Origin: an uncultured Flavobacteriaceae bacterium | Lineage (GTDB): Bacteria; Bacteroidota; Bacteroidia; Flavobacteriales; Flavobacteriaceae | NCBI GenBank assembly: GCA_905182835.1 | Contig: CAJJDI010000010.1 | Location: 1 to 64,000, forward strand | Reading direction: 5' to 3' | DNA length: 64,000 bases | Shown here: positions 1-64,000 of the stretch, piece after piece | Layout of the letters: each line of letters opens with the position of its first letter | Numbering within the stretch: position 1 is the stretch's first letter | Notes under the pieces: model-generated | Told to the model about the DNA's origin: nothing | Database searches by the model: none | Seen by the model: only the letters and a program-made list of their open reading frames with translations | Program-made: the position numbers and the translations under genes

Positions 1-1199
1 GTAGCTTTATGCAAGGCTTCTTGAAATGATCTGCCAATTCCCATTACTTCACCTACAGATTTCATTTGTAAGCCTAGTGTTCTATCACTACCTTCAAATT
101 TATCAAAATTCCATCTAGGGATTTTAACAATAACATAATCTAGAGTAGGTTCAAATAAAGCAGAAGTTGATTTGGTTATTTGATTATTCAATTCATCTAA
201 ATTATAACCAATAGCTAATTTAGCAGCAATTTTTGCAATCGGATACCCAGTTGCTTTACTTGCTAAAGCTGATGATCTAGAAACTCGTGGGTTTATTTCA
301 ATTGCAATTATATCTTCATTTTTGTCTGGACTAACAGCAAACTGAACATTACATCCACCTGCAAAATCACCAATGCTTCTCATCATATGAATAGCCATAT
401 CTCTCATTCTCTGATATGTAGCGTCACTCAATGTCATAGCTGGTGCTACAGTGATAGAGTCTCCTGTGTGGATTCCCATAGGGTCCATGTTTTCTATAGA
501 ACAAATAATAACAACATTGTTGTTAGAATCTCTTAGCAACTCTAACTCATATTCTTTCCATCCAATCAAAGCCTGATCTATCATAACTTCATGTATGGGT
601 GAAATTTCCAGACCCCGAGTTAGTAATTCATCAAAATCTTCTTCTTTATACACAATAGAAGCACCTGCTCCTCCAAGAGTATAAGATGCTCTAATAACTA
701 AAGGAAAACCAAATTCTTGAGCGATCTCTTTACCTTTAAGATAAGAGTTAGCTGTAGACTGAGGAGCCATTGGAATACCAATATCTAACATTAAATTCCT
801 AAACTGTTCTCTGTCTTCAGTAATATTGATTGCTTGAATATCAACTCCAATAATTTTTATATTAAAATCTTCCCAAATTCCCTTTTCGTCAGCTTCAATA
901 CATAAATTAAGAGCTGTTTGACCTCCCATTGTAGGAAGAACTGCATCAATTTGAGGGTGTTCTTTTAAAATTTTAATTATAGATGAAGTTGTAAGAGGTA
1001 ACAAATAGACGTGATCTGCCATTGAGGGATCGGTCATTATTGTTGCTGGATTAGAGTTTATTAGAATAGTTTCTATCCCATCTTCATTTAAAGATCTTAG
1101 AGCTTGAGTCCCTGAATAATCAAATTCACAAGCTTGTCCAATGACGATTGGACCCGATCCAATGATAAGAATTGATTTTAAATTGGTGTTTTTTGGCAT
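1..1199 (-). CDS. carB: Carbamoyl-phosphate synthase large subunit, N-terminal part (runs off window)
   Basis: Synthesises carbamoyl phosphate from bicarbonate, ATP and glutamine-derived ammonia for pyrimidine and arginine synthesis, in complex with CarA. The reverse strand reads from ATG at 1199 into MPKNTNLKSILIIGSGPI, then GQACEFDYSGTQALRSL, the hallmark CarB N-terminus, followed by an ATP-grasp domain (PTMGGQTALNLC, GGAGASIVY, EINPRVSRSSALASKATGYP). About 400 of the usual 950 or so residues of a flavobacterial CarB lie here; the rest continues beyond position 1. A possible -7 element (TATTTTTG, 1228-1235) lies just upstream, inside the gap after the rpmH terminator, so carB probably has its own promoter. 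Family assignment is very secure; the C-terminal half is not visible. Confidence 0.97.
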   Translation of the reverse strand, partial: MPKNTNLKSILIIGSGPIVIGQACEFDYSGTQALRSLNEDGIETILINSNPATIMTDPSMADHVYLLPLTTSSIIKILKEHPQIDAVLPTMGGQTALNLCIEADEKGIWEDFNIKIIGVDIQAINITEDREQFRNLMLDIGIPMAPQSTANSYLKGKEIAQEFGFPLVIRASYTLGGAGASIVYKEEDFDELLTRGLEISPIHEVMIDQALIGWKEYELELLRDSNNNVVIICSIENMDPMGIHTGDSITVAPAMTLSDATYQRMRDMAIHMMRSIGDFAGGCNVQFAVSPDKNEDIIAIEINPRVSRSSALASKATGYPIAKIAAKLAIGYNLDELNNQITKSTSALFEPTLDYVIVKIPRWNFDKFEGSDRTLGLQMKSVGEVMGIGRSFQEALHKA

Positions 1200-1227
1200 T
1201 AATTATAAATTAAATTGAACCTATATT

Positions 1228-1235
1228 CAAAAATA
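1228..1235 (-). promoter_or_regulatory. Putative -7 promoter element for carB
   Basis: Reverse strand reads TATTTTTG, matching the Bacteroidota -7 consensus TAnnTTTG, 28 nt before the carB ATG and downstream of the rpmH terminator. No TTG is seen at the expected -33 spacing, so the call is tentative. Confidence 0.4.
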
Positions 1236-1249
1236 GTTATCAAAAAGGT

Positions 1250-1281
1250 AAAAAAAAAGGCATTGCTAACAGCAACACCTT
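1250..1281 (-). terminator. Rho-independent terminator of rpmH
   Basis: On the reverse strand an 11-bp stem (AAGGTGTTGCT with AGCAATGCCTT, two G-U pairs) with loop GTT is followed by a run of T. It begins 24 nt after the rpmH stop codon and separates rpmH from carB. Confidence 0.88.
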
Positions 1282-1305
1282 TAATATATTAACAATTGTT
1301 AATCA

Positions 1306-1467
1306 TTATTTTTTATGACGAATTTCTGAAGATACTGAAAGTTTCTTTCTACCCTTAGCTCTTCTTCTAGCTAAAACTTTTCTACCACTTACAGAAGCCA
1401 TTCTTTCCATAAAACCATGTTTATTTTTTCTTTTTCTTTTAGAAGGCTGAAATGTTCTTTTTGGCAT
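1306..1467 (-). CDS. rpmH: 50S ribosomal protein L34
   Basis: A 53-residue, strongly basic protein of the large ribosomal subunit. The reverse strand from ATG at 1467 reads [19 protein letters not shown], then [20 protein letters not shown], the classic L34 sequence, ending RHKK. It is preceded by a full TTG-N19-TATATTTG promoter and followed by a strong hairpin terminator, so it is a monocistronic, probably strongly expressed gene. Nine of its ten arginine codons are AGA, a useful reference for preferred codon use in this genome. Unlike in many bacteria, rpmH here neighbours carB rather than dnaA or rnpA, an arrangement I recall from flavobacteria. Confidence 0.97.
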
Positions 1468-1528
1468 GTCTTGATTTTTTTTATTTAATACTTATTTTGT
1501 TGTCCCTAATTACATTAAAAACTGCGGG

Positions 1529-1558
1529 CAAATATACAAAGAGTTTTTGCTATGACAA
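1529..1558 (-). promoter_or_regulatory. Full Bacteroidota-type promoter of rpmH
   Basis: Reverse strand carries TTG (1556-1558), a 19-nt spacer and TATATTTG (1529-1536). Both boxes and the spacing match the -33 TTG / -7 TAnnTTTG promoter known for Flavobacterium and Bacteroides. The leader to the rpmH ATG is about 55 nt. Confidence 0.8.
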
Positions 1559-1593
1559 ATCTAATATTTAAAAAAATTATTAATTGTTTTTGT

Positions 1594-1601
1594 TAACTTT
1601 G
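1594..1601 (+). promoter_or_regulatory. Putative -7 promoter element for the TPR membrane protein
   Basis: TAACTTTG matches TAnnTTTG and sits 23 nt before the ATG at 1625. No TTG is seen 17-23 nt upstream, so only half of the promoter is supported. Confidence 0.5.
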
Positions 1602-1624
1602 TATATCTTAAAAAAATAGAACAA

Positions 1625-2185
1625 ATGTTTAATAAAAATATAAAAATCTTTTTAGCCGTCGGAATATTATCTTATTCTATTTATGAATTTAGTCAAGGTT
1701 GGATTGGAAGTCCAATTATGTATATGCTTTTAGCCTCTATCTTTATATTTCTTTACTTCAAAAATGAAATTATAATATTAGCTTTTTTACAATTAAGAAA
1801 GCAAAACTTTGAGGGCGCTAGTAAATGGTTATCGAAAATAAAAAATCCCGAATCTGCATTAACAAAAAAACAGCAAGGATATTATAATTACCTCAAGGGA
1901 TTAATGGTTTCTCAAAGTAACATGAACGAAGCAGAAAAATACTTTAAAAAAGCTATAACATTAGGTTTAAGTATGGATCACGACTTGGCTATGGCAAAAA
2001 TAAACCTGGCAGGAATTGCTTTTAGTAAAAGAAGGAAAATTGAAGCTCAAAAGCTCTTAAGTGAAGCTCAAAAGCTCGATAAAAGAAATATGTTAGCAGA
2101 TCAAATAAAAATGATGAAAGGGCAAATGAAGAAAGGGCAAATGCCAAATCAACATTTTGGCGGCCACAAATCACAAAGAAGATAA
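1625..2185 (+). CDS. Membrane-anchored TPR-like protein of unknown role
   Basis: 186 residues. Two hydrophobic segments (about 8-27 and 30-46) anchor the protein in the inner membrane. A soluble helical part (about 80-155) has the alternating pattern of two or three tetratricopeptide repeats (YYNYLKGLMVSQSNMNEAEKY, one repeat unit; AKINLAGIAFSKRRKIEAQKL the next). The C-terminal tail is basic and low-complexity (KMMKGQMKKGQM). TPRs bind other proteins, so a scaffolding role is plausible, but no function can be named. The gene is divergent from rpmH, has its own -7 element at 1594, and ends 4 nt from the convergent hydrolase gene. The 3' part contains short in-frame direct DNA repeats, listed separately. 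Confidence 0.85.
   Translation: MFNKNIKIFLAVGILSYSIYEFSQGWIGSPIMYMLLASIFIFLYFKNEIIILAFLQLRKQNFEGASKWLSKIKNPESALTKKQQGYYNYLKGLMVSQSNMNEAEKYFKKAITLGLSMDHDLAMAKINLAGIAFSKRRKIEAQKLLSEAQKLDKRNMLADQIKMMKGQMKKGQMPNQHFGGHKSQRR
2042..2145 (+). repeat. Two short in-frame direct repeats in the TPR gene
   Basis: GAAGCTCAAAAGCTC occurs at 2042-2056 and again at 2063-2077 (21-nt period, seven codons). A 15-nt unit, GAAAGGGCAAATG plus two bases, is repeated in tandem at 2116-2145. Both keep the reading frame and encode EAQKL twice and KGQM twice, so they look like small recent slippage duplications. Confidence 0.8.
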
Positions 2186-2189
2186 GTTC

Positions 2190-2888
2190 TTAATTAACTA
2201 CTGATAATTTATTTTCTATTATTAATGGTAGATTTTTATTTAGCCATGCATACTTAGTTAATATCAATGCGTGTGTACCACCTGGAATAATAATACAGTT
2301 TTTAATTAGACTAATCGGAAAAGTCAAATCTTTATTTCCATGAATATGAATAACGCCTTTAACAGGGGTTTCTTGTCTCCAGTTTAATATTTCAGGGATT
2401 GCCCATTTTAAATAATTCTCATCTCTAACAGATAAATACTTGTCAACTAAATCTAACTTTTTATAAATTTTATTAATTTTCAAAAATTTAGATATATTAA
2501 AGATTTCATCAAATAACTTAAGAGGAAAATAATTATATAGTTTTAAAAACTTAGCAGATTTCATGTATAAAGGCAACTCTGTGTTAGATTTAATACTAGA
2601 AATTATAATCACTTTATCCACATTAATAAATTTGCTGATTTCTTGAACTATCAAACCTCCAAAAGAAACTCCTATTAAAATAGGTTTTTCATGCACTATA
2701 CCTTTTGCCAACCTATTTGAATAAGATATTATACTCTCATTTAATATCGGCTCAATCCACTTCATTAGATGGATCTCGTAAATATCTTTAGGAAACTTAA
2801 TCATTTCAAAAATCAGTGGATTAGCTGACATCCCTGGCATGAGGTATATATGTTTAGTTTTCAATAGTTTATTGTTTGTAAATTCCAA
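2190..2888 (-). CDS. Alpha/beta hydrolase
   Basis: 232 residues, cytoplasmic (no signal peptide). The nucleophile elbow GVSFGG places the catalytic serine at residue 75. A late Asp in HGNKD (about 187) and a His in GGTHAL (about 206) complete a plausible catalytic triad in the order of the alpha/beta-hydrolase fold. An early oxyanion-type loop, LMPGMSANP, is also present. The natural ester or other substrate cannot be read from the sequence. It ends 4 nt from the convergent TPR gene without a terminator in between. The divergent small GNAT gene starts 69 nt away. Confidence 0.85.
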   Translation of the reverse strand: MEFTNNKLLKTKHIYLMPGMSANPLIFEMIKFPKDIYEIHLMKWIEPILNESIISYSNRLAKGIVHEKPILIGVSFGGLIVQEISKFINVDKVIIISSIKSNTELPLYMKSAKFLKLYNYFPLKLFDEIFNISKFLKINKIYKKLDLVDKYLSVRDENYLKWAIPEILNWRQETPVKGVIHIHGNKDLTFPISLIKNCIIIPGGTHALILTKYAWLNKNLPLIIENKLSVVN

Positions 2889-2906
2889 TATCGAATATAT
2901 TTTTTG

Positions 2907-2914
2907 TAATTTTG
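2907..2914 (+). promoter_or_regulatory. Putative -7 promoter element for the GNAT-like gene
   Basis: TAATTTTG matches TAnnTTTG and lies 43 nt before the ATG at 2958, in the 69-bp divergent gap. No TTG at the expected -33 distance. Confidence 0.4.
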
Positions 2915-2957
2915 CTTAATATAATTTCAGAAAATTTTTCATAAAAATTCTTATTGC

Positions 2958-3242
2958 ATGGCATTAATAGATAACACTTTTTTACGACAATATGAATTAG
3001 AAGTAGACAATGAATTAGCTATTATTGAATATTCTCTCCAAGATAGAAAAATTTTTTTAACAAAACTTGTGATACCTGAATCAGTTTCTGATAATGACTT
3101 TACTGAAGAGTTTTTAATTCTAGTACTAGAAGACATTAGAGATAGAGAAATTAGTGTTGTGCCTACCGCTCCTACTATAGCTAAATTTATTAGAAAAAAT
3201 AGGAAATATAAAAAAATGCTCCCTGTAGGAATTAGAATTTAA
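2958..3242 (+). CDS. Small GNAT-fold N-acetyltransferase-like protein (YjdJ type)
   Basis: 94 residues. The layout of short beta strands followed by a helix and VVPTAPTIAKFIRKNRKY resembles the short Gcn5-related acetyltransferase family (PF14542), in which the end segment usually reads V-x-P-x-C-x-Y-x-x-x-x-x. Here the family's usual cysteine and tyrosine of that motif are replaced (TAPTIAKF), so catalytic activity is uncertain. The start at 2958 is the only good ATG. Its TAA at 3240-3242 overlaps the stop codon of the convergent mtaB gene. Confidence 0.75.
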   Translation: MALIDNTFLRQYELEVDNELAIIEYSLQDRKIFLTKLVIPESVSDNDFTEEFLILVLEDIRDREISVVPTAPTIAKFIRKNRKYKKMLPVGIRI

Positions 3243-4570
3243 GCAAATTCAATTACTTTTGAATCTACTCTAACAAAACCATCACCGTCAATTGATTTAA
3301 GCTCTACTATTTCAATAGTATTTACTAAATTAGGATTCCAAGGGGTTCTTACTTTTACATAATTGTCAGTAAACCCATATATATATCCTTTTTTATTTTC
3401 AGATTCGAATAAGACCTTTTTTAACTTACCAATTTGAGATTCATAAAAAATTCTTCTTTTTTTAAACGAAAGAGTTCTTAATAATTTACTTCTTTCAGTT
3501 CTAATTGATTTAGGCACTACATTTGGCAGTTCACTGGCTAATGTGTTATCTCTTTCTGAATAACTAAAGACATGTAAATATGAAACATCTAGAGTATTTA
3601 AAAAATTAAAAGTGTCCATGAAAAACTCATCAGATTCACCCGGAAAACCAACAATAACATCTACTCCAATACACGCATCTGGAATTAGTTTTTTAATGAA
3701 TTTCACTCTATCTAAATATAAATCTCTCAAATACCTTCTTTTCATCAGTTTGAGAATTTCATTATTACCACTTTGTAGAGGAATATGAAAATGAGGTACA
3801 AACAAATTACTTTGAGATACAAATGAAATAATTTCATTTTTGAGTAAGTTTGGCTCAATAGAAGATATTCTAATTCTATCAATCGAAGAAGTTTTATCAA
3901 GTGTTTGAATCAAATCTAAAAATGTACTTTCATGAACCTTATTCCCAAATTCACCTTTTCCGTAGTCACCAATATTAACTCCTGTTAACACAATTTCTTT
4001 TACACCAGTTTTTGATATTTTTTCAGCATTATCTACAATAGATTGAATATTATCACTTCTGGAAATACCTCTAGCTAAGGGTATAGTACAATAGGTGCAT
4101 TTATAATCACACCCATCTTGCACTTTCAAAAAAGCTCTAGTCCGATCACTAACAGAATAACTACTAATATAACTATCAACATCTTCAATATTACAAGAAT
4201 AAATTTTAGGAGATTCGTTATTTTTAATCTTATGTATATAGTTTAAAACATTAAATTTTTCATTTGCACCCAATACTAGATTTACACCTAGAACTTCAGC
4301 TAATTTATCAGGTTTTAGTTGCGCATAACATCCTATTGCTATAATAAAAGCATCTGGATTAATATTATTAGCCTTTTTAACTACACTTTTAAATTTGTTA
4401 TCTGCATTTTCTGTTACTGAACAAGTATTTATAACAATAACATCTGCAGGGTTATCGAATGGAACTCTTTCAAAATTATTATCGACAAAAGATCGAGCTA
4501 TAGTGGAAGTTTCTGAAAAATTCAGCTTACATCCAAGTGTATAAAAAGCAACAGTTTTTAATTGATTCAT
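3239..4570 (-). CDS. mtaB: tRNA t6A37 methylthiotransferase MtaB
   Basis: Radical-SAM enzyme that adds a methylthio group to N6-threonylcarbamoyladenosine at position 37 of ANN-decoding tRNAs. 443 residues, the usual length. The N-terminal UPF0004 domain has three cluster-binding cysteines (C14 in YTLGCKLN, C50 in VINTCSVTE, C81 in IGCYAQ). The radical-SAM motif CDYKCTYC gives C154, C158 and C161. A C-terminal TRAM-like region follows. KLN after C14 and the overall pattern favour MtaB over MiaB or RimO. The ATG at 4570 is in a 36-bp divergent gap to the peptide-binding lipoprotein. The stop codon overlaps that of the convergent GNAT gene. Confidence 0.93.
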   Translation of the reverse strand: MNQLKTVAFYTLGCKLNFSETSTIARSFVDNNFERVPFDNPADVIVINTCSVTENADNKFKSVVKKANNINPDAFIIAIGCYAQLKPDKLAEVLGVNLVLGANEKFNVLNYIHKIKNNESPKIYSCNIEDVDSYISSYSVSDRTRAFLKVQDGCDYKCTYCTIPLARGISRSDNIQSIVDNAEKISKTGVKEIVLTGVNIGDYGKGEFGNKVHESTFLDLIQTLDKTSSIDRIRISSIEPNLLKNEIISFVSQSNLFVPHFHIPLQSGNNEILKLMKRRYLRDLYLDRVKFIKKLIPDACIGVDVIVGFPGESDEFFMDTFNFLNTLDVSYLHVFSYSERDNTLASELPNVVPKSIRTERSKLLRTLSFKKRRIFYESQIGKLKKVLFESENKKGYIYGFTDNYVKVRTPWNPNLVNTIEIVELKSIDGDGFVRVDSKVIEFA

Positions 4571-4606
4571 TTTGTACTTTTACAAAGTAGTAAATTTACA
4601 ATTTAT

Positions 4607-6211
4607 ATGAATAAAGTCAATTTTAAAATAGAATTAATAGCGTTAAGTGGAATACTACTATTATTAAATTCATGTGGCAACATTGATGACAGAAATAATG
4701 ATCATTTAGTTTTTAGATACAATGAGCACAAAAATATAAGTTCTTTAGACCCTGCGTTTTCCAAAGACAATTCAGATATATGGGTTGTGAATCAGCTATT
4801 TAATGGACTAGTTGAAATGGATGAAGATTTAAACATCAGACCTTCAATTGCAAAAAACTGGAGTGTCTCTAACAACGGCAAGGTTTATACATTCAATTTA
4901 AAAACTAATATTAAGTTTCATCCTCATGACTTATTAAATGACAGGAATGTAATAGCTGAGGATTTTACATATAGTTTTGATAGAATACTGGATAAAAAAC
5001 TAGCCTCGCCTGGCTCTTGGGTTTTAGAGAAAGTTGAAGGCTATAAAGCTGTTAATGACAGTGTATTTGAAATTAAATTAACGGAACCATTTAATGCGTT
5101 TTTAGGAATATTATCAATGAAGTATTGCTCGGTTGTACCTAAAGAAGTTGTGGAATATTACGGAGATGATTTTAGAAGAAATCCTATTGGAACTGGTCCA
5201 TTTAAATTTAAAAGATGGGAAGAAAATATAAAATTAGTCCTTAGAAAAAATAATGAATATTTTGAAAAAGATGAGAATGGAAATCCTCTTCCATACCTTG
5301 AAGCGGTTGCAATAACGTTTATTCCAGAAAAACAAAGTGAATTTTTAGAATTTGTACAATCAAATTTAGATTTCATTTCAGGTTTAGACGAATCTTATAA
5401 GGATGAGATATTAAATAAAAAAGGTGATTTATCTAGTAAGTATATCGATAAAATCAATATAGTTAGAGCTCCATATTTAAATACTGAATATTTAGGGTTT
5501 TATAAAGAGTCAACTAATACAATTGTCAATTCTAAATTGATTAGAAAGGCAATTAATTATGGTTTTGATAGAGATAAGATGATTAAATTCTTAAGAAATG
5601 GCATAGGAGTGAATGCTAACACAGGGTTTATTCCTAAAGGGCTTCCTGGATATTCCACAAAGGTTTACTACGAATACAATCCGAAATTAGCAAAAAAATT
5701 AGTTGATCAATATATAAATCTATCTGGAGATATTAACCCTACTATAAAATTAACAACTACAAGTAATTATTTAGTATTTTGTGAATTTATTCAGAAAGAA
5801 ATTGAAAAGATCGGTATCAATATTATTGTCGATGTAATACCCGCTTCATCTTTAAAAGAAGCTAAAGCTAATGGTAAACTAGATTTCTTTCGTGCTAGTT
5901 GGGTAGCAGATTATCCAGATGCTCAAAATTATTTATCATTGTATTACACCAATAATTTCGCGCCTGCAGGGCCAAATTACACTCATTTTTCAAATAAAAA
6001 TTATGATTATTTATATGAAACTTCCTTAAGTGAAACAAATCAACAAAAAAAAGAAGGTTACTATAGAAGTATGGATTCAATTATAATGGAAGAGTCTATT
6101 GTAATTCCATTATACTTTGATGAGGTAATTAGATTCACCCATAAAAATGTAAATAATTTAGGTGTTAATCCAATAAACATTTTGGATCTAAGAAAAGTTA
6201 CTAAAAATTAG
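4607..6211 (+). CDS. Peptide/oligopeptide ABC transporter substrate-binding lipoprotein
   Basis: Solute-binding family 5 protein (OppA/DppA type), 534 residues from the ATG at 4607. That start gives MNKVNFKIELIALSG then LLLLNSCGN, a lipoprotein signal peptide with the lipobox cysteine at about 23. An upstream in-frame ATG at 4562 would bury the signal behind 15 residues and overlap mtaB, so I reject it. Family marks include SLDPAFSKDNSDIWVVNQLF, W-x-V-S-x-N-G-K-x-Y-T-F near residue 75 and IGTGPFKF. It probably delivers peptides to an inner-membrane permease, but no permease or ATPase genes are adjacent, so it is an orphan binding protein. Its 3' end overlaps the convergent GlmU-like gene by 11 bp. 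Confidence 0.9.
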   Translation: MNKVNFKIELIALSGILLLLNSCGNIDDRNNDHLVFRYNEHKNISSLDPAFSKDNSDIWVVNQLFNGLVEMDEDLNIRPSIAKNWSVSNNGKVYTFNLKTNIKFHPHDLLNDRNVIAEDFTYSFDRILDKKLASPGSWVLEKVEGYKAVNDSVFEIKLTEPFNAFLGILSMKYCSVVPKEVVEYYGDDFRRNPIGTGPFKFKRWEENIKLVLRKNNEYFEKDENGNPLPYLEAVAITFIPEKQSEFLEFVQSNLDFISGLDESYKDEILNKKGDLSSKYIDKINIVRAPYLNTEYLGFYKESTNTIVNSKLIRKAINYGFDRDKMIKFLRNGIGVNANTGFIPKGLPGYSTKVYYEYNPKLAKKLVDQYINLSGDINPTIKLTTTSNYLVFCEFIQKEIEKIGINIIVDVIPASSLKEAKANGKLDFFRASWVADYPDAQNYLSLYYTNNFAPAGPNYTHFSNKNYDYLYETSLSETNQQKKEGYYRSMDSIIMEESIVIPLYFDEVIRFTHKNVNNLGVNPINILDLRKVTKN

Positions 6212-7379
6212 ATCTATAGTGACTTGTAATACTATTTAAATGAGATAAAATTTCCTTGTCTATATCAGAAAAAATACAGTTTCTTCTATTCATTACTTTA
6301 TCATTAACCTCAAAAACTTTTTCAATTTTATAATCTGTAAAACCTTTATTCCCACCCCATGAAAAACTTGGAATGAAATTTCTTGGAAAACCTGAACCGA
6401 AAACATTTGAACAAACTCCTACTACTGTCCCAGTATTAAACATTGTGTTTATAGCACTTTTACTATGATCACCCATAATAAGTCCACAAAATTGTTCACC
6501 TGTACTAGAAAACTTATCATTTTCATAGTCCCAAATTTTAACATCAGCGTAATTATTTTTTAAATTAGAAGTGTTAGTGTCAGCTCCTAAATTACACCAC
6601 TCACCTATTAAAGAATTTCCTAAAAAACCATCATGACCTTTGTTACTATACCCTTGAACAATTGAGTTATTAACCTCACCACCAATTTTACAATAAGGGC
6701 CTATCGTTGTACCTCCATAGATCTTAGCACCAAGTTTTATGGTAGATTTTTCACATAATGCAAATGGACCTCTAATTAAAGACCCTTCCATTATTTCACA
6801 TTCATTAGCAATATAAATTGGCCCATCTGATGCGTTTAAAGTAACATACTCCATCTTAACACCGTCTTCAATAAAAATATTTTCAGGGCAAATTAAATTA
6901 TTAGTAATTGATATTTTTGAAGAAATTCTGTCTTTAGTAATAATATTAAAATCAGCTTCGATTGCTAATGAATTAATATTGAATAAATCTATCAACTTCT
7001 TTACTTTTAATAAGTCTTGTTTATGATTTATTTTTTTGAAAGAATCTAAATTAACCTCGTCTTGCTTTTCAGAGGAATAAAAAGCAACTAAATCATCACC
7101 TGAATTAATTAACTCATTTGGTTTTAAGCTAGTGATTTGCTTAACAATTTCAGGGTCTGGCAAAAAAGAGGCATTAATGAAAATGTTTTCATCAAATTCT
7201 ACCATTGGAAACTTATCCGAAAGATAATCTTCAGTAACTGATGTTATTGTAGATTGAAGGAAGGTTTCCCATTTCTCTCTGATTGTTAGTATACCTACTC
7301 TAATGTCAGCTACAGGTCTTGTATAGGTAAGTGGAAGTAAGTTATTTCTACTAGGGCCGTCAAATAAAATATAATTCAT
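6201..7379 (-). CDS. GlmU-family sugar-phosphate nucleotidyltransferase / acyltransferase-like protein
   Basis: 392 residues. The N-terminal half begins MNYILFDGPSRNNLLPLTYT with RPVADIRVGI, typical of the Bacteroidota GlmU-like family (alternative bacterial GlmU, TIGR03991). The C-terminal half (about 150-330) has hexapeptide-repeat, left-handed beta-helix character (IYGGTTIGPYCKIGGEVNNS). In classical GlmU these halves make UDP-N-acetylglucosamine from glucosamine-1-phosphate. The N-terminal half here lacks the canonical L-A-A-G-x-G-T-R-M nucleotide loop, so the exact reaction is inferred from the family only. The ATG at 7379 follows the L31 terminator by 22 nt. It is convergent with, and overlaps by 11 bp, the peptide-binding protein gene. 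Confidence 0.82.
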   Translation of the reverse strand: MNYILFDGPSRNNLLPLTYTRPVADIRVGILTIREKWETFLQSTITSVTEDYLSDKFPMVEFDENIFINASFLPDPEIVKQITSLKPNELINSGDDLVAFYSSEKQDEVNLDSFKKINHKQDLLKVKKLIDLFNINSLAIEADFNIITKDRISSKISITNNLICPENIFIEDGVKMEYVTLNASDGPIYIANECEIMEGSLIRGPFALCEKSTIKLGAKIYGGTTIGPYCKIGGEVNNSIVQGYSNKGHDGFLGNSLIGEWCNLGADTNTSNLKNNYADVKIWDYENDKFSSTGEQFCGLIMGDHSKSAINTMFNTGTVVGVCSNVFGSGFPRNFIPSFSWGGNKGFTDYKIEKVFEVNDKVMNRRNCIFSDIDKEILSHLNSITSHYRSNF

Positions 7380-7401
7380 GAGGTCTATTTTATGTAAAAA
7401 T

Positions 7402-7435
7402 AAAAAAAAAGCCCTTCAAAAAGATGAAAGACTTT
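7402..7435 (-). terminator. Rho-independent terminator of the L31 gene
   Basis: On the reverse strand the stem AAAGTCTTTCA / TGAAGGGCTTT (11 bp, two G-U pairs, loop TCTTTT) is followed by nine T. It lies 26 nt after the L31 stop codon. Confidence 0.87.
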
Positions 7436-7460
7436 AATAAAATAAGTAATTGATATAAGT

Positions 7461-7712
7461 TTACTTCTTAAATTTAGAGTATTTAGTCTTAAATTTATCA
7501 ATTCTACCAGCAGTATCTACTAATTTAGATTTACCAGTATAGTATGGGTGAGAAGTTCTTGAGATTTCCATTTTAACTAACGGATACTCAACACCTTCAT
7601 GCTCAATTGTTTCACTTGTATTAGCAGTTGATTTAGTTAAAAACACATCACTATTTGACATATCTTTAAAAGCTACTAATCTATAATCCTTAGGATGAGT
7701 GTCTTTTTTCAT
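7461..7712 (-). CDS. rpmE2: 50S ribosomal protein L31 type B
   Basis: 83 residues. MKKDTHPKDYRLVAFKDMS and SRTSHPYYTGKSKLVDTAGR are diagnostic of bacterial L31. There is no cysteine in the protein, so it is the zinc-independent (type B, C-minus) form, which in other bacteria replaces zinc-binding L31 when zinc is scarce. No second rpmE is in this window, so whether it is the only L31 is unknown. It has a full promoter (7738-7768) and its own terminator. Start is the only sensible ATG. Confidence 0.96.
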   Translation of the reverse strand: MKKDTHPKDYRLVAFKDMSNSDVFLTKSTANTSETIEHEGVEYPLVKMEISRTSHPYYTGKSKLVDTAGRIDKFKTKYSKFKK

Positions 7713-7737
7713 CGTTAAATGTTTTAATTTTGAGGTG

Positions 7738-7768
7738 CAAATCTAAATATTTTTTTAATATATAACAA
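7738..7768 (-). promoter_or_regulatory. Full Bacteroidota-type promoter of the L31 gene
   Basis: Reverse strand has TTG (7766-7768), a 20-nt spacer and TAGATTTG (7738-7745), matching both promoter boxes. The distance from the -7 box to the ATG at 7712 is 25 nt. Confidence 0.78.
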
Positions 7769-7807
7769 TATAATGTTAAGTTTATTTACAGAAGAAATTG
7801 CTTTTCT

Positions 7808-7815
7808 TATATTTG
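7808..7815 (+). promoter_or_regulatory. Putative -7 promoter element of the 7837-14575 operon
   Basis: TATATTTG matches TAnnTTTG exactly and ends 21 nt before the ATG at 7837. No TTG at the expected -33 distance. It would drive the string of tightly packed genes that follows. Confidence 0.5.
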
Positions 7816-7836
7816 TTTGAATAATAAAACAAAAGT

Positions 7837-8361
7837 ATGGAAACTGACATGAAAAACAATTCGATTGATATAGGTTATAAATTAGGAGGTCTATTAGCAC
7901 TATCAATAATAGCAGCCTATGCTATAGATTTTAAATTGTTTATAAATCCATGGGTTGGAATGGGATTTTTTGTAATTACTGTATTAGCAGGAGCTTATTC
8001 TACATATCAATCTAGAAAAATTAATGATGGCGCATCATTTAAACAAGCTTTCACATCTTATTTTATAACAGTCGCTCTGGGATATCTAATTGGAAGCTTA
8101 ACTACAATTATAGTCTTCTTAATAATAGATCCTGGTGCTGCAAAAGTGTTGGATGAAGAACTGCTCATAATGACAAAAGAAATGCTAGAAGGTTTTGGAC
8201 TCCCAAGTGAGGCAGTAGCTTTAACTATGGATGAAGCCTCAAAGAAGAGTAATTTTTCGTTACAAAGTATCGCTATGCAATACGTCATGAATCTTATATT
8301 CTTCACATTAATTGGTCTTTTGACTTCATTAATACTTAAAAGAGATAAAATAGAAGCTTAA
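7837..8361 (+). CDS. DUF4199 family membrane protein
   Basis: 174 residues with four predicted membrane helices (about 20-35, 38-55, 73-96 and 145-168) and a soluble loop (about 100-140). It matches the Bacteroidota DUF4199 family, whose members sit next to GtrB/DPM1-type glycosyltransferases as here. Function is unknown; helping with an envelope lipid-linked sugar pathway is a guess from context only. Translation may also start at the in-frame ATG four codons later. The stop codon TAA directly abuts the ATG of the glycosyltransferase gene, so the two are co-expressed. Confidence 0.85.
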   Translation: METDMKNNSIDIGYKLGGLLALSIIAAYAIDFKLFINPWVGMGFFVITVLAGAYSTYQSRKINDGASFKQAFTSYFITVALGYLIGSLTTIIVFLIIDPGAAKVLDEELLIMTKEMLEGFGLPSEAVALTMDEASKKSNFSLQSIAMQYVMNLIFFTLIGLLTSLILKRDKIEA

Positions 8362-9309
8362 ATGGATATATCTATTGTTATCCCATTATTAAATGAAAGT
8401 GAATCTTTAGAAGAACTAAGTCTTAAGATAGACTCAGTAATGAAAGAGAATTCATTCAATTATGAAGTGATATATGTGGATGATGGTAGTACTGATAATT
8501 CTTGGGAGGTAATTAGAAATATTTGTGATAAAAACAAATCCTTTAAAGCAATAAAGTTTTTGAAAAATTACGGAAAATCTCAAGCATTACATGCTGGCTT
8601 TAATACTGCAAACGGTAAAGTGGTTTTCACGATGGATGCTGACCTTCAAGATGATCCAGAAGAAATACCAGAGATATACGATCTGATTATTAAAAAAAAT
8701 CTTGATTTAGTTTCGGGATGGAAGAAAAAAAGATTTGATCCTTTAATTACAAAAAACCTTCCTTCTAAAATCTTCAACCTTTGCGCTAGAATCACATCTG
8801 GAATTAAATTAAACGATTTTAATTGTGGACTAAAAGGTTATAGGAAAGAAGTTGTTAAAAACATTAATGTATATGGAGAAATGCATCGATATATCCCTAT
8901 ACTTGCTAGCAATGAAGGTTATAACAAAATTGAAGAAAAAATCATTAAACATAGACCTAGAAAATATGGTAAAACAAAATTTGGGATGAATAGATTTACT
9001 CACGGTTTTTTAGACCTTATAACCATATGGTTTTTATCTAGATTCGGTAAAAGACCGATGCATTTTTTTGGTGCTATAGGTGCGATAATGTTAATTATAG
9101 GTTTTTTGTTTGCAGCATACTTAGGAGTCGATAAAATATATTTCAACCCTAATAGTAGGCTAATAACTGAAAAGCCTGAGTTCTTCATTAGCTTAACAAC
9201 TATGATTCTTGGAAGTCAATTTTTTGTAGCTGGTTTTATAGGAGAAATGATAACTAGAAATAATCAAAACAAAAAATATTACAATATAGAAACTGTTATT
9301 AACAGCTAA
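8362..9309 (+). CDS. Family 2 glycosyltransferase, polyprenyl-phosphate mannosyl/glucosyltransferase type
   Basis: 315 residues. The GT-A catalytic domain begins IVIPLLNESESLEEL, with VIYVDDGSTDNSW (nucleotide-sugar binding Asp) near 38-50 and the metal-binding MDADLQDDPEEI near 93-104. QALHAGFNTA and the later C-G-L-K-G-Y-R segment fit the DPM1/GtrB/ArnC group. Two C-terminal membrane helices (about 234-255 and 271-295) anchor it at the inner membrane, as in GtrB. It probably transfers a sugar to undecaprenyl phosphate for glycan modification; the sugar is not readable. It is flanked by DUF4199 and, 59 nt downstream, a phosphohexomutase that may supply its sugar phosphate. Confidence 0.9.
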   Translation: MDISIVIPLLNESESLEELSLKIDSVMKENSFNYEVIYVDDGSTDNSWEVIRNICDKNKSFKAIKFLKNYGKSQALHAGFNTANGKVVFTMDADLQDDPEEIPEIYDLIIKKNLDLVSGWKKKRFDPLITKNLPSKIFNLCARITSGIKLNDFNCGLKGYRKEVVKNINVYGEMHRYIPILASNEGYNKIEEKIIKHRPRKYGKTKFGMNRFTHGFLDLITIWFLSRFGKRPMHFFGAIGAIMLIIGFLFAAYLGVDKIYFNPNSRLITEKPEFFISLTTMILGSQFFVAGFIGEMITRNNQNKKYYNIETVINS

Positions 9310-9368
9310 TTATATTTTGTAGTTAAAGACTTCGCATTTATTTAAAAATAAGATTCAAAACATATAGA

Positions 9369-11078
9369 ATGAGTTATAAAGACAAATACCAAGAGTGGCT
9401 AAAATTACCTTTTGACAATACTACAATTGAGGAAACTAAATCTTTACTTAATAATGAAGATGAACTTGAAGATAGTTTTTATAAAAATTTAGAGTTTGGA
9501 ACTGGAGGTATGAGAGGCTTAATGGGAGTTGGCACTAATAGAATAAATAAGTACACTCTCGGAAAAAACACTCAAGGTCTTAGTAATTATTTGATGAAAG
9601 TGTTTAAAAGTAATATATCGGTAGCTATTGCTTATGATTGTAGAAATAATAGTAAAGAATTAGCTAAGGTAGTGGCGGATGTATTTTCTGCAAATAACAT
9701 TAAAGTATATTTATTTAGTGATTTAAGACCTACTCCTGAATTATCTTTTGCATTAAAACATTTAAAATGTCAATGTGGTATAGTTTTAACAGCATCTCAC
9801 AATCCACCAGAATATAATGGTTATAAAGTTTATTGGGAAGATGGAGGTCAAATTGTCCCTCCTGAAGATCAAAATATTATAAACGAAATTAATAAACTGG
9901 GTTATAGGGAAATAAAATTCAAATCAAATAGTAATTTAATTGAATACATAGACAAAGAAGTTGATGATGTTTTTATTAAAAACAGTATTCAAAACGGAAA
10001 ATTGTCCGATAATAAAGAAATTAAAAATAAATTAAACATAGTTTTTACTTCATTACACGGTACATCAATAACTTTAATCCCTGAAGTTTTAAAAAAAGCT
10101 GGATTTAATAATGTATATATAGTTGAAGAGCAAAAGATACCAGATGGTAATTTCCCAACTGTAAAATCCCCTAATCCAGAAGAGACTGAAGCTTTAGATA
10201 TGGCTTTAAAGCTAGGTAATAAACACAATGCAGATATAGTCATAGGAACAGATCCAGATGGAGATAGGTTTGGAATAGCTGTTAGAAATAATAGCAATGA
10301 ATTGGTTTTGTTAAATGGAAATGAAGTTATGGCCATATTAATAGAATACTTATGTCAAAAATGGAAAGTCGAAAACAAATTAAATGGAAATCAATTTATA
10401 GGATCTACTATTGTTTCCACTCCATTAATAGATAAAATAGCCAAGGCATATAATATTGAATGTAAATTAGGGCTAACTGGTTTTAAATGGATCGCTAAAA
10501 TGATTAAAGACTTTCCTGAGTTAGATTTTATTGGAGGAGGTGAAGAAAGTTTTGGTTTTATGGTTGGAGATTTCGTAAGAGATAAAGATGCAATCACTTC
10601 TACTCTACTTTCTTGTGAAATTGCAGCACTATTAAAAAATGAAGGAAATAGCATATACTCAAAATTACAAGATATCCACATGAAATATGGGCTATATAAA
10701 GAAGAGTTGATTTCTTTAACTAAAAAGGGTATACATGGGAATAAAGAGATAAATAACATAATGAATAGTTTTAGGAATGAGCCACCCAAAACAATTGGCA
10801 ATTCACAAATTATTAAAATTGATGATTTTGAATCTTCCACTTCAATAGATTGTAAGACTAATTCCAAAGCAAAAATTTTATTACCAAAATCAAATGTTTT
10901 AATCTTCACAACATTAGACGGCACAAAAGTAGCGCTAAGACCTAGTGGAACTGAACCGAAAATTAAGTTCTATATTAGCGTTAATGAAAAAGTAAACGAA
11001 GAGGAAAGTTATAGCAGCACAGAGTACTTATTAAAGAAGAAAATCAAACAAATAGTTTTAGAATTAAAAATAGATTAA
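9369..11078 (+). CDS. Phosphoglucomutase/phosphomannomutase family protein
   Basis: 569 residues. Interconverts hexose-1- and hexose-6-phosphates in the cytoplasm. The four family loops are all present: phosphoserine loop TASHNPPEYNGY (S143), metal loop GTDPDGDRFG (about 297-306), sugar loop GGGEESFGFM (about 393) and phosphate loop RPSGTEPKIKFY (near residue 525). The length matches long-form PgcA/Pgm2-type enzymes. Substrate preference between glucose and mannose (or deoxyribose/ribose) phosphates cannot be decided. The stop TAA overlaps the ATG of the ABC exporter by one base (TAATG), indicating translational coupling. Confidence 0.95.
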   Translation: MSYKDKYQEWLKLPFDNTTIEETKSLLNNEDELEDSFYKNLEFGTGGMRGLMGVGTNRINKYTLGKNTQGLSNYLMKVFKSNISVAIAYDCRNNSKELAKVVADVFSANNIKVYLFSDLRPTPELSFALKHLKCQCGIVLTASHNPPEYNGYKVYWEDGGQIVPPEDQNIINEINKLGYREIKFKSNSNLIEYIDKEVDDVFIKNSIQNGKLSDNKEIKNKLNIVFTSLHGTSITLIPEVLKKAGFNNVYIVEEQKIPDGNFPTVKSPNPEETEALDMALKLGNKHNADIVIGTDPDGDRFGIAVRNNSNELVLLNGNEVMAILIEYLCQKWKVENKLNGNQFIGSTIVSTPLIDKIAKAYNIECKLGLTGFKWIAKMIKDFPELDFIGGGEESFGFMVGDFVRDKDAITSTLLSCEIAALLKNEGNSIYSKLQDIHMKYGLYKEELISLTKKGIHGNKEINNIMNSFRNEPPKTIGNSQIIKIDDFESSTSIDCKTNSKAKILLPKSNVLIFTTLDGTKVALRPSGTEPKIKFYISVNEKVNEEESYSSTEYLLKKKIKQIVLELKID

Positions 11079-12904
11079 TGGGATATTTTACAAAAATATT
11101 AAAGTATGCGATTCCATACAAACACTTCGCTTTATTAAATATTATTTCGAATATTTTTTATGCTCTATTCGGTACATTATCTATGATTTCACTATTCCCG
11201 ATGCTTAAAGTTTTATTCAATCAAACAGAAACATTAAGCCAAGCTCCTATATGGAGTGGTATTGGAAATATCGTTGAATACGGAGAGGGATATCTTAACT
11301 ACTATGTTACAATAAAGAAAAATGAAGGAAGTGATGATGTCTTAGTCTTTATGATATTAATTATTGTAATTACATTTTTACTAAAAAATCTATTTAACTA
11401 CTTATCGTTGTTTTTTATTACATATCTAAGAAATGGAGTTATAAGAGATTTAAGAAATGACTTGTATGATAAAATGACTGAATTATCGGTCTCTTATTAT
11501 TCTGAAAAAAGGAAAGGAGATATATTATCTAGAATTTCATCTGACGTAATTGAACTTCAGGTTTCATTTTTAGGAATATTAGAATTAATAGTAAAAGAGC
11601 CATTGATGATAATCTTTACATTAGTAGCAATGGTACTTATAAATAGTGAACTTGCTCTTTTTGTATTTATTTTTATACCTATTTCTGGATTAATAATATC
11701 ATTCATTGGTAAATCTTTAAAAAGAAAATCTAAAAAAGTTCAAGAAGAACAAGGCCTGTTTTTATCACTTGTGGATGAGACATTAAATGGCTTAAAAATT
11801 ATTAAAAGTTTTACTTCAGAAAGTTTATTCAAAAAAAAATTTAATAATTCAACGAGAAAATATTATAACTTTTCAAATAGTCTACTAAATAGAACAAACC
11901 TTGCAGGTCCAATAAGTGAGTTTTTAGGGATTTGTTCAATAACTATTTTACTTTGGTATGGAGGGCAAATGGTTCTAGAAGAAAAATCATTAGATGCTAG
12001 TTCTTTTATGGTTTTTTTAGGATTAGCATACAATATTCTAACACCATTCAAAGCCATTAGTAAAGCAAGCTACAAGGTAAAAAAAGGAAATGCAGCAGCA
12101 GAAAGAGTAATTCATGTTTTAGTAAACAAATCGCAAATAAATGACCCTAAAGACAATAAAATTATTTCAACTTTTGATAACTCAATCCAGTTTAATAATG
12201 TGAACTTTAGCTATAATAATGAAAATGCAATCAAAGAATTTAGTTTTGAATTAAAAAAAGGGGAAACTCTAGCTTTAGTTGGACAATCTGGGAGTGGTAA
12301 ATCAACCATGGCAAATCTAGTCAATAGATTTTATGATGTTAATCATGGTGAAATAATGATTGATAAAATAAATATTAAAGATGTAACAAAAAACAGTTTA
12401 AGAAAATTAATAGGTCTTGTAACCCAGGATTCTATATTATTTAATGATAGTATTAAAAATAATTTAATTGTAGCTAAAAATGATGCTACTGATGATGAAA
12501 TTATTAATGCTTTAAAAATCGCTAATGCTTGGGAGTTCGTAAAAGATTTGGAGGATGGTATCCATCACAATGTAGGAGATTCAGGAAACAAGCTTTCTGG
12601 GGGGCAGAAGCAAAGAATTAGTATCGCAAGAGCCGTTTTAAAAAACCCTCCAATCATGGTTCTTGATGAGGCTACATCAGCTTTAGACACAGAGAGTGAG
12701 AAGATAGTGCAAGATGCACTAGAAAATATGATGAAAAACAGGACTTCTATTGTTATTGCTCACAGACTTTCGACAATTAAAAATGCTGACTATATAATTG
12801 TGCTAGACAAGGGACTAATAGTTGAAAAAGGTAATCACAATGATTTAATGAAGCTAAAAGGGCTATACCATAACCTGGTTGAAATGCAAACAATTGATGA
12901 ATGA
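11078..12904 (+). CDS. MsbA-like ABC exporter, fused permease and ATPase
   Basis: 608 residues. The N-terminal transmembrane domain (about 1-330) has six helices. The nucleotide-binding domain (about 370-608) shows Walker A GQSGSGKST, Q-loop VTQDS, signature LSGGQKQR, Walker B IMVLDEATS and the H-loop IAHRLS. This is the half-transporter architecture that works as a homodimer, as in the lipid A flippase MsbA. Given the upstream glycosyltransferase and phosphohexomutase, a lipid-linked glycan or lipopolysaccharide precursor is a reasonable cargo, but that is inference. The start overlaps the previous stop (TAATG), and the stop overlaps the next ATG (ATGA at 12901-12904). Confidence 0.93.
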   Translation: MGYFTKILKYAIPYKHFALLNIISNIFYALFGTLSMISLFPMLKVLFNQTETLSQAPIWSGIGNIVEYGEGYLNYYVTIKKNEGSDDVLVFMILIIVITFLLKNLFNYLSLFFITYLRNGVIRDLRNDLYDKMTELSVSYYSEKRKGDILSRISSDVIELQVSFLGILELIVKEPLMIIFTLVAMVLINSELALFVFIFIPISGLIISFIGKSLKRKSKKVQEEQGLFLSLVDETLNGLKIIKSFTSESLFKKKFNNSTRKYYNFSNSLLNRTNLAGPISEFLGICSITILLWYGGQMVLEEKSLDASSFMVFLGLAYNILTPFKAISKASYKVKKGNAAAERVIHVLVNKSQINDPKDNKIISTFDNSIQFNNVNFSYNNENAIKEFSFELKKGETLALVGQSGSGKSTMANLVNRFYDVNHGEIMIDKINIKDVTKNSLRKLIGLVTQDSILFNDSIKNNLIVAKNDATDDEIINALKIANAWEFVKDLEDGIHHNVGDSGNKLSGGQKQRISIARAVLKNPPIMVLDEATSALDTESEKIVQDALENMMKNRTSIVIAHRLSTIKNADYIIVLDKGLIVEKGNHNDLMKLKGLYHNLVEMQTIDE

Positions 12905-13557
12905 TTATATTATTCAAATATATAATACCAGTTTTATTATTCAATTATAACTTAATAACTTTTGATGAAAAAGAATTGTTAATTGAGTTAAACTATAATC
13001 AAGAAAAAATAGTTTTAAACAAGTCTTATAATAATATTCAATTAGATGATTTCAGTATTAGTAAACTTCAATTTTATATTTCAAATTTAAAATTTTATTT
13101 AAATAATAAAGAGGTTTTAGAATTTGATAAAAAACATATTTTAATTGATATTGAAGATGAGAGTTCACTAAAGATATTAATCCCAAGTAAATTACTGTTT
13201 GATGAGCTCTCATTTAATTTAGGAATTGATGAAGAAACCAATAAAAGTGGCGCAAAAGGTGGTGATTTAGATCCTATTTTAGGTATGTATTGGACTTGGA
13301 ATAGTGGTTATATTAATTTTAAGGCAGAAGGTATATATAATAACAATAATGAATTCTTATATCATATTGGAGGATTCATGAAGCCATATAACGCCTTGCA
13401 ACTAATTAAAATAGATTTATCTAGTGTAAATAAAAATAAGCTCATGTTGAATTTTGATGAGTTTTTCAACAACATAGATTTTAGTTTAAGTAAAATACTT
13501 TCTCCTGGTAAAAATGCAGTAAAACTCTCCAGTTTACTTGCAAAATCTATTAACTAA
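12901..13557 (+). CDS. MbnP-family copper-binding protein
   Basis: 218 residues with a hydrophobic N-terminus (about 1-20), probably an export signal. The core reads FNLGIDEETNKSGAKGGDLDP, then GMYWTWNSGYINFKAEG (W131, W133) and FLYHIGGF (H155), which I recognise as the MbnP family. In methanotroph MbnP, a partner dihaem enzyme, MbnH, oxidises a tryptophan to kynurenine to build a copper site; related CorA and MopE proteins also bind copper through kynurenine. The W-x-W motif here is the natural candidate, though which residue would be modified is inferred. The next gene is an MbnH-like dihaem protein, supporting the pairing. The start overlaps the ABC exporter stop as ATGA. Confidence 0.85.
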   Translation: MIILFKYIIPVLLFNYNLITFDEKELLIELNYNQEKIVLNKSYNNIQLDDFSISKLQFYISNLKFYLNNKEVLEFDKKHILIDIEDESSLKILIPSKLLFDELSFNLGIDEETNKSGAKGGDLDPILGMYWTWNSGYINFKAEGIYNNNNEFLYHIGGFMKPYNALQLIKIDLSSVNKNKLMLNFDEFFNNIDFSLSKILSPGKNAVKLSSLLAKSIN

Positions 13558-13558
13558 A

Positions 13559-14575
13559 ATGAAGAAATCAATTTCAATTATTTTAGTCTTATTTGTTAGT
13601 ATATTATTAATTTTTCTATTTGACATCAAGAATTCAACCAGTTTGAATTATCCAAAATATTTTCCAAAAATAGAATATGATTTATCTAAAAATCCAATTA
13701 ATAAAGATAAAATTGAATTAGGTAAAATATTGTTCTATGATCCTATTTTATCTAAAAATAATCAGATTTCTTGCGCCTCATGCCACTCTTCATATAACGC
13801 ATTTGCACACACTGATCACAAACTAAGTCATGGAATAAATGATGAAATAGGAATTAGAAATGCACCTGCTCTATTTAATTTAGCATGGCAAAAAGAATTT
13901 ATGTGGGACGGAGCAATAAATCACTTAGATATGCAGGCATTGGCGCCTATTAATAGTGAAATTGAAATGGGTGAGAATACAAGAAATTTAATATCTAAAT
14001 TACAAAAAACTAATTATTATCCTGAATTATTTTATTCCGCTTTTGGAGATAGTATAATAAAGACAGAATATCTTTTAAAATCCTTATCACAATTCCAATT
14101 AACACTGATTTCATCTAATTCTAAATATGATTCTGTGATCAAAGGGGAAGCAAAATTTTCTGATAAAGAAAAAAGAGGGCATGAATTATTTAAAAATAAC
14201 TGTAACAGCTGCCACACAGAACCAATGTTTACAAACTATGAATATAAAAAAAATGGTATTAAGGAAGATTCTATACTTAAAGATTTTGGCAGATATAATA
14301 TAACCGAAAACATTAATGATAAATATCTATTTAAAGTTCCATCATTAAGAAATTTAAAATATTCTTACCCATATATGCATGATGGAAGGTTTGAAAAATT
14401 ACAATTTGTAATTAATCATTATTCTGAGATTAATATTGATAATAATTTGATACATTTAAATAACAAAGAAAAAGTTGACTTAACAGCTTTTCTTTTAACT
14501 TTAAATGATAAAGAATTCACCTTAAATAAGAATCATAAATTTCCATTAAAATTGATTGAAACCTTATATCAGTAG
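13559..14575 (+). CDS. MbnH-like dihaem cytochrome c peroxidase family protein
   Basis: 338 residues from the ATG at 13559, one base after the MbnP stop. That start gives a clear signal anchor (MKKSISIILVLFVSILLIF); an in-frame ATG at 13538 would add seven residues before it. Two c-type haem sites are visible: CASCH (C72, C75, H76) and CNSCH (C215, C218, H219). PYMHDGRFE (about 271-279) is the typical late motif of the CCP/MauG family, and FMWDG (about 114-118) is a candidate aromatic relay residue. Members next to MbnP genes oxidise tryptophan on the partner rather than detoxify peroxide. A plain peroxidase role cannot be excluded. Acts outside the inner membrane. Confidence 0.9.
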   Translation: MKKSISIILVLFVSILLIFLFDIKNSTSLNYPKYFPKIEYDLSKNPINKDKIELGKILFYDPILSKNNQISCASCHSSYNAFAHTDHKLSHGINDEIGIRNAPALFNLAWQKEFMWDGAINHLDMQALAPINSEIEMGENTRNLISKLQKTNYYPELFYSAFGDSIIKTEYLLKSLSQFQLTLISSNSKYDSVIKGEAKFSDKEKRGHELFKNNCNSCHTEPMFTNYEYKKNGIKEDSILKDFGRYNITENINDKYLFKVPSLRNLKYSYPYMHDGRFEKLQFVINHYSEINIDNNLIHLNNKEKVDLTAFLLTLNDKEFTLNKNHKFPLKLIETLYQ

Positions 14576-14624
14576 TTGCAAAATACTTATTATTCATATT
14601 TTTAAACTCATTACTTATACAATT

Positions 14625-14645
14625 AGATAAAAATTCAATTTATCT
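14625..14645 (+). promoter_or_regulatory. Inverted repeat in the YHYH-gene leader, possible operator
   Basis: AGATAAA (14625-14631) and TTTATCT (14639-14645) form a perfect 7-bp inverted repeat with a 7-nt spacer. The right arm overlaps TATCTTTA (14641-14648), which differs from the -7 consensus only at the last base. A repressor site over the promoter is possible; chance in AT-rich DNA is also possible. Confidence 0.35.
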
Positions 14646-14667
14646 TTATTAAGGTTAAACTTAGCTT

Positions 14668-16038
14668 ATGAAAATTAAATTATATTATTTACTTACTTTT
14701 TTTAGTTTATCAATTTACAGTCAAGATAACCCTGTTATAACTTCATGGCTTCAAAATACCTCTGAAACAGGCTCCTATTATTTTTCTGGAAACTCTACAA
14801 CAGTTTCAAATAATATTTTAGTTAACTGTCAATCTGTGGAGTACTCCGATAATTTTGCATATATAAGTACTCAAGGAATTCCAGCATATCCTACAGGACC
14901 TTTTTCAGATGGCAATCCATCAAATGCAGAAGCTCAAAACAATATATACAAAATGCCTTTAAATCCTCAACCTAATAATGGCAACCCAACTAGTACTACA
15001 GGTGGTAATATAGGTGTATTCATAAATGGAGTTGCACTCTTTGACTATAGAGATGGTGTAGCATGGAATAATAATACAAATTATCTATGTGGAGGTCCGG
15101 GAAACCCGCCTTGTCCTGGTGGGCCTGCTGCAACCCAAAATTGGAATAGAGATGCAATTCCTGCAGAAATGGGTGGGTTTGATTGCTCTAAAGGTCATCC
15201 AGCTCAGGGAAATTATCACCACCACCAAAATCCATCTGCTTTTAAATTAGATCTAGAAGTTGTTTCTGATATATGTAATTTATATGATGCGGAAGGCTTG
15301 TATGCAATTGACTCTAACAACCACTCTCCTCTTATTGGTTTTGCTTATGATGGGTATCCAATTTATGGCGCTTATGGTTATAAAAATTCAGATGGAACAG
15401 GAGGAATAACTAGAATAAAATCTGGTTATCAATTAAAAAATATTACAAGTAGAGCAAATGGACCAGATATAAACCAAGTAGTAACAATTACTCAAGGTCC
15501 AAATACTGGAAATCAAGAAACATTGTTTTTAGGATATTTTAGAGAAGATTATGAGCATGTAGAACATACTGAAGAAGAGTATTTAGATGTACACAATGGA
15601 AGGTTTTGTATAACTCCTGAATATCCAGAGGGTACCTATGCCTATTTTGCTACAGTTGACGAGAATTGGAATTCTGCATATCCTTACGCGGTAGGGCCAA
15701 CATTTTATGGGGTCTATGAAAATAGAATAGTTAATACAATTAATGAGTCGACTAATGAGTATTTGTCAAATGATAGTTTTGAAATAAACGAGGTTGAAAT
15801 TAGCATTATACCAAACCCAGCTTCAGATTTAATTGCTGTTCAAATAAAAGATTTAATTACCAGTGATCTAGATATAACTCTATACGATATTAACGGAAAA
15901 GTTATAAAGCACAAAAGAATATATGCTGGTAGCACTATAGCCTACTTTAATGCACAAACACTATACGAAGGAGTGTATTTGATAAATATCTCTTCAAATA
16001 ATTACACTACAACAAAAAGAGTTATTGTTTCAAGATAA
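14668..16038 (+). CDS. YHYH-domain secreted protein with T9SS sorting domain
   Basis: 456 residues. An N-terminal signal peptide (cleavage near SIYSQD, about 18-19) sends it to the periplasm. A central YHYH-type domain (about 110-345) has FDCSKGHPAQGNYHHHQNP, where Y183 is followed by H184-H186, and LIGFAYDGYPIYGAYGY. The C-terminal 80 residues (IPNPASDLIAVQ ... LYDINGKVI ... GVYLINIS) form a type IX secretion sorting domain, so it is released or attached at the cell surface. The His cluster suggests metal binding. Its position directly after the MbnP/MbnH pair suggests a copper link, but the biochemical role of this family is not known to me. Separated from the upstream gene by 92 bp. Confidence 0.85.
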   Translation: MKIKLYYLLTFFSLSIYSQDNPVITSWLQNTSETGSYYFSGNSTTVSNNILVNCQSVEYSDNFAYISTQGIPAYPTGPFSDGNPSNAEAQNNIYKMPLNPQPNNGNPTSTTGGNIGVFINGVALFDYRDGVAWNNNTNYLCGGPGNPPCPGGPAATQNWNRDAIPAEMGGFDCSKGHPAQGNYHHHQNPSAFKLDLEVVSDICNLYDAEGLYAIDSNNHSPLIGFAYDGYPIYGAYGYKNSDGTGGITRIKSGYQLKNITSRANGPDINQVVTITQGPNTGNQETLFLGYFREDYEHVEHTEEEYLDVHNGRFCITPEYPEGTYAYFATVDENWNSAYPYAVGPTFYGVYENRIVNTINESTNEYLSNDSFEINEVEISIIPNPASDLIAVQIKDLITSDLDITLYDINGKVIKHKRIYAGSTIAYFNAQTLYEGVYLINISSNNYTTTKRVIVSR

Positions 16039-16065
16039 TTGACTTTTATAAATCCATATTATATT

Positions 16066-16099
16066 AAAATTAAGCATACATTTGTGTGCTTAATTTTTT
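16066..16099 (+). terminator. Terminator hairpin after the YHYH gene
   Basis: Left arm AAAATTAAGCATAC (16066-16079) pairs fully with GTGTGCTTAATTTT (16084-16097), 14 bp with one G-U pair and a 4-nt loop, running into T bases. It ends only five bases before the next ATG (16105). Confidence 0.82.
16077..16084 (+). promoter_or_regulatory. -7 promoter element inside the terminator loop
   Basis: TACATTTG matches TAnnTTTG exactly and spans the loop and loop-proximal stem of the terminator at 16066-16099. It would start transcription of the methyltransferase gene at 16105 with a leader of only about 14 nt. No TTG at -33 spacing. Confidence 0.45.
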
Positions 16100-16104
16100 A
16101 ACCA

Positions 16105-17319
16105 ATGAGATTACACAGAAATTTATGTTTAGCCGTTATTGATGGTATTTTACTCATATTTAATGAAAATGAATACGCTGACAAAGTGATTCGTAATCTA
16201 TTAAAGAGGAATAAAACATGGGGAAGTAGAGATAGAGGGTTTATTGCTGAAACCACTTACGATATAGTTAGATGGAAAAGACTATATTCAAAAATAGCTG
16301 AAGTTAAAAGTCCTTTTTCCAGAGATGACGCATGGAGACTTTTAGCAGTATGGATCATTTTAAAAGGAATAAAACTTCCAGACTGGAAGTATTTTGAAAA
16401 TACTCCCAATAGAAAAATTAAAGGAAAGTTTGACACTTTAACAAAAGAAAGAAAGTATAGAGAATCTATTCCTGATTGGATTGATGATTTAGGAGTCAAA
16501 GAATTAGGTGTCAAAAAATGGGAAAAAGAAATCTCTGCTTTGAATCAACAGGCACAGGTTGTTATAAGAACAAATACTTTAAAAATTGACAGGGAATCTC
16601 TTCAATCTAAATTAGAAGATGAAGGAGTTGAAACTACTATAAATGAGTCATATCCTGACGCATTAATATTAGACGAGAGACAAAATGTCTTTAGAACAGA
16701 AGCTTTTAAAAATGGCTGGTTTGAAGTTCAGGATGCTTCCTCTCAATTAGTTGCTCAATATCTAGATGTTAAACCAGGTATGAAAGTGGTTGATTGTTGT
16801 GCTGGAGCCGGCGGAAAAACATTGCATCTATCTGCATTAATGCAGAATAAAGGTAAATTAATAGCAATGGACATTTACGAGAGTAAATTAAAAAAATTAA
16901 AAGTAAGAGCTAAGAGAAATGGTTCACACAATATTACTATTAAAGTAATTGAATCTACAAAACCCATAAAAAAACTACATAATTCTGCTGATAGATTACT
17001 TATTGACGCTCCATGTTCTGGTTTAGGTGTTTTGAAAAGAAACCCGGATTCTAAATGGAAATTAGAAGAAGAATTCTTGACTAATATTAAAATAACTCAA
17101 CAAAAAATTCTTAGAGATTATTCAAAAATGGTTAAGCCTGGCGGTAAATTAGTTTATGCAACATGTTCAATATTGAATTCTGAAAATAATAAACAGGTGA
17201 AAGATTTCTTAAAATCTGAAAATGGCAGTGATTTTAAATTCGAAAGTGAAAATATTGTTTTATCGCATAAATCTGGATTTGATGGATTTTACATGGCATT
17301 ATTATCTAGAAATCCATGA
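16105..17319 (+). CDS. RsmB/NOP-family RNA (cytosine-5) methyltransferase
   Basis: 404 residues, cytoplasmic. An N-terminal NusB-like/RsmB-type region precedes a class I SAM methyltransferase domain. VVDCCAGAGGKTLHLSALM (228-246) binds SAM. The two catalytic cysteines of the family are C304 in DAPCSGLGVLKRNPDSKW and C354 in YATCSI. The enzyme methylates C5 of cytosine in rRNA or tRNA. The exact target (RsmB-like C967 or another site) is not decidable. It follows the terminator at 16066 and overlaps the next gene by ATGA (17316-17319). Confidence 0.93.
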   Translation: MRLHRNLCLAVIDGILLIFNENEYADKVIRNLLKRNKTWGSRDRGFIAETTYDIVRWKRLYSKIAEVKSPFSRDDAWRLLAVWIILKGIKLPDWKYFENTPNRKIKGKFDTLTKERKYRESIPDWIDDLGVKELGVKKWEKEISALNQQAQVVIRTNTLKIDRESLQSKLEDEGVETTINESYPDALILDERQNVFRTEAFKNGWFEVQDASSQLVAQYLDVKPGMKVVDCCAGAGGKTLHLSALMQNKGKLIAMDIYESKLKKLKVRAKRNGSHNITIKVIESTKPIKKLHNSADRLLIDAPCSGLGVLKRNPDSKWKLEEEFLTNIKITQQKILRDYSKMVKPGGKLVYATCSILNSENNKQVKDFLKSENGSDFKFESENIVLSHKSGFDGFYMALLSRNP

Positions 17320-19157
17320 GAAAAAAAATAGCATTAATTTTTATATTCACTCTATCTTTAGTTCATTCACAAGCACCCGATGGATATTATGATAGTGCTA
17401 CTGGTGTTAACTACGAGTTAAAGTCCCAATTATATGAAATAATCAACAATCATAGTGATCAAGGGTATAATTCCTTAGATGATTTTTATACAAATTATGA
17501 TATTGATAATTATTATGAAAATGACAATACTATTTTAGATATATATTCTGAGAATCCTGTTGGTCCAGATCCCTATAATTTTACTGCTGAAAATAGCTGT
17601 GGCAATTATTCTAGTGAAGGAGACTGTTATAACAAAGAGCATATAATTCCACAATCTGTTTATGGGAGTAATTACCCTATGCGAAGTGATGCACATCAGG
17701 TTTTGCCTACAGACGGAAGAGTAAATGGATTTAGAAGTGCTTACCCGTACGGAGTCGTAGGAGCAAATCTTATTAGTCAAAATGGAATATCTAACCCAAC
17801 TCAAAATGGTTCGAAATTAGGGAATAATCTAAACGAAAGTTTTTCTAGTGGATATTCAGGTGTGGTATTTGAACCAATAGATGAATTCAAGGGTGATGTT
17901 GCAAGAATTTACTTTTATTTTATTACTAGATATGAAAATTTGATATCGTCTTGGTCAAGTTATGATATGTTTGATGGAAGTTCAGATAAGGTTTTAGAAG
18001 ACACTTTTTTAAATATTTTGATGAACTGGCATTTAAATGACCCTGTTTCACAAAAAGAGATAGACAGAAACAATCAAATATACATATATCAAGGTAATAG
18101 AAATCCTTTTGTTGATCAGCCAGGTTATATTGAAGAAATATGGAGCTCTACTAATGATAATGAAAGTCCAACTACTCCTTCCAACATTCAATTATTTGAT
18201 ATAACTAGCAATACTTTACAAGTGAGTTGGAATAGCTCAACAGATAATATCTCAGTAGCTTCATACAATATCTACGTAGATGACAACCTGCATGGCAATA
18301 CACAAAACACTAATTATTTAATTGGAGGACTATCTACTACTACTTATTACTGTGTTAGTATAGCTGCAATTGATCAATCAAATAATAGCTCAACACTTAG
18401 TGAAGAAGAATGTGCTACAACTCTTGAGCAAAGCACATCTACAAATGAATTATTCATTTCAGAATATATTGAGGGTTCATCAAATAATAAAGCAATAGAA
18501 ATTGCAAATTTCACAGGTCAAGTAATAAATCTAGATAGTTATACAATAGCCAGAAACACAAATAGCGGAACCGTTTGGGGCGAAGCGCTACAGTTAACAG
18601 GGGAGATTGTAGATGGCGGCGTACATGTTATTGCAAGAGGGAATGCAGATGATGAAATTACAAATAACTCTAATCAATTATCAAGTTCCGATGCTATTTC
18701 TTTTAACGGAGATGACCCTGTAGGTTTATTTAAAGACAACACATTAATTGATGTTTTTGGATTTTTTAACGGCGATAATAATTATGCAAACAGTACCTAT
18801 ATTAGATACGAAAATATTTTAAACCCAAACGTTAGTTTTAATATTGAAGAATGGATACTGTATCCCAACAACACATTTGAATACCTTGGTTATCATAATC
18901 AAAATTTATCTTTTGAAGAAAACATCTTTATCGATTTAAAAATCTACCCAAATCCAATTATAGATAATGTGTTATTTATAAAGTCTGAATCTGATTACTT
19001 TTATGAAATATTTGATATAAAAGGCATTAGATTGTTAAATGGTTATAATTCTGAAAAAGTAAGAGTATTAGATGACCTTAACTTTAATCCAGGTATTTAC
19101 TTCATAAAAATATCCAGTGACAAATTCTTTTTCACAAAGAAATTAATATTTAATTAA
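17316..19157 (+). CDS. Secreted endonuclease I with FN3, lamin-tail and T9SS domains
   Basis: 613 residues. Signal peptide 1-19 (MRKKIALIFIFTLSLVHSQ). The endonuclease I domain (about 25-285) has EHIIPQSVYGS (H109) and RSDAHQVLPTDGRVNGFRS (H127), the His-metal-type nuclease motif of the family. Then follow a fibronectin type III domain (about 290-375), a lamin-tail-type domain (about 385-510, starting ELFISEYIEGSSNNKAIEI) and a T9SS sorting domain (about 540-613, IYPNPIIDNVLF ... GIYFIKIS). It probably degrades extracellular DNA or RNA for nutrient or phosphate supply at the cell surface. Start overlaps the methyltransferase stop as ATGA. Confidence 0.92.
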   Translation: MRKKIALIFIFTLSLVHSQAPDGYYDSATGVNYELKSQLYEIINNHSDQGYNSLDDFYTNYDIDNYYENDNTILDIYSENPVGPDPYNFTAENSCGNYSSEGDCYNKEHIIPQSVYGSNYPMRSDAHQVLPTDGRVNGFRSAYPYGVVGANLISQNGISNPTQNGSKLGNNLNESFSSGYSGVVFEPIDEFKGDVARIYFYFITRYENLISSWSSYDMFDGSSDKVLEDTFLNILMNWHLNDPVSQKEIDRNNQIYIYQGNRNPFVDQPGYIEEIWSSTNDNESPTTPSNIQLFDITSNTLQVSWNSSTDNISVASYNIYVDDNLHGNTQNTNYLIGGLSTTTYYCVSIAAIDQSNNSSTLSEEECATTLEQSTSTNELFISEYIEGSSNNKAIEIANFTGQVINLDSYTIARNTNSGTVWGEALQLTGEIVDGGVHVIARGNADDEITNNSNQLSSSDAISFNGDDPVGLFKDNTLIDVFGFFNGDNNYANSTYIRYENILNPNVSFNIEEWILYPNNTFEYLGYHNQNLSFEENIFIDLKIYPNPIIDNVLFIKSESDYFYEIFDIKGIRLLNGYNSEKVRVLDDLNFNPGIYFIKISSDKFFFTKKLIFN

Positions 19158-19222
19158 AACAACTTCGTTTGTTCAAAACATAGTGGATAACTAATAAATT
19201 ATCTCATTAGTTTTAATATAAT

Positions 19223-19256
19223 ATTAGGTATAAAAAAGTTAATTTTATTACCTAAT
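19223..19256 (+). repeat. Hairpin-forming inverted repeat in the purL leader
   Basis: ATTAGGTA-TAAAA (19223-19235) pairs with TTTTA-t-TACCTAAT (19243-19256), 13 bp with one bulged T and a 7-nt loop. It ends 15 nt before the purL ATG. It lacks a T tract, so it is a poor terminator; an operator or mRNA structure at the ribosome-binding region is more likely. No known purine riboswitch core is visible. Confidence 0.55.
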
Positions 19257-19270
19257 TATTTATTTAAATT

Positions 19271-22200
19271 ATGATTCTTTTCTTTGGTGATAATACTAGA
19301 AATAAAATTTTTACTGTCCAATCAAACGTTAAAATATCAAAACAAGAAATTGATAAATTATCATGGGTTTTTGGTGGTAAACCAGTAATACTAAATACAG
19401 AAATAAACTCTACTTATTTAGGTCCTAGAGCTGCAATGATATCTCCATGGAGCACTAACGCAGTAGAGATAACTCAAAATATGGGAATCAATTCAATAAT
19501 AAGAATTGAGGAATTCAACAAGGTAGAGTCAAATTTTTCTGATTTTGATTATATGGTCTATGAAAGATATGAAACTTTAAATCAAGATATATTCACTGTA
19601 GATATTAAACCTGAAGAAATTCTTACAATTAATGACATTGAAAAATACAATCTACAGGAAGGCCTTTCTTTAAATTCAGAAGAAATAGAATACCTGAATA
19701 ATATTTCGAAAAAAATTGGTAGAAAATTAACTGATTCTGAAGTTTTTGGGTTTTCTCAAGTAAATTCTGAACATTGTAGACATAAAATATTTAATGGTAA
19801 ATTTATTATTGACGGCCAAGAAAAAGAATCTTCTTTATTTAAGTTAATTAAAAATACATCTAGTGAAAATCCTAACTCTATTGTATCGGCATACAAAGAT
19901 AATGTAGCTTTTATTCAAGGACCTAAAATAAATCAGTTTTCACCAGCTAGGGCTGACATAGCTGATTACTACAGGATAAAAGAAGTGATTTCGGTGATTT
20001 CTCTAAAAGCAGAAACTCATAATTTCCCTACTACGGTTGAACCTTTCAATGGAGCTGCAACAGGAGCTGGTGGAGAGATTAGAGATAGGCTAGCTGGAGG
20101 TAAAGGCTCTTTACCTTTAGCCGGAACTGCAGTATATATGACTCCTTATCCTAGAAATTCAAAAGACAAATCATGGGAGGTTAATATTAAAGAAAGAAAA
20201 TGGCTCTACCAGTCTCCTTTAGATATTTTAATAAAAGCATCGAATGGGGCATCTGATTTTGGAAATAAATTTGGTCAACCGCTAATAACTGGCTCAATAC
20301 TTACTTTTGAACACGAAGAAGGTGATACAACTATTGGCTTTGATAAAGTTATAATGCAAGCTGGGGGTATCGGATATGGAGTAAGAGATCAAGCGCTTAA
20401 AGACACACCTAACAATGGAGATAAAATTATAATATTAGGTGGTGATAATTATCGAATTGGAATGGGTGGTGCAGCGGTTTCATCTACTGACACAGGTCAA
20501 TTATCTAAAGGCATCGAGTTAAATGCTGTACAAAGATCAAATCCAGAAATGCAAAAAAGAGTTGCAAATGCAATTAGAGGGATGGTAGAAAGTGATGATA
20601 ATTTTATTGTTTCAATACATGATCATGGAGCTGGAGGCCACCTAAATTGTCTTTCTGAATTAGTTGAAGAAACTGGCGGGGAAATAGATTTAGATAAATT
20701 ACCTATTGGAGACCCTACTCTTTCTGATAAAGAAATTATTGGAAATGAGTCTCAAGAAAGAATGGGATTAATAATAAATTCTGGCAAATTAGATATTTTA
20801 GATAAAATTGCAAAAAGAGAAAGAGCTCCAATATATAAAGTAGGTACAGTAACTGATAATAAAAGATTCACTATTAGGTCTAAAACAAAAGGAAACACTC
20901 CTCTAGACTTGTCTCTTGATAATTTTTTTGGAAGTTCTCCTATAACCGTAATGAAAGACAATAGAAAAATCATTAATTATAGCTCAATAAATTATGATAA
21001 AAATAACTTTCACCATTATTTAAAACAACTATTTAAATTAGAAGCAGTTGGCTGTAAAGATTGGTTAACTAATAAAGTTGATAGATGCGTTGGAGGAAAG
21101 GTTGCTAAACAACAATGTGTAGGACCTCTTCAATTACCATTGAACAATTGCGGGGTTATGGCTTTAGATTATAATAATTCAAAGGGAGTTGCAACCTCTA
21201 TAGGACACTCCCCTATCTCTGCTTTAATTGACCCTGCAGCTGGGAGTAGAAATAGTATAACAGAGGCATTAAGTAATATAATTTGGGCACCACTTACAAA
21301 AGGAATAAAAGGTATTTCATTATCAGCAAATTGGATGTGGCCATGTAATAATGAAGGGGAGGATAGTAGACTATATGATGCCGTAGAGTCAATATCTAAA
21401 TTTGCTATTGAGTTAGGTATTAACGTACCAACAGGTAAAGATTCTTTATCCATGAAGCAAAAGTATTCCGATAAAGAAGTACTGGCACCCGGCACAGTAA
21501 TAATCTCTGCTACAGCTGAATGTAATGATATAAATAATGTAATAGAGCCATTGTTTAAGCTAAAAAAAGGAGACATTTATTATCTTAATCTTTCTCAAGA
21601 TGCCTTTAAACTAGGTGGAAGTTCATTTGCTCAAACCTTAAACAAAATAGGTAGCGAGACTCCATCAGTTTTAAATTCAGAGTATATTTTAAAAGTTTTT
21701 AATGCTGTTCAAAAATTAATTTCTAAAAACATAATTGTAGCTGGCCATGATGTTTCAGCTGGAGGTTTAATAACTACGTTATGTGAAATGTGTTTTTCAG
21801 ATAATAGTATTGGGGCAAATTTATTTTTTGATGAATTAAATGAGAAAGACTCTATAAAACTATTGTTTTCCGAGAATTCGGGATTAGTTATTCAGTCTAA
21901 AAACAGCTCAATAGAAAATTACTTTAAAGAAGAAAAAATAGAGTTTTTCAAAATTGGAGAAACTACAAAATCTAATAAGTTAAATATTAAAAATTTTAAA
22001 GATAATTTTGATATAGATATTAATGAATATAGAGACAAGTGGTATAACACCTCTGTATTATTAGATCAAAAACAAACTTCTAATAACCTAGCTATCAAAA
22101 GGTTTGAAAATTACAAAAACCAACCTTTAAAGTTTATTTTTCCAAAGAACTTCAAAGGAACTTTACCAACTATTAACAAATCTACAAATAGACCTAAAGC

Positions 22201-22939
22201 TGCAATTATAAGGGAAAAAGGTAGTAATAGCGAAAGGGAAATGGCCAACGCAATGTATTTAGCTGGATTTGAAGTCAAAGACATACATATGACAGACCTA
22301 ATATCAGGTAGAGAAAACTTAGAAGAAATTAAATTTATTGGTGCAGTAGGTGGCTTTTCTAATTCTGATGTTCTTGGTTCTGCAAAAGGTTGGGCTGGAG
22401 CATTTAAATATAACGATAAGGCTAAGTTTGCTTTAGAGAATTTTATGAAAAGAAAAGATACTCTCTCGGTTGGTATCTGTAACGGTTGTCAATTATTCAT
22501 GGAATTAGATTTAATTAATCCTGAGCATGGTAATCATGGGAAAATGACTTTTAATGACTCAAACAAACATGAGAGTGCGTTTACTTCTGTTAAAATCCAA
22601 AAAAATAATTCAATAATGTTGTCTAGTCTAGAAGGAACTAATTTAGGTGTCTGGATTAGTCATGGGGAAGGTAAGTTTAAATTACCCATGCAAGAAAAAG
22701 AGTATAATATAGTGGCAAAATATAGCTATAATAGTTATCCTTCAAACCCAAATGGGTCTGACTATAATACCGCAATGTTATCGGATAAATCAGGAAGACA
22801 TTTAGTTACTATGCCACATATTGAGAGGTCTATATTTCAATGGAATTGGGCAAATTATATTGAAGGCAGAAAAGATGAAGTTTCACCATGGATTGAAGCA
22901 TTTATAAATGCGAGAAATTGGATAATAAAAAATAAATAA
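19271..22939 (+). CDS. purL: Phosphoribosylformylglycinamidine synthase, large single-chain form
   Basis: 1222 residues. Fourth step of purine synthesis: converts FGAR, glutamine and ATP to FGAM in the cytoplasm. It is the long single-polypeptide form (also seen in gammaproteobacteria) with FGAM synthase domains and a C-terminal glutaminase. Visible motifs are FSQVNSEHCRHKIFNG (about 160-175), KAETHNFPTTVEPFNGAATG (about 248-267), DHGAGGHLN, and in the amidotransferase SVGICNGCQLFMEL, carrying the nucleophile cysteine near residue 1075, plus MPHIERS. It stands alone with a 113-bp leader holding a hairpin. No other pur genes are nearby. Confidence 0.97.
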   Translation: MILFFGDNTRNKIFTVQSNVKISKQEIDKLSWVFGGKPVILNTEINSTYLGPRAAMISPWSTNAVEITQNMGINSIIRIEEFNKVESNFSDFDYMVYERYETLNQDIFTVDIKPEEILTINDIEKYNLQEGLSLNSEEIEYLNNISKKIGRKLTDSEVFGFSQVNSEHCRHKIFNGKFIIDGQEKESSLFKLIKNTSSENPNSIVSAYKDNVAFIQGPKINQFSPARADIADYYRIKEVISVISLKAETHNFPTTVEPFNGAATGAGGEIRDRLAGGKGSLPLAGTAVYMTPYPRNSKDKSWEVNIKERKWLYQSPLDILIKASNGASDFGNKFGQPLITGSILTFEHEEGDTTIGFDKVIMQAGGIGYGVRDQALKDTPNNGDKIIILGGDNYRIGMGGAAVSSTDTGQLSKGIELNAVQRSNPEMQKRVANAIRGMVESDDNFIVSIHDHGAGGHLNCLSELVEETGGEIDLDKLPIGDPTLSDKEIIGNESQERMGLIINSGKLDILDKIAKRERAPIYKVGTVTDNKRFTIRSKTKGNTPLDLSLDNFFGSSPITVMKDNRKIINYSSINYDKNNFHHYLKQLFKLEAVGCKDWLTNKVDRCVGGKVAKQQCVGPLQLPLNNCGVMALDYNNSKGVATSIGHSPISALIDPAAGSRNSITEALSNIIWAPLTKGIKGISLSANWMWPCNNEGEDSRLYDAVESISKFAIELGINVPTGKDSLSMKQKYSDKEVLAPGTVIISATAECNDINNVIEPLFKLKKGDIYYLNLSQDAFKLGGSSFAQTLNKIGSETPSVLNSEYILKVFNAVQKLISKNIIVAGHDVSAGGLITTLCEMCFSDNSIGANLFFDELNEKDSIKLLFSENSGLVIQSKNSSIENYFKEEKIEFFKIGETTKSNKLNIKNFKDNFDIDINEYRDKWYNTSVLLDQKQTSNNLAIKRFENYKNQPLKFIFPKNFKGTLPTINKSTNRPKAAIIREKGSNSEREMANAMYLAGFEVKDIHMTDLISGRENLEEIKFIGAVGGFSNSDVLGSAKGWAGAFKYNDKAKFALENFMKRKDTLSVGICNGCQLFMELDLINPEHGNHGKMTFNDSNKHESAFTSVKIQKNNSIMLSSLEGTNLGVWISHGEGKFKLPMQEKEYNIVAKYSYNSYPSNPNGSDYNTAMLSDKSGRHLVTMPHIERSIFQWNWANYIEGRKDEVSPWIEAFINARNWIIKNK

Positions 22940-22973
22940 TACTTACCATAAACACACAACATAATATATTTAT

Positions 22974-25385
22974 ATGAAAAAGATTTTAATTACGTTATTT
23001 GTTTTGTTTTTTACAAACTCATTTTCTAACAACAAGGAACTATACCACCGAATTAAAATAGAATATAGTAACGCTTTAGAGTTCAATACACTTCTAAACT
23101 CTGGTATCTGTATTGATCATGGTATTCATAAAAAAAATGAATATTTTGAGTCTGATTTTTCTGAATCTGAAATATCAATATTAACTGAATTAAATTTTAA
23201 TTATTCAATCGTTATTAATGACGTTTCCTCCTTTTATAAAAACAGAAATATCCCTAGTCATAAAGATTATGTTTCTAATACTAACGCTAAGAACTTTAGC
23301 TGTGAGACTGATGAAAACTCTTCATACACAACTCCACAAAATTATGATATAAAAGACGGAAGTGATTTTGGTGGGTTTTATACTTACTCTGAAATGCTAG
23401 CAGAGTTAGATGAAATGAGTCAACTCTTTCCTAACTTAATATCTACAAGAAGTGACGTCAAAGATGAAAATATATTTTCTGAACCACACCCCCACCAAAC
23501 CTATGAGGACAGATTTTTACAATGGGTAAAAATTTCAGATAACCCGAACACAAATGAAAATGAACCTGAAGTTTTATACACTGCTGTTCATCATGCAAGG
23601 GAGCCTGCTTCATTGCAGCAACTTATATTCTACATGTGGTACTTATTAGAAAACTATGAAACTGATCAAGAAATTAGAGATATAGTGGATAATACTGAAT
23701 TATATTTTATCCCATGTGTTAACCCTGATGGCTATGTTTACAATGAGACTGATGAACCACAAGGAGGTGGAATGTGGAGGAAAAATAGGTTTAATACACA
23801 CGGAGTAGACAACAATAGAAACTACTCCTACATTGATAATAATGGAAATGAAGTATGGAATACTGCTGGAACTTCTAATAACACTGGAAATGACACATAC
23901 GCAGGAACAGAACCTTTTTCAGAATCTGAAAATAGTGCAATAAGGTATTTTGTTGAAAATAATGACTTTAAGCTAGCTCTTAACAATCATACCTATAGTA
24001 ATTTATTATTGTACCCTTTTGGATACGACTACAATCAGTTTACCGAAGATAATGAGGTCTTTGAAAGTATATCTGGTTTACTAGTTCAGGAAAATGGTTA
24101 TGAAAATATTCTTAGCTCTGAACTATACCCTGCAGCTGGAGATAGCGATGATTTTATGTACGGAATGTTAACAACGGAAAACAGTGGAACTAGAGATAAA
24201 ATATTTGCAATGACTCCCGAAATAGGTTCTTCTTTTTGGCCTGCAGCAGCAACAATTGAAGATCTCTGTAAAGAAATGCTTTTTTTAAATCTAAACGCTG
24301 CACGTTTAGTTAATAACTACGCAACACTGAATGAAATCTCGTCATATACAATTGAGGGGTTATCATTTAACAGCACTTATGAATTACAAAGGCTAGGTAT
24401 TAGTGAACCCGGAGATTTTAGTGTAACCTTTGTGCCCGTTTCAGATAATATCTCTTCTGTTGAATCTGTTAATAATTACAATCAGTTAGATCTTGGAGAA
24501 ACTGTAGAAGGTTCCTTTTCAATAACTTTAAATAGTAATATTAATGTTGGTGATGATGTTTCATACAAACTAGTTTTAAATAACGGGGCATTTGACAAGG
24601 AATATCAAATAACAAAAATATTCGGAGAATACTCTGCTATATTTACTGACTCTGAAGGTGCTTTTTCAGGTAATTGGATTACAAACTCTAACGAGTGGGC
24701 AGAGACAAATGAAGATTACTTTAGCGCTAGTACCTCAATTACAGATTCACCAAATAATAATTATTACAACAATGAGAACTCTGTTATAACTATAAATAAC
24801 GAAATTGATTTGAGCGACTATTCTTACGCTGAAATAACATTCAAAGCTAAATGGGAAATTCAAAGTAATTTCGATTACGTACAATTAGAGATATATTCAG
24901 ATAATAGCGATTATTGGATTCCTCAATGTGGAATATATACGCAAAGTGGTGGTGGAAACCACCAAAATGCATACGGTGAACCACTATATTCAGGTAATCA
25001 AGATGCTTGGATTGAGGAAAAAATTTCCCTTTCTGATTATTTAGGAGAATCTATCTTAATTAGATTTAAAATAATAACAAATGGTTTTGGCAGAAGAGAT
25101 GGATTTTACTTTGATGATCTAGAAATTAATGGAATTTCCAATCAGCTAAATGTAAACAATAATGTTAATGAATTCACATACCTATACCCTAACCCAGTAA
25201 GTAACATCCTAAATATAAACACAGATCTTAACGATTTCACTGTTGAAATCTATAGTATTTCTGGACAGCTGTTAATAACTAACAGAAATATTAAGACATA
25301 TGATTTTAGCAATTATAACTCAGGAGTATATATACTAAAATTAATTGCTAATCAAAGTTACAAGGTCTTCAAAATTCTTAAATAG
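22974..25385 (+). CDS. Secreted M14 zinc carboxypeptidase with T9SS sorting domain
   Basis: 803 residues. Signal peptide 1-18. The M14 catalytic domain (about 130-440) has the zinc-binding H-x-x-E in VHHAREPASLQ (H207, E210), substrate and arginine motifs CVNPDGY and DNNRNYSY, a second zinc His in LNNHTYSN and the catalytic Glu in MTPEIGSSFWP (about 413). A middle beta-rich region (about 440-700, ending RRDGFYFDDLEI) looks like a jelly-roll or MAM-type accessory domain. The last 75 residues (LYPNPVSNILNIN ... GVYILKLI) are a T9SS sorting domain. It removes C-terminal amino acids from peptides at the cell surface, feeding on protein. Starts 34 nt after purL. Confidence 0.93.
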   Translation: MKKILITLFVLFFTNSFSNNKELYHRIKIEYSNALEFNTLLNSGICIDHGIHKKNEYFESDFSESEISILTELNFNYSIVINDVSSFYKNRNIPSHKDYVSNTNAKNFSCETDENSSYTTPQNYDIKDGSDFGGFYTYSEMLAELDEMSQLFPNLISTRSDVKDENIFSEPHPHQTYEDRFLQWVKISDNPNTNENEPEVLYTAVHHAREPASLQQLIFYMWYLLENYETDQEIRDIVDNTELYFIPCVNPDGYVYNETDEPQGGGMWRKNRFNTHGVDNNRNYSYIDNNGNEVWNTAGTSNNTGNDTYAGTEPFSESENSAIRYFVENNDFKLALNNHTYSNLLLYPFGYDYNQFTEDNEVFESISGLLVQENGYENILSSELYPAAGDSDDFMYGMLTTENSGTRDKIFAMTPEIGSSFWPAAATIEDLCKEMLFLNLNAARLVNNYATLNEISSYTIEGLSFNSTYELQRLGISEPGDFSVTFVPVSDNISSVESVNNYNQLDLGETVEGSFSITLNSNINVGDDVSYKLVLNNGAFDKEYQITKIFGEYSAIFTDSEGAFSGNWITNSNEWAETNEDYFSASTSITDSPNNNYYNNENSVITINNEIDLSDYSYAEITFKAKWEIQSNFDYVQLEIYSDNSDYWIPQCGIYTQSGGGNHQNAYGEPLYSGNQDAWIEEKISLSDYLGESILIRFKIITNGFGRRDGFYFDDLEINGISNQLNVNNNVNEFTYLYPNPVSNILNINTDLNDFTVEIYSISGQLLITNRNIKTYDFSNYNSGVYILKLIANQSYKVFKILK

Positions 25386-25386
25386 C

Positions 25387-25397
25387 TTATTTACTAT
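25387..25397 (+). promoter_or_regulatory. Third MarR operator half-site
   Basis: TTATTTACTAT repeats the left half of the palindrome at 25449-25478 exactly for 11 bases, just after the carboxypeptidase stop codon. It lacks the right half. Confidence 0.4.
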
Positions 25398-25424
25398 TAA
25401 ATATTTGATTTTAAATTCATAATA

Positions 25425-25448
25425 ATTTACTATGCATGCATAATATTT
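25425..25448 (+). promoter_or_regulatory. Second, imperfect MarR operator
   Basis: ATTTACTATGCATGCATA (25425-25442) repeats 18 bases of the main palindrome. The central 12 bp (TATGCATGCATA) are palindromic and the flanks imperfect. Its centre is 27 bp upstream of that of the main operator. Confidence 0.65.
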
Positions 25449-25478
25449 ATTATTTACTATGCATGCATAGTAAATAAT
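25449..25478 (+). promoter_or_regulatory. 30-bp perfect palindromic operator of marR-fadNAE
   Basis: Left half ATTATTTACTATGCA (25449-25463) is the exact reverse complement of the right half TGCATAGTAAATAAT (25464-25478), with no spacer. It ends 3 bp before the -7 element at 25482, so a bound protein would cover the -33 region. MarR proteins bind such palindromes and commonly regulate their own gene, which begins 38 bp downstream. Confidence 0.8.
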
Positions 25479-25481
25479 TGT

Positions 25482-25489
25482 TATATTTG
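25482..25489 (+). promoter_or_regulatory. -7 promoter element of the marR-fad operon
   Basis: TATATTTG matches TAnnTTTG, 26 nt before the marR ATG. The -33 position falls inside the operator palindrome, where no TTG is present, so the promoter may be weak or need help. Confidence 0.6.
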
Positions 25490-25515
25490 GATAAATACAG
25501 CAAAGTAAATATAAT

Positions 25516-25971
25516 ATGAAAGAAAAAACTATAGATTATGTGTTGAGAACCACATGGTTAGCTGTAAAGAAAATGTATAATGAAGAGGGGATTAAATTCA
25601 AATCTACAATGGCTACCGGATTTACTTTACTTAGTATAGATCCTGGAAAAGGAACACCTTCTACTTCTTTAGGTCCAAAAATGGGTATTGGTGTAAATAG
25701 TTTGTCTAGAATATTAACAGCAATGGAGTTAGAGGGATTAATTAAAAGAAGACCTAATCCAGAAGACGGAAGAGGAGTACTTGTCCATTTGACTAAATTT
25801 GGCATAATTAGTAGAGAAAAAGCAAGAGAACGAGTTTTAATGTTCAATGATGCCATAACGAATAATATCGACAAAGAAAAAATAGATTCTTTCTTTGAGG
25901 TAACAGAATTAATCAACAACTTAATAGGAAATAAATTAATATTTACAGAAAATAAAGAAAATGCAAAATAG
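25516..25971 (+). CDS. MarR-family transcriptional regulator of beta-oxidation genes
   Basis: 151 residues, dimeric winged-helix DNA-binding protein. The recognition region reads GIGVNSLSRILTAMELEGLIKRRPNPEDGRG (quoted as two parts: helix GIGVNSLSRILTAMELEG at about 60-77, wing KRRPNPEDGRGVLV at about 80-93). N- and C-terminal helices would form the dimer interface and ligand pocket. It is first in an operon with fadN, fadA and fadE, and overlaps fadN by 11 bp. It most likely represses the operon and itself through the palindrome at 25449-25478 and is released by a fatty acyl ligand. That ligand is inference from the operon content. Confidence 0.9.
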   Translation: MKEKTIDYVLRTTWLAVKKMYNEEGIKFKSTMATGFTLLSIDPGKGTPSTSLGPKMGIGVNSLSRILTAMELEGLIKRRPNPEDGRGVLVHLTKFGIISREKARERVLMFNDAITNNIDKEKIDSFFEVTELINNLIGNKLIFTENKENAK

Positions 25972-28369
25972 AAAAATAAATAAAATTGCAGTAATAGGAT
26001 CTGGAATAATGGGAAGTGGTATCGCATGTCATTTCGCAAATATTGGAGTAGAAGTTCTTTTACTGGATATTGTCCCTAAAGAATTAAACGATAAAGAAAA
26101 GGCAAAAGGGTTAACATTAGACAATAAAATTGTTCGTAATCGATTAGTAAATGATGCTTTAACAGCATCTTTAAAATCAAAACCTTCACCAATTTATAAT
26201 CAAAAATTTTCAAACAGAATAACTACTGGTAATTTAGAGGATGACTTACATTTAATTAAAGATGTGGATTGGGTGATGGAGGTAGTCGTAGAGCGTTTAG
26301 ATATTAAAAAAACAGTTTTTGAGAAAATCGAAAAACATAGAACTCCAGGCACACTAATTACATCCAATACTTCTGGAATTCCTATAAAGTTTATGAACGA
26401 AGATAGAAGTGAAGATTTTCAAAAGCATTTTGCAGTAACTCACTTTTTTAATCCTCCTAGGTATTTAAAATTATTTGAAGTTGTGCCGGGACCAAACTGT
26501 GATCAAGCAGTTACTGATTTTCTAATGATGTACGGAGATAAATTTTTAGGAAAAACATCTGTATTAGCCAAAGACACCCCTGCATTTATTGGTAATAGAA
26601 TTGGAATATTTAGTATCATGAATCTATTCCATATTGTTAAAGAAATGGGGTTAACAATTGAAGAAGTAGATAAGTTATCTGGACCTGTTATTGGCCGACC
26701 AAAATCTGCAACTTTTAGAACAATTGATGTAGTTGGATTAGATACATTAGTACATACGGCAAATGGCGTGAAAGAGAATTGTCCTAACGACGAGATGAGA
26801 AGTCAATTTGAGATTCCACATTTTGTTAATACAATGATAGAAAATAAATGGCTAGGTAGTAAAACAAAACAAGGATTCTATAAAAGAGTTGTAAATACTG
26901 ATGGAAAGAAAGAAATCTTATCCTTAGACTTAAACACCTTAGAGTACAGAACTAAAAAACGTGCATCCTTTACTACTTTAGAATTAACTAAAACTATAGA
27001 TAATGTTGGCGATCGATTTAAAGTATTAATAAAAGGGACAGATAAGGCTGGAGAGTTTTACAGAAAATGTTTTGCTGCTTTATTTGCATACGTACAAAAT
27101 AGAATTCCAGAAATTTCTGATGAATTATACAGAATTGATGATGGGTTAAGAGCTGGATTTGGCTGGGAGCATGGACCTTTTCAAATTTGGAATGAAATTG
27201 GTGTAGAAGCTGGTGTTGAGCTAATGAAATCAGAAGGAAAAGAACCAGCGCCTTGGGTAATAGATATGTTAGCAAAAGGAGAAACTTCTTTCTATACGAT
27301 TAAAGAAGGAGCGTCTTATTATTATGATATTCCTACAAAATCACAAGTCAAGAAGCCGGGGCAAGATTCGTTTATTATACTAGACAATATTAGAAAATCA
27401 ACAGAAGTTTATAAAAACTCTGGGGTTTCTCTACAAGATATTGGGGATGGAATTTTGAATTTAGAATTTCGTTCTAAAATGAATACAATTGGTGAAGATG
27501 TTTTAATAGGTCTTAATAAAGCTATTGATATAGCAGAAAAAGATTTCCAGGGATTAATTGTTGGAAATCAAGCTCCAAACTTTTCAGTTGGTGCAAATAT
27601 TGGAATGATATTTTTAATGGCTGGAGAACAAGAATATGATCAGCTAAATATGGCTATAAAATATTTTCAAGATTCCATGATGCGAATGCGCTATTCTTCA
27701 ATCCCAACTATTTCTGCTCCTCACGGAATGGCTTTAGGTGGTGGATGTGAAATTTCTTTACATGCAGATAAAGTTGTTGCAGCAGCAGAAACTTATATGG
27801 GATTAGTCGAATTTGGGGTTGGTGTAATTCCTGGAGGTGGTGGTTCAAAAGAAATGGCATTGAGAGCTTCGGATTCTTTTAATAAAGGAGATGTTGAGTT
27901 AAATATTTTACAAGAAAACTTTTTAACTATCGGAATGGCTAAAGTTTCTACATCCGCTTACGAAGCATTCGATTTAGGTTTGCTACAAAAAGGAAAAGAT
28001 ATTGTAGTTGTAAACAAAGAAAGACAAATAGCCACTGCAAAAACACATGCGAAATTAATGGCTGAAAGTGGGTATACTCAACCTGTTAGTCGAAAAGATG
28101 TAAAAGTATTAGGAAAACAAGCATTAGGAATGTTCTTAGTTGGAACAGATTCTATGGAAGATTCAAAATACATCTCAGAACATGATAAAAAAATAGCCGA
28201 TAAGTTAGCTTATGTGATGGCTGGAGGAGACTTATCTGAACCAACATTGGTTTCAGAACAGTACTTATTAGATATAGAAAGAGAAGCCTTTTTATCATTA
28301 TGTACAGAAAGAAAAACACTAGAACGTATCGAACACATGTTAAAAACTGGTAAACCATTAAGAAACTAA
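25961..28369 (+). CDS. fadN: 3-hydroxyacyl-CoA dehydrogenase / enoyl-CoA hydratase fusion
   Basis: 802 residues. Carries the second and third steps of fatty-acid beta-oxidation. The N-terminal NAD-binding domain has VIGSGIMGSGIACHFANIG (about 11-29) and THFFNPPRYLKLFEVV, followed by the C-terminal dehydrogenase domain. The crotonase-type hydratase domain lies behind it (about 480-680: NQAPNFSVGANIGM, ALGGGCEISLHADKVV, GVIPGGGGS). This dehydrogenase-first order and the gene order fadN-fadA-fadE match the Bacillus fadNAE operon, not E. coli FadB. About a third of its Arg codons are CGN, unlike rpmH. Start overlaps marR by 11 bp. Confidence 0.94.
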   Translation: MQNRKINKIAVIGSGIMGSGIACHFANIGVEVLLLDIVPKELNDKEKAKGLTLDNKIVRNRLVNDALTASLKSKPSPIYNQKFSNRITTGNLEDDLHLIKDVDWVMEVVVERLDIKKTVFEKIEKHRTPGTLITSNTSGIPIKFMNEDRSEDFQKHFAVTHFFNPPRYLKLFEVVPGPNCDQAVTDFLMMYGDKFLGKTSVLAKDTPAFIGNRIGIFSIMNLFHIVKEMGLTIEEVDKLSGPVIGRPKSATFRTIDVVGLDTLVHTANGVKENCPNDEMRSQFEIPHFVNTMIENKWLGSKTKQGFYKRVVNTDGKKEILSLDLNTLEYRTKKRASFTTLELTKTIDNVGDRFKVLIKGTDKAGEFYRKCFAALFAYVQNRIPEISDELYRIDDGLRAGFGWEHGPFQIWNEIGVEAGVELMKSEGKEPAPWVIDMLAKGETSFYTIKEGASYYYDIPTKSQVKKPGQDSFIILDNIRKSTEVYKNSGVSLQDIGDGILNLEFRSKMNTIGEDVLIGLNKAIDIAEKDFQGLIVGNQAPNFSVGANIGMIFLMAGEQEYDQLNMAIKYFQDSMMRMRYSSIPTISAPHGMALGGGCEISLHADKVVAAAETYMGLVEFGVGVIPGGGGSKEMALRASDSFNKGDVELNILQENFLTIGMAKVSTSAYEAFDLGLLQKGKDIVVVNKERQIATAKTHAKLMAESGYTQPVSRKDVKVLGKQALGMFLVGTDSMEDSKYISEHDKKIADKLAYVMAGGDLSEPTLVSEQYLLDIEREAFLSLCTERKTLERIEHMLKTGKPLRN

Positions 28370-28374
28370 GAGTT

Positions 28375-29565
28375 ATGAAAACAGCATACATAGTAAAAGC
28401 ATATAGAACAGCAGTTGGAAAGGCACCTAAAGGAGTTTTTCGATTTAAACGAGCAGATGAGTTGGGTGCAGAAACCATTCAACATATGATGAAAGAATTA
28501 CCAAATCTAGATGTAAAACGTATAGACGATGTTATTGTAGGTAACGCGATGCCTGAAGGGTCTCAAGGGTTAAATATGGCCCGCTTTATTTCATTAATAG
28601 GCTTAAAATCTGTTGATGTTCCTGGAGTAACTGTAAATCGTTTTTGTTCTTCAGGATTAGAAACAATTGGTATGGCAGCCGCAAAAATTCAAGCAGGTAT
28701 GGCAGATTGCATTATTGCAGGTGGGTCAGAAAGCATGAGCTCAGTCCCAATGACAGGTTATAAACCAGAGTTAAATTATAACACCATTAAATCTGGACAT
28801 GCAGATTATTATTGGGGAATGGGTAACACTGCAGAAGCTGTTGCTAATCAATTTAACATCTCTAGAAAAGATCAAGATGAATTTGCTTACAACTCTCACA
28901 TGAAAGCATTAAAAGCACAGGCAGAGAATCGTTTTCAAGATCAAATTGCTCCAATAGATGTTGAAGAAACCTTTTTAGATACAAGTGGAAATAAAGCAAC
29001 CAGGAAATATACAGTAACTAAAGATGAAGGGCCTAGAAAAGGGACTAGCATAGCTGCCTTAAATAAACTACGAGCTGTCTTTGCAGCTGGAGGAAGTGTA
29101 ACTGCTGGTAACTCGTCTCAAATGAGTGATGGAGCTGCATTTGTAATGGTTATGAGTGAAGAAATGGTAAAAGAACTAAATATAGAACCAATAGCAAGAA
29201 TGGTTAACTATGCCGCTGCAGGTGTTGAGCCACGAATTATGGGAATTGGACCAGTTGCAGCAATTCCGAAAGTTTTAAAACAAGCCGGTTTACAGCAAAA
29301 AGACATTGAATTAATCGAGCTGAATGAAGCTTTTGCATCTCAATCTTTAGCTGTAATACGCGAATTAGACTTAAACCAAGAAATTATAAATGTAAATGGT
29401 GGAGCAATTGCACTTGGCCATCCATTAGGCTGCACAGGAGCAAAACTTTCTGTCCAGTTATTTGATGAAATGCGTAAAAGAGACATGAAAAATAAATATG
29501 GTATGGTAACTATGTGCGTAGGTACTGGTCAAGGTGCTGCAGGTATATTCGAATTTTTAAATTAA
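28375..29565 (+). CDS. fadA: Acetyl-CoA C-acyltransferase (3-ketoacyl-CoA thiolase)
   Basis: 396 residues. Cleaves 3-ketoacyl-CoA with CoA to acetyl-CoA and a shortened acyl-CoA, the last beta-oxidation step. Active-site cysteines are C91 in [12 protein letters not shown] and C381 in [11 protein letters not shown]; the catalytic His is in [11 protein letters not shown] (H349). [11 protein letters not shown] and ELNEAFASQ are also typical. It starts 5 nt after fadN. Ten of its 16 arginine codons are CGN, against one of ten in rpmH, so codon use is unlike that of the genomic reference gene. Stop is 8 nt before fadE. Confidence 0.96.
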
Positions 29566-29573
29566 ATAATGAA

Positions 29574-31367
29574 ATGAAATCAAAAAATAACTTAATTAAA
29601 GGTGGTGAATTTATAATCAAGGAAACAAAAGCATCTCAAGTTTTTACTCCAGAAGATTTCACTGAAGAACACTTAATGATGCGTGACTCTGTTAGAGAAT
29701 TCAACGAACGTGAAGTCATACCATTTAGAAGTAGATTTGAAAAAAAAGATTATCAGTTAACCGAGTCAGTTATGAAGAAGGCTGGTGAAATGGGGTTTTT
29801 AGGTATAGCAGTTCCAGAAGAATATGGTGGAATGGGGTTAGGTTTTGTTTCAACTATGCTTGTATGTGATTATATTTCAAGTGGGAGCGGTTCTTTTAGT
29901 ACTGCATTTGGAGCACATACTGGAATCGGAACAATGCCAATAACATTGTATGGAACAGAAGATCAAAAACAAAAATATGTTCCAAAGTTAGCTTCAGGTG
30001 AATGGTTTGGGTCATACTGCCTAACTGAACCAGGAGCAGGAAGTGACGCTAATTCTGGTAAAACCAGTGCTACACTTTCTAAAGACGGAAATTCTTACAA
30101 GATTAATGGACAAAAAATGTGGATTTCTAATGCAGGCTTTTGTAGTCTATTTATAGTTTTTGCTAGGATTGAAAATGACAAAAATATAACTGCTTTCATT
30201 GTAGAGAACAACAGTGAAAATGGAATAAGTATGGGTGAAGAAGAGCAAAAACTAGGTATAAGAGCCTCTTCTACTAGACAAGTTTTTTTTAATGATACTG
30301 TGGTTTTAAAAGAAAATATGCTTGCAAAACGTGGCGAAGGATTCAAAATCGCAATGAATTCTCTTAACGTTGGTAGAATTAAGCTAGGTGCAGCTGGTAT
30401 AGATGCTCAAAAAAGAGTAATAACTCAAGCAGTAGAGTATGCAAATAACCGAAAACAGTTTAATACAAATATTTCTGAATTTGGAGCAATAAAATTTAAA
30501 ATTGCAGAGATGACTGCAAACACTTATGCAGGCGAATCTGCTTGTTATAGGGCTGCCAAAGATATAGAAGATAATATAACAAGGCTTTCAGAGAGTGGTA
30601 AATCCCATCAAGAAGCAGAACTAGAAGGAGTAGAAGATTTTGCCATTGAGTGTTCAATTTTAAAAGTAGCTGTTTCTGAAGATGTACAAAATACGGCTGA
30701 TGAAGGTCTACAAATATTTGGAGGAATGGGGTTTTCAGAGGAAGCACCAATGGAATCTACATGGAGAGATGCAAGGATTGCGAGAATATATGAAGGTACG
30801 AATGAAATAAATAGATTAGTTTCTGTTGGAATGCTTCTAAAGAAAGCATTTAAAAAAGAAATTGATCTAAAGAGTTCTATGGAAAAAATAAAATATGATT
30901 TTTTTGGATTATCTTTTTTAAATAAAAAAAAATACAATGGTCCACTAAACAATGAAAAAGAGAATATAGACAGTTTGAAATCTGTTTTCTTGATGATATT
31001 AGGTAGTTCATTAAAAGATAAAATTGATTTAGAAAAAAATCAACAACTTTTACTTTGCCTGTCTAATATACTTATTGAAATATACATGGCAGAATCAACA
31101 GTTTTAAGAACTGAGAAAAATATAAACAATAAAAGCAGTAATCTAGAGACAAAAAAAGCATTAAGTAAAATCTATTTATATAACGCAAATGATATTATTT
31201 TAAAAAATGGGAAAGAGGCTATAAATCTTATTTCTAGTGGCTACAAAATGAATCACATGCATAAAATATTAAACAAAAAGGTAAGCTCGAACAAAGGAGT
31301 AAATATTATTAAATTAAGAAATGATGTTTCTGACAAGTTTAGCAGTGAAAATAAATACTTTCTTTAA
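29574..31367 (+). CDS. fadE: Acyl-CoA dehydrogenase, long form
   Basis: 597 residues from the ATG at 29574. An in-frame ATG at 29514 lies inside fadA and would add twenty basic residues unlike the family, so I reject it. FAD-dependent first step of beta-oxidation. Motifs: YCLTEPGAGSDANS (about 145-160), MWISNAGF, FGGMGFSEE and ARIYEGTNEINR, with the catalytic-region Glu. The 400-residue core is followed by a helical C-terminal extension of about 170 residues, as in Bacillus FadE (about 594 residues). Electrons would pass to an ETF, not encoded here. The next gene starts directly at its stop codon. Confidence 0.95.
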   Translation: MKSKNNLIKGGEFIIKETKASQVFTPEDFTEEHLMMRDSVREFNEREVIPFRSRFEKKDYQLTESVMKKAGEMGFLGIAVPEEYGGMGLGFVSTMLVCDYISSGSGSFSTAFGAHTGIGTMPITLYGTEDQKQKYVPKLASGEWFGSYCLTEPGAGSDANSGKTSATLSKDGNSYKINGQKMWISNAGFCSLFIVFARIENDKNITAFIVENNSENGISMGEEEQKLGIRASSTRQVFFNDTVVLKENMLAKRGEGFKIAMNSLNVGRIKLGAAGIDAQKRVITQAVEYANNRKQFNTNISEFGAIKFKIAEMTANTYAGESACYRAAKDIEDNITRLSESGKSHQEAELEGVEDFAIECSILKVAVSEDVQNTADEGLQIFGGMGFSEEAPMESTWRDARIARIYEGTNEINRLVSVGMLLKKAFKKEIDLKSSMEKIKYDFFGLSFLNKKKYNGPLNNEKENIDSLKSVFLMILGSSLKDKIDLEKNQQLLLCLSNILIEIYMAESTVLRTEKNINNKSSNLETKKALSKIYLYNANDIILKNGKEAINLISSGYKMNHMHKILNKKVSSNKGVNIIKLRNDVSDKFSSENKYFL

Positions 31368-32249
31368 ATGAGACTATTAAATTATTGTTTTATAATCAGT
31401 TCCTTTATTTGTTTTTCTCAAAACGATTTTGAAATCCATTTACTAGAAATTGACATAAATGATAACAAAATTGATGTATTAGATTCCAAAATTATATCCA
31501 GTAAAATCGGATATAATAATCAGCCTAGCTTTATAAATAACAATCAACTACTTTTTTCTACAGAAAGGAACTCTCAAAATGACATAATTAAATATAATAT
31601 CAGCAGTGATAATAAGGGTATTGATAATTTCGAATTCATAACATCAACAGATGGCAGTGAGTACTCCCCTCTTTATTATAAAAAAAATAAAATAACTGCT
31701 GTAAAACTAAAGAAGGATGGGAGTCAATATCTTTATATTTATGATCTTAAAAAAAAATCTTTTTACATTCCTTTTAAAGATAAAATAGTTGGGTATTATA
31801 ACTATTCTAAAAACACAAAAAATACTATAGTTTCATCTATTTTAGAAAATAATGAGCTTGTTTTGTATAGTACGAATTTAAAAACAAAGGACCATATATT
31901 TATAGATAACAATACAGGTAGATCCATACACAAAATCCCAAATAAATTTGGGATTGATGAATTAAGTTATATTTCAAAAAAGGATTCTATTTGGAAGATA
32001 AAATCTGTAAACTTGAAAGATTATAAAATAAGAGTCCTATCCAAAACATTGGATAACAATGAAGATATTTGTTGGTTAAAAGATGGGTCTATACTTACAT
32101 CTAAAGGCAATAAACTTTACAAGTTTAATCCTAAAACTGACAAAAAATGGATTGAGTTATGTTCCTTGAGTAAGTATGGAATTGTTAATATTTCTAGAAT
32201 TTCTATAAATCCAAATAATGATAAATTAGCTTTAGTTAATTCTAAATAA
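31368..32249 (+). CDS. Secreted TolB-like beta-propeller protein
   Basis: 293 residues with a signal peptide (about 1-17, ending ICFSQ). Repeated blocks such as NQPSFINNNQLLFSTERNSQ and SEYSPLYYKKNKITAVKLKK resemble the PD40/TolB beta-propeller repeats found in periplasmic flavobacterial proteins. It has no T9SS sorting domain. Function is not known; propellers of this type usually bind proteins or peptides. It starts immediately after the fadE stop, so it is probably transcribed with the fad operon, but it is a natural neighbour of the large propeller protein that follows. A perfect 10-bp inverted repeat lies within it (31934-31955). Confidence 0.75.
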   Translation: MRLLNYCFIISSFICFSQNDFEIHLLEIDINDNKIDVLDSKIISSKIGYNNQPSFINNNQLLFSTERNSQNDIIKYNISSDNKGIDNFEFITSTDGSEYSPLYYKKNKITAVKLKKDGSQYLYIYDLKKKSFYIPFKDKIVGYYNYSKNTKNTIVSSILENNELVLYSTNLKTKDHIFIDNNTGRSIHKIPNKFGIDELSYISKKDSIWKIKSVNLKDYKIRVLSKTLDNNEDICWLKDGSILTSKGNKLYKFNPKTDKKWIELCSLSKYGIVNISRISINPNNDKLALVNSK

Positions 32250-32287
32250 TATATTTATATAATATATTTACTACTAAACTATTTACC

Positions 32288-35200
32288 ATGAAGAACCCCT
32301 TTTATAAATTACTATTATTATTATTTTATACTACATGTTTTTACTCACAAGATTTCTCTGTTGATCTTTTAAAAGATATTAATCCAAGGAATATTGGTCC
32401 AGCAGGAATGTCAGGGAGAGTAACGGCTATCGATGTTGTTATCAACAAGACTGATATAATTTATGCAGGAACAGCATCTGGAGGTTTATGGAAATCTGAG
32501 TCTGGAGGAATAAAATGGTCACCTATTTTTGATAATGAACTAACTGCATCCATCGGAGCTGTGAAAATTCAGCAATCTAATCCGAGTGTCGTATGGGTTG
32601 GTACAGGAGAAGGGAATCCTAGAAATAGTTTAAATGGAGGTTTTGGAATATATAAATCAATAGACGGAGGTAAAAGTTGGATAGAAAAGGGATTAAAAGA
32701 AACTAGGCACATTCACAGAATACTAATAGACCCAACAAATCCAAACACAATTTATGTTGGGGCGATTGGATCTCCATGGGGTGAACATAAAGAAAGAGGG
32801 GTTTATAAATCTATAGACGGAGGTGATAACTGGAAAAAAATATTGTTTACAAATAATAAATCTGGAGCTGCAGATTTAATAATGGATCCAACAAACCCAA
32901 ACAAACTAATAGCGGCAATGTGGGAACACAAAAGAGATCCATGGTTTTTTAACTCTGGAGGAGAAGGATCTGGAATGCATATAACATATGATGGTGGAGA
33001 AACATGGAAGAAACTTTCCAGTAAAGAAGGATTACCTAAAGGAGATCTAGGAAGGATTGGAATTGCTATAGCTCCAAGTAGCCCTAATATTGTTTACGCA
33101 ATTATAGAATCTAAAAAAAATGCACTTTACAAGAGTGAAGATGGTGGAGATAATTGGAACAAAATAAATGATAAAAGTGATATTGGTGGAAGGCCGTTTT
33201 ATTACTCTGAGATTTATGTTGATCCACAAAATGAAAATAGAGTATACTCAATTTTTACTTATGTAAATGTTAGTGAAGACGGTGGGAAAAATTTTAAACA
33301 ATTAATGCCTGCATATAGAGTTTCAAATGGAGTTCACCCAGACCATCATGCTTGGTGGATACATCCAAAAAACGGAAAGTTTATGATAGATGGTAACGAT
33401 GGTGGATTAAATATTACAAAAGATGGTGGTAAGTCATGGAGGTTTGTAGAAAATCTTCCAGTAGCTCAGTTTTATCATATAAATGTAGATAATGAGTATC
33501 CATATAACGTATATGGAGGTATGCAAGACAATGGGTCATGGAGAGGACCAGCTTATGTTTGGAAAGATCAGGGAATTCGAAATTCTTATTGGCAAGAAAT
33601 TTCATTCGGAGATGGCTTTGATGTTGTTCCTGATAAAGATGATTCTAGATTTGGATGGACGATGAGTCAGCAAGGTTATGTTAGTAGATACGATTGGAAG
33701 ACTGGTGATAATTACAGTGTACAGCCAACGCACCCTGATGGAATTACAGATTTAAGATTTAACTGGAACTCTGCAATTAATATTGATCCATTTAACAATA
33801 ATACTTTATACTTTGGTAGTCAATTTGTTCATAAATCTAATGATAAAGGTTTAACATGGGATATTATATCTAGTGACCTTACTACAAATGATCCGAAAAA
33901 ATTAAAACAAGCAGAAAGTGGTGGATTAACAATGGATGCAACTGGAGCTGAAAATCATTGTACTATACTAGTTATTGAGCCTTCAGAAGTAGAGAAAGAT
34001 ATGCTATGGGTCGGAACCGATGACGGAAGAGTTCATTACACTCTAGATGGAGGTGGAACATGGACTGAGGTTAGTAAAAACATTAAAGACTTACCTAAGG
34101 GTAGTTGGATCCCTCAAATTAAAGCTTCAAAAATAAATAAAGGAGAAGCTATATTAGTTGCTAATGACTATAGAAGGTTTAATTATGAACCTTACGTCTA
34201 TAGAACAGTAGACTATGGTAAAAAATGGTCAAGAATCGTTGATGGTGATGACGTTAAGAGTTATGCCCTTTCAATAATTCAAGATAAAAAATCACCAAAT
34301 CTATTATTTCTCGGAACAGATGATGGGTTATATTTATCCATTGACAATGCTAATAGTTGGATAAAATGGAATAAAGGTTTTCCAACTGTTCCTGTCAAGG
34401 ATTTAGTCATACAAGAAAGAGAAAATGACCTAGTCATTGGAACTTTCGGAAGGTCAGCTTGGGTTATAGATAACATTAATCCATTAAGAGAATTGGCTCA
34501 AAATAAAGCATTACTAAACAATAAGATTAAGTTATTTAAGCCTTCAACAGCTGTTCACGCTGCTTATCAACAACCAACAGGCACTAGGTTTGGTGGTGAT
34601 GCGATGTACAATGGTGAAAACAGAAAGGCTGGAGCATTAATTTCATATTATTTTAATGCCAAAAAAGATAATGATACATTAAATAAAGAATCTAAAGATA
34701 GTTTGTATTTAAATTTTTATGATGGAGAGAAACTAATTAGAACATTAAAGAAAAAAGCTCCAAAAGAAAGTGGGTTTTATAGATGGACCTGGAGAATGGA
34801 TGAAAAAGGTAAACAGAGACCTTCAAGAACAATTCGAAAGAAAAAATTTGAGTCTGGCGGAGTGAGTGTAAAGCCAGGTAATTATAAGATAGAACTTAGC
34901 TACTCTGATAAAATATCAAATTCAAGTATTGATATCATAAATGATCCTAGAATAGAACAGAACCCTAATAGTGATGATCTATATAATTCTTTAAAAGAAT
35001 TAGATGAATTATTACAAAGATCTGCAGATATTGTAGAACAATTAGTCGAAAGTAAAAATACAGCAACTACTATAAAAACTAGATTAAATAAATTAGATAA
35101 GAAAAAATTTAAAGAAAATGTAGATTTATCTAATACTATTGTAAAAGAAATTGATGATTTAATAGCGCTATTCTTAGGAGGAATTGATAAAAGACAAGGA

Positions 35201-35437
35201 ATAACAAGAAATCTAGAGAGTAATATTCAGCAGGAAATATACAAGGCATATTCTTACATTAGCTCTAGACCAAGTGGAAACACAATAACTGAAAAAAATC
35301 TAATGACTCATGCAGTAAATTCATTGGATAAAGCAGTAAAGTTGGTAAATTTGTTTTTTGATAATAAATGGAAGGATTATAGCAATCAAATAGATAAATT
35401 AGAGTATTCAGAATTTAAAGAAATAAAACAATTTTAA
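32288..35437 (+). CDS. Large secreted BNR/VPS10-type beta-propeller protein
   Basis: 1049 residues. Signal peptide about 1-20 (ends CFYSQD). The body holds about ten Asp-box/BNR repeats of the form S-x-D-G-G-x-x-W (for example SIDGGKSWIEKG, SIDGGDNWKKIL, TYDGGETWKKLS, SEDGGDNWNKIN, TKDGGKSWRFV, TLDGGGTWTEV), giving two propellers as in the sortilin/VPS10 group. The C-terminal 180 residues are helical, charged and coiled-coil-like. These flavobacterial proteins are often annotated as glycosyl hydrolases, but no catalytic residues are evident to me. A ligand- or glycan-binding surface or periplasmic role is likely. It lies 38 nt after the TolB-like gene and 5 nt before sodC. Confidence 0.88.
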   Translation: MKNPFYKLLLLLFYTTCFYSQDFSVDLLKDINPRNIGPAGMSGRVTAIDVVINKTDIIYAGTASGGLWKSESGGIKWSPIFDNELTASIGAVKIQQSNPSVVWVGTGEGNPRNSLNGGFGIYKSIDGGKSWIEKGLKETRHIHRILIDPTNPNTIYVGAIGSPWGEHKERGVYKSIDGGDNWKKILFTNNKSGAADLIMDPTNPNKLIAAMWEHKRDPWFFNSGGEGSGMHITYDGGETWKKLSSKEGLPKGDLGRIGIAIAPSSPNIVYAIIESKKNALYKSEDGGDNWNKINDKSDIGGRPFYYSEIYVDPQNENRVYSIFTYVNVSEDGGKNFKQLMPAYRVSNGVHPDHHAWWIHPKNGKFMIDGNDGGLNITKDGGKSWRFVENLPVAQFYHINVDNEYPYNVYGGMQDNGSWRGPAYVWKDQGIRNSYWQEISFGDGFDVVPDKDDSRFGWTMSQQGYVSRYDWKTGDNYSVQPTHPDGITDLRFNWNSAINIDPFNNNTLYFGSQFVHKSNDKGLTWDIISSDLTTNDPKKLKQAESGGLTMDATGAENHCTILVIEPSEVEKDMLWVGTDDGRVHYTLDGGGTWTEVSKNIKDLPKGSWIPQIKASKINKGEAILVANDYRRFNYEPYVYRTVDYGKKWSRIVDGDDVKSYALSIIQDKKSPNLLFLGTDDGLYLSIDNANSWIKWNKGFPTVPVKDLVIQERENDLVIGTFGRSAWVIDNINPLRELAQNKALLNNKIKLFKPSTAVHAAYQQPTGTRFGGDAMYNGENRKAGALISYYFNAKKDNDTLNKESKDSLYLNFYDGEKLIRTLKKKAPKESGFYRWTWRMDEKGKQRPSRTIRKKKFESGGVSVKPGNYKIELSYSDKISNSSIDIINDPRIEQNPNSDDLYNSLKELDELLQRSADIVEQLVESKNTATTIKTRLNKLDKKKFKENVDLSNTIVKEIDDLIALFLGGIDKRQGITRNLESNIQQEIYKAYSYISSRPSGNTITEKNLMTHAVNSLDKAVKLVNLFFDNKWKDYSNQIDKLEYSEFKEIKQF

Positions 35438-35442
35438 TAAAT

Positions 35443-36006
35443 ATGAAAAATAAAAAAAACTTAGATAAATACCTCATACCTTTTTTAATTGGAATTACAG
35501 CTGTTGTTTATAGTTGTTTTTCACCTGTAAAAAAAGATAATACTATAAATTCAACTAATGAAATAACTATACTCTTAGATGAAAAAAATAGTAGTGGAGT
35601 TAGTGGTGAAGTAAATTTTACTGAAGAAAATAATATCACTACAATGACATCAATAATTTCTGGCCTTACAGTTGGAAGCCATGCTATTCATATACACATG
35701 AAAAGTGATTGTTCATCAGATGATGGAAAGTCAGCTGGTGGACACTGGAACCCAACAGCTAAAAAGCATGGTGCTTGGGGAGATTCAGAGGGGTATCATA
35801 AAGGTGATATAGGAAACTTTGTAGCTGATGAAAATGGAAATGCAAGTATTAAGTTCGAAACTGAAGAGTGGTGTATAGGATGTGATGATGAAAACAAAAA
35901 TATTATCGGCAAAGCAGTAATTATTCATCAAGGAGAAGATGATATGACTTCTCAACCTAGTGGTGCAGCTGGTTCAAGAATTAGTTGTGCAGGTATAATA
36001 AAATAA
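35443..36006 (+). CDS. sodC: Cu/Zn superoxide dismutase lipoprotein
   Basis: 187 residues. Converts superoxide to oxygen and hydrogen peroxide outside the cytoplasm. An N-terminal segment ends in the lipobox VVYSC (C25), so it is a lipoprotein. Metal ligands are all visible: H83 and H85 (HAIHIHMKSDC), H101 (GGHWNP), H109, H119 and D122 (YHKGDIGNF) and H162 (IIHQGEDD). The structural disulfide C90-C182 and active-site R179 are present. An additional C-x-x-C pair (C144, C147 in EEWCIGCDDEN) sits in a loop before H162, which I do not recall from standard SodC. It needs copper, of interest given the copper genes at 12901-16038. Confidence 0.95.
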   Translation: MKNKKNLDKYLIPFLIGITAVVYSCFSPVKKDNTINSTNEITILLDEKNSSGVSGEVNFTEENNITTMTSIISGLTVGSHAIHIHMKSDCSSDDGKSAGGHWNPTAKKHGAWGDSEGYHKGDIGNFVADENGNASIKFETEEWCIGCDDENKNIIGKAVIIHQGEDDMTSQPSGAAGSRISCAGIIK

Positions 36007-36009
36007 AAT

Positions 36010-36246
36010 ATGGGATTAACAAACAACGATGTTTTTAAAAAACTTAGAGTAGCTCATAAGTTAAGAGATGATGATATTATAAAGATTTTTACACTTGTAG
36101 ATTTTAAGGTGTCTAAGAGTGAATTAAATGCTTTTTTTAGAAATGAGAATCATCCAAAATATATGGAGTGTGGCGATCAAATGTTAAGGAATTTTCTTAA
36201 TGCTTTAATAATTCATCTCAGAGGTCCTTTACCTGCTAAAAAATAA
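36010..36246 (+). CDS. DUF1456 protein, single-repeat form
   Basis: 78 residues. MGLTNNDVFKKLRVAHKLRD, DDIIKIF and KSELNAFFRNENHPKYMECG match one DUF1456 repeat. The E. coli relative YehS has two such repeats in about 150 residues; this protein has one, so it would have to dimerise to mimic it. Function unknown, cytoplasmic. It is 3 nt after sodC and its stop codon directly abuts that of the convergent acyltransferase gene. Confidence 0.85.
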   Translation: MGLTNNDVFKKLRVAHKLRDDDIIKIFTLVDFKVSKSELNAFFRNENHPKYMECGDQMLRNFLNALIIHLRGPLPAKK

Positions 36247-37044
36247 TTACCATTTTCTTTTTTTATCTAATTCGCTAATGTTTTTCAACTCATGTTTTGA
36301 AATAACTTTTGAGAATGAGGGATGTTGCTCTATAGCAAATTCAATTTTTTTTATGATATCTTCCGTAGAATCATTATCGTAATCAATATCTAGAGCTTCT
36401 TTAATTTCCATAGATTGAAGAATGTTTTTTTTCTTTATTCTTAATCCTTTCTTATCAAAAGATCTTCTAAAACCATCTATTACTATAGGGATAACAATTG
36501 GCTTGTATTTTTTAATAATAAAAGCTGTACCTTTTCTAATAGGTTTAAACGGAGTAGTTGTGCCTTGAGGAAAAGTAATAACCCATCCATCATCTAAGGC
36601 TGTGCCTATTTTAGAAATATCACTCATTTTAACTTGTCTCTTAACATCCTCACCTTTACTTCTCCAAGTTCTTTCAATACTTACTGACCCAGCATAAGCT
36701 AATATTTTAGGTAGTAACCCTGATGTCATTGTTTCTTTTGCAGCAATAAAATATAAATTAAGTTTAGGGTGCCATAGATACCCTACATTTTTAATAGAAT
36801 CAACTCTACCCTTTAAACTAGCATTAAAAACATGAAACATAGACACTACATCAGCAAAATAGGTTTGATGATTGGAGATAAATAAAACATTTCTATCGGG
36901 TAAATTTTTAATGATTTCAGATCCTTCAATCTTTAACTCATTAAATCCTCGAAACCTTCTGTGAGATAGAGTACCAAGAATACGGATTAACCATTTCTTT
37001 ACGTATAAAATATGACCAAAAGGATTTCTTTTTAAAAGACCCAC
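36247..37044 (-). CDS. 1-acyl-sn-glycerol-3-phosphate acyltransferase family protein
   Basis: 265 residues, PlsC-like acyltransferase at the inner membrane. The catalytic histidine lies in LFISNHQTYFADVVSMF (H59 to D65, spaced by five residues rather than the canonical four). The phosphate-binding loop is represented by VITFPQGTTTPF, where the usual E of F-P-E-G is Q. These deviations suggest a specialised acyltransferase rather than the main PlsC; I would not name the acceptor. It ends at the stop of the convergent DUF1456 gene and lies 36 nt downstream of the Nudix gene on the same strand. Confidence 0.85.
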   Translation of the reverse strand: MGLLKRNPFGHILYVKKWLIRILGTLSHRRFRGFNELKIEGSEIIKNLPDRNVLFISNHQTYFADVVSMFHVFNASLKGRVDSIKNVGYLWHPKLNLYFIAAKETMTSGLLPKILAYAGSVSIERTWRSKGEDVKRQVKMSDISKIGTALDDGWVITFPQGTTTPFKPIRKGTAFIIKKYKPIVIPIVIDGFRRSFDKKGLRIKKKNILQSMEIKEALDIDYDNDSTEDIIKKIEFAIEQHPSFSKVISKHELKNISELDKKRKW

Positions 37045-37080
37045 TTATATATAAAATTTAAAAAGCTAAGTTAGTAAAAG

Positions 37081-37740
37081 TTAAATGACATTTTTGATTA
37101 AATCTTTAATTTCAGAGAGCATCATTGCAGTAGCTCCCCAAACATTATAACCACCTAATTTAAAAGAAGGAACAAGTCTAGATTCATTATCATACAAATC
37201 GATAAGTTTATCAGGAACTAAAATGGATATTTGATTTATTTCAGAATTAAGCAAGGACTCTAAATCAATAGTAATAACTTCCTTGACTTCTATATCATCT
37301 TTAATAAATAATGGTTGATAATCAATATAAGCCAAAAAGGGATTTACATCAAAATTACTAGGAGGTATAAATAACCGTTCTAGCTCTCGTATCAATGATG
37401 TTTTATCAACCCTTATTCCAATCTCTTCAAATGTTTCTCTAGATGCTGTATCGAACATAGTATTATCACTCACCTCTACCCTGCCACCAGGGAAACCTAC
37501 TTGATTAGAATGAACACCATTATAAGTGTTTCTTAAAATAAGAATAAGCCTCATAGAGTTATTCTCATCAGGGTAAAGTAAAGCTATAACTGCAGCTTTT
37601 TTAGAATTTATTTTGGTTTTTTGATATAATTTAATAAAGTCTTTCCTAAAACTAGGTGCGAGTTTAAGTTGTGATACTTTTGAATTTAAATTAGTTAACT
37701 TTAACTTTGGTATAATCTGCTTAAACTCTGTATAATTCAT
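37081..37740 (-). CDS. Nudix hydrolase, CoA pyrophosphatase type
   Basis: 219 residues from the ATG at 37740. A TTG at 37752 would extend it by four codons to the very start of the divergent gene; I prefer the ATG. The Nudix box is GGRVEVSDNTMFDTASRETF followed by EEIGI, fitting G-x5-E-x7-R-E-x-x-E-E-x-G. The upstream stretch ILRNTYNGVHSNQVGFPGGR matches the L-(T/L)-x-R-S-x-x-x-x-H-x-G-Q-V-x-F-P-G-G pattern of coenzyme A pyrophosphatases (NudL/YeaB). It would hydrolyse CoA or related diphosphates. It forms a pair with the downstream acyltransferase gene, both touching acyl-CoA metabolism. Confidence 0.88.
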   Translation of the reverse strand: MNYTEFKQIIPKLKLTNLNSKVSQLKLAPSFRKDFIKLYQKTKINSKKAAVIALLYPDENNSMRLILILRNTYNGVHSNQVGFPGGRVEVSDNTMFDTASRETFEEIGIRVDKTSLIRELERLFIPPSNFDVNPFLAYIDYQPLFIKDDIEVKEVITIDLESLLNSEINQISILVPDKLIDLYDNESRLVPSFKLGGYNVWGATAMMLSEIKDLIKNVI

Positions 37741-37752
37741 TTTAAATAACAA

Positions 37753-38451
37753 ATGAGATTAATATATATTATAATAACTTTCGCTTTAATATTTTCTTGT
37801 AATGAAAAAGACAAGGTAAATATAAACACTACTTTAAAAAAAAAAAATGCTTACAATTCTAATAAAATTATAAAAGAAATTCCTGAAATTACAGCTGACT
37901 TTATTCTAAATGAAAAAAATTCTATGGATTTTTTCTTAGAGTACGATAAAATTCATAAAGAAAACGTTGTAGAGTTAGATACAGATATGGGGAAAATTGA
38001 GATAACACTATTTAATGAAACTAAATTTCACAGATCAAATTTCTTGTATTTATCAAAAAAAAATTATTTCAAAAGCACTCAGTTTTATAGAGTTATAAAT
38101 GATTTTATTATTCAAGGTGGTAATAGTGACAATAGAAAAATTTCTAAAAAAAGAAAAAAAATTGGAAAGTACCTCCTACCAGTAGATAATAATCATGGGT
38201 TTAAACACTCAAGAGGAATGGTTAGCATGCCAAGCAGTATAATAAAAAACCCTCACAAACTTGCTTCTCCTTATGAGTTTTTTATAGTCCAAAATAAATC
38301 AGGTGCACACTTTTTAGATGGCGATTACACTATTTTTGGTAAAGTAACCAAAGGAATGGATATAGTTGATAGGATTGCAGCAGTGGATACTGATAATATG
38401 GATTGGCCAATAAGTAATATTTTTATTAATAATGTAAAGGTGATTAAATGA
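37753..38451 (+). CDS. Cyclophilin-type peptidyl-prolyl isomerase lipoprotein
   Basis: 232 residues. Signal peptide with lipobox LIFSC (C16), so anchored outside the cytoplasm. The cyclophilin domain (about 75-232) has VVELDTDMGKIEITLFNE, QFYRVINDFIIQGGNSDN (the catalytic R of F-H-R-V) and GAHFLDGDYTIFGKVTKGMD. Speeds proline isomerisation in envelope proteins. It is one of three exported isomerases in the window (others at 61255 and 61794). Its stop overlaps the ATG of the LysR-like gene (ATGA). Confidence 0.92.
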   Translation: MRLIYIIITFALIFSCNEKDKVNINTTLKKKNAYNSNKIIKEIPEITADFILNEKNSMDFFLEYDKIHKENVVELDTDMGKIEITLFNETKFHRSNFLYLSKKNYFKSTQFYRVINDFIIQGGNSDNRKISKKRKKIGKYLLPVDNNHGFKHSRGMVSMPSSIIKNPHKLASPYEFFIVQNKSGAHFLDGDYTIFGKVTKGMDIVDRIAAVDTDNMDWPISNIFINNVKVIK

Positions 38452-38750
38452 CTGTTACTCAACTAAAATATATAATAACATTAGAGAGAACTAGAAACTT
38501 CACTAAAGCAGCTATTATATGTGAGGTATCACAACCTACCTTAAGCATGCAAATTCAAAAATTAGAAGATGAATTAAAAGTTTGTATTTTCGATAGAACT
38601 AAAAAACCTATTGAATTGACGAAGGTTGGTTCTGCAATTATTAATCAGGCAAAAAGAACAATAATAGAATTTAACAAAATTAAAGAGGTGATAATTGATA
38701 AAAAAGAAGTTCTAAAGGGTGGGTTTATTTTTAGAAGTTTTAAAAACTAG
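38448..38750 (+). CDS. Truncated LysR-type protein: DNA-binding domain only
   Basis: 100 residues, against about 300 for a complete LysR/OxyR regulator. Residues 1-65 form a standard LysR winged helix (TQLKYIITLERTRNFTKAAI, SQPTLSMQIQKLEDELKV, FDRTKKPIELTKVG) and about 66-90 the linker helix. The reading frame then ends (KGGFIFRSFKN) where the effector-binding domain should begin. No remainder follows, because the convergent DUF4442 gene occupies the DNA downstream. It may be a decayed gene or a stand-alone DNA-binding protein. The best match in style is OxyR, and trxB lies close by. It overlaps the upstream gene by ATGA and the downstream convergent gene by 4 bp. Confidence 0.8.
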   Translation: MTVTQLKYIITLERTRNFTKAAIICEVSQPTLSMQIQKLEDELKVCIFDRTKKPIELTKVGSAIINQAKRTIIEFNKIKEVIIDKKEVLKGGFIFRSFKN

Positions 38751-39196
38751 GGTCTTACTTTTAATGACCAAGTAAAACTAAACTCAGAAACTTTAATATT
38801 ATCAGAATCAAATCCAGTAGACTTAAGTTCAATTATTCCTTTATTGTTATCTTGATTTAGAGAATTAATTAAGTCTTGTATTTTCTTTCCTTCATTACAT
38901 TGAAAAATTATTTTGCCTGTAGCCTTTTTATAAAAAGAGGATTTATTCTCAACCACTAACATAGAAACATTCTGTCCACTTTGATTAATTTTTTTTATTA
39001 AAAGAGATCCTGTCGTTAATTCTGCAGCCATACCTTGTGCAGCCCAAAAAATTGATTTGTATGGGTTTTTATTAAACCAAGAATGTTTAATTGAAACTAC
39101 TGATTTTGAAGAATCTATAGAATTAAGTCTTACTCCACAAAAGAATGCGGAAGGAAGTTTAAAAAATAGAAAAAAAGTATATTTTAAAGAATTCAT
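38747..39196 (-). CDS. DUF4442 hotdog-fold protein, possible thioesterase
   Basis: 149 residues. The sequence KHSWFNKNPYKSIFWAAQG and MAAELTTGSLL fits the DUF4442 group of the hotdog superfamily, in which an acyl-CoA thioesterase activity is suspected. No experimentally based substrate can be named. It starts 5 nt after trxB on the same strand and is probably co-transcribed. The 3' end overlaps the truncated LysR gene by 4 bp. Confidence 0.8.
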   Translation of the reverse strand: MNSLKYTFFLFFKLPSAFFCGVRLNSIDSSKSVVSIKHSWFNKNPYKSIFWAAQGMAAELTTGSLLIKKINQSGQNVSMLVVENKSSFYKKATGKIIFQCNEGKKIQDLINSLNQDNNKGIIELKSTGFDSDNIKVSEFSFTWSLKVRP

Positions 39197-39201
39197 ATGA
39201 G

Positions 39202-40143
39202 TTATAATGATGCTAAATATCTTTCAGCATCTAATGCAGCCATGCAACCAGTTCCAGCAGCAGTAATTGCTTGTCTATATACATGATCAGCCGCATCACC
39301 AGAAACAAAAACACCTGATATATTTGTTTTACTTGAACCTGGCTCATTAATTATATATCCTGTTTCGTCCATATTTAAATATGGTTTAAAGATGTCTGTA
39401 TTGGGGGTGTGACCAATAGCTACAAAAAATCCAGTAACTGGAATTTTAGTCTCTTTTTCTGACTTATTATTTCTAACTAAAACAGAGTTTACAACTTGAC
39501 CATCACCAATAACCTCTACAGTTTCTGTATTAAAAAGAATATCTATATTTTCTGTTTTTTTTACTCTTTCTTGCATGATTTTTGAAGCTCTGAACTCGTC
39601 TTTTCTTACAAGCATCGTAACTTTATTACATAACTTAGATAAGTAATGAGCCTCTTCACAAGCTGAATCACCTGCTCCAACAATAACTACGTCTTGTTTT
39701 CTATAGAAAAACCCATCACAAACAGCACAAGCTGAAACACCTCCACCTAGTTTTAAATATTTTTGCTCAGATTCTAAGCCTAAGTATTTAGCAGAAGCAC
39801 CAGTAGATATAACAATAGTTTCACATTCAATTTCTTCATTATCGTTAACCCAAACTTTTAAACCATCTTTAAAGTCAACTTTTGTGACCCATCCACTCCT
39901 AACATCTGTTCCAAATCTTTCTGCTTGTTTCTGCAATTGAATCATCATCTCAGGACCAGTAATTCCGTCTGGATAACCAGGGAAATTCTCAACATCATTA
40001 GTAGTCGTTAATTGCCCTCCAGGTTGAATTCCTTGGTATAATACAGGGCTCATATTAGCTCTTGCAGCATAAATAGCTGCTGTATATCCAGCTGGACCAG
40101 AACCTATAATCAAACACTTGATTTTTTGAGAATTAGATTTCAT
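39202..40143 (-). CDS. trxB: Thioredoxin reductase
   Basis: 313 residues, cytoplasmic FAD enzyme that reduces thioredoxin with NADPH. FAD-binding LIIGSGPAGYTAAIYAARAN (11-30), redox-active ACAVCDG (C139, C142), NADPH-binding VIVGAGDSACEEAHYLSKL (about 153-171), and the C-terminal FAD motif VSGDAADHVYRQAITAAGTG. Length and motif order are standard. It is followed on the same strand by the DUF4442 gene, and tRNA-Pro lies 36 bp upstream. Confidence 0.97.
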   Translation of the reverse strand: MKSNSQKIKCLIIGSGPAGYTAAIYAARANMSPVLYQGIQPGGQLTTTNDVENFPGYPDGITGPEMMIQLQKQAERFGTDVRSGWVTKVDFKDGLKVWVNDNEEIECETIVISTGASAKYLGLESEQKYLKLGGGVSACAVCDGFFYRKQDVVIVGAGDSACEEAHYLSKLCNKVTMLVRKDEFRASKIMQERVKKTENIDILFNTETVEVIGDGQVVNSVLVRNNKSEKETKIPVTGFFVAIGHTPNTDIFKPYLNMDETGYIINEPGSSKTNISGVFVSGDAADHVYRQAITAAGTGCMAALDAERYLASL

Positions 40144-40179
40144 AATTATAAATTAAATCTTAATTATACAATAATTTAG

Positions 40180-40254
40180 TCGGGGTGGCAGGATTCGAAC
40201 CTGCGACCTCCGCGTCCCAAACGCGGCGCGATAACCGGGCTACGCTACACCCCG
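40180..40254 (-). tRNA. tRNA-Pro (anticodon TGG)
   Basis: Reverse strand folds as a cloverleaf: acceptor CGGGGTG/CACCCCG with discriminator A, D arm GCG...CGC, anticodon stem CCGCG/CGCGG with loop TTTGGGA (anticodon TGG, plus-strand 40217-40219), T arm GCAGG-TTCGAAT-CCTGC. The 3' CCA is not encoded (the DNA continues CT). GC content is far above the surroundings, as usual for tRNA in AT-rich genomes. Confidence 0.98.
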
Positions 40255-40269
40255 AAAAATTATAGAAGC

Positions 40270-40277
40270 CAAATATA
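40270..40277 (-). promoter_or_regulatory. -7 promoter element of tRNA-Pro
   Basis: Reverse strand TATATTTG matches TAnnTTTG, 15 bp before the mature 5' end of the tRNA. No TTG at -33 spacing. Confidence 0.6.
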
Positions 40278-40332
40278 TAATTTTCTTTTAATAACTCTCT
40301 GATTTTTTTGTAATTTAAAGCAAAAATTCAAT

Positions 40333-41424
40333 GTGAAAAAAATACTATCCCTTATATCAATATTACTTCTTAATCTAAGTCTATACTCAAATGATTTAAA
40401 TATTGAAACTAACTACGAAATAATTGTTCCTGACTTAAATATTCCATGGTCATTTGTCTTCATAACAGAGAATTCAATTCTAATTACAGAAAAAAAAGGA
40501 GAACTTATTCATTTTGAAAATGGAATTAAAAAAACAATTAGTGGTCTACCTGAAATAATTGATTTAGGCCAGGGTGGTTTATTAGATATAGAACTGCATC
40601 CAAAATATAAAGAAAATGGTTGGATATATATAACATACGCGTCTTCAAATGATGAGAGAAGCGGTGCGAATACTTCTCTGATGAGATTTAAAATTAAAAA
40701 TAACACAATAACAAACAAAGAATTACTTTATAGCGCAACTCCGAATAGTAAAAAAGGACAGCACTTTGGAAGTAGGATACTCTTTGACAATAATGATAAT
40801 GTTTATTTCTCAATTGGGGACAGAGGGAATAGAAATGTGAATCCACAAAACATCAAAAGAGATGGAGGTAAAATATATAGATTAGAAGATGATGGCGCAA
40901 TACCAATTGACAATCCATTTGTAATGGATAGGTACTCAAAAAAGGCAATATTTTCATATGGACATAGAAACCCACAAGGGATGGCAATTAATCCTTTAAC
41001 TAATGAACTTTGGATTCATGAACATGGACCAAAGGGTGGAGATGAAATAAATATTATAAATTCAGGTAAAAATTATGGATGGCCTTTAGCTAGCTATGGG
41101 GTAAATTATATAGGGACTAAGTTTACAGATAAAACTAGTTTAAGCGGGACAGAAAACCCTATACATTATTGGGTTCCATCAATAGCTCCAAGCGGGATGA
41201 TTTTTGTAGATAGTGATAAATATCCTAATTGGAAAAATAATCTTTTAATTGGATCGCTAAAATTTGAATATTTACATATGTGTGTAATAAAAGGTAATTC
41301 AATCATTAAGGAGGAAAAATTACTAGAAGGGATAGGTCGAGTAAGGTCGTTAGAAATTAGCCCAAGTGGTTTTATTTACGTTGGTGTCGAAAATCTTGGA
41401 ATTATTAAAATTATACCAAATTAG
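40333..41424 (+). CDS. PQQ-dependent sugar dehydrogenase-like protein
   Basis: 363 residues. The start codon is GTG at 40333; the ATG two bases earlier is out of frame and followed at once by TGA. Signal peptide about 1-20 (ILSLISILLLNLSLYS). Six-bladed propeller of the soluble aldose dehydrogenase (Asd/YliI) family, with GQGGLLDIELHPKYKENGW, GQHFGSRILFDNNDNVYFSI, SYGHRNPQGMAI and HEHGPKGGDEINII. The family oxidises aldose sugars with pyrroloquinoline quinone in the periplasm. PQQ synthesis genes are not in the window, so the cofactor source is unknown. Confidence 0.9.
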   Translation: MKKILSLISILLLNLSLYSNDLNIETNYEIIVPDLNIPWSFVFITENSILITEKKGELIHFENGIKKTISGLPEIIDLGQGGLLDIELHPKYKENGWIYITYASSNDERSGANTSLMRFKIKNNTITNKELLYSATPNSKKGQHFGSRILFDNNDNVYFSIGDRGNRNVNPQNIKRDGGKIYRLEDDGAIPIDNPFVMDRYSKKAIFSYGHRNPQGMAINPLTNELWIHEHGPKGGDEINIINSGKNYGWPLASYGVNYIGTKFTDKTSLSGTENPIHYWVPSIAPSGMIFVDSDKYPNWKNNLLIGSLKFEYLHMCVIKGNSIIKEEKLLEGIGRVRSLEISPSGFIYVGVENLGIIKIIPN

Positions 41425-41427
41425 TTT

Positions 41428-41435
41428 TACCTTTG
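41428..41435 (+). promoter_or_regulatory. Putative -7 promoter element of udk
   Basis: TACCTTTG matches TAnnTTTG, 17 nt before the udk ATG at 41453 and just after the preceding stop. No TTG at -33 spacing. Confidence 0.45.
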
Positions 41436-41452
41436 ACTCAAAATTTTAATAA

Positions 41453-42070
41453 ATGTATTTAATTGGAATAACTGGCGGGACTGGATGTGGGAAATCTACG
41501 ATAGTGAACAATATAATTAAAGAGATTCCTGAAAAGGATATTTGTTATCTTTCTCAAGATTCGTATTATAAAGACAATTCAAGTTTAACTTTCGAACAAA
41601 GAGATAAGTTAAACTATGATATTCCTGATGCATTAGATTTTGAGCTATTTTATAATCACTTAGAGTTATTAAAAAATGGGGTTGAAATAAATAGACCTAA
41701 TTATTCTTTTAGTAACCACTTAAGAAGTAAGGAAACAACCTTAATAAGGCCAAAAAAGATTTTAATTATTGAAGGAATACTTATATTAAGTAATGATAAT
41801 GTGCGAAATATATTAAATCATAAAGTATATATTGATGCAGATAAAAACATTCGAGAAAGTAGAAGAGTACAAAGAGATTTAGTAGAAAGAGGGAGAAAAA
41901 AGGAAAATACTATTAAATTATTTAATGAGTTACTTCATCCAATGCATAAGCTACATATAAGTCCTGTAAAAAAGTATTGTGATGTAATCCTAGATAATAA
42001 TGATATAGATAGTGGGTGTGACAAAACTATTATTAATTTTATAAAAAAAATATTATCTAATGAAGATTAA
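41453..42070 (+). CDS. udk: Uridine kinase
   Basis: 205 residues. Phosphorylates uridine and cytidine with ATP or GTP in pyrimidine salvage. P-loop GITGGTGCGKSTIV (5-18), then CYLSQDSYYKD (substrate aspartate) and NYDIPDALDF, RRVQRDLVERGR. Length is standard. It opens the conserved flavobacterial string udk-ftsB-mutA-mutB and overlaps the FtsB-like gene by 11 bp. Confidence 0.95.
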   Translation: MYLIGITGGTGCGKSTIVNNIIKEIPEKDICYLSQDSYYKDNSSLTFEQRDKLNYDIPDALDFELFYNHLELLKNGVEINRPNYSFSNHLRSKETTLIRPKKILIIEGILILSNDNVRNILNHKVYIDADKNIRESRRVQRDLVERGRKKENTIKLFNELLHPMHKLHISPVKKYCDVILDNNDIDSGCDKTIINFIKKILSNED

Positions 42071-42365
42071 AATTCCATCTTATTTTAAAAATATTTATAT
42101 AATAATTCTTTTATTTTTCATTGTATGGATGGTCTTTTTTGATAGTAATTCAACATTAGTTCATCTGGAACTTAATGAACAAATTGATGAACTAAATAAA
42201 GAGACAGAATATTTTAAAAATGAGATTATAAAAGATAAGATAGAGTTATCTAAAATTCAATCTGACAGTGGATTGGAAAAGTATGCAAGGGAAGAGTTAT
42301 TCATGAAAAAAGAAAATGAAGATATTTTTATTATCGAGTTTGACAGTAGTAATGTAAAAAATTAA
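42060..42365 (+). CDS. FtsB/DivIC-type septum formation protein
   Basis: 101 residues. A single membrane helix (about 10-27, IYIIILLFFIVWMVFF) follows a short cytoplasmic tail. A coiled coil comes next (about 34-65, HLELNEQIDELNKETEYFKN) and the motif SGLEKYAREELFMKKENEDI, which is the DivIC/FtsB signature (YAREE). It acts at the division site with FtsL and FtsQ. Overlaps udk by 11 bp and precedes mutA by 3 nt, the usual order in flavobacteria. Confidence 0.9.
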   Translation: MKIKIPSYFKNIYIIILLFFIVWMVFFDSNSTLVHLELNEQIDELNKETEYFKNEIIKDKIELSKIQSDSGLEKYAREELFMKKENEDIFIIEFDSSNVKN

Positions 42366-42368
42366 ATA

Positions 42369-43733
42369 ATGGCTTATAATTTATTTAAAGAATTTGAATT
42401 AATTTCAGAAAAGGCTTGGAAGCAGCAAATTCAATTTGATTTAGATGGTAAGGATTATAATTCCGAAACAAACTGGACTTCTAGTGAAGGGATTAATGTC
42501 AAACCTTTTTTTACTAGTGAATATAAATCTATAAACAAGTTCTACATACCAGATAATTGGAATATTAGTCAAACTGTTTATTTAAAAGAAGAATCTATTT
42601 CAAATGAGGAAATCAAGAAACTAATCTCTCAAGAAGTATATGATTTAACAATTCATATTCAAAGAGACTGCGTTAATCTTGATTTATTATTTAAGGAAGT
42701 TGATTTAACATACTTAAATCTATACTTTAGAATTGATCATTTTAAGGAGAGTTTATTGAGTACTTTAAATAACTACGCAAAAGAAAACAAAACTAATTTT
42801 CATCTAGACTATGATTTATTAGGAGGTTATTTATCCACAGGTAATTGGAAATTTAGTTACAAAGAAGATATTGAAATATTTAAAGGAGTAATTAATAATC
42901 TATCTCACTTTAAATCAGTAGTGCAATTAAAATCATCAAACTTTCAAGATTCAGGAGCAAATATTATTCAGGAAATTGCATATTCTATGTCTCAGGCCGA
43001 TGAATATGTTAATCTTTTTGGAAAAGAAATTATCAAACAACTTAATTTTCAAATTGCAATAGGCTCAAATTATTTTTTTGAGATAGCAAAAATTCAAACA
43101 TATAGAATTTTATGGAAAACCATAAGTAATTCTTATGGATACCCAATTAATGATGTCCACATTATAGCAACACCAACAATAAGAAACAAAACGATATATG
43201 ATTATAATAATAACATTATTAGATCTACATCTGAGTGCATGGCTGCCATTTTAGGTGGTGCTAATTCTGTTAAAAATTTTAATTATGATTCTATCTATAA
43301 AAATGAAAATGAATTTTCTAAAAGAATATCTAGAAATCAACTACTTATATTAAAACATGAGTGTCATATAGATAAAGTGAAAAATCCTATTTCTGGATCT
43401 TATTATATTAGCTATCTAGTAGATGAGATATCTAAAAAATCTTTTGCGTTATTTAAGGAATTAGATTCTAGTTCTGGTTTCCTAAATCTTTTGAAAAAAG
43501 GAATCCTTCAAAGAAAAATTAAAGAAAGTGCACAAAAAGAACAAGTTAATTTTGATGCTAAAAAAGAAATTTTAGTGGGCTCTAATCTTTATCTAAATAA
43601 GGATGAGAAAATGAATGGCCAATTAGAGATAAACCCCTTCCCTACTAGAAAATCTGAAAAAACATTAATAGAGCCAATAATTAAAAAGAGGTTAGCTATG
43701 TTGATTGAAAAAACAAGACTTAAAAATGAGTAG
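42369..43733 (+). CDS. mutA: Methylmalonyl-CoA mutase small subunit
   Basis: 454 residues. Non-catalytic partner of the B12-dependent mutase that converts methylmalonyl-CoA and succinyl-CoA. It retains the TIM-barrel-like fold of the large subunit but lacks the cobalamin-binding D-x-H-x-x-G domain and key catalytic residues. [17 protein letters not shown] at the start and [15 protein letters not shown] in the late part are typical of the flavobacterial small subunit. It overlaps mutB by 8 bp, so both chains are produced together. Located within the udk-ftsB-mutA-mutB string. Confidence 0.9.
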
Positions 43734-45843
43734 AGGTAAATTCAAAAATATTGAGCTTGAGCAGCTAGATAATCCAAGTAAGAAGTTAAGTGAATTCGAG
43801 ACTTCAGAAGGAATTATGCTAAAATCAAGGTACAGTATTAAGGATTTAGACAAAGTTAAACACATGGGATTTGGCGCTGGGGTTGAACCTTTTTTAAGAG
43901 GTCCATACTCGAGTATGTACACAACTAAACCTTGGACAATAAGACAATACGCTGGATTTTCAACAGCTGAAGAAAGTAATGATTTTTATCAAAAAAATTT
44001 AAAGTCAGGTCAAAAAGGGTTGTCCGTTGCATTCGATTTAGCAACACACAGAGGTTATGATTCTGATCATGAAAGAGTTTCGGGTGATGTAGGGAAAGCA
44101 GGAGTTGCAATAGACACTGTTGAAGACATGAAAATTCTCTTCAACAAGATACCTCTAGATAAAATGAGTGTTTCAATGACAATGAACGGAGCTGTATTAC
44201 CTATAATGGCTTTTTATATTGTCGCCGCTCAAGAACAAGGTATAAATCTTAGTGAGTTAAAAGGGACTATTCAAAATGATATACTAAAAGAGTATATGGT
44301 TAGAAATACATATATATACCCACCGACGGAATCCATGAGGATAATTTCAGATATTTTCAAATTCACATCTGAAAAAATGCCAAAGTTTAATAGCATTAGC
44401 ATCTCTGGATATCACATGCAAGAGGCAGGAGCTACAAATGATATAGAGCTAGCTTACACACTTTGTAATGGAATAGAATATGTGAAAAACGGAATCAAGT
44501 CAGGGTTAAGTATAGACGAATTTGCTCCTAGATTATCTTTTTTCTGGGGTATAGGGATGAACCACTTTATGGAAATTGCCAAGCTAAGAGCAGGCAGGTT
44601 ACTTTGGAGTAAATTAATTAAAAAATTCGATCCTAAATTAAAAAAATCTTCAATGCTAAGAACTCACTGTCAAACTAGTGGATGGAGCTTAACTGAACAA
44701 GATCCTTTTAACAATATTACAAGAACATGCATTGAAGCTAGCGCTGCAATATTTGGAGGGACTCAAAGTTTACATACTAATTCATTAGATGAAGCAATTG
44801 CTTTGCCAACAGAATTTTCTTCAAGAATTGCAAGAAACACACAATTACATCTTCAACATGAAACCAAAATCACTAAAACAGTAGATCCTTGGGGAGGAAG
44901 TTATTATTTAGAAAGTTTAACAAATGATCTGGTTGATAAAGCTTGGACTCATATTGAAGAAATAGAGAGTTATGGCGGTATGACAAAAGCGATTGAAAAA
45001 GGAATTCCAAAAATGAGAATTGAGCAGTCTGCGACAAAAAAACAAGCAAAAATTGACTCTAAAAGAGATATTATTGTTGGTTTAAATGAGTTCAAGGTAA
45101 ATTATGATGAAAATATTCAATATTTAGAAATCAACAATAAAAAGGTTAAAGACTTACAGCTTAAAAGACTTAAAGAGGTAAAAGAAAGTAGAGATGATAA
45201 AAAAGTACAAGTCTCCTTAGAGAATTTAACAAGTGGTGCAGTTAATAACGAAAATTTACTAGCTTTGGCTGTAGAGGCAGCTAAAAGTAGAGCTACAATT
45301 GGAGAAATCAGCACAGCCTTAGAGAAAGTGTTTACTAGGTATAGTGCAAAAATCAATACATTTACCGGCGTGTATAGTAAAGAAATAAAAGACGACAGTA
45401 CATTCAAAGAAGCTATTGATTTAGCTAATGAGTTTTCAGACCTAGATGGAAGAAGACCTAGAATACTAATTGCTAAAATGGGACAGGATGGACATGACCG
45501 TGGCGCAAAAGTTATCGCTACAAGTTACGCAGATCTAGGATTTGATGTTGATATTGGACCTCTCTTTCAGACCCCACAAGAAGCTGCTAAACAAGCAATA
45601 GAAAATGATGTGCATATCTTAGGAATATCTTCTCTAGCTGGAGGACATAAAACTTTAGTACCCGAAGTAATTGATGAATTAAAGAAATACAAAAGAGAAG
45701 ATATTATGGTCATAGTTGGCGGAGTGGTTCCTAAACAAGATTATAGTTTCTTAAAAGATAAGGGGGTTACTGCAATTTTTGGACCTGGAACAAAAATCAG
45801 TGAAACTGCTAAAACTATACTTTCTATTCTGATGAATAAGTAG
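43726..45843 (+). CDS. mutB: Methylmalonyl-CoA mutase large subunit
   Basis: 705 residues from the ATG at 43726 ([14 protein letters not shown]); an in-frame ATG 21 nt earlier would lengthen the overlap with mutA and is less likely. Catalytic adenosylcobalamin-dependent chain. The substrate barrel (about 30-550) shows [32 protein letters not shown] and [12 protein letters not shown]. The C-terminal B12 domain (about 570-705) has [12 protein letters not shown], whose His ligates cobalt, plus GISSLAGGH and [10 protein letters not shown]. Works in propionate and branched-chain or odd-chain fatty acid breakdown, linking to the fad operon in this window. Confidence 0.97.
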
Positions 45844-45951
45844 TGTTTAAATAATATTTCTTTCATTTTTTTCTCTCTTATAATGTTAACAAGTTATATT
45901 TTAAATATACCTAATTAGTTGTATTTTTATTTTTTATATATACCATTATAA

Positions 45952-46713
45952 ATGACTAAAATTATTGCTATTTCTAATCAAAAAGGCGGTGTTGGTAAAA
46001 CTACTACTTCTGTAAATCTGGCTGCTTCGTTAGGGGTGTTAGAACAAAATGTTCTATTGATAGATGCTGACCCACAAGCTAACGCCACATCATCTCTTGG
46101 TATTGATACAGAAACCATTGAGAGTGGTACCTATCAGGTACTTGAGCACACTAAGAAGATCAGTGAATGTGTTTTAAAAACTGATGTTCCAAATTTAGAT
46201 ATAATCCCTTCTCATATAGATTTAGTAGCCATTGAAATAGAATTAGTGGATACTCCTGACAGAGAATATATGTTAAAAAAAGCAATAAGTGAGTGTGAAT
46301 TAGATTACGATTATATAATTATCGATTGTGCACCTTCTCTAGGACTAATCACCTTAAATGCTTTAACAGCGGCGAATTCCGTTTTAATTCCAATTCAGTG
46401 TGAGTACCTTGCATTAGAAGGTCTTGTTAAATTGCTAAATACAATAAAAAGCATACAGAAAATACACAATTCCAATTTAGAGATCGAAGGAATGTTGTTA
46501 ACAATGTATGATTCCAGGTTAAACCTTGCAAATCAAATTGTTGCTGAAGTAAAAAATCATTTTGGTGAAATGGTCTTCAAGACTATCATTCAAAGAAATG
46601 TTAAACTTGGAGAGGCTCCAAGTTACGGGGAAAGCATAATTAATTATGATGTTGCAAGTAAAGGAGCAGAAAATTATTTAAGTTTAGCAAGAGAACTAAT
46701 TTCTAAAAATTAA
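45952..46713 (+). CDS. parA: Chromosome partitioning ATPase ParA
   Basis: 253 residues. Deviant Walker A motif NQKGGVGKTTTSVNLAASL (9-27), LLIDADPQANATSSLG and IIDCAPSLG. The small ATPase moves chromosomal origins with ParB. No N-terminal DNA-binding extension, so it is the chromosomal type. It heads the conserved string parA-parB-DUF5683-dapB-lepB-wbqC; parB follows after 7 nt. The 108-bp upstream region shows no clear promoter or parS site by eye. Confidence 0.96.
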   Translation: MTKIIAISNQKGGVGKTTTSVNLAASLGVLEQNVLLIDADPQANATSSLGIDTETIESGTYQVLEHTKKISECVLKTDVPNLDIIPSHIDLVAIEIELVDTPDREYMLKKAISECELDYDYIIIDCAPSLGLITLNALTAANSVLIPIQCEYLALEGLVKLLNTIKSIQKIHNSNLEIEGMLLTMYDSRLNLANQIVAEVKNHFGEMVFKTIIQRNVKLGEAPSYGESIINYDVASKGAENYLSLARELISKN

Positions 46714-46720
46714 CAAAAAG

Positions 46721-47551
46721 ATGGCTAGTAAAAAACAAGGTTTAGGAAGAGGCTTATCTGCTATGTTAAGTTCAGAAAAATTAGACACTAACAAATCCAA
46801 CATTAATGATATTGAATTAAGTGAAATTTCTGTTAACCCATTTCAACCGAGATCCAATTTTAGTAATAATTCCTTGAAGGAACTTAGTATTTCAATTAAA
46901 AACATTGGAATAATTCAACCGATAACAGTTCGAAAGATTGAAAACAATAAGTATCAATTAATTTCAGGAGAAAGAAGACTAAGGGCATGTAAAGAAATTG
47001 GATTAAAAAAAATACCAGCTTTTGTTAGAATGGCTAATGATCAAGATTCATTAGAAATGGCTCTTGTTGAAAACATACACAGACAAGATTTAGATGCTAT
47101 TGAAATTGCAATATCCTACCAGAGGTTACTAGAAGAAATTAATTTAACTCAAGAAGAACTTAGTGATAAAATTGGTAAAAACAGAACTACTATAAGTAAT
47201 TATTTAAGGCTGTTAAAGTTAGATCCTATAATACAAAGTGGTATTAGAGATGGATTTATTTCTATGGGACACGGTAGAGCCTTAATAAATGTAAGATCAA
47301 ATCAGGAGCAATTAAATATTTACAAAAAAATAATTTCTAAAAACTTATCGGTTAGAAATACGGAATTACTAGTTCGGGATTTAAAAGATGAACCTGTAAA
47401 AGGAATAAAAAAAATAAAAACAAAATTTATAAGTTCTTTACTTAGTACAGATGTCCATCTTACTAAGGAAAAAAATGGAAAAGGAAATTTTGTTATAAAT
47501 TTTAAAAACGAGGGTGAGTTTAATAGAATTAATAAATTATTAAATGAATAA
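46721..47551 (+). CDS. parB: Chromosome partitioning protein ParB
   Basis: 276 residues. N-terminal CTP-binding ParB/Sulfiredoxin-like domain with NPFQPRSNF and the arginine-rich LISGERRLRACKEIGLK (about 87-103). Central helix-turn-helix (LTQEELSDKIGKNRTTISNY, about 146-165) for parS binding. C-terminal dimerisation part. Loads on parS sites near the origin and works with ParA. It overlaps the DUF5683 gene by 8 bp. Confidence 0.95.
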   Translation: MASKKQGLGRGLSAMLSSEKLDTNKSNINDIELSEISVNPFQPRSNFSNNSLKELSISIKNIGIIQPITVRKIENNKYQLISGERRLRACKEIGLKKIPAFVRMANDQDSLEMALVENIHRQDLDAIEIAISYQRLLEEINLTQEELSDKIGKNRTTISNYLRLLKLDPIIQSGIRDGFISMGHGRALINVRSNQEQLNIYKKIISKNLSVRNTELLVRDLKDEPVKGIKKIKTKFISSLLSTDVHLTKEKNGKGNFVINFKNEGEFNRINKLLNE

Positions 47552-48095
47552 TAGTAAGCTAATTTTATTTTTTATTACTTTAATTATCTCTCAGAGTATT
47601 TTTTCTCAGGGGACAGATCTTAAAGAGGAAAATAAAAAAATATTAGCTCCAGCTAAAGCAGCTTTCTTTTCTGCTATTTTACCTGGACTTGGTCAGGCTT
47701 ATAATAAAAAATACTGGAAAATACCTATCGTTTATGGCGCAATTGGGACTGGTATATATTTTCATAATCAAAATAACAAGAGTTACAAAAGATATAGAGG
47801 CGCATATAAAAGAAGGCTAGCTGGTTTTTCTGATGATGAGTTTTGGGGAACTGGCATTACGCCAAATATTTCAAATGACGGTCTTATAAGGGCTCAAAAA
47901 CAATTAAAAAGAAACAAAGAAATGTCTATTCTTGTTACCATCGGTCTCTATGCTCTTAATATTATTGATGCAAATGTAGATGCACATTTAATGCAATATA
48001 ATATTGATGATAACCTGTCCTTATCCCCTATTTACAATTTCAATGAAGTCAATTCAACATCGAACTTGTCTTTAAGTTTAAAATTAAAATTATGA
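47544..48095 (+). CDS. DUF5683 family exported or membrane protein
   Basis: 183 residues. Signal peptide about 1-22 (ends SIFSQ). APAKAAFFSAILPGLGQAYN followed by KKYWKIPIVYGAIGTGIYF matches the Bacteroidota DUF5683 family, with two short hydrophobic segments. Function unknown. It is always close to parB and dapB in relatives I recall. It overlaps parB by 8 bp and dapB by 4 bp. Confidence 0.88.
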   Translation: MNNSKLILFFITLIISQSIFSQGTDLKEENKKILAPAKAAFFSAILPGLGQAYNKKYWKIPIVYGAIGTGIYFHNQNNKSYKRYRGAYKRRLAGFSDDEFWGTGITPNISNDGLIRAQKQLKRNKEMSILVTIGLYALNIIDANVDAHLMQYNIDDNLSLSPIYNFNEVNSTSNLSLSLKLKL

Positions 48096-48790
48096 AGATT
48101 GGTATTATTGGATACGGAAAAATGGGAAAGACAATTGAAAAAATTGCTTTAACAAGAGGTCACTCGATTGAATTTAAAGTAAATGATTACAATAAAGGTG
48201 TAACTAAAGATGTTGATATCGCTATCGATTTCAGTACTCCAGAATCTGCATTTAATAATATTTATAATTGTTTAGAAAACAATACCCCTATTATTAGTGG
48301 CACAACTGGATGGCTAGATAAGTTAGGGGAAATCAAAAAAAGATGTAAAGAGAAAAATGGAAGTTTTCTATACGCTTCCAATTTTAGCCTAGGAGCTAAT
48401 ATTTTTTTCGAATTAAATAAAAAGCTTGCTCTTTTAATGTCGGATAAAAATGAATACAAAGTTTCTCTTAATGAAACGCATCATATTCATAAATTAGACA
48501 AACCTAGTGGTACCGCAATTACTATTGCGGAGGGTATTATATCCAGCTCTAAACATGAAGCTTGGCAATTGCATTCAAAAACAAATGCTGGCATTCATAT
48601 TAACTCAATTCGGGAAAAGGAAATAAATGGAATTCATGAAGTGAAATACAAATCTGATAATGATTTGATTTCTATCAAACACGAAGCCTTTAGTCGAGAT
48701 GGATTTGCATTAGGAGCGGTTGTAGCTGCAGAATGGTTAGTTAACAAAAAAGGATGTTTCACCATTAGTGATATGTTAAATCTCGGTTAA
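48092..48790 (+). CDS. dapB: 4-hydroxy-tetrahydrodipicolinate reductase
   Basis: 232 residues. NAD(P)H-dependent reductase of lysine and meso-diaminopimelate synthesis. IGIIGYGKMGKTIEKIA (3-19) binds the nucleotide. The substrate motif is HHIHKLDKPSGTA (about 131-143), and the end motif is FSRDGFALGAVVAAEWL. It is a shorter form than E. coli DapB, typical for Bacteroidota. It overlaps the DUF5683 gene (ATGA) and precedes lepB by 54 nt. Confidence 0.95.
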   Translation: MKIGIIGYGKMGKTIEKIALTRGHSIEFKVNDYNKGVTKDVDIAIDFSTPESAFNNIYNCLENNTPIISGTTGWLDKLGEIKKRCKEKNGSFLYASNFSLGANIFFELNKKLALLMSDKNEYKVSLNETHHIHKLDKPSGTAITIAEGIISSSKHEAWQLHSKTNAGIHINSIREKEINGIHEVKYKSDNDLISIKHEAFSRDGFALGAVVAAEWLVNKKGCFTISDMLNLG

Positions 48791-48844
48791 ATAGTAAATA
48801 ACTTAAAAGTAAAGGGCTTATTTTTAACAAAAAATAATTAAAGA

Positions 48845-50392
48845 ATGTCGTACCAATATTGGTTAATAGTATTTATTGCAGTCCAAATTATTCATGGTTT
48901 AGGAACATGGAAATTATATAGTATAGCAGGAGAAAAATCGTGGAGTGCATTCGTTCCAGTATATAATGCGATTGTTTTAATGAGAATTATAAACAGAGAA
49001 TGGTGGCTAGTTTTTTTACTTTTCTTGCCGGTTATTAATATTATTATGTTTGTTGTAATCTGGGTAGAAATAGCTAGAAGTTTTGGGAAAAACAGCTACT
49101 TAGATACTTTCTTATCCATTATTTCTTTAGGTTTCTACACCTACTATTTAAACTATATTGAAGATGTAAAATATGTAAAAGACAGAAATATAAATCCAAA
49201 AAGTACAAGTGGAGAATGGACAAGCTCACTTATTTTTGCAATTATCGCTGCTACTATAGTCCATAACTATGTAATGCAGCCATACACAATCCCTACTTCA
49301 TCTCTTGAAAAGTCACTTTTAGTGGGTGATTTTCTATTCGTCAGCAAGTTTCATTATGGAGCAAGGGTTCCAATGACAGCCATAGCTGCCCCAATGGTCC
49401 ACGATACAATTCCTATTATTAAAGCAAAATCATATTTAGAATATTTTGAATTACCATATTTAAGAATACCTGGATTTCAAAAAATAAAAAACAACGATAT
49501 TGTTGTATTTAACTGGCCAGTAGATACGATGCTAAACATGTATTATACGGACAAGTATCATTACAAGCCGATTGACAAAAAGACTAACTACGTAAAAAGA
49601 TGCGTAGGAATCGCAGGAGATACTTTAGAAATTAAAGATGGTTATGTTTACATAAATGGAGAGAAAAACAAATTAAATGATCGTGCAGAGCTACAATTCT
49701 CTTACTTGGTACAACCAAAAAATAGGACTTTTAGTAAAAAAGTAATGGTTAATAATTATGATGTGACCGATCCTTTTGGAATAATAAATAGAGAAAATAC
49801 TTATAAGTTTATCGCAATGAGTGATAAGACTATTAATAAATTCAAAAACCATCCTAATGTTGGTTCTATTGAAAAAGATTTAGCAATTAACGGTCAAAGA
49901 GATTCGAATATATTTCCACATAACGAAAATTACAATTGGAATAATGATTTTTTCGGACCAATATACATACCGAAATCTGGAGCTAAGATTAAAATTAACA
50001 AAGAGAATTTACCAGTTTATAAAAGAGTCATTGAAGTATATGAAAAAAATACACTAAGTGTAGTGGGTGAAAATATTTTCATAAATGAAGAACTTAGTAC
50101 GGATTACACTTTCAAACAAGATTACTATTGGCTTATGGGGGATAACCGTCATAATTCACAGGATTCAAGAGCATGGGGTTTTGTTCCTTTTGATCATGTG
50201 GTTGGCAAACCAGTATTTAAATGGTTAAGTTGGAATACAAACGGAAAGGGAATTAATAAAATCAGATGGGATAGAATGTTTACTACAGTACATGGAGCAG
50301 GTAATCCTACTTCTTATTTTGTGCCGTTTTTAATATTTCTTGGAATTTATTTCGGAGTCAAAAAGTGGAAACAATACAAAAAAGAGGATTAA
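48845..50392 (+). CDS. lepB: Signal peptidase I, long Bacteroidota form
   Basis: 515 residues, much longer than typical LepB. Three or four membrane helices at the N-terminus (about 5-22, 33-50, 54-77, 128-146) form a DUF5684-like region. The catalytic Ser lies in YTIPTSSLEKSLLVGDFLF (S153 by alignment with S-M-E-P-T-L), the general-base Lys in TNYVKRCVGIAGDTL (K251), and the late motif is GDNRHNSQDSRAWGFVP. A large insertion (about 270-430) separates the Lys region from the last motif. A C-terminal membrane helix (about 488-505) is also present. Cleaves signal peptides, including those of the many exported proteins here. The stop overlaps the WbqC ATG (TAATG). Confidence 0.93.
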   Translation: MSYQYWLIVFIAVQIIHGLGTWKLYSIAGEKSWSAFVPVYNAIVLMRIINREWWLVFLLFLPVINIIMFVVIWVEIARSFGKNSYLDTFLSIISLGFYTYYLNYIEDVKYVKDRNINPKSTSGEWTSSLIFAIIAATIVHNYVMQPYTIPTSSLEKSLLVGDFLFVSKFHYGARVPMTAIAAPMVHDTIPIIKAKSYLEYFELPYLRIPGFQKIKNNDIVVFNWPVDTMLNMYYTDKYHYKPIDKKTNYVKRCVGIAGDTLEIKDGYVYINGEKNKLNDRAELQFSYLVQPKNRTFSKKVMVNNYDVTDPFGIINRENTYKFIAMSDKTINKFKNHPNVGSIEKDLAINGQRDSNIFPHNENYNWNNDFFGPIYIPKSGAKIKINKENLPVYKRVIEVYEKNTLSVVGENIFINEELSTDYTFKQDYYWLMGDNRHNSQDSRAWGFVPFDHVVGKPVFKWLSWNTNGKGINKIRWDRMFTTVHGAGNPTSYFVPFLIFLGIYFGVKKWKQYKKED

Positions 50393-50994
50393 TGAATATT
50401 TTAGTTCATCCAAATTACTTTCCAAATATTCATCAGTTTACAAAAATAATTAAAGCAAGTAATATACTTTTTGAAGTAAGTGACAATTACCAAAAACAAA
50501 CTTTTAGAAATAGAACATATATTTATGGAGCTAATGGAAAGTTAGGCCTGTTCATTCCTGTTATACATACTCATAATAATAGAGAGCTATTTAGAGATAT
50601 CAAAATATCTTATGATAGCGATTGGATGGCACTTCACCTGAAATCTTTACAAAGCGCTTATAGAAGCTCTCCTTATTTTGAATATTTTGAAGATGATTTT
50701 ATCGCTTTATATTCTAAAAAAGAAAAATTTCTTGTTGATTTTAACATTAAATGTCTGCAACTAATTTTAGAATGTTTAGATATTAATATTAATCACAGCT
50801 TTACAAAAAAATATACTAAAAACTCCCTCGACACTATAGATTTAAGAGATTTTAGTATAGCTAGGAAAGAAAACAATATTGAACTAAAAAAATACATTCA
50901 AGTTTTTGGTTCTAAGCATGGTTTTATATCTAATTTAAGTATCCTGGACCTTCTATTTAATGAAGGTAATAATTCATTAAATCTTATAAATTAA
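50392..50994 (+). CDS. WbqC family protein
   Basis: 200 residues from the ATG at 50392, which overlaps the lepB stop in TAATG. An upstream in-frame ATG at 50365 lies within lepB and is less likely. HPNYFPNIHQFTKI at the start and LKSLQSAYRSSPYFEYFEDD fit the WbqC-like family found in polysaccharide loci and next to lepB in flavobacteria. No catalytic mechanism is known to me. The 3' end overlaps the convergent membrane nuclease gene by 11 bp. Confidence 0.87.
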   Translation: MNILVHPNYFPNIHQFTKIIKASNILFEVSDNYQKQTFRNRTYIYGANGKLGLFIPVIHTHNNRELFRDIKISYDSDWMALHLKSLQSAYRSSPYFEYFEDDFIALYSKKEKFLVDFNIKCLQLILECLDININHSFTKKYTKNSLDTIDLRDFSIARKENNIELKKYIQVFGSKHGFISNLSILDLLFNEGNNSLNLIN

Positions 50995-52003
50995 AAACTG
51001 AAATTATCGGGAAATGATCGGATAGATTTTTATTAAAAGTCTTGAATTCATTTATTCTAAAAGAGTTGTCCATTAAGATAAAGTCAATTCGCATTGGGAA
51101 ATACTTAAAATTATAGGTACTACCAAAGCCACTACCGGCAGAATCAAATGAATCCACTAAACTTCCTTTTAATAGCTTATAAACATACGAGTAAGCAGTA
51201 TTATTAAAATCCCCAGAAAGAACTACTCTATATGGAGAACTTTGAATATGCTTCGAAATAATATTGGATTGATCTTCTTGAATTTTAAATGTATTGTCAA
51301 ATACATTTAAAATCTTATCAGAACTATTATCTTCAAAAGTTTTTAATTCAGACTCTAATTTAAAAGACTGAAGATGAATATTATAAAACCTTAAAGTATC
51401 TCTATCTTTTATTACATCTACAAATATTGCGATAGCTGAAGAGTTCTCTGAAACAACAACTCCTTTGTTAACTATTGGAAATTTAGAAAAAATAGCCAAT
51501 CCATAACTGGTTTTACCTCCACTTAAAGAGGAATGTTGATAAGGGTAGGGTTTTAATAAAAAACTTTCAGTGCTGCTGAACTCTTGTATATTAATTACAT
51601 CCGGTTTCTCAACATCAATAAATGACTTAATTTTATTTAAAATATCATCATCCTCAATCCAGTCATATAAATTAAATAGTCGAACGTTATAACTCATCAC
51701 ACTAATACTATTTGAACTAACTCTCTTTATATTTTGAGAAATTTTAAAAAAAGATAGTACATGACTATAACCAATTAATAAAATTAAAAGTGATAAGAAA
51801 AATTGCTTCTTTAATTTAATTATCCAGTATATGCAAAATAAAAAGTTAATAATTAGTAAAACTGGTACAGATAAACTCACAAAAGATAAGTAAGGAAACA
51901 GACTGGGTTTTATATACTGTAGAGTGTAGGAAAATAATAAAAGTATTGCTAAAATAGAATTAACAAAATACACTAACTTATCAATGAGGTTAAGGTTTTT
52001 CAT
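50984..52003 (-). CDS. Membrane-anchored endonuclease/exonuclease/phosphatase family protein
   Basis: 339 residues. Three N-terminal membrane helices (about 10-30, 37-60, 68-88) are followed by an EEP-fold domain facing the periplasm. Family motifs seen: SVMSYNVRLFN, DVINIQEF (catalytic Glu), VVLSGDFNNTAYSYVYK (Asp and Asn) and LSDHFPIISVF (final Asp-His). Substrate may be DNA, RNA or a phospholipid-like phosphodiester; it cannot be told from sequence. It is last in the TPR-ribH-mutL-rhomboid-rhomboid run, 6 nt after the second rhomboid gene. Confidence 0.9.
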   Translation of the reverse strand: MKNLNLIDKLVYFVNSILAILLLFSYTLQYIKPSLFPYLSFVSLSVPVLLIINFLFCIYWIIKLKKQFFLSLLILLIGYSHVLSFFKISQNIKRVSSNSISVMSYNVRLFNLYDWIEDDDILNKIKSFIDVEKPDVINIQEFSSTESFLLKPYPYQHSSLSGGKTSYGLAIFSKFPIVNKGVVVSENSSAIAIFVDVIKDRDTLRFYNIHLQSFKLESELKTFEDNSSDKILNVFDNTFKIQEDQSNIISKHIQSSPYRVVLSGDFNNTAYSYVYKLLKGSLVDSFDSAGSGFGSTYNFKYFPMRIDFILMDNSFRINEFKTFNKNLSDHFPIISVFNL

Positions 52004-52009
52004 TAAACA

Positions 52010-52828
52010 TTATTTTTTTCCAGCCTTAAATAAAAACTCCTTTTCATCTTCTGATAAATTATCATAACCACTCTTACTTATTTTATCTAAAATAATATCA
52101 ATTCTTTTTTGTGTTGCAGCATCACTTTTTAGGTTACTTTTTTTAACACTATCGTTCTTGTAATATTTCATTTTAGATTTCACAGAAAAGTAGGATTGGA
52201 TAGATTTCCAATTAAATAAAGGATTCTTATTATTAGAATATAAATTAGAATAAAAATACATACCAAGTAAATCACCACCAATATGAGCGATAAAGCCCCC
52301 GGAATTAGTACCAAAAGCTCCCAATACATCAATTAAAATAATAAAATAAGCTATATACTTGAGTTCAACCTTCCAAAAAGCAATTGGAACGAGTTTATAC
52401 GGCATATAAAGACATAAAAAGATTAAAAGTGCCCTTACCCCTGCTGAAGCGCCAATTAATGGGCCAAGGTCTTTATTTGAGATTAAAATTGATGAGTATA
52501 AAACAAAAAACAAGCCACCAGTTAGAATTCCATATAAATATATTTTAATAGGAAGACTATTATTAAAAACATTAACTAATGCGTTACTTACATAAAAGAG
52601 TACTAACATATTAAAAAATAAGTCCCATATACTTATGTGGATAAAAGAATATGTAATAAAAGTCCATGGCTTAAATAAAACATCTTCAATATTTGAATTA
52701 AGCTGAAAAAAATCAAGAATGATACTTTTAAAAAGTAAAGTAAGTAGAAATATTAATGCATTATAAAATATTATCTTTTCAAAGATTGAAAATGATTTAT
52801 ATTTTATTTTAAGATCATTTAATTCCAT
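52010..52828 (-). CDS. Rhomboid family intramembrane protease (second of pair)
   Basis: 272 residues. Six predicted membrane helices with a nucleophile motif LIGASAGVRA (GxSx type) and the catalytic His in FIAHIGGDLLGMY. The C-terminal soluble tail of about 70 residues ends KISKSGYDNLSEDEKEFLF, a helical motif frequent at the end of Bacteroidota rhomboids. Both catalytic residues are present, so it is probably active. The start overlaps the upstream rhomboid gene by 10 bp. Confidence 0.92.
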   Translation of the reverse strand: MELNDLKIKYKSFSIFEKIIFYNALIFLLTLLFKSIILDFFQLNSNIEDVLFKPWTFITYSFIHISIWDLFFNMLVLFYVSNALVNVFNNSLPIKIYLYGILTGGLFFVLYSSILISNKDLGPLIGASAGVRALLIFLCLYMPYKLVPIAFWKVELKYIAYFIILIDVLGAFGTNSGGFIAHIGGDLLGMYFYSNLYSNNKNPLFNWKSIQSYFSVKSKMKYYKNDSVKKSNLKSDAATQKRIDIILDKISKSGYDNLSEDEKEFLFKAGKK

Positions 52829-53571
52829 CTACTTGAGTTGAATTGATTTTTTTTCCAGTAGTACATTATTAAAAATCCTGTAAAAGCACCACCAAGATGC
52901 GCAATATAAGCAGTATTACTTGGACTGAAAATTGAAGTTCCAGTTACCGCAGAGAATAAATCTAATAAAATAATTCCTGGTATAAAATACTTTGCCTTAA
53001 CAGGGAAAGGTAAAAACAATAGCATTAATTTACTTTCAGGAAATAAATATCCAAATGCAACTAAAATACCCATTATTGCTCCCGAAGCACCAACCATTGT
53101 TGTATTAAATGCAGATAAAAAAGTGCCTAAGTCTAATTCATTAATTACCGATAACCAACCCGAATTGTATTTACCTTGATTTAAAAGATCTAAAATCTCT
53201 GACTTACTTATATCTGATGAAACTAATACATCAAGAATACTATAAAAACTATAATAAGAGAAAATCAAAGAAATTATAGCTGCTCCTAAGCCACAAGAAA
53301 AATATAGAAATAAAAATTTGTTTGTTCCATAAACCTGCTCAACAGCAGTACCAAACATATAAAGGGCAGCCATATTAAATATTAAGTGCATCAAATCTCC
53401 GTGCATAAACATATGAGAAATGATTTGCCAAGGTTGAAATATATTGTTTTCTGGAAAATATAAACCAAAAATTGAATACATTAAATCAGGGTTAATTAGA
53501 AATGTTGCACCAAACATAATAACATTAATTATTAATAGGTGTTTGACTCCATCTGAAATTCTTCTAAACAT
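52819..53571 (-). CDS. Rhomboid family intramembrane serine protease (first of pair)
   Basis: 250 residues with about six membrane helices. Active-site serine in VGASGAIMGILVAFG and histidine in YIAHLGGAFTGF. HMFMHGDLMHLIFNMAALYMF (two pieces: HMFMHGDLMHLIFN and MAALYMF) is the typical H-x-x-x-H-L-x-x-N loop. No large soluble tail. It is 3 nt after mutL and overlaps the second rhomboid gene by 10 bp. The two paralogues diverge strongly, so they probably have different substrates. Confidence 0.93.
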   Translation of the reverse strand: MFRRISDGVKHLLIINVIMFGATFLINPDLMYSIFGLYFPENNIFQPWQIISHMFMHGDLMHLIFNMAALYMFGTAVEQVYGTNKFLFLYFSCGLGAAIISLIFSYYSFYSILDVLVSSDISKSEILDLLNQGKYNSGWLSVINELDLGTFLSAFNTTMVGASGAIMGILVAFGYLFPESKLMLLFLPFPVKAKYFIPGIILLDLFSAVTGTSIFSPSNTAYIAHLGGAFTGFLIMYYWKKNQFNSSRWN

Positions 53572-53574
53572 ATT

Positions 53575-55377
53575 TTAATTGAATTTATTATCTAAATCTT
53601 GTGATGTTAAAGTAATATATGTTCTCTTATTAAATGGTGATATATTTGGTTCTTTACAAGCAAACAATCCATTAACAATATACTCCATCTCATTGGAATT
53701 TAACTTTTGACCATTTTTAATTGACATACTTTTAGCCAGGGATTTTGAGATCATATCTGTTTGACTGAAATTGTCATCAGGAATTTCATTACTAATATTA
53801 TCTAACAACTGTCTAATTATTAGCTCTAAGTTACTCTCTTCAATGGAGGCTGGTAATGATGAAAATGATAAAGTTTCATTATTAACAATTTTAAATAAAA
53901 AACCTGAATTATTTAATTGAGTTTTAAAGTTATCAATTATAGCAATTTCTTTTATAGACATATGAATATCTACAGGGTATAATAATTTTTGTGATTCATT
54001 TCCTTGAACGGTAATGTATTTAAGGAAGTTTTCATATAAGATACGTTGGTGAGCTCTGTTTTGATTTATAATAACTAATCCAGATTTGATTTTATTTACT
54101 AAATATTTATTACTAAGTTGGAATACAGTTGGTTTGGAATCATCTTTTAAACTATCAGTTATGTCAAATTGCGAATCTAAATTTTCAGATAGACTAGAGT
54201 AAACTAACTCTTCATTTTTAGGGGAATTAAGATCGTTAGCTCTAAGGTTAAACTCATTTTTATTATTTTCAAACGGATTGTAGCTGGGATTAACATCAAC
54301 ATCAATATTACCATTAGGTGCCATAGAGGCATATTTATATGGGATGTCTAGGTTTTTATCTCTGTCAAAATCTAAAATTGGTGATATATTAAATTGACCT
54401 AGACTATGCTTAATAGCAGATCTTAATATTGCATAAATTGTGTGATCATCATCAAACTTAATTTCAGTCTTAGTCGGATGTATATTTATATCTATCCTTT
54501 TAGGTTCAACTTCTAAGAAAAGAAAATAGGATGCATTATAACCAATATTAATAAGGCCTTCAAATGCAGAATTAACAGCATGGTTTAAATAGGGGCTTTT
54601 TATATACCTGTTATTTACAAAAAAGAATTGTTCCCCTCTAGATTTTTTAGAAAATTCAGGTTTAAAAATAAATCCAGAGAGTTTTAACACTTCTGTATCT
54701 TCTTCAACTGGCACAAGTTTTTCATTAGACTTAGAACCAAATATATTAACTATTCTTTGTCTAATGTTAGATGTTGGTAAACTAAATAATTGAGAATCAT
54801 TGTTATCAAATTCAAAATGAATTTCTGGGTGCGCTAATGCAACTCTATGAAATTCATTTATAATATGCCTTACCTCTACATTATCAGATTTTAAAAAATT
54901 TCTTCTAGCAGGTACATTATAAAAAAGGTTTTTAACGGAAATAGAGGAACCTATATTTGAAACTATTGATTTATTTTGAATGATGTTGTTACCTTCAATT
55001 CGTATAAAAGTACCAATATCACTGGCTTCATCTTTTGTAATTAATTCTGTATGAGAAATCGCAGCTATACTTGCAAGCGCTTCACCTCTAAAACCTTTAG
55101 TAGATAAATTAAATAGATCTGCAGCATTTGTGATTTTCGAGGTCGAATGTCGTTCAAAACAAATAATAGCATCCTTTTGAGACATACCAGAACCGTTGTC
55201 TACTACTTGAATAAGAGTTCTACCTGCTTCTTTTATTAATAATGAGATTTTATTAGCACCTGAATCTATGGAGTTTTCTAATAATTCTTTGACCACAGAT
55301 GAAGGTCGTTGAACAACTTCTCCAGCGGCAATTTGATTCGCAACATGATCAGGTAATAATTTAATTATATCACTCAT
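53575..55377 (-). CDS. mutL: DNA mismatch repair protein MutL
   Basis: 600 residues. GHKL ATPase domain with KELLENSIDSGANKISLLI (E, N), VVDNGSGM and TKGFRGEALASIAAISHTEL. The N-terminal 330 residues are very well conserved. The C-terminal dimerisation domain lacks the metal-binding endonuclease motif D-Q-H-A-x-x-E-x-x-x-x-E: the equivalent place reads VIINQNRAHQRILYENFLK, and the end motif is ACKEPNISPFNKRTYI. So nicking activity is doubtful. It works with MutS in mismatch repair. The start overlaps the stop of the upstream small gene by one base. Confidence 0.95.
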   Translation of the reverse strand: MSDIIKLLPDHVANQIAAGEVVQRPSSVVKELLENSIDSGANKISLLIKEAGRTLIQVVDNGSGMSQKDAIICFERHSTSKITNAADLFNLSTKGFRGEALASIAAISHTELITKDEASDIGTFIRIEGNNIIQNKSIVSNIGSSISVKNLFYNVPARRNFLKSDNVEVRHIINEFHRVALAHPEIHFEFDNNDSQLFSLPTSNIRQRIVNIFGSKSNEKLVPVEEDTEVLKLSGFIFKPEFSKKSRGEQFFFVNNRYIKSPYLNHAVNSAFEGLINIGYNASYFLFLEVEPKRIDINIHPTKTEIKFDDDHTIYAILRSAIKHSLGQFNISPILDFDRDKNLDIPYKYASMAPNGNIDVDVNPSYNPFENNKNEFNLRANDLNSPKNEELVYSSLSENLDSQFDITDSLKDDSKPTVFQLSNKYLVNKIKSGLVIINQNRAHQRILYENFLKYITVQGNESQKLLYPVDIHMSIKEIAIIDNFKTQLNNSGFLFKIVNNETLSFSSLPASIEESNLELIIRQLLDNISNEIPDDNFSQTDMISKSLAKSMSIKNGQKLNSNEMEYIVNGLFACKEPNISPFNKRTYITLTSQDLDNKFN

Positions 55378-55652
55378 TAATTATGAAAAATTTTTAAATC
55401 GAAATCAATAAAATATAGAAATATTAAAATCAGAATTGAAATAATTACAAACAACCTGATTTTTACTGATTTCTCGGTTTGATTATTATAATCATTAACA
55501 GCCTTAGTCATTTTATTCTTAATACCACTAGTCGAACCTAACGTTGTTCTGAATTCATCAAATTTAGGTTTTATTTTAAACTTTGTTTTAGCAAATCTTC
55601 CAGAATAATTATAAACTTTATTATTCTTAGAATTAAAATTCAGCGAGCCCAT
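55377..55652 (-). CDS. Small membrane protein between ribH and mutL
   Basis: 91 residues. A soluble basic N-terminal part (about 1-65) and a single C-terminal membrane helix (about 66-85, IRLFVIISILILIFLYFIDF). It is not a riboflavin synthase subunit, although relatives in this position are sometimes labelled so. Function unknown. Conserved position between ribH and mutL in flavobacteria. It overlaps mutL by one base (TAATG). Confidence 0.8.
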   Translation of the reverse strand: MGSLNFNSKNNKVYNYSGRFAKTKFKIKPKFDEFRTTLGSTSGIKNKMTKAVNDYNNQTEKSVKIRLFVIISILILIFLYFIDFDLKIFHN

Positions 55653-55708
55653 TATAAATTTTTAAATAAAAATAACGAATAATATGTTTTATTAAGATAG
55701 TTTCTTGA

Positions 55709-56185
55709 CTAATTTAAATTAGCAAGCTGTAAAGCAGTGATTGCAGCTTCAACCCCTTTATTACCAAATTTACCTCCAGATCTGTCAATCGACTGTTGTT
55801 TGATATTATCTGTTAGTACACAAAAAACAACTGGAATATCAAAGTTAATGTTTAAGTCTATTATTCCTTTGGATACGGATTGACAAATATAATTAAAATG
55901 TTCAGTCTCTCCTTTAATAACACAACCTATAGCTATAACTACGTCAACACCAGATTGAATCATTTTTTTAGATCCAAAAACTAATTCAAAACTTCCGGGG
56001 ACATCTATTCTTTTAATATTATCAGATATAACTCCACAATTTAAAAGGGTATCATAAGCTCCACTATATAAAGACTCCGTAATATCTTCATTCCAGTTTG
56101 AAACCACTAAACCTATAGTTAAACCAACTCCACTAGGAACTTTACTTACATCATAATTCGACAAGTCAGAATTTTGAGTACTCAT
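55709..56185 (-). CDS. ribH: 6,7-dimethyl-8-ribityllumazine synthase
   Basis: 158 residues. Penultimate step of riboflavin synthesis; condenses the ribityl-uracil with dihydroxybutanone phosphate. Motifs VVSNWNEDITESLYSGA (phosphate site), VPGSFELVFGSK, VIAIGCVIKGETEHFNYICQ (catalytic His in E-H-F) and VFCVLTDN. Length is standard for the capsid-forming enzyme. It is 5 nt after the TPR gene and 56 nt before the small membrane protein gene. Confidence 0.96.
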   Translation of the reverse strand: MSTQNSDLSNYDVSKVPSGVGLTIGLVVSNWNEDITESLYSGAYDTLLNCGVISDNIKRIDVPGSFELVFGSKKMIQSGVDVVIAIGCVIKGETEHFNYICQSVSKGIIDLNINFDIPVVFCVLTDNIKQQSIDRSGGKFGNKGVEAAITALQLANLN

Positions 56186-56190
56186 AATAA

Positions 56191-56955
56191 TTATTTAGAC
56201 GAAGCACTAGCCATACCAATTAATGCTTCAATATTAGTAGCCTCAATTGAACTTGAGAATTCACTTTTGATTCTATTAAAAAAGTTTAATGATTTTTTTG
56301 GCTGATCAATTTCTAGACCAACATAACCAGCTTTTAGTAAATACATTGGAGTAGTAAAGTCATTTGAAGAATAATTAATTGCCTTTTCATAATATTCCAT
56401 GGCATCTTCAAATTGATTTAATTGAGAAAAACTATCCCCAATTGACCCTGTAGCAGTAGCACCTAGGATTTGATCCTCTGATTTAAATTTACTCAAATAC
56501 TTAATAGCATTTTGGTAGTCGTTCAAATTCAAATAAGACATTCCAGCATAATAACTAGCAAGATTGGAAGCCTTAGTACCAGAATAATTCTCTATAATAT
56601 CTATCATTCCAAATTTACCGTCTGTTCCGTTAAGAGAAAGGGTGAATAAAGAATCATTTTTAGTTTGATTAGCAGACTCAAAATAAGTTTGAGCGTGGTG
56701 CATTTCGTTCATTGCATTAGATTCCGCTGGTTGTTGAATGTACTTATCAAAACCTAAGTACCCTAAAACAAAAACTGCTGCGATAGCAATCAAAACAAAA
56801 ATGTATTTCTGATTTGCAGCAACCCATTCCTCGGTCTTAGAAGCTCCGTCGTCTAAAGTGTTAAAAACTCCAGCTGTTGCTGATTTATTTTCTAACTCTT
56901 CTAAATTGCTAAGAGATGATTTAGATTTAGATCCTTTTTTTTTATAAGTTGCCAT
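56191..56955 (-). CDS. TPR membrane protein, YfgM-like
   Basis: 254 residues. Basic N-terminus (MATYKKKGSKSKSSLSNLEE), one membrane helix (about 50-69, YIFVLIAIAAVFVLGYLGF), then a periplasmic TPR region (about 80-240: ASYYAGMSYLNLNDYQNAIK, GSIGDSFSQLNQFEDAMEYY). This layout matches YfgM-type ancillary proteins of the SecYEG/periplasmic chaperone network and flavobacterial homologues. It heads the seven-gene run down to the EEP gene. A putative -7 element (TATTTTTG) precedes it. Confidence 0.88.
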   Translation of the reverse strand: MATYKKKGSKSKSSLSNLEELENKSATAGVFNTLDDGASKTEEWVAANQKYIFVLIAIAAVFVLGYLGFDKYIQQPAESNAMNEMHHAQTYFESANQTKNDSLFTLSLNGTDGKFGMIDIIENYSGTKASNLASYYAGMSYLNLNDYQNAIKYLSKFKSEDQILGATATGSIGDSFSQLNQFEDAMEYYEKAINYSSNDFTTPMYLLKAGYVGLEIDQPKKSLNFFNRIKSEFSSSIEATNIEALIGMASASSK

Positions 56956-56976
56956 AAATTAAAAATATTTGAGTCG

Positions 56977-56984
56977 CAAAAATA
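56977..56984 (-). promoter_or_regulatory. Putative -7 promoter element of the ribH-mutL-rhomboid operon
   Basis: Reverse strand TATTTTTG matches TAnnTTTG, 21 nt before the ATG at 56955, in the 125-bp gap shared with recF. No TTG at -33 spacing. Confidence 0.45.
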
Positions 56985-57080
56985 TATTTTTATTCTTAAA
57001 AAAGGATAAAATATTTGTAATTTTTCAATAATTTGCAGTATTAAATCTCAATTTAATCATTTTTTTTATTAATACCTGCA

Positions 57081-58160
57081 ATGATATTAAAATCTGTAAC
57101 ATTAACTAATTATAAAAGTTTTAGCAGTAAAACGATAAAATTAGACCCTAACATTAATTGTTTTATAGGTCCAAATGGAGTGGGTAAGTCAAATATATTA
57201 GATGCTATATACCATTTGTCTTTCGGTAAAAGCTATTTTAATCCTATTTCTTCACAAAATATAAAACACGGGGAAGACTTTTTTGCTATTAAAGGTTCTT
57301 ATGAAAAAAACTTAAAAGAAGAAGTGGTAATAATTAACTTTAAAAGGAATGATAAAAAAGTAATTAAAAGAAATAATAAGCAATATGAGAGATTTAGTGA
57401 TCACATAGGCTTATTACCATTAGTAATTATCTCCCCAAGTGATAGAAATTTAATTGCAGAAGGGAGTGAAATAAGAAGAAAATTTCTAGATAGTGTAATA
57501 TCTCAAAGTGATAAAAAGTATTTAGATAGTCTTATCAACTATAATAAAGTACTGGCTCAAAGAAATAGTTTGCTTAAACTGTTTTATAAAAATAAAAACA
57601 TTGACAATCAAACTATACATGTTTACGACCAACAATTAGAGTCAATTGGAGAAGATATTTTTATGAAAAGAAAATCTTTTTTAAAAGACTTTGTTCCTGT
57701 ATTTAAAAATAAATACAAATCTATATCTAACGACAATGAAGATGTTGATATAAGTTACAAAACTGATCTAGAAAACGAGAGGTTATCTGTTTTACTCAAA
57801 AACAGTTTAGAAAAAGACATGTTTTTACAATACACCTCTAAAGGAATTCATAAAGATGATTTAGTTTTTAACATTAATAACTATTCAGTTAAAAAATTTG
57901 GTAGTCAAGGGCAACAGAAGTCTCTATTAATAGCATTAAAGTTAGCGCAATTTGATTTTTTAAAAAATCAGAATAAAAACAATCCAATTTTATTATTAGA
58001 TGATATTTTTGATAAATTAGACAAAAACAGAGTAAAACAAATAATAAATTTAGTTAGCGCTGATGATTTTGGTCAAATTTTTATTTCTGATACAGATGAA
58101 GAGAGAACAAAAGAATCAATAAAAGAAATTAACAACTCAAATTCAATATTTAACCTGTGA
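57081..58160 (+). CDS. recF: DNA replication and repair protein RecF
   Basis: 359 residues. SMC-like ATPase that helps RecA load at gapped DNA. KSVTLTNYKSFSSKTIKL, Walker A FIGPNGVGKSNILDAIYHL (about 30-48), SAGQ-type signature KFGSQGQQKSLLIALKLAQF (about 273-292) and Walker B PILLLDDIFDKLD. Standard length. It is divergent from the TPR operon by 125 bp and is not next to dnaA or gyrB in this window. Its stop codon overlaps the GTG start of the following lipoprotein gene. Confidence 0.96.
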   Translation: MILKSVTLTNYKSFSSKTIKLDPNINCFIGPNGVGKSNILDAIYHLSFGKSYFNPISSQNIKHGEDFFAIKGSYEKNLKEEVVIINFKRNDKKVIKRNNKQYERFSDHIGLLPLVIISPSDRNLIAEGSEIRRKFLDSVISQSDKKYLDSLINYNKVLAQRNSLLKLFYKNKNIDNQTIHVYDQQLESIGEDIFMKRKSFLKDFVPVFKNKYKSISNDNEDVDISYKTDLENERLSVLLKNSLEKDMFLQYTSKGIHKDDLVFNINNYSVKKFGSQGQQKSLLIALKLAQFDFLKNQNKNNPILLLDDIFDKLDKNRVKQIINLVSADDFGQIFISDTDEERTKESIKEINNSNSIFNL

Positions 58161-58567
58161 AAAAAATTATAATTTTAATTTGTATTACTTTTTCCTGTGA
58201 AAATAGATCAAATATTGATTTAAGTTTATTAAATGGTTATTGGGAAATCCAATCTGTTAAACAAAATAATAAACTCCTAAAAACTTATCCATTTAGCGGT
58301 ACGATTGATTATTTTGAACTAAAAGAAAACAAAGGCATAAGAAAGAAAGTTAATCCAAAGTTTGATGGAAAATTCATCACCTCTATGCACCAAATCAATT
58401 TTAATATCATTTATAATAATGATATAATTGAAATAGAATATTATGACAAAAAAAGTCATAAGTATAAAGAAACTATAACTAAATTAGACTCGGTTGATTT
58501 ATATATAACTAATAAAGATAATTACATATACCATTATAAAGTATATGAGAAACTAAATTTAGATTAA
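58157..58567 (+). CDS. Small lipoprotein of unknown function (lipocalin-like size)
   Basis: 136 residues starting at GTG 58157, which overlaps the recF stop (GTGA). Signal peptide with lipobox ITFSC (C14). The mature part is beta-rich; LNGYWEIQSVKQNNKLL followed by predicted strands is reminiscent of small lipocalin-like lipoproteins of Bacteroidota, but I cannot assign a ligand. It is directly followed by the DUF721 gene. It has no obvious functional link to RecF. Confidence 0.75.
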   Translation: MKKIIILICITFSCENRSNIDLSLLNGYWEIQSVKQNNKLLKTYPFSGTIDYFELKENKGIRKKVNPKFDGKFITSMHQINFNIIYNNDIIEIEYYDKKSHKYKETITKLDSVDLYITNKDNYIYHYKVYEKLNLD

Positions 58568-58855
58568 ATGAATGCAGATGAAATTAAAATAGGCAGTTTA
58601 CTTAACAACTTCTTGAAAAAGAATAATTTAGAAAAAGGGCTTGACAAAGTAGATGCGAAGGATGCTTGGTTTAAAATAATGGAAAATGGAGTAAGTAATT
58701 ACACAACAGATGTTCATTTGAAAAATAAAACTCTTTATGTAAGTCTAAGCTCATCTACTCTAAGAGAAGAACTAAGTTATGGAAAGGAAAAAATAATAAA
58801 CCTTTTAAATACTGCATTAGAAAAAGAAGCAATTACAAAAATAATTCTTAGATAA
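58568..58855 (+). CDS. DUF721 (DciA-like) protein
   Basis: 95 residues. SLLNNFLKKNNLEKGLDKVD, DAWFKIMENGVSNYT and LYVSLSSSTLREELSYGKEK match the DUF721 family. DciA, a member with a longer form, loads the replicative helicase DnaB in bacteria without DnaC, so a replication role is plausible next to recF. It is a minimal version of the domain. It abuts both neighbours (stop 58567, next start 58856). Confidence 0.88.
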   Translation: MNADEIKIGSLLNNFLKKNNLEKGLDKVDAKDAWFKIMENGVSNYTTDVHLKNKTLYVSLSSSTLREELSYGKEKIINLLNTALEKEAITKIILR

Positions 58856-59389
58856 ATGATACACTACATTCATGTGTGCTATATCTTATTTCAAATAATT
58901 ATCATGCAACAAAACCAAAATAACATAACAAATAACTTTGATCAATGGTTTGTAGTTAACGATAATGTTATGGGAGGTGTGTCAGAATCGAATATTAGTA
59001 TTAGTGATAATAATACATTAATTTTTAAGGGCAGAGTTTCTTTAGACAATAATGGTGGTTTTGCTTCCATAAGATACAATTCAGTAAATTTAAAAGCCAA
59101 TAAAGATCAAAAAATTAAAATAACTCTGATTGGCGATTCAAAAGAATATCAATTAAGAATTAAACCAAATCGATCTTTATACTACACCTATTCAAAGTCT
59201 TTTAAAACCACCAAATCTAAACAAACAATAGTGATTCCATTAAATGAATTTGTAGCTCAATTCAGAGGTAGAAGGTTAAATAAAGTTAATTTCAACTATG
59301 ATCAAATTGATGAATTTGGAATACTTATAGGCAATAAAAGAAACGAAGAATTTAAACTAGAAATAATTAATATTGAATTGATTAATTGA
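58856..59389 (+). CDS. CIA30-family protein
   Basis: 177 residues. FDQWFVVNDNVMGGVSESNI (about 29-48), FKGRVSLDNNGGFASIRY and LRIKPNRSLYYTYSKSFKT fit the CIA30 domain (complex I intermediate-associated protein 30), a galactose-binding-like fold. The mitochondrial relative helps complex I assembly; the bacterial role is not established. A second in-frame ATG at residue 17 is a possible start if the first hydrophobic segment is not a real signal. It directly follows the DUF721 stop. Confidence 0.88.
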   Translation: MIHYIHVCYILFQIIIMQQNQNNITNNFDQWFVVNDNVMGGVSESNISISDNNTLIFKGRVSLDNNGGFASIRYNSVNLKANKDQKIKITLIGDSKEYQLRIKPNRSLYYTYSKSFKTTKSKQTIVIPLNEFVAQFRGRRLNKVNFNYDQIDEFGILIGNKRNEEFKLEIINIELIN

Positions 59390-59429
59390 AAGTTTCAGAC
59401 CTAAAAAGGGAAGATCAATATATTTAATG

Positions 59430-59437
59430 TATATTTG
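59430..59437 (+). promoter_or_regulatory. -7 promoter element of the cold-shock gene
   Basis: TATATTTG matches TAnnTTTG, 29 nt before the ATG at 59467. No TTG at -33 spacing. Confidence 0.5.
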
Positions 59438-59466
59438 CAGCTTATTATAACATTTAAATTAAAAAC

Positions 59467-59658
59467 ATGAGTAAAGGAACAGTAAAATTTTTCAATGACA
59501 CAAAAGGTTTCGGCTTTATCGTTGAAGATGAATCAAACAAAGAACATTTTGTACACATTTCTGGATTAATCGATGAGATTAGAGAAGGAGATGCAGTTGA
59601 ATTCGATTTAACAGAAGGCAAAAAAGGTCTTAACGCAGTAAATGTAAAAGTTTTATAA
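59467..59658 (+). CDS. cspA: Cold-shock domain protein
   Basis: 63 residues, a single cold-shock domain that binds single-stranded RNA and DNA and melts secondary structure. MSKGTVKFFNDTKGFGFIVE contains RNP1 (KGFGFI), and EHFVHISGL contains RNP2 (FVHI). Usual CspA size. It stands alone with its own -7 element and a strong bidirectional terminator. The symbol denotes the family; which paralogue it is cannot be told. Confidence 0.95.
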   Translation: MSKGTVKFFNDTKGFGFIVEDESNKEHFVHISGLIDEIREGDAVEFDLTEGKKGLNAVNVKVL

Positions 59659-59679
59659 ATATAAAATTTAGATTTATCG

Positions 59680-59718
59680 AAAAAAAAAGAGTCAAATTTA
59701 ATTTGACTCTTTTTTTTT
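59680..59718. terminator. Bidirectional terminator between csp and ndk
   Basis: A perfect 18-bp inverted repeat (core AAGAGTCAAAT / ATTTGACTCTT, flanked by A9 and T9) with a 3-nt loop. It gives a T tract in both directions and serves the convergent csp and ndk genes. Confidence 0.93.
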
Positions 59719-59734
59719 GCAATTTATTTACTTG

Positions 59735-60154
59735 TTAATAAACTTCTCTTCCTGAGAAATGAAAATCACTTTCTATTTTAGCATTTTCATCACTATCACT
59801 TCCATGTACCGCATTTTCACTAATAGAATCAGCAAATTCGTTTCTAATAGTTCCTGCAGCTGCATCAGCTGGATTAGTAGCTCCAATTAGTAATCTAAAA
59901 TCTTCTACTGCATTATCTTTTTCTAAAATAGCAGCTACAATAGGACCTCTTGTCATATAACCAACCAAATCATTAAAGAAAGGACGATCCTTGTGAACAG
60001 AATAGAAGCTCTCTGCGTCTGACACGCTCATTTGAGTTAATTTCATAGCTAGAATTTTAAATCCAGCTGAATTAATCTTATTCATAATCGCGCCAATGTT
60101 CCCTTTTTCAACAGAATCAGGTTTAAGCATAGTGAAAGTTCTGTTTGTAATCAT
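59735..60154 (-). CDS. ndk: Nucleoside diphosphate kinase
   Basis: 139 residues. Transfers phosphate between nucleoside di- and triphosphates through a phosphohistidine. [20 protein letters not shown] at the start and [15 protein letters not shown] with the catalytic His (about 114). Standard length. Convergent with the cold-shock gene across a shared terminator. A putative -7 element TATTTTTG precedes it. Confidence 0.97.
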
Positions 60155-60178
60155 TTTTTATATTTTTATATTTAGCTG

Positions 60179-60186
60179 CAAAAATA
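60179..60186 (-). promoter_or_regulatory. Putative -7 promoter element of ndk
   Basis: Reverse strand TATTTTTG matches TAnnTTTG, 24 nt before the ndk ATG at 60154. No TTG at -33 spacing. Confidence 0.45.
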
Positions 60187-60241
60187 ATACATTTACACAA
60201 CTAATTAAATGATTTCGTAATATATCGTATATTCGTAGATT

Positions 60242-61258
60242 ATGATAAATATGGATATTAAAGAATTAAAGTCTCTACTTGAAACCTCAAAAAAAATTGT
60301 AGTAATTCCACACAAAAATCCTGATGGAGATGCTATTGGGTCTTGCGTGGCTATCAATGAAGTTTTAAAATCTTTAGGGCACAAGTCATTAATTATCTCT
60401 CCAAATAATTTTCCTGAATTTTTAAAATGGATAGATGATGAAAATGAAATTATAACCTATGAAAAAAATCCAGATTCATGCAATAATCATATCTCAGAAG
60501 CTGACTTAATATTTACCCTTGACTTTAATTCTTTATCAAGAATTGGTCCGATGGGTGGTTTCGTTAAGGAATCTAAGGCTAGTAAAATAATGATAGATCA
60601 CCATCAGAGTCCTGAAGATTATGCTAAATACATTTATTCTGATGTTAACATGAGTTCGACATGTGAAATGGTTTACCACTTTATAAGTAAGCTATCTCTA
60701 ACAGATAGAATTACCTCAAAAATAGCAAGTGCTCTTTACACTGGAATAATGACAGACACTGGATCTTTTAAATTTCCTTTAACCACATCCATTACTCATA
60801 ATGTTATATCTGAACTGATCAAAAAAGGAGCTAATGGAAATAAAATCAATAATTTAGTTTATGATAACAACTCTTACGGTAAGATCTTACTATTGAGTCA
60901 CGCTTTATCCAATATGGTAATCAACGTGGAGCATAAGACTGCCTATATGTATTTGAGTCAAGTAAACTTAAATAAATATAATTTTAAAAAAGGAGACACT
61001 GAAGGTTTTGTTAATTACGGACTATCAATAAAAGGCGTGAAATTTGCAGCGATATTTATAGAAAACGAAGTGGAAAAAATAATAAAAATTTCCTTTAGAT
61101 CTAAAGGGATTTTTAATGTTAACGAATTTTCAAGAAATAATTTTAATGGAGGTGGGCATATAAATGCAGCTGGAGGGTTCAGTAAAGAAAGCTTGAAGGA
61201 TACTATTTTAAAATTTGAAAATTTATTACCAAAATATAAAGTTGAGCTTAGTAGATGA
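60242..61258 (+). CDS. DHH-family phosphoesterase, NrnA-like
   Basis: 338 residues. DHH/DHHA1 phosphoesterase with VIPHKNPDGDAIGSCVAI (about 21-38), FTLDFNSLSRIG, MIDHHQSPEDYA and the C-terminal GGGHINAAGGF. Matches the bifunctional oligoribonuclease / 3'-phosphoadenosine phosphatase NrnA, which degrades nano-RNAs and pAp. The start could also be the ATG three codons downstream. It overlaps gldI by ATGA (61255-61258), the usual neighbour in gliding flavobacteria. Confidence 0.92.
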   Translation: MINMDIKELKSLLETSKKIVVIPHKNPDGDAIGSCVAINEVLKSLGHKSLIISPNNFPEFLKWIDDENEIITYEKNPDSCNNHISEADLIFTLDFNSLSRIGPMGGFVKESKASKIMIDHHQSPEDYAKYIYSDVNMSSTCEMVYHFISKLSLTDRITSKIASALYTGIMTDTGSFKFPLTTSITHNVISELIKKGANGNKINNLVYDNNSYGKILLLSHALSNMVINVEHKTAYMYLSQVNLNKYNFKKGDTEGFVNYGLSIKGVKFAAIFIENEVEKIIKISFRSKGIFNVNEFSRNNFNGGGHINAAGGFSKESLKDTILKFENLLPKYKVELSR

Positions 61259-61788
61259 GAATTTTAAATATAATTATTGTTTTTACAATCTTTTCTTGCT
61301 CCAATATTGAACCAAGGTATGCAATCAATCATATAAAGCATAGCAATAATAACACTCCATCTATATTAAAGAATATCATTGAAGAGCAAGATCAAATAGT
61401 AAATAATTATTTAACTGATTACCCAGATTATAACTACATAAATTCAAAAAAAGGATTCTGGTATTATTTTAACGAAGAAAAAAAGATAAACGATAAAAAA
61501 GCTAATTTTGGAGATCTTATTGAATTCAATTACTCTGTAAAAGGCTTAGATAATAATATTATTTACGACATTCAAACTGTTGGAGATCAAAGTTATATGA
61601 TGGATAAACAGCAAATATTTACTGGGCTAAATGATGCTTTAAAGATTTTAAAAACTGGAGAAATAGGTACATTTATTTTTCCATCTTATAAAGCTTATGG
61701 CATATATGGAGATTTGAATAAAATATCACCTAACACTGCTATTATTTGTACAATCAAAGTAAATTCTATAAATTCAATTAAAAATTAA
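61255..61788 (+). CDS. gldI: Gliding motility lipoprotein GldI, FKBP-type isomerase
   Basis: 177 residues. Signal peptide with lipobox TIFSC (C15). The FKBP-like domain (about 75-177) includes NFGDLIEFNYSVKGLDNN and YMMDKQQIFTGLNDALKILK and FPSYKAYGIYGD. In Flavobacterium johnsoniae, GldI is needed for gliding, which uses the T9SS; here several T9SS cargo proteins are encoded in the window. Neighbourhood (nrnA-like gene upstream, cyclophilin-FKBP gene downstream) matches the known gldI surroundings. Overlaps the upstream gene (ATGA). Whether the organism actually glides is unknown. Confidence 0.88.
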   Translation: MRILNIIIVFTIFSCSNIEPRYAINHIKHSNNNTPSILKNIIEEQDQIVNNYLTDYPDYNYINSKKGFWYYFNEEKKINDKKANFGDLIEFNYSVKGLDNNIIYDIQTVGDQSYMMDKQQIFTGLNDALKILKTGEIGTFIFPSYKAYGIYGDLNKISPNTAIICTIKVNSINSIKN

Positions 61789-61793
61789 TATAA

Positions 61794-62990
61794 ATGAAAA
61801 AATTATTTTTATTATTATCAGTTATTACTATTACTACGACTAGTTGTAATAATACAAAAGTCCAAGAGTTAGTTAGCTCTATAAGTTCTGTATTACCTGG
61901 AAACCAATATGAAGATCTTGGTGAAGGATTATTTGCAGAATTCAACACTAATTTAGGTACAATTGTTGTTAAACTTTCATACAAAAGAACACCAATAACT
62001 GTAGCAAATTTCGTAGCGCTTGCAGAGGGAATTCACCCCGATGTAGACTCTATTCATAAAGGACTACGTTTTTATGATGGATTAATTTTCCACAGAGTAA
62101 TGAATAACTTCATGATACAAGGAGGTGATCCTGAAGGAACTGGAAGAGGCGGGCCTGGATATAGCTTTCCTGATGAATTCGACGAAACCTTAATGCATGA
62201 TAAACCAGGAGTATTATCTATGGCTAATTCTGGGCCAGCAACAAATGGTAGTCAATTTTTTATCACTGAAACTCCTACTCCACACCTGAATAACAAACAC
62301 AGTGTATTTGGTGAAGTAGTCTTAGGTCTTGAAATTCAAGATTCAATTTCAAATGTTGAAACTGGTGTTGGAGATAGACCAATCTCCGATGTAATTATAA
62401 AAAAATTAAACATTATTAAACGCGGAGATGATGCGAATAAATTTGATGCTGTAAATGTATGGAATGTTGAATTAACTAAATTAGTTGAAAAAAACAGATT
62501 ACAAGAAGAAGAAAAAGAAAAGGCTAGAATTGAAAATCAAGCTAAGGGAAAAGATAAAGCTATTAGCTTTTTACCAACATTAAATAAATACAAGTCAAAA
62601 TCATCAAAATATAAATCAGGTCTTAGAACGTTTTACATAACAAAAGGGACTGGAGCTAAGGCAAAACAAGGGGATAATGTTAATTTATATTATGAGCTTT
62701 ACGATACTAATGCAAATCTTATTGATTCAAATTCTAAAGAATGTGAAGAAGGTTACGGAAGATATGATTCTGAAAAAGAATTAAGAGGCAGATATAATGC
62801 TATGCCTATGCAATTATCCCCTGATGCACAAATAATCACAGGATTTAAAGAGGCAGTTGGAACTATGAGAGTTGGAGATAAAATTTATGCTTATCTACCA
62901 TCTAATATAGGATACGGAGTACAAGGTAGCGGTATAATAAAACCTAATCAAGATTTAATTTTTATACTTACAATGGTGAGTATCAATTAA
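61794..62990 (+). CDS. Cyclophilin-FKBP fusion lipoprotein
   Basis: 398 residues with two isomerase domains. Signal peptide and lipobox TTTSC (C18). The cyclophilin domain (about 45-205) has GLIFHRVMNNFMIQGGDPEG and GPATNGSQFFIT. A charged linker (about 225-260, with LQEEEKEKARIENQAKGKD) leads to an FKBP domain (about 280-398) with KTYITK-like entry GLRTFYITKGTGAKAKQGD and FKEAVGTMRVGDKIYAYLP. This order is that of CFBP dual-family immunophilins, known from flavobacteria. Probably a periplasmic foldase for envelope or T9SS proteins. Follows gldI by 5 nt. Confidence 0.92.
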   Translation: MKKLFLLLSVITITTTSCNNTKVQELVSSISSVLPGNQYEDLGEGLFAEFNTNLGTIVVKLSYKRTPITVANFVALAEGIHPDVDSIHKGLRFYDGLIFHRVMNNFMIQGGDPEGTGRGGPGYSFPDEFDETLMHDKPGVLSMANSGPATNGSQFFITETPTPHLNNKHSVFGEVVLGLEIQDSISNVETGVGDRPISDVIIKKLNIIKRGDDANKFDAVNVWNVELTKLVEKNRLQEEEKEKARIENQAKGKDKAISFLPTLNKYKSKSSKYKSGLRTFYITKGTGAKAKQGDNVNLYYELYDTNANLIDSNSKECEEGYGRYDSEKELRGRYNAMPMQLSPDAQIITGFKEAVGTMRVGDKIYAYLPSNIGYGVQGSGIIKPNQDLIFILTMVSIN

Positions 62991-63025
62991 CTTTTCTAAT
63001 AACTTAAACTAACTATCAGAAATTT

Positions 63026-63060
63026 AATAGCCTGTATTTATTTAATACAGGCTATTTTTT
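63026..63060 (+). terminator. Rho-independent terminator after the cyclophilin-FKBP gene
   Basis: Perfect 13-bp stem AATAGCCTGTATT / AATACAGGCTATT with loop TATTT, followed by T bases on the plus strand. On the minus strand it lies just beyond the pepD stop and may also serve that gene, though its T tract is poorer. Confidence 0.9.
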
Positions 63061-64000
63061 TATTTAAAAGGAATATTTAACAGCACTTCCTTTAAAAACT
63101 TCCAGAATTTAATTGTGGATTTAATTGATGCTCTTTCATCTGGTGAATGGGCACCTCTGATAGTTGGACCGAAACTTATCATATCAAGTTTAGGATAATG
63201 AGAACCTATTATACCACATTCTAAACCAGCATGGCAGGCAGCTACATTTGGGTCAGAATTATTTAGTTTTTTATAAACCTTAATTAATTTAGCAAGGATT
63301 TCTGATTCCATATTTGGCTGCCAGCCTGGATAATCACCTGAGAAATTCACACTATAATTGTAGTCGATAAAAAGTGATTTAATGAAGTTTTTTAGCTCTT
63401 CTTTTGAAGGTTCATCTGAAGATCTAGTTAAACACTTAATCATTAAATTTCCTTGTTTAAGCTGTATATTCGCAAGATTATTAGAAGTTTCCACTAAACC
63501 GGGTATATTTTCACTCATCTTATAAACACCATTTGGACAATTATGAATTAATTTTAACAAGTCATTTTGATTTTTAAATGTCAATACTTTATAACTTCCT
63601 TCCGCTTTTATTGTAGTTAAATTTATTAATGGATCTTTATCAATAAATTGGTTTTTTATAATAGCAAACGATTTTTGAGACTGAATTTTAATGTTTTCAA
63701 AATCTGCTTCATTAACACCTAAAATAAAGGAACTTTCTCTAGGAATCGCATTCCTTAAACCTCCTCCGTTTATTTCAGCGATATTAATTATAAAATGATC
63801 ATTTAAATCTTTAATAATACTACTTAGTAATTTATTAGAATTGCCTAAATCTTTATGTATCTCCATGCCTGAATGCCCTCCCGATAAACCATTAAGAGTG
63901 ATTTTAATGAAAAACAAATCATGGTTAGTACTAACTTCGAACTTTTTAGTTAATGTAATGTCTACACCACCTGCACACCCAATTCCGATTTCATCATCTT
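63060..64000 (-). CDS. pepD: Xaa-His dipeptidase / beta-alanyl-dipeptidase, C-terminal part (runs off window)
   Basis: M20-family zinc peptidase that cleaves aminoacyl-histidine and other dipeptides. The frame is open to the window edge: before position 63917 it reads DDEIGIGCAGGVDITLTKKF and then continues LFFIKITLNGLSGGHSGMEI, so the gene starts outside and the apparent TTG at 63917 is internal. GHSG-type motif, the late ACHAGLECGIIGSHYPKLDM and ISFGPTIRGAHSPDERASI are characteristic of PepD (about 480 residues in full). About 312 residues lie here. Convergent with the isomerase gene across the terminator at 63026. Confidence 0.93.
   Translation of the reverse strand, partial: DDEIGIGCAGGVDITLTKKFEVSTNHDLFFIKITLNGLSGGHSGMEIHKDLGNSNKLLSSIIKDLNDHFIINIAEINGGGLRNAIPRESSFILGVNEADFENIKIQSQKSFAIIKNQFIDKDPLINLTTIKAEGSYKVLTFKNQNDLLKLIHNCPNGVYKMSENIPGLVETSNNLANIQLKQGNLMIKCLTRSSDEPSKEELKNFIKSLFIDYNYSVNFSGDYPGWQPNMESEILAKLIKVYKKLNNSDPNVAACHAGLECGIIGSHYPKLDMISFGPTIRGAHSPDERASIKSTIKFWKFLKEVLLNIPFK

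Follow-up and report, generated by a model that had tools for sequence, protein, structure and literature searches.

A conserved palindrome at the marR-fadN-fadA-fadE promoter as probable operator of a MarR-type regulator of beta-oxidation in Flavobacteriaceae

The window, i.e., the whole 64-kb stretch of DNA analysed here, is part of a genome of 1.56 Mb at 82% completeness and contains a four-gene operon of marR, fadN, fadA, and fadE, which is separated from an M14 peptidase gene (22974-25385) by a gap harboring the putative operator. The features of the gap and the operon are as follows.

25387..25397, no strand: 11-bp half-site match TTATTTACTAT
25425..25447, no strand: second operator O2, imperfect copy 27 bp upstream of O1, with the core TACTATGCATGCATAATA at 25428-25445
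25449..25478, no strand: primary operator O1 as predicted from the sequence, a perfect 30-bp palindrome with the conserved 18-mer core TACTATGCATGCATAGTA at 25455-25472
25482..25489, plus strand: -7 promoter box TATATTTG
25516..25971, plus strand: marR, MarR-family regulator of 151 aa (PF01047), predicted binder of O1 and O2
25961..28369, plus strand: fadN, 3-hydroxyacyl-CoA dehydrogenase/enoyl-CoA hydratase (FadN/FadB-like, 3HCDH and ECH)
28375..29565, plus strand: fadA, acetyl-CoA C-acyltransferase (thiolase)
29574..31367, plus strand: fadE, acyl-CoA dehydrogenase, with the likely start ATG at 29574

The initial annotation of this DNA had described a perfect 30-bp palindrome, an imperfect operator formed by an 18-bp stretch recurring 27 bp upstream, and a -7 element starting 3 bp past the palindrome, all of which were confirmed. 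Positions 25449-25478 read ATTATTTACTATGCATGCATAGTAAATAAT and are identical to their own reverse complement, representing the longest perfect palindrome of the window, with the runner-up being 12 bp shorter (18 bp). The stretch ATTTACTATGCATGCATA occurs at 25425-25442 and again at 25452-25469, and the upstream copy (O2) is an 18-bp palindrome except for one mismatched pair. The -7 box starts 9 bp after the 18-mer core and fits the consensus TAnnTTTG of the Bacteroidota (PMC9723704). As to the 11-bp half-site at 25387, the match as such is present, but a role as part of the operator was rejected: the GCATGC core is missing from it, nothing corresponding is seen in relatives, and its 8-mer TTTACTAT occurs 12 times in the window, so that the match is probably coincidental.

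The protein encoded directly downstream of the operator matches the winged helix-turn-helix MarR domain PF01047 with a value of 7e-8, above the gathering cut-off. Its predicted structure shows a pLDDT of 63 overall and of about 65-88 in the wHTH part (residues 40-100). The scores obtained with the NCBIfam equivalogs tested, including HpaR, MarR (mar), and SlyA, stayed at 19-32 bits compared to cut-offs of 120-240, and a sequence search of the PDB retrieved distant MarR proteins only, the best one at 31 bits. Judged by its domain and by the style of its operator, a conserved palindromic site in its own promoter with predicted binding, the protein appears to belong to the MarR family, while falling outside all tested equivalogs. 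Among the other products of the operon, FadE scores above the cut-off of the Bacillus-type NCBIfam family NF058590 (FadE).

The initial annotation had staked its proposal on the motif being conserved before marR in related genomes. Such conservation is evident in the Flavobacteriaceae and extends to other families of the Bacteroidia. Orthologues of marR were found in 114 of 120 Flavobacteriaceae genera, and fadN was the next gene in all 30 loci inspected. Among 90 upstream regions of marR orthologues gathered from genera of this family, the 18-mer TAYTATGCRYGCATARTA is present ahead of marR without mismatch in 83 and with at most two mismatches in 89. The positions TATGC..GCATA hardly vary, the choice of bases is limited at the two positions in the centre, and the A/T-rich flanks keep the symmetry under weaker constraint, with the outer flanks being free. 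The distance between the end of the 18-mer and a TAnnTTTG-like box is 8-9 bp in 84 of the 90 regions. Tandem sites occur in nine genera, including that of the window, and are always spaced by 27-30 bp, indicating that the operator pair is a recurring architecture and no accident. A contig search with a single protein led to two named loci, one of them from Algibacter pacificus, and the operator is present at both.

Immediately upstream of marR, 23 of 29 relatives carry a gene for an acyl-CoA synthetase, as recognized by the C-terminal sequence; one of these was confirmed in Pfam as an AMP-binding enzyme. In the window, the place of this gene is occupied by the M14 peptidase gene, which codes for a zinc carboxypeptidase with an InhA-like MAM domain and a T9SS sorting tail.

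A scan of 119 Flavobacteriaceae genomes with one mismatch allowed yielded 404 sites, compared to three with a reversed control pattern, and at least one site was found in 110 of the genomes scanned. A site is present in 110 of 114 genomes containing marR vs. one of six without it (110/4 vs. 1/5, Fisher p=4e-6), and co-occurrence of motif and marR is also seen outside the family (41/69 vs. 7/121, p=9e-10), although these tests count related genomes as independent and their significance is overstated because of shared ancestry. The exceptions within the family are four genomes with marR and no detectable site, and one genome lacking marR (84% complete) that has a site. Of the 247 genomes in a class-wide sample, 119 have a marR homologue and 57 have the motif. 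Among the listed genomes from other families that have both, the site is located 31-61 bp upstream of marR in 18 of 27, and some sites outside the Flavobacteriaceae show a different centre (TATGCAAGCATA and similar). The pairing of marR and operator thus appears to reach other families of the Bacteroidia, and in distant ones the motif adjoining marR is often the sole site of the genome.

A view on the genes next to other sites is consistent with the second proposal of the initial annotation, namely that the palindrome represents a motif of a fatty-acid regulon. We fetched 54 loci with sites not associated with marR from 17 genomes, clustered the adjacent genes, and checked their families in Pfam. 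In 15 of the 17 genomes, a site lies beside etfB, in most cases with a pyruvate dehydrogenase E1-beta-like gene (pdhB) running in the opposite direction. Genes for a nitronate monooxygenase (NMO)-like flavoprotein come next (11/17), ahead of those for TonB-dependent receptors (8/17) and OMPP1/FadL/TodX porins (3/17). Genes for KASIII-like proteins, GDSL lipase-like proteins, and 4HBT thioesterases were each seen in two genomes. ETF accepts electrons from acyl-CoA dehydrogenase, and FadL is a fatty acid importer, so that this set of targets matches what is expected of a fatty-acid regulon. The sites anticipated before fad or FadL-like genes largely turned up in relatives, in front of etfB, FadL-like porin genes, and others. 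No site directly before the acyl-CoA synthetase gene was seen among the loci examined. The site is located roughly 17-23 bp from the -7 box in the etfB promoters, farther than at marR, and in front of the TonB-receptor genes at a distance of about 80 bp to the start codon; since the distances between site and promoter differ, the effect need not be repression at every target.

Some of these targets show features of their own. The operator shared by the divergently oriented etfB and E1-beta-like genes (near position 2500 of L150, L159, L165, L168, L170, L184, and others) is a single site that could couple beta-oxidation to the expression of pyruvate dehydrogenase. The NMO-like gene (PF03060, about 315 aa) is often among the targets, and its site is located 5-10 bp from its -7 box (near position 2500 of L151, L158, L163, L166, L173, L180, L182, and L190). 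The TonB-receptor genes carry an asymmetric variant of the operator, mostly TACTATGCATGCATAATT (near position 2500 of L149, L156, L162, L183, L186, and L195, also L171 and L202), and this receptor family is a candidate importer of lipids or fatty acids.

In the genome of the window itself, no motif was detected beyond the marR locus at the given 82% completeness. The best of the matches with two to three mismatches (C14:22452) is located inside a gene and was rejected. The gene etfB was not recovered from this genome, which can be explained by the incompleteness of the assembly. In three genomes of the same genus, a perfect 18-mer TACTATGCATGCATAGTA ends 43-45 bp upstream of etfB, and these sites are taken as the best local evidence for a putative regulon in the genus. 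marR was not found in four genomes of this genus; two of these assemblies (L210 and L211; G121:C69 and G123:C36) have a contig that begins within fadN, so that a break near marR is likelier there than a biological loss of the gene.

For five sites, an M3 peptidase gene was initially taken as the target and then rejected in favor of a divergent small RNA (sRNA), as operator and -7 box face away from this gene, into the gap separating it from purE. This gap contains a conserved hairpin, a single-stranded AATTATTgTTAATAGC element (the conserved element is also given as TTAATAGC), and an intrinsic terminator. A covariance model retrieved an element of about 80 nt at the same purE-M3 position in 23 Flavobacteriaceae genera (loci L226-L244, L246, L248, L250, and L252; e.g., L226:1501-1582, minus strand). 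In the alignment of 25 rows of covariance-model matches, two of which are opposite-strand artefacts, double-sided changes affect 4/4 pairs of the 5' stem and 7/10 of the terminator stem, and 98% of the cells are paired vs. 21-56% when slid, the alignment having been fitted to the structure. Covariation of the 5' stems is also apparent by eye (GAGTgactaACTC, GAGTCggcGACTC, GGGGTTATctcATAACCCC). The operator precedes the -7 box of the element in 14 of the 23 genera (15 with one degenerate site), the rest being without it. No Rfam family matched the element at the gathering score (L157, L161, L167, L191, and L201). We regard it as an sRNA candidate, predicted from the genome sequences of relatives. 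Whether a fatty-acid-sensing MarR regulon is ancestral to much of the Bacteroidia and also controls this sRNA in part of the Flavobacteriaceae appears evenly balanced; if true, control of the sRNA would give the fatty-acid signal a post-transcriptional arm.

The initial annotation had interpreted the palindrome as a MarR operator at the promoter of a beta-oxidation operon, and both its conservation ahead of marR and the promoter geometry support this view. From the computed site, promoter geometry, conservation, co-occurrence, and regulon content, we infer that binding and repression very probably follow the scheme of an autoregulated MarR repressor of beta-oxidation acting on the palindrome, with acyl-CoA as probable releasing ligand. 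In this scheme, the MarR protein from the adjoining downstream gene would use O1 as its primary operator and O2 as the site for a second dimer. At the marR-fadN-fadA-fadE promoter, the operator takes up the position of the -33 element and borders directly on the -7 box; because of this position, a bound MarR dimer should sterically block RNA polymerase, leading to autorepression as well as repression of beta-oxidation. After uptake and activation of fatty acids, a long-chain acyl-CoA or an intermediate of the pathway would most likely release MarR, and the operon would be induced. The catabolic nature of the operon and the precedent of CouR (see below), a MarR repressor that a CoA-thioester releases, suggest an acyl-CoA inducer as the most likely signal. 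In Flavobacterium psychrophilum, a member of the same family, genes of beta-oxidation respond to fish mucus and plasma with induction (PMC9723704). The wider regulon of the relatives would comprise etfBA, FadL-like and TonB-dependent outer-membrane proteins, the NMO-like flavoprotein, KASIII/thioesterase genes, and the sRNA candidate.

Other interpretations of the palindrome have to be weighed against this one. A chance origin in A/T-rich DNA, as might be suspected from the G+C content of the window (30%), is vanishingly improbable: with a G+C content of 29.7%, 5e-4 perfect palindromes of 30 bp are expected per window and 1.1e-6 per 130 bp, the size of the gap, in line with what the initial annotation had assumed, and conservation at the same place across the Flavobacteriaceae refutes it. 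A function as RNA or DNA structure, i.e., a transcription terminator or a cruciform instead of a protein site, is hardly conceivable. A perfect 30-bp palindrome is able to extrude or fold, but this one is located upstream of the -7 box and hence outside the predicted operon transcript, is A/T-rich with neither loop nor T-run, and shows conservation that is sequence-specific (TATGC..GCATA in over 100 genera) and not compensatory.

Two other readings treat the palindrome as a protein site. In one of them, an unlinked regulator, for example a different fatty-acid regulator or a global one, would bind it, with marR merely among the targets; sites in front of genes in other parts of the genome, and the one genome that has a site in spite of lacking a detectable marR, speak for it. 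This reading is highly unlikely in view of the motif tracking the presence of marR within and outside the Flavobacteriaceae, its frequent restriction to marR in distant families, and the autoregulation via a palindrome in the own promoter that is the rule for MarR proteins (PMC5487221). That MarR acts as an activator, or as a repressor at some sites and an activator at others, is unlikely as well: the placement of the site at the promoters of marR, NMO, and the sRNA, over the -33 region and directly against the -7 box, is that of a repressor. Still, some MarR proteins do activate, and the distance to the -7 box or start codon is greater for the sites at the etfB, TonB-receptor, FadL-like, and GDSL genes than for that at marR.

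Much of the degradation of algal and animal biomass is due to Flavobacteria, whose fatty-acid control circuit considered here is apparently undescribed. RegPrecise 3.0 contains a collection for the Bacteroidaceae and none for Flavobacteria, and the literature searched, which covered few subscription journals and therefore is weak evidence, held no description of a fatty-acid regulator for Bacteroidota, nor of a beta-oxidation MarR, motif, regulon, or sRNA of this kind. The marR-fadNAE locus offers a candidate regulator, an operator known almost base by base, and a list of targets over about 100 genera, with an sRNA likely under the same MarR control as the beta-oxidation operon, and thereby makes fatty-acid sensing in Bacteroidota testable.

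Among the known systems, CouR of Rhodococcus jostii RHA1 is a MarR repressor released by p-coumaroyl-CoA, whose inverted repeats overlap the -35 boxes (PMC4737184). It resembles the regulator proposed here as a MarR-family autoregulator of CoA-thioester catabolism with promoter-overlapping operators, several per regulon (PMC4737184), but serves an aromatic acid pathway in Actinobacteria via the repeat cATTGA-N5-TCAATg, as opposed to fatty acids, Bacteroidota, TACTATGCATGCATAGTA, and a presumed acyl-CoA ligand. FabT of streptococci and enterococci shares the MarR family, the connection to lipid metabolism, the palindromic sites, and an acyl-chain ligand (presumed in our case), but represses the fab genes of fatty acid synthesis with acyl-ACP as co-repressor, in contrast to the beta-oxidation targets described here. 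FabT-type control of fab genes was not encountered, with KASIII-like genes at only two of the 54 sampled loci; the targets found instead are beta-oxidation, ETF, and uptake genes. FadR of Bacillus subtilis, which controls the fad operons, belongs to the TetR family; its system has the fadN-fadA-fadE content in common with the window, as also reflected by the Bacillus-type FadE, but differs in regulator family (TetR vs. MarR) and operator. The FadR, PsrA, and LiuR regulons of Proteobacteria likewise join fad, etf, and transport genes as in the regulon proposed here, but are governed by regulators of other families.
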